Source of the DNA: an uncultured Prevotellaceae bacterium
GTDB lineage: Bacteria > Bacteroidota > Bacteroidia > Bacteroidales > Bacteroidaceae
Direction: 5' to 3'
Length of the DNA: 16,172 nt
NCBI GenBank assembly: GCA_902775075.1
Contig: CACYKX010000047.1
Coordinates: 1 to 16,172 of the forward strand
Within the stretch, counting starts at the first letter, position 1. Each line of letters opens with the position of its first letter. Below the pieces are notes generated by a model that saw nothing but the letters and a program-made list of their open reading frames with translations, searched no databases and was not told the origin of the DNA. Of this stretch, positions 1 through 16,172 are shown one piece after another. Both the position numbers and the translations under genes were made by a program.

Positions 1-159
1 GAACGATTCAGTAAGCGCAGTCGTGAGCAACTCATGGGACGTACAGAACAGAATAAAGCTGTCGTTATCAATAAGGGAAATCATCATGTTGGTGATTTTG
101 TCAAAGTTCGTATTACCGGTTCATCATCGGCAACCCTCTTTGGCGAAGAAGTAAAATAA
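1..159 (+). CDS. miaB: MiaB, tRNA ms2i6A37 methylthiotransferase (3' end only)
   Basis: The window opens inside a reading frame whose last 52 codons (taa at 157-159) encode the C-terminal TRAM domain of MiaB. Visible are the SKRSREQLMGRTEQNK stretch, then NKGNHHVGDFVKVRITGSSSATLFGEE, the RNA-binding beta-barrel end typical of Bacteroidota MiaB. By family knowledge MiaB is a radical-SAM enzyme with two Fe-S clusters that adds a methylthio group to N6-isopentenyl-adenosine 37 of tRNAs reading UNN codons. The catalytic part lies upstream of the window, so neither the CxxxCxxC motif nor the start can be checked. Other methylthiotransferases (RimO, MtaB) have different C-terminal tails, so MiaB is preferred. 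It is followed after 52 bp by the ABC exporter, which has its own promoter. Confidence 0.88.
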   Translation, partial: ERFSKRSREQLMGRTEQNKAVVINKGNHHVGDFVKVRITGSSSATLFGEEVK

Positions 160-166
160 AAAACAA

Positions 167-184
167 GAAACCCTTTGAGGTTTT
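167..184 (+). terminator. Weak hairpin after miaB
   Basis: Downstream of the miaB stop, AAACC (168-172) can pair with GGTTT (179-183) across a 6-nt loop, plus one G-U pair (167/184), followed by a T-rich TTG. It is short, AT-rich and overlaps the likely -33 element of the next promoter. It may be a weak terminator for miaB, or chance. Confidence 0.3.
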
Positions 185-204
185 GTATAGAAATACTATC
201 TTTG
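174..204 (+). promoter_or_regulatory. Bacteroidota-type promoter for the envelope operon
   Basis: TATCTTTG at 197-204 fits the Bacteroidota -7 consensus TAnnTTTG. TTTG at 174-177 lies 19 bp upstream, fitting the -33 element. Transcription should begin only a few bases before the ATG at 212, so the mRNA would have an almost absent leader. It is the likely start of the seven-gene unit 212-8667. Confidence 0.6.
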
Positions 205-211
205 CATCGTT

Positions 212-2053
212 ATGAAGGAATTTCTGCAAGTACTACGTCGATTTGTGCCTCCTTATAAGAAGTATCTGGCATTATCGATTATTTTTAATATATTATCAGC
301 CATACTTAATATCTTCTCGTTCATGGCTTTGGTTCCAATTCTCCAGATCCTTTTCGAGGTAGATGGTGGATTGCGTGTTAATGATTTGATGCCATGGGCA
401 TTCGATAAAGAGGTGTTGCAGAATAACCTTTCTTATTATGTACAGGAATTGATGATAGATTATGGAGCTACCACAACACTTCTGATTATTGGTATGTTCC
501 TTGCTTTCATGACATTTCTGAAAACGGCAGCATATTTTCTTTCTTCTGCCACGATCATTCCGATCCGTACAGGTGTGGTCCGTGATATCCGTAACCAACT
601 GTATCAGAAGATAACCTCTTTGTCTTTGGGATTTTTCAGTGAAGAGCGCAAGGGCGATATCATTGCCAGAATGAGTGGTGATGTACAGGAAGTAGAAAAC
701 AGCATCATGTCGAGTATCGATATGCTATTCAAGAATCCTGTCCTTATCATCATCTATTTCGGAACCTTATTGGCAATCAGTTGGCAGCTGACATTATTTA
801 CCATTATCTTTGTACCGATCTTTGGCTGGTTTATGGGATTTGTCGGTAGAAAGTTGAAGGCGCAGAGTTCCTTTGCACAAACCTTGTGGAGTGATACAAT
901 GAGTCAGGTGGAAGAAACCCTTGGTGGTCTGCGCATTATCAAGGCTTTCTGTGCAGAAGATAAGATGAATACCCGTTTTGACAAAATCAACACATCCTAT
1001 CGTGACAATATCATGAAGGTGAACATTCGTCAGCAGATGGCTCATCCAATGAGTGAATTCTTGGGCACCATCATGATCATCGTAGTTTTGTGGGTAGGTG
1101 GTATCCTCGTGTTACGTTATGATGCCCTAGATGGTCCGATATTCATCTACTATCTAGTGATGCTCTATAGTATCATAGCACCATTGAAGGAATTCTCAAA
1201 GGCTAGTTATAATATTCCGAAGGGACTTGCCAGTATCGACAGAATCGATAAAATCCTCAAGGCAGAGATAGAAATACAAGAGAAATCTGACGCTAAACAT
1301 ATCACAAGTTTTGAACATCAGATAGAGTTCCGTCATGTCAGTTTCGCTTATACTGATAGTCAGACAGACGAACTGAAGTATGTTCTTAAGGATATCAATC
1401 TCACGATACCAAAAGGTAAGATGGTAGCATTGGTAGGTCAGAGTGGTTCTGGTAAGTCGACATTGGTAGACCTGATACCACGTTATTATGATGTACAAGA
1501 AGGAGAAGTTCTCATAGATGGGGTCAATGTGAAAGACTTAGGTATTCACGACCTTCGTTCCTTGATAGGTAATGTCAACCAGGAAGCAATTCTCTTCAAT
1601 GACTCTTTCAAGAATAATATCCGATTTGGTAATGAAGAGGCCACGGATGAAGAGATCGTCGATGCAGCCAAGATAGCTAATGCTTATGAGTTTATTACGG
1701 AATCGGAACATGGCTTTGATACAAATATCGGAGATCGAGGAGGCCGACTGTCCGGTGGTCAGCGTCAACGTGTAAGTATCGCACGCGCCATCCTAAAGAA
1801 TCCTCCTATCCTTATCCTTGATGAAGCAACTTCAGCTTTGGATACAGAGAGCGAGCGATTGGTACAGGATGCACTCACACATCTGATGAAGACACGTACC
1901 ACCGTGGCTGTAGCCCATCGATTGAGTACTATCAAGAATGCTGATGAGATTTGTGTGTTGCATGAAGGTGTCATTGTTGAGCGTGGCTCACATGACGATC
2001 TGATAGCAAAAGATGGATATTATAAGAAACTGCATGATATGCAGCAAGTATAA
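212..2053 (+). CDS. MsbA-type ABC exporter (fused permease-ATPase half transporter)
   Basis: This 613-residue protein has the full type IV ABC exporter layout. An N-terminal membrane domain of about six helices spans residues ~18-335, and a nucleotide-binding domain spans ~365-610. Visible ATPase motifs are Walker A GQSGSGKST (409-417), the signature LSGGQ (513-517), Walker B ILILDE with D537/E538, and the H-loop His569. Such half transporters act as homodimers in the inner membrane. The MsbA branch flips lipid A-core or other lipid-linked glycans to the periplasmic side, powered by ATP. Its place at the head of an operon of acyl-, glycosyl- and phosphotransferases supports a glycolipid substrate, but multidrug-type relatives share this fold, so MsbA itself is not proven. 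The start at 212 is kept because the next Met (38) falls inside the first membrane helix. A promoter lies immediately upstream, and the next gene starts 12 bp after the stop. Confidence 0.88.
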   Translation: MKEFLQVLRRFVPPYKKYLALSIIFNILSAILNIFSFMALVPILQILFEVDGGLRVNDLMPWAFDKEVLQNNLSYYVQELMIDYGATTTLLIIGMFLAFMTFLKTAAYFLSSATIIPIRTGVVRDIRNQLYQKITSLSLGFFSEERKGDIIARMSGDVQEVENSIMSSIDMLFKNPVLIIIYFGTLLAISWQLTLFTIIFVPIFGWFMGFVGRKLKAQSSFAQTLWSDTMSQVEETLGGLRIIKAFCAEDKMNTRFDKINTSYRDNIMKVNIRQQMAHPMSEFLGTIMIIVVLWVGGILVLRYDALDGPIFIYYLVMLYSIIAPLKEFSKASYNIPKGLASIDRIDKILKAEIEIQEKSDAKHITSFEHQIEFRHVSFAYTDSQTDELKYVLKDINLTIPKGKMVALVGQSGSGKSTLVDLIPRYYDVQEGEVLIDGVNVKDLGIHDLRSLIGNVNQEAILFNDSFKNNIRFGNEEATDEEIVDAAKIANAYEFITESEHGFDTNIGDRGGRLSGGQRQRVSIARAILKNPPILILDEATSALDTESERLVQDALTHLMKTRTTVAVAHRLSTIKNADEICVLHEGVIVERGSHDDLIAKDGYYKKLHDMQQV

Positions 2054-2065
2054 AATAGGTATAGA

Positions 2066-4060
2066 ATGAAACGTATTCTCAAATCAACTTTTGGTTCGCC
2101 AGTAGCATTGATTTTGAATTTAATCCTGGCTTATGGTATTTATTTTATAGCCAGGGTTACTTATTTTTGTGTAAACTACAGTTATTTTATTGAAGGATTC
2201 ACATCTACTCCGCTCAGCCATTGGCTTAAGGGCGGATTTATGTTTGATACGACAGCGATTCTTTACACCAACGCTCTTTATCTTCTGTTGATGTTGTTTC
2301 CGCTTTGGTTGAAGGAAACCGAAACTTATCATAAGGTATGTAAATGGATTTTTATCATCGTCAATGCGATTACGTTAGCTATCAATCTTGCAGATTCTGT
2401 ATATTTCCCGTTTACACTTCGTCGTACCACAACTTCTGTATTCCAGGAGTTTGATCATGAAAACAATATAGCAGGAATTATCCTCAACAATACATTTACC
2501 CATTGGTATCTTGTCGTTGTCTTCGCCATTGTGGTCTATCTGGCATGGAAACTTTATGTGATGCCTCGTACGGAAGCCAAGGATTATACTACTGTACGGA
2601 GTCGATGGATATATACGGGTAAACTTTTTGCCTGTCTTGCCTTTGCCGTCGTCCTTACCATTGGTGGTTGTCGTGGAGGATTACAGTCTGGTGTTCGCCC
2701 CATTACGATTAGTAATGCCAATGAGTATGTAGATCGTCCGACAGATTGCGCCATTGTACTGAATACGCCTTTTGCCCTGATTCGTACAATAGGTAAATCA
2801 GACTTTGTGGTTCCTGATTACTATCCGTCACTTAAAGCTTCTGCACAAATCTATCAACCTATTCATAAAGAAGAATATCTGAATCCGATGGTAGATGCAG
2901 AACCCACAAAATTGCACAAGAAGAATATTGTTATTCTGATCGTTGAAAGTTTTGGACGTGAATATATTGGTGGCTTCAACAAGGATTTCTTTGGTGGTAA
3001 ATACAAAGGGTATACCCCAAATGTAGATAAGATTATAGAGAAGAGCTTGGTGTATCGTTATTCTTTCTGTAATGGACGAAAGAGTATTGATGGTATGCCT
3101 TCTGTGCTTTGTAGTATTCCGCGATTTGGAGAACCTTTTATTCTTACACCAGCATCTATGAATACCTATACCGGTATTCCTGGTCTATTGAGCAAATGGG
3201 GCTATCAGACAGCCTTTTTCCATGGTGCGAATAGAGGGTCTATGGGTTTTCTTGCTTTTGCCAACAAGATAGGTTTTCAAAACTATTATGGTCGACAAGA
3301 CTATGATGAAGATGCCCGTTTTGGTGGTGATAAAGACTTTGACGGCAACTGGGGAATCTGGGATGAACCGTTCATGCAGTATTATTGCACGAAGATGGGA
3401 GAAATGAAAGAACCTTTCATGACGGCTATCTTTACCGTATCTAGTCATGATCCGTTCGTTGTTCCCGATAAATATAAGAATGTATATAAAGAAGAGCATC
3501 TTCCTATCCAGAAATGTATCCGTTATACTGATATGGCTATTGGTAAGTTCTTCAAGTCTGCAAGTAAACAAAAATGGTTTAAGAATACCATTTTCGTGAT
3601 TACCAGCGATCATACAAACCAGAGTGATCATGAACAGTATAAGACGGATATTGGTGGCTTCTGTTCTCCTATTATCATCTATGATCCGTCGGGAGAGATT
3701 AAGGCTCAACGTGTAGATGGTATTGCTCAACAGATTGATATCATGCCGACATTGCTCAACTATATAGGTTATCCTCATACCTATATGGCTTTTGGTGCTG
3801 ATTTGCTTCGTACTCCTGCACGGGAAACATGGGCTGTAAACTATCTTAATGGTATCTATCAGTATGTGAAATATGGTTATGTCATGCAGTTTGATGGCAA
3901 GAAGACCAAAGCAATGTATAAACTTACTGACCTCCTGATGCAGCATAACCTCGTAGGTAAGGTGCCTGAACAGAAGAAAATGGAAACAGAACTTAAGGCT
4001 ATGATTTATCAATATATGTATCGTATGGTGAATGATAAGTTGATGCCTACGAAGAAGTGA
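2066..4060 (+). CDS. LtaS/OpgB-like membrane sulfatase-fold phosphotransferase
   Basis: This 664-residue protein has about five N-terminal membrane helices (to ~residue 215) and a large C-terminal alkaline-phosphatase/sulfatase-fold domain predicted to be periplasmic. Family landmarks are visible. The first metal-binding acid is E294 in IVESFGREY. The nucleophile region NGRKSIDGMPS (336-346) has Ser340 where S. aureus LtaS has its catalytic Thr. A conserved His386 sits in FFHGAN, and the metal pair D515-H516 in ITSDH. Relatives transfer phosphoglycerol or phosphoethanolamine from phospholipids onto glycolipids or glucans (LtaS, OpgB, EptA-like enzymes). In a Gram-negative envelope operon the likely job is decorating LPS or another surface glycan with such a group. 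The donor and acceptor cannot be read from sequence. The N-terminal part is hydrophobic from Leu17 on. The gene lies 12 bp after the exporter, and its stop abuts the next gene. The nucleophile differs from that of the second paralog at 12422-14251. Confidence 0.85.
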   Translation: MKRILKSTFGSPVALILNLILAYGIYFIARVTYFCVNYSYFIEGFTSTPLSHWLKGGFMFDTTAILYTNALYLLLMLFPLWLKETETYHKVCKWIFIIVNAITLAINLADSVYFPFTLRRTTTSVFQEFDHENNIAGIILNNTFTHWYLVVVFAIVVYLAWKLYVMPRTEAKDYTTVRSRWIYTGKLFACLAFAVVLTIGGCRGGLQSGVRPITISNANEYVDRPTDCAIVLNTPFALIRTIGKSDFVVPDYYPSLKASAQIYQPIHKEEYLNPMVDAEPTKLHKKNIVILIVESFGREYIGGFNKDFFGGKYKGYTPNVDKIIEKSLVYRYSFCNGRKSIDGMPSVLCSIPRFGEPFILTPASMNTYTGIPGLLSKWGYQTAFFHGANRGSMGFLAFANKIGFQNYYGRQDYDEDARFGGDKDFDGNWGIWDEPFMQYYCTKMGEMKEPFMTAIFTVSSHDPFVVPDKYKNVYKEEHLPIQKCIRYTDMAIGKFFKSASKQKWFKNTIFVITSDHTNQSDHEQYKTDIGGFCSPIIIYDPSGEIKAQRVDGIAQQIDIMPTLLNYIGYPHTYMAFGADLLRTPARETWAVNYLNGIYQYVKYGYVMQFDGKKTKAMYKLTDLLMQHNLVGKVPEQKKMETELKAMIYQYMYRMVNDKLMPTKK

Positions 4061-4065
4061 AGAAT

Positions 4066-5058
4066 ATGGGTGAAAGACTGAATTGTATATTCCATAGTGG
4101 AAAGAATTCTAAACTGAAATACTATATCGAGTCATTTTGGTCTATTCGGAAACCTCATTGGTTGAAGGTATGGCAATATCGTCATGCCTTATGTTCTTTG
4201 GAAAAGCGATTAGACAAGGAGTATATCTTAGAGCGAGTAAACTATTATAATCAACTCACTAAAGATTCCTTTGACAAGAGGGCCTTTGCAGAGAAATCCT
4301 TGACGTTGAGAGAACAGCCGATATTACATCCGAAAGTGTATTTCTTGGATTCTTATCGTTATGCAAAGAGTTTCCCTCTTTCCAATCGCTGGTGCCTGTT
4401 GGCGGGTGATGTCAATTATGTTCCGGATGTTCCGTCAATTGTCAAGACACGTCCTTTGGGGAAAGATTCTCGTAATTCAGTTCTGATGAAACTTGATAAG
4501 GTACGCCACTTTCTTTTCGTATGTGATAAGAAAAAGTGGAGCGAGAAAAAGAATGTGGCCATCTTTCGTGGACTAATTGGTCAGGAAGGGCAGAAAGGAA
4601 CCTTCAAGCGTAATCGTTATGAGTTTGTCAAACGTTATTTTGGAGATCCGATGGTGGATATAGGTGTTCTCGACAAGCAATGTCCGGAATGGTATTCCCG
4701 GAAGATGACGATTGACGAGCATCTTGATTATAAATTTATTATGTCTTTGGAGGGAAATGATGTTGCTAGTAATTTGAAGTGGGTGATGTCATCTAATTCG
4801 CTAGCGGTTATGTCCAAGCCCACTTGCGAGAGTTGGTTTATGGAAGGCAAACTGATCCCGAATTATCACTATATCGAGATCAAATCAGATTATTCTGATT
4901 TAAAAGAACGATTGACCTATTATATTGATCATCCGGAAGAGGCAGAAGCAATCATCTGTCATGCACACGAATATGTAGATCAGTTTAGAGATCGCAAACG
5001 AGAGAACTTGATATCTTATCTAGTTCTGAAGAAATATTTTGATATAACAAATTCATGA
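4066..5058 (+). CDS. GT90-family glycosyltransferase (CAP10/LpsA-like)
   Basis: This is a cytosolic protein of 330 residues with no membrane helices. It resembles bacterial members of glycosyltransferase family 90, the CAP10-like group that includes LPS glycosyltransferases. Supporting segments are NVAIFRGLIGQEG with a following basic stretch, and DYKFIMSLEGNDVASNLKW (around residue 226), which matches the family's strongly conserved D-Y-K-hydrophobic-GN-S-hydrophobic-K pattern. WFMEGKLIPNYHYIEI and a C-terminal helical region follow. It probably adds a sugar (xylose, glucose or similar in characterised relatives) to a lipid-linked acceptor at the cytosolic face of the membrane. I start it at ATG 4066, 5 bp after the previous stop. 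An in-frame GTG at 4057 would add MKN and overlap that stop. It shares an ATGA overlap with the downstream acyltransferase, suggesting coupled translation. The sugar donor is unknown. Confidence 0.78.
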   Translation: MGERLNCIFHSGKNSKLKYYIESFWSIRKPHWLKVWQYRHALCSLEKRLDKEYILERVNYYNQLTKDSFDKRAFAEKSLTLREQPILHPKVYFLDSYRYAKSFPLSNRWCLLAGDVNYVPDVPSIVKTRPLGKDSRNSVLMKLDKVRHFLFVCDKKKWSEKKNVAIFRGLIGQEGQKGTFKRNRYEFVKRYFGDPMVDIGVLDKQCPEWYSRKMTIDEHLDYKFIMSLEGNDVASNLKWVMSSNSLAVMSKPTCESWFMEGKLIPNYHYIEIKSDYSDLKERLTYYIDHPEEAEAIICHAHEYVDQFRDRKRENLISYLVLKKYFDITNS

Positions 5059-6005
5059 AAAAGAGTCTTAGTTTTTTATTATACACCATAGCTTATGGAT
5101 TTTGGTATCTGATGTCATTGTTACCATTATGGGTATTGTATATCATCTCAGATATACTTTGCTTGTTGGTTGCCGATGTCGTAAGATACCGTTATAAGGT
5201 AATCTGGAATAATCTGAAGACATCCTTTCCGGAAAAGACAGATCAAGAACTGAAGAAGATACAAAGAGGCTTCTATCATTATTTCTGTGATTATCTCGTG
5301 GAAACTATCAAGTTGATGACGATGAGTCAGGATGAACTCCGCAAGCGTATGACCTTTACGGGTATGGAAGAGTTCAATAAAGCATTGTCCGAAGGGCAGT
5401 CATTAGGAGTCTATCTCGGTCATCTAGGCAACTGGGAATGGATTACAGCGATGCCTCTTTGGGCACCGGATGCTTTGTGTTGCCAACTATATCATCCGTT
5501 GGAGAACGAATATTTCGACAGACTCTTCAAGTATGTCCGTGAGCGCCAAGGTGCGCTCTGTATTCCGATGCAAGAGTCCTTGCGTAAGATCATACAATTC
5601 AGACGTGAGGGGAAACCTCTGGTTGTCGGATATATATCAGATCAGGTACCACTATGGTGGAATATCCACCATTGGCTCGACTTCCTTCATCACGATACCC
5701 CAGTGCTTACGGGAGCCGAGAGAATCGTGAAGCATACAGGACAAGCCTTTGTCTATGGTGATGTCACGCGTGTAAAAAGAGGCTATTATAATTGTGAGAT
5801 GAAGGTAATTCGTAGAGATACTAAGGATATTCCGGATTATGAACTTACCGATATCTATTTCCACGAATTGGAGAAGTCGATACTTCGACAGCCGGAGATT
5901 TATCTTTGGAGTCATAACCGATGGAAGAGAACACGCGAAGAATTCAACCGTCATTACTATGTTGATGATAATGGAAAAGTAATCATGCGAAAGAATCTAT
6001 TATAA
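5055..6005 (+). CDS. LpxL/HtrB-like lysophospholipid (lipid A) acyltransferase
   Basis: This 316-residue protein begins with a hydrophobic anchor (residues ~6-40) and carries the HX4E catalytic signature HLGNWE with His123 and Glu128, the hallmark of LpxL/LpxM-type late acyltransferases. Length and layout fit that family (about 300 residues). The family transfers an acyl chain from acyl-ACP to a hydroxyacyl chain of lipid A at the inner membrane. Other members acylate ornithine lipids or phosphatidylinositol mannosides. Its start overlaps the GT90 stop by ATGA (5055-5058). Sitting between two glycosyltransferases and downstream of an MsbA-like flippase, it strongly suggests the operon product is a lipid-anchored glycan such as LPS. 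Whether it is the cell's main lipid A acyltransferase or a dedicated one cannot be told here. Confidence 0.87.
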   Translation: MKKSLSFLLYTIAYGFWYLMSLLPLWVLYIISDILCLLVADVVRYRYKVIWNNLKTSFPEKTDQELKKIQRGFYHYFCDYLVETIKLMTMSQDELRKRMTFTGMEEFNKALSEGQSLGVYLGHLGNWEWITAMPLWAPDALCCQLYHPLENEYFDRLFKYVRERQGALCIPMQESLRKIIQFRREGKPLVVGYISDQVPLWWNIHHWLDFLHHDTPVLTGAERIVKHTGQAFVYGDVTRVKRGYYNCEMKVIRRDTKDIPDYELTDIYFHELEKSILRQPEIYLWSHNRWKRTREEFNRHYYVDDNGKVIMRKNLL

Positions 6006-6012
6006 CTTTATT

Positions 6013-6819
6013 ATGCCATATCATTTGAAAGAAGAAGATCATAAAAAGGTTGTTATTATTATTCCAATATATCAATCCGTATTGAAAGACTATGAGATGT
6101 CAGCACTAAAGAATAATCTGAAGGTGTTGGCTAAATATCCGGCAGTCTTTCTGAAACCTAAAGGACTGGATATCACTAATCTTAGGTCACAGTTTCCACA
6201 AGTTGGCGAAGTTGTAGTTTCTAATCGTTGGTTGGGTACCAAACGTGGTATTGCAGGATATAATGAGATGATGCTTTCATCCGATTTCTATCATCTATTC
6301 TTGGGATATGAATATATGCTTATTTGTCATGTTGATGCATGGGTGTTCCGTGATGAATTAGAGTTTTGGTGCAATTGCAAATATGATCATATAGCTTCTC
6401 CTTGGCCCAAACGAGACAGATATACACATTTTCCGTTGAAACAGTATTTGAAATTAAAACTCTTCTTTAAACCGAAGAGAAAGAATATCCACTGTCAGAT
6501 GTTCGGGCGTGTGGGAAATGGTGGGTTCTCATTACGAAGAGTAAGACCTTTCTACAATGCTTGCTTTAAATATAGTGAGGAGATTTCCTATTTCAATTCA
6601 AAGTCATGTGATCTCTATAACGAAGACGTATTTTGGTCTTTAATTCCTAAAGAGCTAAAGACTCCAAGTGCTCGTGAAGCCTTGAAATTCGCCTTTGACA
6701 TTAAACCACAGGTTTGTTCTAAACAGAATAATTATCAACTGCCAATGGCCGTTCACGGATTTCATCAGCCGAAACGCCGCGAGTTCTGGAAACAGTATAT
6801 TGATTGCTTATCATACTAA
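6013..6819 (+). CDS. DUF5672 family protein, putative glycosyltransferase
   Basis: This 268-residue soluble protein resembles the DUF5672 family. Seen in order: KKVVIIIPIYQ near the start, a Rossmann-like opening; NRWLGTKRGIAGYNEMM; LICHVDAWVF with an acidic His-x-Asp-Ala segment where glycosyltransferases place the metal/nucleotide-binding acids; GNGGFSLRR; NEDVFW; and a C-terminal GFHQPKRREFW. The G-N-GG-F-S-L-R and E-D-V-F pattern recalls GT-A fold enzymes, where it forms part of the acceptor and donor pocket. Function as a glycosyltransferase is inference from this pattern and from its neighbours. The start ATG at 6013 lies 7 bp after the acyltransferase stop, and the next gene begins 1 bp after its stop. 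It probably adds a sugar to the same glycolipid built by the flanking genes. Confidence 0.72.
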   Translation: MPYHLKEEDHKKVVIIIPIYQSVLKDYEMSALKNNLKVLAKYPAVFLKPKGLDITNLRSQFPQVGEVVVSNRWLGTKRGIAGYNEMMLSSDFYHLFLGYEYMLICHVDAWVFRDELEFWCNCKYDHIASPWPKRDRYTHFPLKQYLKLKLFFKPKRKNIHCQMFGRVGNGGFSLRRVRPFYNACFKYSEEISYFNSKSCDLYNEDVFWSLIPKELKTPSAREALKFAFDIKPQVCSKQNNYQLPMAVHGFHQPKRREFWKQYIDCLSY

Positions 6820-6820
6820 G

Positions 6821-7516
6821 ATGAATATAAAGAATACCTTTTTATACCAACTCATAGACTTCTGGAGTCAGAAACTTCGTTATCGAGGTGTCTGTAAGGT
6901 GGAATTTGGTGCCCATGTGAAGCATAGAAGTTATTTTGAGGGAAGAAACGTCATAGGAGAGTATACCGTTTTCAAAGGTTCTCTTGGACTTGGTTCCTAT
7001 CTCGAAAAGAATTGTAATTTATCTGCTCAGATAGGTCGATTTTCTAGTATAGCTCCTCATGTGAGTTGTAATCCTGGAATACATTCTTATAAAGCTCCGT
7101 TTGCATCAACGTCACCTTTCTTTTTTGATTCTCATCGCAAAAAAAAGTTGACTTTTGCGTCTGAAGATACCATGAAATTCTTTAGGAGAGTTGATGATGA
7201 TAACAGTATAGATGTACAGATTGGTAACGACTGTTGGATCGGTGAAGGAGCATTCTTGGTAGGAGGAATTCATATTGGCGATGGAGCCGTAGTGCTCGCG
7301 CGTGCGGTTGTAACGCATGATGTAGAACCTTATGCTATTGTTGGAGGTGTTCCGGCTCGTGTTATCGGTTATCGATACGATCAGGAAACCATCAAATTCC
7401 TGTTACATCGAAAATGGTGGGACGAATCAGAAGATTGGCTTCGTGAAAACTGGAAATTATTGACAGATATAGAAGCGCTTAAGACTTCTTCTACTCAGAA
7501 TATTGATAAACAATAA
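6821..7516 (+). CDS. CatB/XAT-type hexapeptide-repeat O-acetyltransferase
   Basis: This 231-residue protein is a left-handed beta-helix acyltransferase. Imperfect hexapeptide repeats run through ~residues 25-85 and again from IGNDCWIGEGAFLVGG (134 on) to GGVPARVIG, the usual closing motif, followed by a C-terminal helix with KWWDE. His88 in the NPGIHSY segment sits before an S/T-S-PFFFD stretch, as the catalytic His does in xenobiotic and polysaccharide acetyltransferases (XAT group). By context it more likely O-acetylates a sugar of the operon's glycan, using acetyl-CoA, than chloramphenicol. An open frame extends upstream to 6695, but that part overlaps the DUF5672 gene. ATG 6821, 1 bp after the previous stop, gives the family-like N terminus. 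Confidence 0.85.
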   Translation: MNIKNTFLYQLIDFWSQKLRYRGVCKVEFGAHVKHRSYFEGRNVIGEYTVFKGSLGLGSYLEKNCNLSAQIGRFSSIAPHVSCNPGIHSYKAPFASTSPFFFDSHRKKKLTFASEDTMKFFRRVDDDNSIDVQIGNDCWIGEGAFLVGGIHIGDGAVVLARAVVTHDVEPYAIVGGVPARVIGYRYDQETIKFLLHRKWWDESEDWLRENWKLLTDIEALKTSSTQNIDKQ

Positions 7517-7527
7517 AGATTAGAAAA

Positions 7528-8667
7528 TTGAAAACAGATTATATTATAGGATATGATGCCAAGCGTATTGTTCGAAATCGAACAGGACTGGGCAGTTATG
7601 GACGAAACCTAGTCAATGCCTTGACACAGGTAGAACATCCCAAGGAGATGCTTCTGTATACACCGGATTCCGGATATGATGATTTGAGTCGTCAGATGAA
7701 ACTTTCAGATGGTGTCCGCTTTGTATATCCTGAGCATATTAATTTCCGTATTCAGAAAGATATGTGGCGCAATAAAGGTATCGTCAAAGACCTGAAACGC
7801 GATCATGTGGATGTCTTTCATGGACTTTCCGGTGAACTGCCTAAAGGATTGAAGAAGGAAGGTATCAGAGGACTTGTTACCATCCATGACCTTATCTTCC
7901 TGCGTCATCCTGAGTTTTACCATTGGATAGATGTTCAGATCTATCGTCGTAAGTTTCTGCGTACATTAAAAGAGGCTACAAGAATTATAGCGATTAGTGA
8001 ATGCACAAAACGGGATATTTTATATTATGGAAATTTCCCAGAAGACAAAATTGATGTTGTTTATCAAGGTTGTAGTAATCGTTTTAGAACTTCGGTGGAA
8101 GAGGAGATCTTAAAGCGTGTAAAAGAAAAGTATGCATTACCAGATAGATATATACTTAATGTTGGTTCTATAGAGGCCCGTAAGAACGTTCTTTTGGCTG
8201 TTAAGGCACTCTGTAAACTTCCTGAAGATATATCCATCGTTATTGTAGGAAAGCATACTAAGTATACAGATCAGGTGATGGAATATGCAAAGAAGCATCA
8301 GTTGACTTCGCGTGTACATATCCTTCACGGAGTTTCCAACGAAGATTTACCGGCCATTTATCATCTAGCAGAAGTCTTTGTATATCCATCTCGTTATGAA
8401 GGCTTTGGTATTCCGATCATAGAGGCTATCCAGTCTGGATTGCCTGTCGTGGCATGTACAGGCAGTTGTCTAGAAGAGGCTGGAGGTCCTGATAGCTTAT
8501 ATGTCGACCCAGATGATGAGAAAGCTATGGCTGATGCTATCCAAAAAGCATCAGAAGAGAAAGAAATACGTGTCAGAAAAAGTCAGGAATACATTCAACG
8601 ATTTGAGAATAGTAATCTAGCAAATCAGATGATGGAGGAGTACGATAAAACAATGAATGACGAGTAG
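7528..8667 (+). CDS. GT4-family glycosyltransferase (GT-B fold), TTG start
   Basis: This 379-residue cytosolic enzyme has the classic GT4 layout. The N-terminal Rossmann domain carries GYDAKRIVRNRTGLGSYGRN, the acceptor-side glycine-rich loop. The C-terminal donor domain has LNVGSIEARKNV and the E-x7-E motif with E291 and E299 in YEGFGIPIIEA, which contacts the nucleotide sugar. Relatives transfer mannose, glucose, rhamnose or similar from NDP-sugars with retention of configuration. The first codon appears to be TTG at 7528. No ATG occurs before the conserved glycine loop, so the start must be non-ATG or the protein would lose a core strand. It lies 11 bp after the acetyltransferase and is the last gene of the plus-strand unit. 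The palindrome array begins about 40 bp after its stop and may end its transcript. Confidence 0.87.
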   Translation: MKTDYIIGYDAKRIVRNRTGLGSYGRNLVNALTQVEHPKEMLLYTPDSGYDDLSRQMKLSDGVRFVYPEHINFRIQKDMWRNKGIVKDLKRDHVDVFHGLSGELPKGLKKEGIRGLVTIHDLIFLRHPEFYHWIDVQIYRRKFLRTLKEATRIIAISECTKRDILYYGNFPEDKIDVVYQGCSNRFRTSVEEEILKRVKEKYALPDRYILNVGSIEARKNVLLAVKALCKLPEDISIVIVGKHTKYTDQVMEYAKKHQLTSRVHILHGVSNEDLPAIYHLAEVFVYPSRYEGFGIPIIEAIQSGLPVVACTGSCLEEAGGPDSLYVDPDDEKAMADAIQKASEEKEIRVRKSQEYIQRFENSNLANQMMEEYDKTMNDE

Positions 8668-8709
8668 GAGGATATATTATTTCCTTCATAATCGAAGTTC
8701 TGCTGTTGG

Positions 8710-8816
8710 ATGTATTTATGTGCGTTCGATGTACCACGGCCGTGGTACAAGTGTGCGACGGTCGTGGTATAGTTGTGCGACGGCCGTCGCACACTTGTGC
8801 GTCGAACGTCATACAT
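8710..8816. repeat. Phased array of 18-bp palindromes between convergent genes
   Basis: Four 18-bp units start at 8731, 8753, 8775 and 8797, exactly 22 bp apart with 4-bp spacers (aagt, agtt, actt). Unit 1 (8731-8748, GTACCACGGCCGTGGTAC) and unit 3 (8775-8792, GTGCGACGGCCGTCGCAC) are perfect palindromes centred on CGGCCG. Unit 2 (8753-8770) is a hybrid with a unit-3-like left half and a unit-1-like right half. Unit 4 is degenerate. A 15-bp perfect inverted repeat (8747-8761 with 8784-8798) joins units 2 and 3. An outer frame pairs ATGTAT 8710-8715 with ATACAT 8811-8816, and CGTTCGA 8723-8729 with TCGAACG 8802-8808. The GC-rich patch contrasts with its AT-rich surroundings. It lies between the ends of two convergent genes, suiting a REP/BIME-like element or bidirectional terminator. 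There is no T-tract, so the role is inferred. Confidence 0.85.
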
Positions 8817-8847
8817 GAAATAATACCAGAAAAGATCAAATCATTTA

Positions 8848-10053
8848 TTAGTTAACATTATCTATGTCGTTATGAGATAACCGAGCATAGTCTTTAGTAT
8901 AGAGTTCATAGCACAATTTGAACCATACGATACTTACAGGGAGAGCACGTAAGGCGTATGGTTGGATGAGTCCCTTTCTCACAATTCTAGGTAATATATC
9001 ACTATTGCCCATCCCCGCGATGATAAACGCGAGTACCATCAAGGCAAGGTCCCATCTGCTACGTTTCCAGGGAGATACTGTATACCAGATGCATATTCCA
9101 GTCATCGCAATGATATATCCGCTCGACTCACTACCTGTACTGAAAAGTATGGTGAACATGAGGGTGGAAGCAAGTATCGTTTCACGGAAGGAGAGATTCT
9201 TGATTTGTTTGAATCTTAAGTAAGGCAACAAGAACATTACCATTCCAGGAATAACAAGCCATAGGTCGGAATAGGAATCGTTGCCGCTGATTCTACGTGC
9301 CATGCCTAGTAGAGATACATTCTGATAGATGGAGTCTGTATTCAGCCCATTCTTATTGACCAAACTTGGTAGCCAGTCTTGATATTGTTGGATAACATAT
9401 TCCGGACTACTGATAAGCATTGGTAAGACGAATAATATAGAAGTCCAAAATACCAATGAGAGAATAAATCTACCCTTATGTTTCGAGAAGAAAAAGAAGG
9501 CTAGTCCCATGACTCCATAGATCTTGGTCATGGTACCCAATACAATGAACAAGGCGGCCCATCCGTCTTTCTCTTTTTCGATCAGAAAGAATGAAGAAAC
9601 GATGATTGCCGCAATAGCCACGTTGAACTGCTGCATGAAGAGCGCATCTAAAAGAATAGGTGCGCAAAACCAATAGATAAAGTTTTTCTGATGATCGGTT
9701 AAGGTTGATTTCCAGATAACCCAATAAAACCACATGGACAGAAAAACAAGCCAGAATAAGAGACCTGCCCATTCGGGGAGTAAAGCAAATGGGGCAACAA
9801 CCATTGAGAATATAGGACCATAATAGTTGTAATCAAAATATTCTTTAGGATATGCCGCATAAAGAGATGTACCATTGATGGTGTGCCAGAATACACCTCG
9901 GAAAACCTTAAAGTTGTTGTCTTTGGATAGTTTCAGCATACCGATAAGGGCAAGAATGATCCAAAGGAATAAGGTGGTTTTCCTTTCTTTGAATATGGGA
10001 CGCATACAGAACATATTAATCTTCTGATATGCGATATTGAGTTTTTCTCTCAT
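8848..10053 (-). CDS. GT87 (DUF2029) polyprenyl-phosphate-sugar-dependent membrane glycosyltransferase
   Basis: This 401-residue, strongly hydrophobic protein has roughly ten membrane helices and a GT-C type layout. After the first helix (28-42) comes NNFKVFRGVFWHTINGTSLYAAYP, then YNYYGPIFSMVVAPFALLP, matching the first periplasmic loop of GT87/DUF2029 enzymes. Characterised members such as mycobacterial PimE transfer mannose from polyprenyl-phosphate-mannose on the outer side of the inner membrane. Many relatives have Asp where Asn47 lies here, so the catalytic acid may be elsewhere (D45 is near). It is the last gene of a minus-strand unit, 18 bp after the GtrB-like gene, which would supply its lipid-linked sugar donor. 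The pair plus GtrA forms a complete decoration route. The sugar and acceptor are unknown. Confidence 0.78.
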   Translation of the reverse strand: MREKLNIAYQKINMFCMRPIFKERKTTLFLWIILALIGMLKLSKDNNFKVFRGVFWHTINGTSLYAAYPKEYFDYNYYGPIFSMVVAPFALLPEWAGLLFWLVFLSMWFYWVIWKSTLTDHQKNFIYWFCAPILLDALFMQQFNVAIAAIIVSSFFLIEKEKDGWAALFIVLGTMTKIYGVMGLAFFFFSKHKGRFILSLVFWTSILFVLPMLISSPEYVIQQYQDWLPSLVNKNGLNTDSIYQNVSLLGMARRISGNDSYSDLWLVIPGMVMFLLPYLRFKQIKNLSFRETILASTLMFTILFSTGSESSGYIIAMTGICIWYTVSPWKRSRWDLALMVLAFIIAGMGNSDILPRIVRKGLIQPYALRALPVSIVWFKLCYELYTKDYARLSHNDIDNVN

Positions 10054-10071
10054 TATAAATTGAAAAATATA

Positions 10072-11025
10072 TTATTTCTGACTATGCTTTTTGGTGAAAC
10101 TCTCCTTGATGACATAAACGGGACGGTTCTTCGATTCGATAAAAATCTTACCAAGATATTCTCCCATTACTCCTAAAGCAATAAGTTGTACACCACTCAA
10201 GAATAGAATTGTTGTCATCAGGGTTGGATATCCAGCCACAGGGTCTCCATAGATCCATGTATGTATTAATGTGTATGTCATGAAGATGAAAGCCAATATA
10301 GAGACGAGGATTCCTAGGTATGCTGCCCATTTTAGTGGGGCTACGCTGAAACTCGTGATACCATCAACGGCAAGATGCATCAGAGAACGATAGCTCATGT
10401 GACTCTCACCGGCTATGCGAGGTTGTGTTTCAAATTCCACATAGGTTTTGTTGAATCCTATCCAAGCATACATACCCTTGGTATATCTTTCCGATTCCCT
10501 TAGTCTTTTAAGTTCCTCGATACACTTTCTGTCTAAGAGTCTGAAGTCTCCGACGTTAGGAAGAATATCATATCTGGCAGATTTCTGTAACAGTTTATAG
10601 AAGAGTAACGAACAGTTTCTCCTTATCCACGACTCTTTACCTCGAGACAGTCTCTTGCCATATACATCATCAAATCCATCTTCCCATTTCTCCAGCATCT
10701 TAGGAATTGCCGATACAGGATGCTGTAGGTCGGCATCCATGATAATGATGCAGTCGCCGCTGGCATAATCGAATCCTGCCAAAAGAGCATTCTCCTTACC
10801 GAAATTGCGAGAAAGGTCGATGAACGAAATCCTTGGGTCTTCCTGATGCAGCTGGTGTATCAGTTCCATAGTTTTGTCAGAACTTCCATCATTGATCAAT
10901 AGAATCTCCCAATCATATTGTTGATGTTGCTCAGTCAACTCTTTTAATACACCGTATAATGCCGATAACGAAGCTTCTTCGTTATAGCATGGAATGACAA
11001 GTGAAACCAATTTTTTATCCATCAT
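10072..11025 (-). CDS. GtrB-like polyprenyl-phosphate glycosyltransferase (GT2)
   Basis: This protein of 317 residues has an N-terminal GT-A domain followed by two membrane helices (~residues 225-300), as in GtrB and dolichol-phosphate mannose synthases. Motifs are SLVIPCYNEE at the start, LLINDGSSDKT for nucleotide binding, MDADLQHP with the metal-binding D97-A-D99, and DFRLLDRK. Reaction by family: NDP-sugar plus polyprenyl phosphate gives polyprenyl-phosphate-sugar on the cytosolic face. I place the start at ATG 11025 (MMDKKLVSLVIP), 4 bp after the gtrA stop. An upstream ATG at 11052 would add nine residues inside gtrA and is less likely, as family members begin a few residues before the first strand. 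The neighbours GtrA and GT87 are the expected flippase and final transferase. Confidence 0.86.
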   Translation of the reverse strand: MMDKKLVSLVIPCYNEEASLSALYGVLKELTEQHQQYDWEILLINDGSSDKTMELIHQLHQEDPRISFIDLSRNFGKENALLAGFDYASGDCIIIMDADLQHPVSAIPKMLEKWEDGFDDVYGKRLSRGKESWIRRNCSLLFYKLLQKSARYDILPNVGDFRLLDRKCIEELKRLRESERYTKGMYAWIGFNKTYVEFETQPRIAGESHMSYRSLMHLAVDGITSFSVAPLKWAAYLGILVSILAFIFMTYTLIHTWIYGDPVAGYPTLMTTILFLSGVQLIALGVMGEYLGKIFIESKNRPVYVIKESFTKKHSQK

Positions 11026-11029
11026 CGTT

Positions 11030-11464
11030 TTAAGGTTTTTTCTTGAAGGCAAAGAATCTTTGTCCTAGATAGTTGAGGATAGTAAAGAATCCGCTACCTG
11101 CAAGCATAGCGATGTTTTCGAGGAATGCCTTGCTGAAAGCAAAGTCTAATAGCAACAGGCACCATCTTACTATTGGTCGGGCTATGCTAAAAGCAATGAA
11201 ATAACAGATAGCGATATTCACGACAAATCGAATAAACGAATAGCCGTCATCTTCTTTATATTTAAATGTGAAGTTTTTATTCAGAAAATAGCTGATGATG
11301 CTGGCGATAACATAGTCTAGTGCTGTAGATAGCCAATAACCGAAATGAAATAAGTTGTAGCATGAAAACATGATAGCCAGTCCGATAATAGTATTGATAA
11401 CACCTACTATTATGAATTTCAAAAAAGATTGGTCTTTAAATAAAAATATAATCTTGGAGATCAT
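11030..11464 (-). CDS. GtrA-family membrane protein (putative polyprenyl-phosphate-sugar flippase)
   Basis: This small protein of 144 residues has four predicted membrane helices. The GtrA family pattern is clear: FLKFIIVGVINTIIGLAIMF in the first helix, then a second helix leading to SYFLNKNFTFKY, a charged loop (KEDDGYS), and two further helices ending in LGQRFFAFKKKP. GtrA proteins are thought to move polyprenyl-phosphate-linked sugars to the periplasmic side of the inner membrane. It is the first gene of the minus-strand unit, with a TAnnTTTG box 41 bp upstream of its ATG. The GtrB-like gene begins 4 bp after its stop, which is the usual gtrA-gtrB order. Confidence 0.87.
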   Translation of the reverse strand: MISKIIFLFKDQSFLKFIIVGVINTIIGLAIMFSCYNLFHFGYWLSTALDYVIASIISYFLNKNFTFKYKEDDGYSFIRFVVNIAICYFIAFSIARPIVRWCLLLLDFAFSKAFLENIAMLAGSGFFTILNYLGQRFFAFKKKP

Positions 11465-11504
11465 CTGGTTTTTTCTTTTCGGTTGTATGCTTCTTATCGT
11501 TTTG

Positions 11505-11512
11505 CAAAGATA
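11505..11512 (-). promoter_or_regulatory. -7 box for the gtrA-gtrB-GT87 unit
   Basis: Read on the minus strand this is TATCTTTG, a match to TAnnTTTG. The box ends 40 bp before the gtrA ATG at 11464. No good TTTG is seen at the -33 distance, so the promoter call rests on the -7 box and on its position in the divergent gap. Confidence 0.5.
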
Positions 11513-11585
11513 ACGTTTTTATTACGAAATGTCGATAAAAAGAGTAAATTCTTTATATTACAATGTATGATCTTGGATTTTTTTG

Positions 11586-11593
11586 TACTTTTG
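11586..11593 (+). promoter_or_regulatory. -7 box for the polysaccharide deacetylase
   Basis: TACTTTTG matches TAnnTTTG, and the box ends 29 bp before ATG 11623. It therefore also argues against the longer reading frame that opens at 11563, since transcription would begin downstream of that codon. No convincing -33 TTTG is visible. Confidence 0.5.
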
Positions 11594-11622
11594 CCTCCGA
11601 ATTTAAATTTCGACGAAAGAAA

Positions 11623-12405
11623 ATGATACTATTAAGTTTTGATACAGAAGAGTTTGAGGTACCCCGTGAACATGGTGTAGAGATTTCCCTAGAAGAAGGG
11701 ATGAAGGTTTCTGTGTATGGTACGAATAAAATCTTGGATGTCTTGAAGCAGAATCAAGTACATGCCACATTCTTTTGTACGGGTAACTTTGCAGAGAATG
11801 CTCCTGAGGTTATCGAACGTATCAAGCGAGAAGGTCATGAGGTAGCCTGTCATGGTGTAGACCATTGGATTCCAAGAGTAGATGATGTCTATCGTTCTAA
11901 AGAGATTGTAGAACGCGTGAGTGGGGTGAAGACTTATGGCTATCGACAGCCCCGAATGTTTCCGGTATCTGATGAGGATATCGAGAAGGCTGGTTATCTG
12001 TATAATTCTTCGTTGAATCCTGCTTTTATCCCAGGAAGATATATGCATCTCAACACGCCCCGTACTTGGTTTATGCGTGGTGGGGTTGTGGAAATTCCTG
12101 CGTCTGTCACCCCATATTTTCGTATTCCTTTATTCTGGTTGGCTCTGCACAATTTCCCAGAAAGACTTTACCATTGGTTCGTAAATCGTGTGCTCCGTCA
12201 TGATGGATATTTCGTCACTTATTTCCATCCATGGGAATTCTATCAGTTGAAAGAGCACCCAGAATATAAGATTCCGCTTATCATCAAGAACCATAGCGGA
12301 AATGAGATGGTCAACCGTCTTGACCGCTTAGTGAAGATGTTGAAAAGTAGAAATCAAGAATTTGTGACGTTCTCGGAGTTTGTTAAGCGCCGGATATCCA
12401 AATAA
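11623..12405 (+). CDS. Polysaccharide deacetylase (CE4/NodB fold)
   Basis: This 260-residue protein shows the NodB motifs in order. LLSFDTEEFEVP starts at residue 3, with Asp7 as the probable metal/catalytic acid. ATFFCTGNFAENAP is followed by the metal-binding pair His77 and His81 in HGVDH. Arg108-Gln-Pro110 form the active-site wall, and YFHPWEF carries His202 and Glu205, typical of the Bacteroidota/PEP-CTERM-linked deacetylase branch. The enzyme removes N-acetyl groups from sugars of a polysaccharide or lipid-linked saccharide. No signal peptide is present, so a cytosolic or membrane-peripheral action on a lipid-linked precursor is likely. The start ATG 11623 is chosen because a promoter box at 11586-11593 lies upstream and the motif-1 strand begins at once. 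It stands alone, diverging from gtrA and converging on the sulfatase-fold gene. A substrate in the LPS or surface glycan pathway is inferred from context. Confidence 0.86.
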   Translation: MILLSFDTEEFEVPREHGVEISLEEGMKVSVYGTNKILDVLKQNQVHATFFCTGNFAENAPEVIERIKREGHEVACHGVDHWIPRVDDVYRSKEIVERVSGVKTYGYRQPRMFPVSDEDIEKAGYLYNSSLNPAFIPGRYMHLNTPRTWFMRGGVVEIPASVTPYFRIPLFWLALHNFPERLYHWFVNRVLRHDGYFVTYFHPWEFYQLKEHPEYKIPLIIKNHSGNEMVNRLDRLVKMLKSRNQEFVTFSEFVKRRISK

Positions 12406-12420
12406 AATGGATATTGGGCG
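12388..12420. terminator. Shared hairpin between two convergent genes
   Basis: CGCC-gg-ATATCC (12388-12399) can pair with GGATAT-tg-GGCG (12409-12420) around a 9-nt AT-rich loop, giving ten base pairs with a 2-nt internal mismatch. It overlaps the deacetylase stop codon and ends 2 bp before the end of the minus-strand gene's last codon. T-rich flanks are short (ttt after 12420). A bidirectional terminator is plausible. Confidence 0.5.
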
Positions 12421-12421
12421 T

Positions 12422-14251
12422 TTACCTTACAGCGATGTCGTCATACAATTTCTGAAGGTATGCTTCACCCTTCTGTACTAGTTTCTTACTTTCCCTTTTA
12501 CTAACAACAACCTTTTTATTCTTATTGTTGAATATCAGATAATTACCATTCTGGTTCATTCCCCAAGCATCAGGAACAGTAAAGAATGCAAAATGCGGAA
12601 CTTGTGGGGACAACATGTTCTTGCTGAATTTCATGTCATGATGTGCGATACCCATCTGTCCTAGAAGAGTTGCCGCTATATCCTGTTGCGATCCGTATGT
12701 CTTAATCTGTTTAGGGGCTTTGATAGCGCCACCTAACCAAACCATTGGTATTTGATATCTGCTGATGCTGAAATTGTCGATATTTTCCGGGAAGCATCCG
12801 AGATGGTCTGGGATAAGAATTACGAGAGATCTGTTCCATCTGTCACTTCCTTTAAGTTTGTTGATGAACTTCCCGATGCAACTGTCGGTATAGTTGAAAG
12901 CGTTCAAAACCTTATCGTTAAGTTTGTGATAAGGTACATCGAAAGGTTCGTGCGAACTACTTGTCTGTATCACCCAAAGACGTGGTTTCTTGTCTTTCGC
13001 CTTTAGATTCTGTTGTACGCGTTGAAATAAAAAATGATCGGGTACACCCCATTTGCAAATCTGTTCGTTTATTGGGAAACTGGTATTACTGGTGATATCT
13101 GTAAAATCCATGCTAACCATATAGGAACGCATATTGGTGAAGTCTGCGTCTCCACCATAGAAATATCTCAGATTGTATCCTCGTTGTGACAACTTTTTAC
13201 CGATGGAAGGCAGTTTGTTAGTCTTCTTGGGATATTTCATCAAACTCATCGTTGGTTGAGCCGGATAACCACTCAGAATAGCCAATGTACCACGATCCGT
13301 TCGGAAACTGTTCGCGTACATGTTTTCAAAGTAAACACCCTCATGGCATAATGCTTTGAGATGAGGCGTGACGCCTGTTTTCATCACAGCATCAGAAAAG
13401 CTTTCTAATATAATAATGTATATATCTGGGCGTTTCTCCTTGAGCAACATCTCGGTATCCTTATCGCTGGTACTTATCATTCCACTAACAATCTCCCCGG
13501 CTTTTTTGTCGTCCATGAAACGATACTGGTTAGCAAAGTCGTTGTCTTTGGTGATGCTCTCCAGTAAACTGAATGTTGGATTCACGGCAGCATGGTTCAA
13601 TTTCATTTCATTACTGAAATATGCACTTCCTGTATTCTGGGTGGAAGCGGTAATTCCACCACGTATAGGGATGAAGAGAAATGCTGTCATCACGGTTAAT
13701 ATAATAGTGGTGGTGATGGCAATCTTCTTGCTGCTGATGGCCGGAATGTCGAGAAGTTTGTGAACACGTTGTAGAATGTTGCTCGTAACATAAATCATAC
13801 CGATGGTAGCGATGATACCAGCAATTGTGACGCCGATACTTACACTCGCTATGGCGTCTATAGGGGATGACAAGAAATAGAATACAGGAGTAGAATCTAG
13901 AGGAAATCCCCAGAATTTATAGAGAATGATATTCAGAAAGAAAGTTACGATGATGATCGTAGAGGCTAGAATATTGTATATTCGTCTGATGTGATGGGTG
14001 GTATTTCCTTCCTTCCAAACCTCTGCGATAAGTAGTAATGCGGGAATGATCATAAGATAACCGGCCATCGTAAAATCCATCGATAGTCCGTGATAGGGGA
14101 CGCGTAGCCAGTCTAATTTACTGGCAATATTATGGCAATAAATAGCCATAAAGAAAGGTTTCTGTATTACGTAAAGTGTTACGAAAGTCAGATATGTAAT
14201 GATGAATTTTAAAATCTGTATTCTGATGAAATGTCTACGAATTATACCCAT
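12422..14251 (-). CDS. LtaS-like membrane sulfatase-fold phosphotransferase (second paralog)
   Basis: This 609-residue protein has about five N-terminal membrane helices (to ~residue 200) and a C-terminal sulfatase-fold domain placed in the periplasm. Key positions are E283 in IIILESF, the nucleophile loop SFRTDRGT with Thr318 as in LtaS, YGGDADFTNMRSYM as the substrate-side segment, and D482-H483 in IPDH. The family moves phosphoglycerol or phosphoethanolamine from phospholipids to glycans; lipoteichoic acid itself is not expected in this Gram-negative type. It is only distantly similar to the 2066-4060 protein, which uses Ser at the nucleophile position, so the two probably have different acceptors. 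The gene is transcribed alone from a promoter at 14280-14311, and its end is 16 bp from the deacetylase end. Confidence 0.86.
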   Translation of the reverse strand: MGIIRRHFIRIQILKFIITYLTFVTLYVIQKPFFMAIYCHNIASKLDWLRVPYHGLSMDFTMAGYLMIIPALLLIAEVWKEGNTTHHIRRIYNILASTIIIVTFFLNIILYKFWGFPLDSTPVFYFLSSPIDAIASVSIGVTIAGIIATIGMIYVTSNILQRVHKLLDIPAISSKKIAITTTIILTVMTAFLFIPIRGGITASTQNTGSAYFSNEMKLNHAAVNPTFSLLESITKDNDFANQYRFMDDKKAGEIVSGMISTSDKDTEMLLKEKRPDIYIIILESFSDAVMKTGVTPHLKALCHEGVYFENMYANSFRTDRGTLAILSGYPAQPTMSLMKYPKKTNKLPSIGKKLSQRGYNLRYFYGGDADFTNMRSYMVSMDFTDITSNTSFPINEQICKWGVPDHFLFQRVQQNLKAKDKKPRLWVIQTSSSHEPFDVPYHKLNDKVLNAFNYTDSCIGKFINKLKGSDRWNRSLVILIPDHLGCFPENIDNFSISRYQIPMVWLGGAIKAPKQIKTYGSQQDIAATLLGQMGIAHHDMKFSKNMLSPQVPHFAFFTVPDAWGMNQNGNYLIFNNKNKKVVVSKRESKKLVQKGEAYLQKLYDDIAVR

Positions 14252-14279
14252 AATGTTGAACAGTTGTTCTATACGCCCG

Positions 14280-14311
14280 CAAAGTTAGTTATTCTTATTA
14301 AGAAAAACGAA
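14280..14311 (-). promoter_or_regulatory. Promoter for the second phosphotransferase
   Basis: On the minus strand, TAACTTTG (14280-14287) is an exact TAnnTTTG box. TTCG (14308-14311), one change from TTTG, lies 20 bp upstream. The leader to ATG 14251 is about 25 nt and contains the GAACA/TGTTC inverted repeat. Confidence 0.6.
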
Positions 14312-14504
14312 TAATTTCTTGGGTTTATAATTCGTGCTCAGATATTTGTCAAAATCTTCTTTTACGTGAGTCTCTATATATTAGGAAATTAGATAATTTA
14401 ACTGTTAATAAAATTGAATATTAGCACTTGAAAATGGTATTCTTGCAATCTTTAAAATTTCTAAAATGTAGCATCTGAAGTATACAACTAATTGATATTT
14501 TTAC

Positions 14505-14512
14505 TAACTTTG
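14505..14512 (+). promoter_or_regulatory. -7 box for nrdD
   Basis: TAACTTTG is an exact TAnnTTTG match. The predicted transcript starts near 14516-14520, giving a leader of about 110 nt before ATG 14632, the longest leader of any unit in the window. No clear TTTG is present at the -33 distance, which can indicate an activator-dependent promoter. Confidence 0.55.
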
Positions 14513-14553
14513 CTTTCGTATAAAATGGTAAACTTGGTAACCCTAAGTATTAC

Positions 14554-14586
14554 AAAAGTTTCCCAAAACGGAAAACTTTTTTAATT
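14554..14586 (+). terminator. Terminator-like hairpin in the nrdD leader (candidate attenuator)
   Basis: The left arm 14554-14564 and right arm 14570-14580 form ten pairs with a single C-A mismatch (14562/14572) and a 5-nt loop (14565-14569). A run of six T (14577-14582) overlaps the end of the right arm, followed by AATTTT. It has the shape of an intrinsic terminator but lies between the nrdD promoter and its ATG. A 19-codon frame, ATG 14525 to taa 14582-14584, encoding MVNLVTLSITKVSQNGKLF, runs through the hairpin. Translation of it could in principle open the structure. Its lower stem is A-T rich, so strength is moderate. Confidence 0.45.
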
Positions 14587-14631
14587 TTAAGATGACAAAA
14601 CTTATCCAAAAATAATATTAAACTGCTCGAT

Positions 14632-16172
14632 ATGGAAATGAAAGACTTCGCAATCACGAAACGAGATGGCTCAAAAGAGCGCTTTTCTTTAGACAAAATA
14701 ATGAATGCTATTATCAAGGCATTTGAGTCTGTTAAGGAACCTGCTAATCTTGGTATTATCTCTAAGATAATCAGCAACTTAGACCTCTGCGACGGTATCA
14801 AGGTAGAGGATATCCAGAACCAGGTAGAGACGGCCTTGATGAAGGAAGGTTATTATAAGGTTGCAAAGAGTTTCATTATTTATCGTCAGCAGCATTCAGA
14901 GGATCGTGATACGATCGAGAAAATGAAATTTTTGTCAGACTACATGGAAGCTGACAATGCCGCAACGGGTTCAAAGTTTGACGCAAATGCAAATGTTGAG
15001 CATAAAAATATAGCAACTTTGATCGGAGAATTGCCAAAGGCAGGTTTCATCCGTTTGAATCGTCGTCTACTTACCGATCGTATTAAGAAGATGTATGGTA
15101 AGGATTTGGCAGACGAATATATCGAATGTCTAACACACCATTTTATATATAAGAACGATGAAACAAATTTAGCCAACTATTGCGCCTCTATTACCATGTA
15201 TCCATGGTTGATAGGAGGTACGACAAGTATTGGCGGAAATTCTACGGCTCCAACCAACCTTAAATCATTCTGTGGTGGTTTTATCAATATGGTGTTTATG
15301 GTAAGTAGTATGCTTGCCGGTGCATGTGCCACCCCAGAGTTCTTGATGTATATGAATTATTTCATTGAGTTGGAATATGGCAAGGATTATTGGAAACACC
15401 CGGATGAAGTCGTTGACATGAGCTTGAAGAAGCGTACCATCGACAAGGTCATCACAGATTGTTTCGAACAGATTGTCTATTCTTTGAACCAACCGACAGG
15501 AGCTCGTAACTATCAGGCTGTATTCTGGAATATCAGCTACTATGATCGCTACTATTTTGATTCTCTTTTCGGTAACTTTTATTTCCCTGATGGTTCACAA
15601 CCAGATTGGGATGGTTTGAACTGGTTGCAGAAGCGCTTTATGGTATGGTTTAATGAGGAGCGTACCAAGACGGTTCTCACCTTCCCTGTAGAAACTATGG
15701 CGATGCTTACGGAGAATGGTGATTGTAAGGATAAGGAATGGGGCGATTTTGCTGCGAAAATGTATTCTGAAGGCCACAGTTTCTTTACCTATCTGAGTGA
15801 TAATGCAGATTCGCTGTCTAGTTGTTGTCGTCTACGCAATGAAATTCAGGATAATGGATTTAGTTATACACTTGGTGCCGGTGGTGTGAGCACAGGTTCC
15901 AAGAGTGTACTTACCATCAATTTGAATCGTTGTGTACAATATGCTGTGAACCATCAACAGGATTATAAGGAATATCTCGCTCATGTCATAGATCTCTGTC
16001 ATAAGGTACAGTTAGCTTACAATGAGAACTTGAAGGCTCTCCAAGCTCATGGTATGTTACCATTGTTCGATGCAGGTTATATCAATATTAATCGCCAGTA
16101 TCTCACCATAGGTATCAATGGTCTTGTTGAGGCTGCCGAGTTTATGGGACTTACGATAACTCCTAATGATGA
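14632..16172 (+). CDS. nrdD: NrdD, anaerobic (class III) ribonucleoside-triphosphate reductase, 3' end cut
   Basis: The first 513 codons run open to the window edge; the family is usually about 700-750 residues. Residues ~3-95 form an ATP-cone (KRDGSKERFSLDKI near the start, VEDIQNQVETALMKEGYYKVAKSFIIYR at its end), the allosteric site that senses ATP/dATP. The catalytic barrel follows. YCASITMYPW contains Cys184, then come GGNSTAPTNLKSFCGG and SSCCRLRNE with Cys398/Cys399, cysteines placed as expected for the NrdD active site. The C-terminal glycyl-radical motif lies beyond the window. It reduces NTPs to dNTPs under anoxia with formate as reductant, after activation by the radical-SAM protein NrdG, usually encoded just downstream. 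The start at 14632 is used; Met3 at 14638 is an alternative. It has its own promoter and a long leader with a terminator-like hairpin. Confidence 0.93.
   Translation, partial: MEMKDFAITKRDGSKERFSLDKIMNAIIKAFESVKEPANLGIISKIISNLDLCDGIKVEDIQNQVETALMKEGYYKVAKSFIIYRQQHSEDRDTIEKMKFLSDYMEADNAATGSKFDANANVEHKNIATLIGELPKAGFIRLNRRLLTDRIKKMYGKDLADEYIECLTHHFIYKNDETNLANYCASITMYPWLIGGTTSIGGNSTAPTNLKSFCGGFINMVFMVSSMLAGACATPEFLMYMNYFIELEYGKDYWKHPDEVVDMSLKKRTIDKVITDCFEQIVYSLNQPTGARNYQAVFWNISYYDRYYFDSLFGNFYFPDGSQPDWDGLNWLQKRFMVWFNEERTKTVLTFPVETMAMLTENGDCKDKEWGDFAAKMYSEGHSFFTYLSDNADSLSSCCRLRNEIQDNGFSYTLGAGGVSTGSKSVLTINLNRCVQYAVNHQQDYKEYLAHVIDLCHKVQLAYNENLKALQAHGMLPLFDAGYININRQYLTIGINGLVEAAEFMGLTITPND

Follow-up and report, generated by a model that had tools for sequence, protein, structure and literature searches.

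The window analysed here, 16,172 nucleotides from an uncultured Prevotellaceae bacterium (positions 1 to 16,172 of contig CACYKX010000047.1, assembly GCA_902775075.1), carries an array of short phased palindromes in the gap between two convergent glycosyltransferase genes. The upstream gene, on the plus strand (7528..8667), encodes a glycosyltransferase of family 4 / group 1 (PF00534, PF13439), and the downstream gene, on the minus strand (8848..10053), encodes one of family 87 (PF09594). Judging from its sequence, the window comes from Segatella (Prevotella) albensis or a near relative. One of its glycosyltransferases is 99% identical to the counterpart in S. albensis DSM 11370, and the nearest genome compared, of the S. 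albensis type (G001), has 33% of the window's 31-letter words in common with it and is 99% identical to the array region across 131 bases.

The array spans positions 8729-8816 and consists of four unstranded units whose starts (8730, 8752, 8774 and 8796) are separated by a step of 22 bp. Unit A (8730..8749) and unit C (8774..8793) are perfect 20-bp palindromes, TGTACCACGGCCGTGGTACA and TGTGCGACGGCCGTCGCACA respectively, each of which is the same in five of the six copies of the G001 type. Their common core, ACGGCCGT, occurs in the window at 8736 and 8780 only. Unit B (8752..8771) is a hybrid, with a left half that resembles unit C, a right half that resembles unit A, and six of ten pairs. Unit D (8796..8815), which a preliminary description of this DNA overlooked, is weaker, again with six of ten pairs, and stands in phase with the others. 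That description had correctly recognized the 22-bp step, the two perfect palindromes with a shared core, the hybrid between them and the lack of further cores in the window, and the 15-bp alternative stem that it proposed (8747-8761 with 8784-8798) is exact. It also placed an outer inverted frame around the array, which consists of short pieces only: in the left flank (8710..8729, unstranded), ATGTAT (8710-8715) faces ATACAT (8811-8816), and CGTTCGA (8723-8729) faces TCGAACG (8802-8808) within the fourth unit.

The phased palindrome score of the array is 23 for three units and 28 for four. When the entire window was shuffled 200 times with dinucleotide content preserved, no shuffle reached these values at period 22 (maxima of 20 and 23), and they also lie above the maxima of 21 and 25 reached at any period from 12 to 40 in 50 shuffles. 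When regarded as a candidate iteron- or parS-like site, the window array exhibits repeated sites at a fixed helical phase, every 22 bp.

A degenerate pattern of the unit (at most 3 mismatches) is found at 25 places in G001, compared with 5 places for a control pattern, and 22 of the 25 fall by position into six arrays, all located between main ORFs. Their settings were assigned from ORF lists and Pfam matches. The array at the window site lies in a convergent gap and that on C26 in a tandem gap. The C8 array is flanked by yebC and a 135-amino-acid ORF without a Pfam match, and the C7 array has a tRNA on one side and the gene of a P-type ATPase on the other. The two other arrays are in divergent gaps, one at 327 kb of C1 between ruvB and a transporter gene, and one on C3 between genes for an integrase and an HU-HIG protein, where a spurious-looking 84-amino-acid ORF overlaps the array. 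A preference for convergent gaps, which the preliminary description had raised as a question, is therefore not supported, with one copy clearly convergent, two possibly so, one in a tandem and two in divergent gaps. At the C26 site, repeated genes for glycine-rich proteins (PF12810; L034 1-1021 and 4776-5923) surround the array, together with direct and inverted repeats.

Four of the six copies (C26, C8, C1:327 kb and C3) have about 166 bp in common, bounded by short inverted ends of the form (A)AATGTA...TACATTT. These ends are not shared by the window copy. By eye, the window and C7 copies have only the array in common with the others and no flank, and the window-type left flank (8710-8729) is absent from the other five copies. 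Among the four related copies, units A and C are identical in all six pairs, whereas identity ranges from 68 to 86% in the left flank (50 bp) and from 59 to 91% in the right flank (22 bp). The palindromic units of the dispersed copies are better kept than their flanks, although recent spread or gene conversion could be an alternative source of this conservation. The four related copies carry their hybrid units at fixed places, and therefore the hybrids were inherited and do not require recombination between palindromes, the route by which such arrays had been proposed to grow. Some reshuffling did take place in the window copy, as its hybrid units occur in another order: its unit B matches unit D of four other copies when reverse-complemented (mean 18.5/20). 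No target duplication is evident by eye in the G001 copies or at the ends of the elements of genome G107 discussed below.

The C3 array lies about 155 bp upstream of the HU-HIG gene (L037:3203-3799), and no HU gene is present among the examined neighbours of the other five G001 arrays, including that of the window. Neither a DUF3874 match nor a close VapE protein was found in G001, and therefore its arrays are not fed by an element of the vapE type described below. A tyrosine integrase gene beside the C3 array (L037:1674-2867) was considered as a partner and set aside, as none of nine Pfam-tested ORFs from other HU loci, which represent part of the neighbours, is an integrase. Searches of plasmids and phages gave no match to the 221 bp of the C3 copy, and an exact 18-base core of unit C is likewise without a match in viral contigs.

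Beyond G001, a sequence-only profile built from 21 three-unit stretches was applied to 398 Prevotella genomes and detects arrays in 37 of them with an E-value of 0.01 or better. Among the matches listed, at least 14 of these genomes hold three or more array places, and all such counts per genome are lower bounds (13 candidates were scored in each). The palindromes thus recur both in G001 and in its relatives, in agreement with the earlier proposal of a dispersed repeat family.

In G107, a search with one end repeat, followed up at the individual loci, recovered 15 elements bounded by clear inverted ends of roughly 50-70 bp. Twelve of the 15 contain the array, with the caveat that eight of the 15 were originally picked for their arrays, and three more (L234, L235 and L236) have unpaired ends. 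One element, L113, carries both a vapE and an HU gene between the same ends as the short elements and represents a related, fuller element, and the array is kept in 11 of the 14 elements that are too short for both genes. L245 resembles an internal deletion of L254 in which most of vapE is gone and the ends and array are kept. The end repeats are hairpin palindromes whose sequence differs between clades. Across the 12 array-bearing elements, mean identity is 0.92 in the array versus 0.54 in the 110-bp flanks on each side, and the array exceeds the flanks in all 66 pairs, where the flanks may in part be non-homologous.

In elements of about 2.4 kb in G107, G376, G220 and G056, the array separates two divergent genes. 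Pfam assigns one of these main ORFs to a VapE-like helicase that ends in a DUF3874 tail and the other to an HU-HIG protein; neither is a transposase. Hairpin inverted ends bound elements L113 1011-3404, L133 984-3386, L129 1059-3391 and L125 867-3402. DUF3874 helicases as such are common (236 of 398 Prevotella genomes), and close relatives of this VapE (at least 76% identity) are confined to 6 of the 398, all with an HU gene and an array, the latter reaching only p 0.09 in L190. All six of these genomes also hold an array detected by the profile (p 4e-7), a result that is not fully independent of the profile input, which came partly from arrays of G107, G155, G188 and G220 (four of the six genomes recovered).

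At an E-value of 1e-90, 30 vapE loci were collected from 27 of the 398 genomes. The best palindrome period upstream of the gene is 22 in 27 of the 30, comprising 26 in the main test, which would not have revealed ties with longer periods, and L216, whose array scores 21 at period 22 once the gene start is corrected, against at most 16 for other periods from 15 to 30. Significance is p 0.05 or less in 24 loci, with values of 0.09 for L190 and 0.06 for L197. An HU gene is present in each of the 27 loci with period 22 and in none of the three array-less loci (L201, L215 and L218), where a profile search of all ORFs detected none; the sequence of L201 and of L218 stops close to a contig edge. Unit sequence varies widely among these loci, with 13 different central hexamers in 26 loci (for example CGGCCG, CGAACG, CCAAGG, CTTAAG and TATATG), whereas spacing and dyad symmetry are kept. 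In the ACTTAAGT clade the HU gene lies beyond vapE, far from the array, and in two loci of this clade (L205 and L213), as well as in L197 with its other unit sequence, HU falls outside the mapped inverted repeats. A search for the ACTTAAGT clade gave matches in 9 of 12 genomes, six of which have array places on contigs other than that of vapE. In L215 (1407-3024, G031), vapE lies within inverted repeats of 81-82 bp (81% alike), and neither an array nor an HU gene was found in the locus.

The same design accompanies HU-HIG genes of the G001 type that have no vapE partner. Relatives of the G001 protein at 33-38% identity occur at 12 places in 10 of 299 genomes, G001's own included, and arrays of other sequence lie upstream of such genes. 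Three places were left out of the period test (L286, no ATG; L287, little upstream DNA; L284, partial). Nine loci could be tested; six of them have 22 alone as best period and one has it in a tie, with p 0.05 or less in five of the nine, and the last unit of these seven arrays is 122-207 bp from the start codon; L289 and L290, both among the seven, are closely similar copies of a single locus. The best period is a different one in L288, where HU is without an array, and in L291, where it is 30 and four units nonetheless stand 22 bp apart by eye. A further, truncated copy in G198 (L295) has a best period of 17 (p 0.06). A 22-bp tandem repeat of 4.9 copies (L289 3167-3273, G046) adjoins the palindrome array of the same period in that locus.

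Genomes with arrays and genomes with G001-type HU genes coincide in 6 of 10 cases (p 1e-4), or 5 of 9 without G001 (p 6e-4), given 30 array genomes among 299, where the genomes numbered up to G299 were taken as the draw. Six relatives of the G001 HU protein at 88-97% identity are present in the protein collection. An upstream test of HU-HIG loci more generally gave a result for 18 of 29, as no ATG start was identified for 11, and these other loci (ten genomes, mostly shorter proteins of 75-182 amino acids) reveal no convincing array except L301, which is L289 again. Among them, the AT-rich L305 has 22 as sole best period (p 0.01), L326 has a tie (p 0.02), and L329 reaches p 0.01 at 22 yet has a best period of 16. 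HU-HIG-type matches are numerous, up to 65 per genome, with a model that recognises ordinary HU as well; the 65 matches are in G349, many of them in open frames of about 150-160 amino acids.

Five Bacteroidales records outside Prevotella were also examined. A best period of 22 without ties (p 0.01-0.02), together with a divergent HU-HIG gene, is seen in L222 (Phocaeicola massiliensis), L223 and L224 (Bacteroides finegoldii). An array precedes vapE in Parabacteroides distasonis L226 (p 0.01), where a profile search of the 7.1 kb covered detected no HU gene, whereas Bacteroides L225 has an HU gene and no clear array (p 0.139). Of the 55 loci entered in this test, 20 were removed for too little upstream DNA and 3 as repeats of the 30-locus set. 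At 27-35% identity and with enough upstream DNA, 27 distant loci were available; a profile search found no HU-like ORF in 26 of them, some of which are short enough that an HU gene farther off could escape, and in these 26 a period of 22 is never the sole best (3 ties). The 27th, L159 (G080, about 435-520), has an array of its own sequence upstream of a distant vapE, scoring 20 at 21 bp versus 13 at 22 bp, and a partial HU-like ORF at the locus edge. The step is therefore nearly, and not strictly, 22 bp. Together, the findings on L222, L225, L226 and L159 strengthen the link to HU and weaken the case for a strictly fixed step of 22 bp.

Structural models of the two proteins were compared with known folds. 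The HU model (pLDDT 88.9, pTM 0.57) matches HU/IHF proteins in its N-terminal part, and its C-terminal domain retrieves ribosomal eS25 chains lower in the list with weak E-values. The eS25 protein has a winged-helix fold, and in the G001 HU protein Pfam likewise recognises Ribosomal_S25 weakly. The HU-HIG family was reportedly defined in 2017. The VapE model (pLDDT 86.2, pTM 0.78) has as its top Foldseek match 7pds, which is PriRep1 bound to dsDNA (E 4.8e-15), and its conserved GxxKST and DEFD motifs, which by eye correspond to Walker A and B, point to an active ATPase.

A multi-copy family thus exists whose design sits ahead of vapE genes that have HU nearby, or ahead of HU genes. The recurrence of the array at the same step in nearly all relatives, the retention of its dyads while unit sequence changes, and the link to HU-HIG support a binding platform for a dimeric protein, a role that the preliminary description had raised and that is now the best reading, in putative form. 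A DNA-bending protein probably docks on the array, and we infer that this is the cognate HU plus winged-helix protein. Each 20-bp palindrome would be bound by one dimer through its winged helix, and the step of two helical turns would place all dimers on one face of the DNA, such that the HU domains could bend the array into a single compact nucleoprotein complex. Next to an HU gene, the array may regulate that gene; where vapE is present, it may mark the site of helicase loading or assist it. On balance we consider it likely that the window array is an orphan copy, that the master copy lies upstream of the HU-HIG gene, and that this putative platform for the cognate protein was scattered by MITE-like elements, with orphan copies presumably still bound in trans. 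As far as the association goes, the protein that reads the array could be HU or VapE; L226 combines an array and vapE with no HU found in the sequence covered. Counter-cases to the HU link are L226, L225, L288 and L291, and the ACTTAAGT clade, where HU is far from the array.

A more ambitious proposal, which we offer tentatively and judge rather doubtful as a whole, is that these loci constitute a new class of Bacteroidales transposon-like elements, with clade-specific hairpin inverted ends, a VapE helicase of the self-loading type, in most cases accompanied by an HU-winged-helix protein, and without any recognised transposase. The array would then be an initiation or assembly site, and orphan arrays would be the trail of helicase-driven, perhaps replicative, movement, some of them kept as chromosomal docking sites for HU.

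A less likely alternative to the docking platform is that the array is a passive part of MITE-like elements, needed in cis for their movement or amplification and without a role at the window site. The G107 elements fit this possibility, in that 12 of the 15 hold the array, among them 11 of the 14 too short for both genes, as do the deletion-like L245 and the four G001 copies with common sequence and short inverted ends. Against it, the window and C7 copies have by eye no flank in common with the other copies, the window's units A and C are unchanged all the same, and no target duplication is seen by eye. An improbable alternative is that the array acts as RNA, with hairpins through which the transcripts of the two convergent glycosyltransferase genes are terminated or stabilised. 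As plus-strand RNA it folds strongly (-66.8 kcal/mol, z -7.95) and it lies in a convergent gap, but there is no terminator-like site (a stem followed by a T run) on either strand at 8500-9000 and no Rfam match at arrays in the sources scanned, two of the six G001 copies are in divergent gaps, and RNA hairpins do not require a nearly fixed step with changing sequence. It is most improbable that these are REP palindromes moved by a RAYT-type tyrosine transposase, a reading raised in the preliminary description. Dispersed intergenic positions and hybrid units speak for it, and PF01797 (Y1_Tnp) is found in 4 of 8 genomes tested; against it, PF01797 has no match in G001 (99% complete) or in 3 of the 7 others, and units A and C, perfect over 20 bp, have by eye no unpaired GTAG/CGTC tag at one end. 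A known defence system was likewise unsupported, with no PADLOC match for four proteins, as were an intrinsic terminator and an Rfam RNA.

The docking platform favoured here can be compared with several described systems. REP palindromes, in the portion of the account drawn upon (PMC3733652), are marked on one side by an unpaired tag, GTAG or CGTC; they are short and intergenic like the present palindromes, which differ in the lack of a RAYT match in G001 and of a one-sided tag, in their regular phasing and in their HU-HIG partner. The BrickBuilt MITE of Porphyromonas gingivalis, a related organism, is also dispersed between genes, and its tandem repeat of 23 nt, variable copy number and, in some cases, inverted ends resemble the arrays. 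As far as the relevant sections of that report describe it (PMC4596501), BrickBuilt is built of direct 23-nt repeats, from 1 to 22.8 in number, and has IS5-like ends of 12 nt without any mention of dyads, descriptions that set it apart from three or four palindromes spaced nearly always by 22 bp and linked to HU-HIG or vapE. PINSR, a 188-bp repeat of Prevotella intermedia, is likewise a dispersed, noncoding, intergenic Prevotella repeat, whose origin is unexplained in the passages considered (PMC4755523); its 177-184 copies without terminal inverted repeats distinguish it by description, and P. albensis DSM 11370 was tested by PINSR PCR and is not among the four species there reported as positive. 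Staphylococcal replication modules (Cch2 of SCCmec, PMC7581432, and PriRep1, 7pds) place a mobile-element helicase of the same fold beside repeated DNA sites, as here. On the available part of that description, the present arrays differ in having dyads at two-turn spacing and HU-HIG as the usual partner, and in G001 they occur with no such helicase found.

In a search of open-access literature, we found no report of phased arrays paired with HU-HIG or vapE, and no function assigned to the pair of DUF3874 helicase and HU-HIG protein. The arrays offer this pair a concrete and testable candidate DNA target, whose geometry hardly changes between clades whereas its sequence does. With them, the way in which HU-winged-helix proteins recognise DNA could be tested directly, as could the possibility that these elements are mobile without the help of a classical transposase. 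Finally, an array of another type was encountered by BLAST in G201 (L044 1490-1595), in which GTACCACGGCCTGGTAC is repeated and the centre is of odd length.
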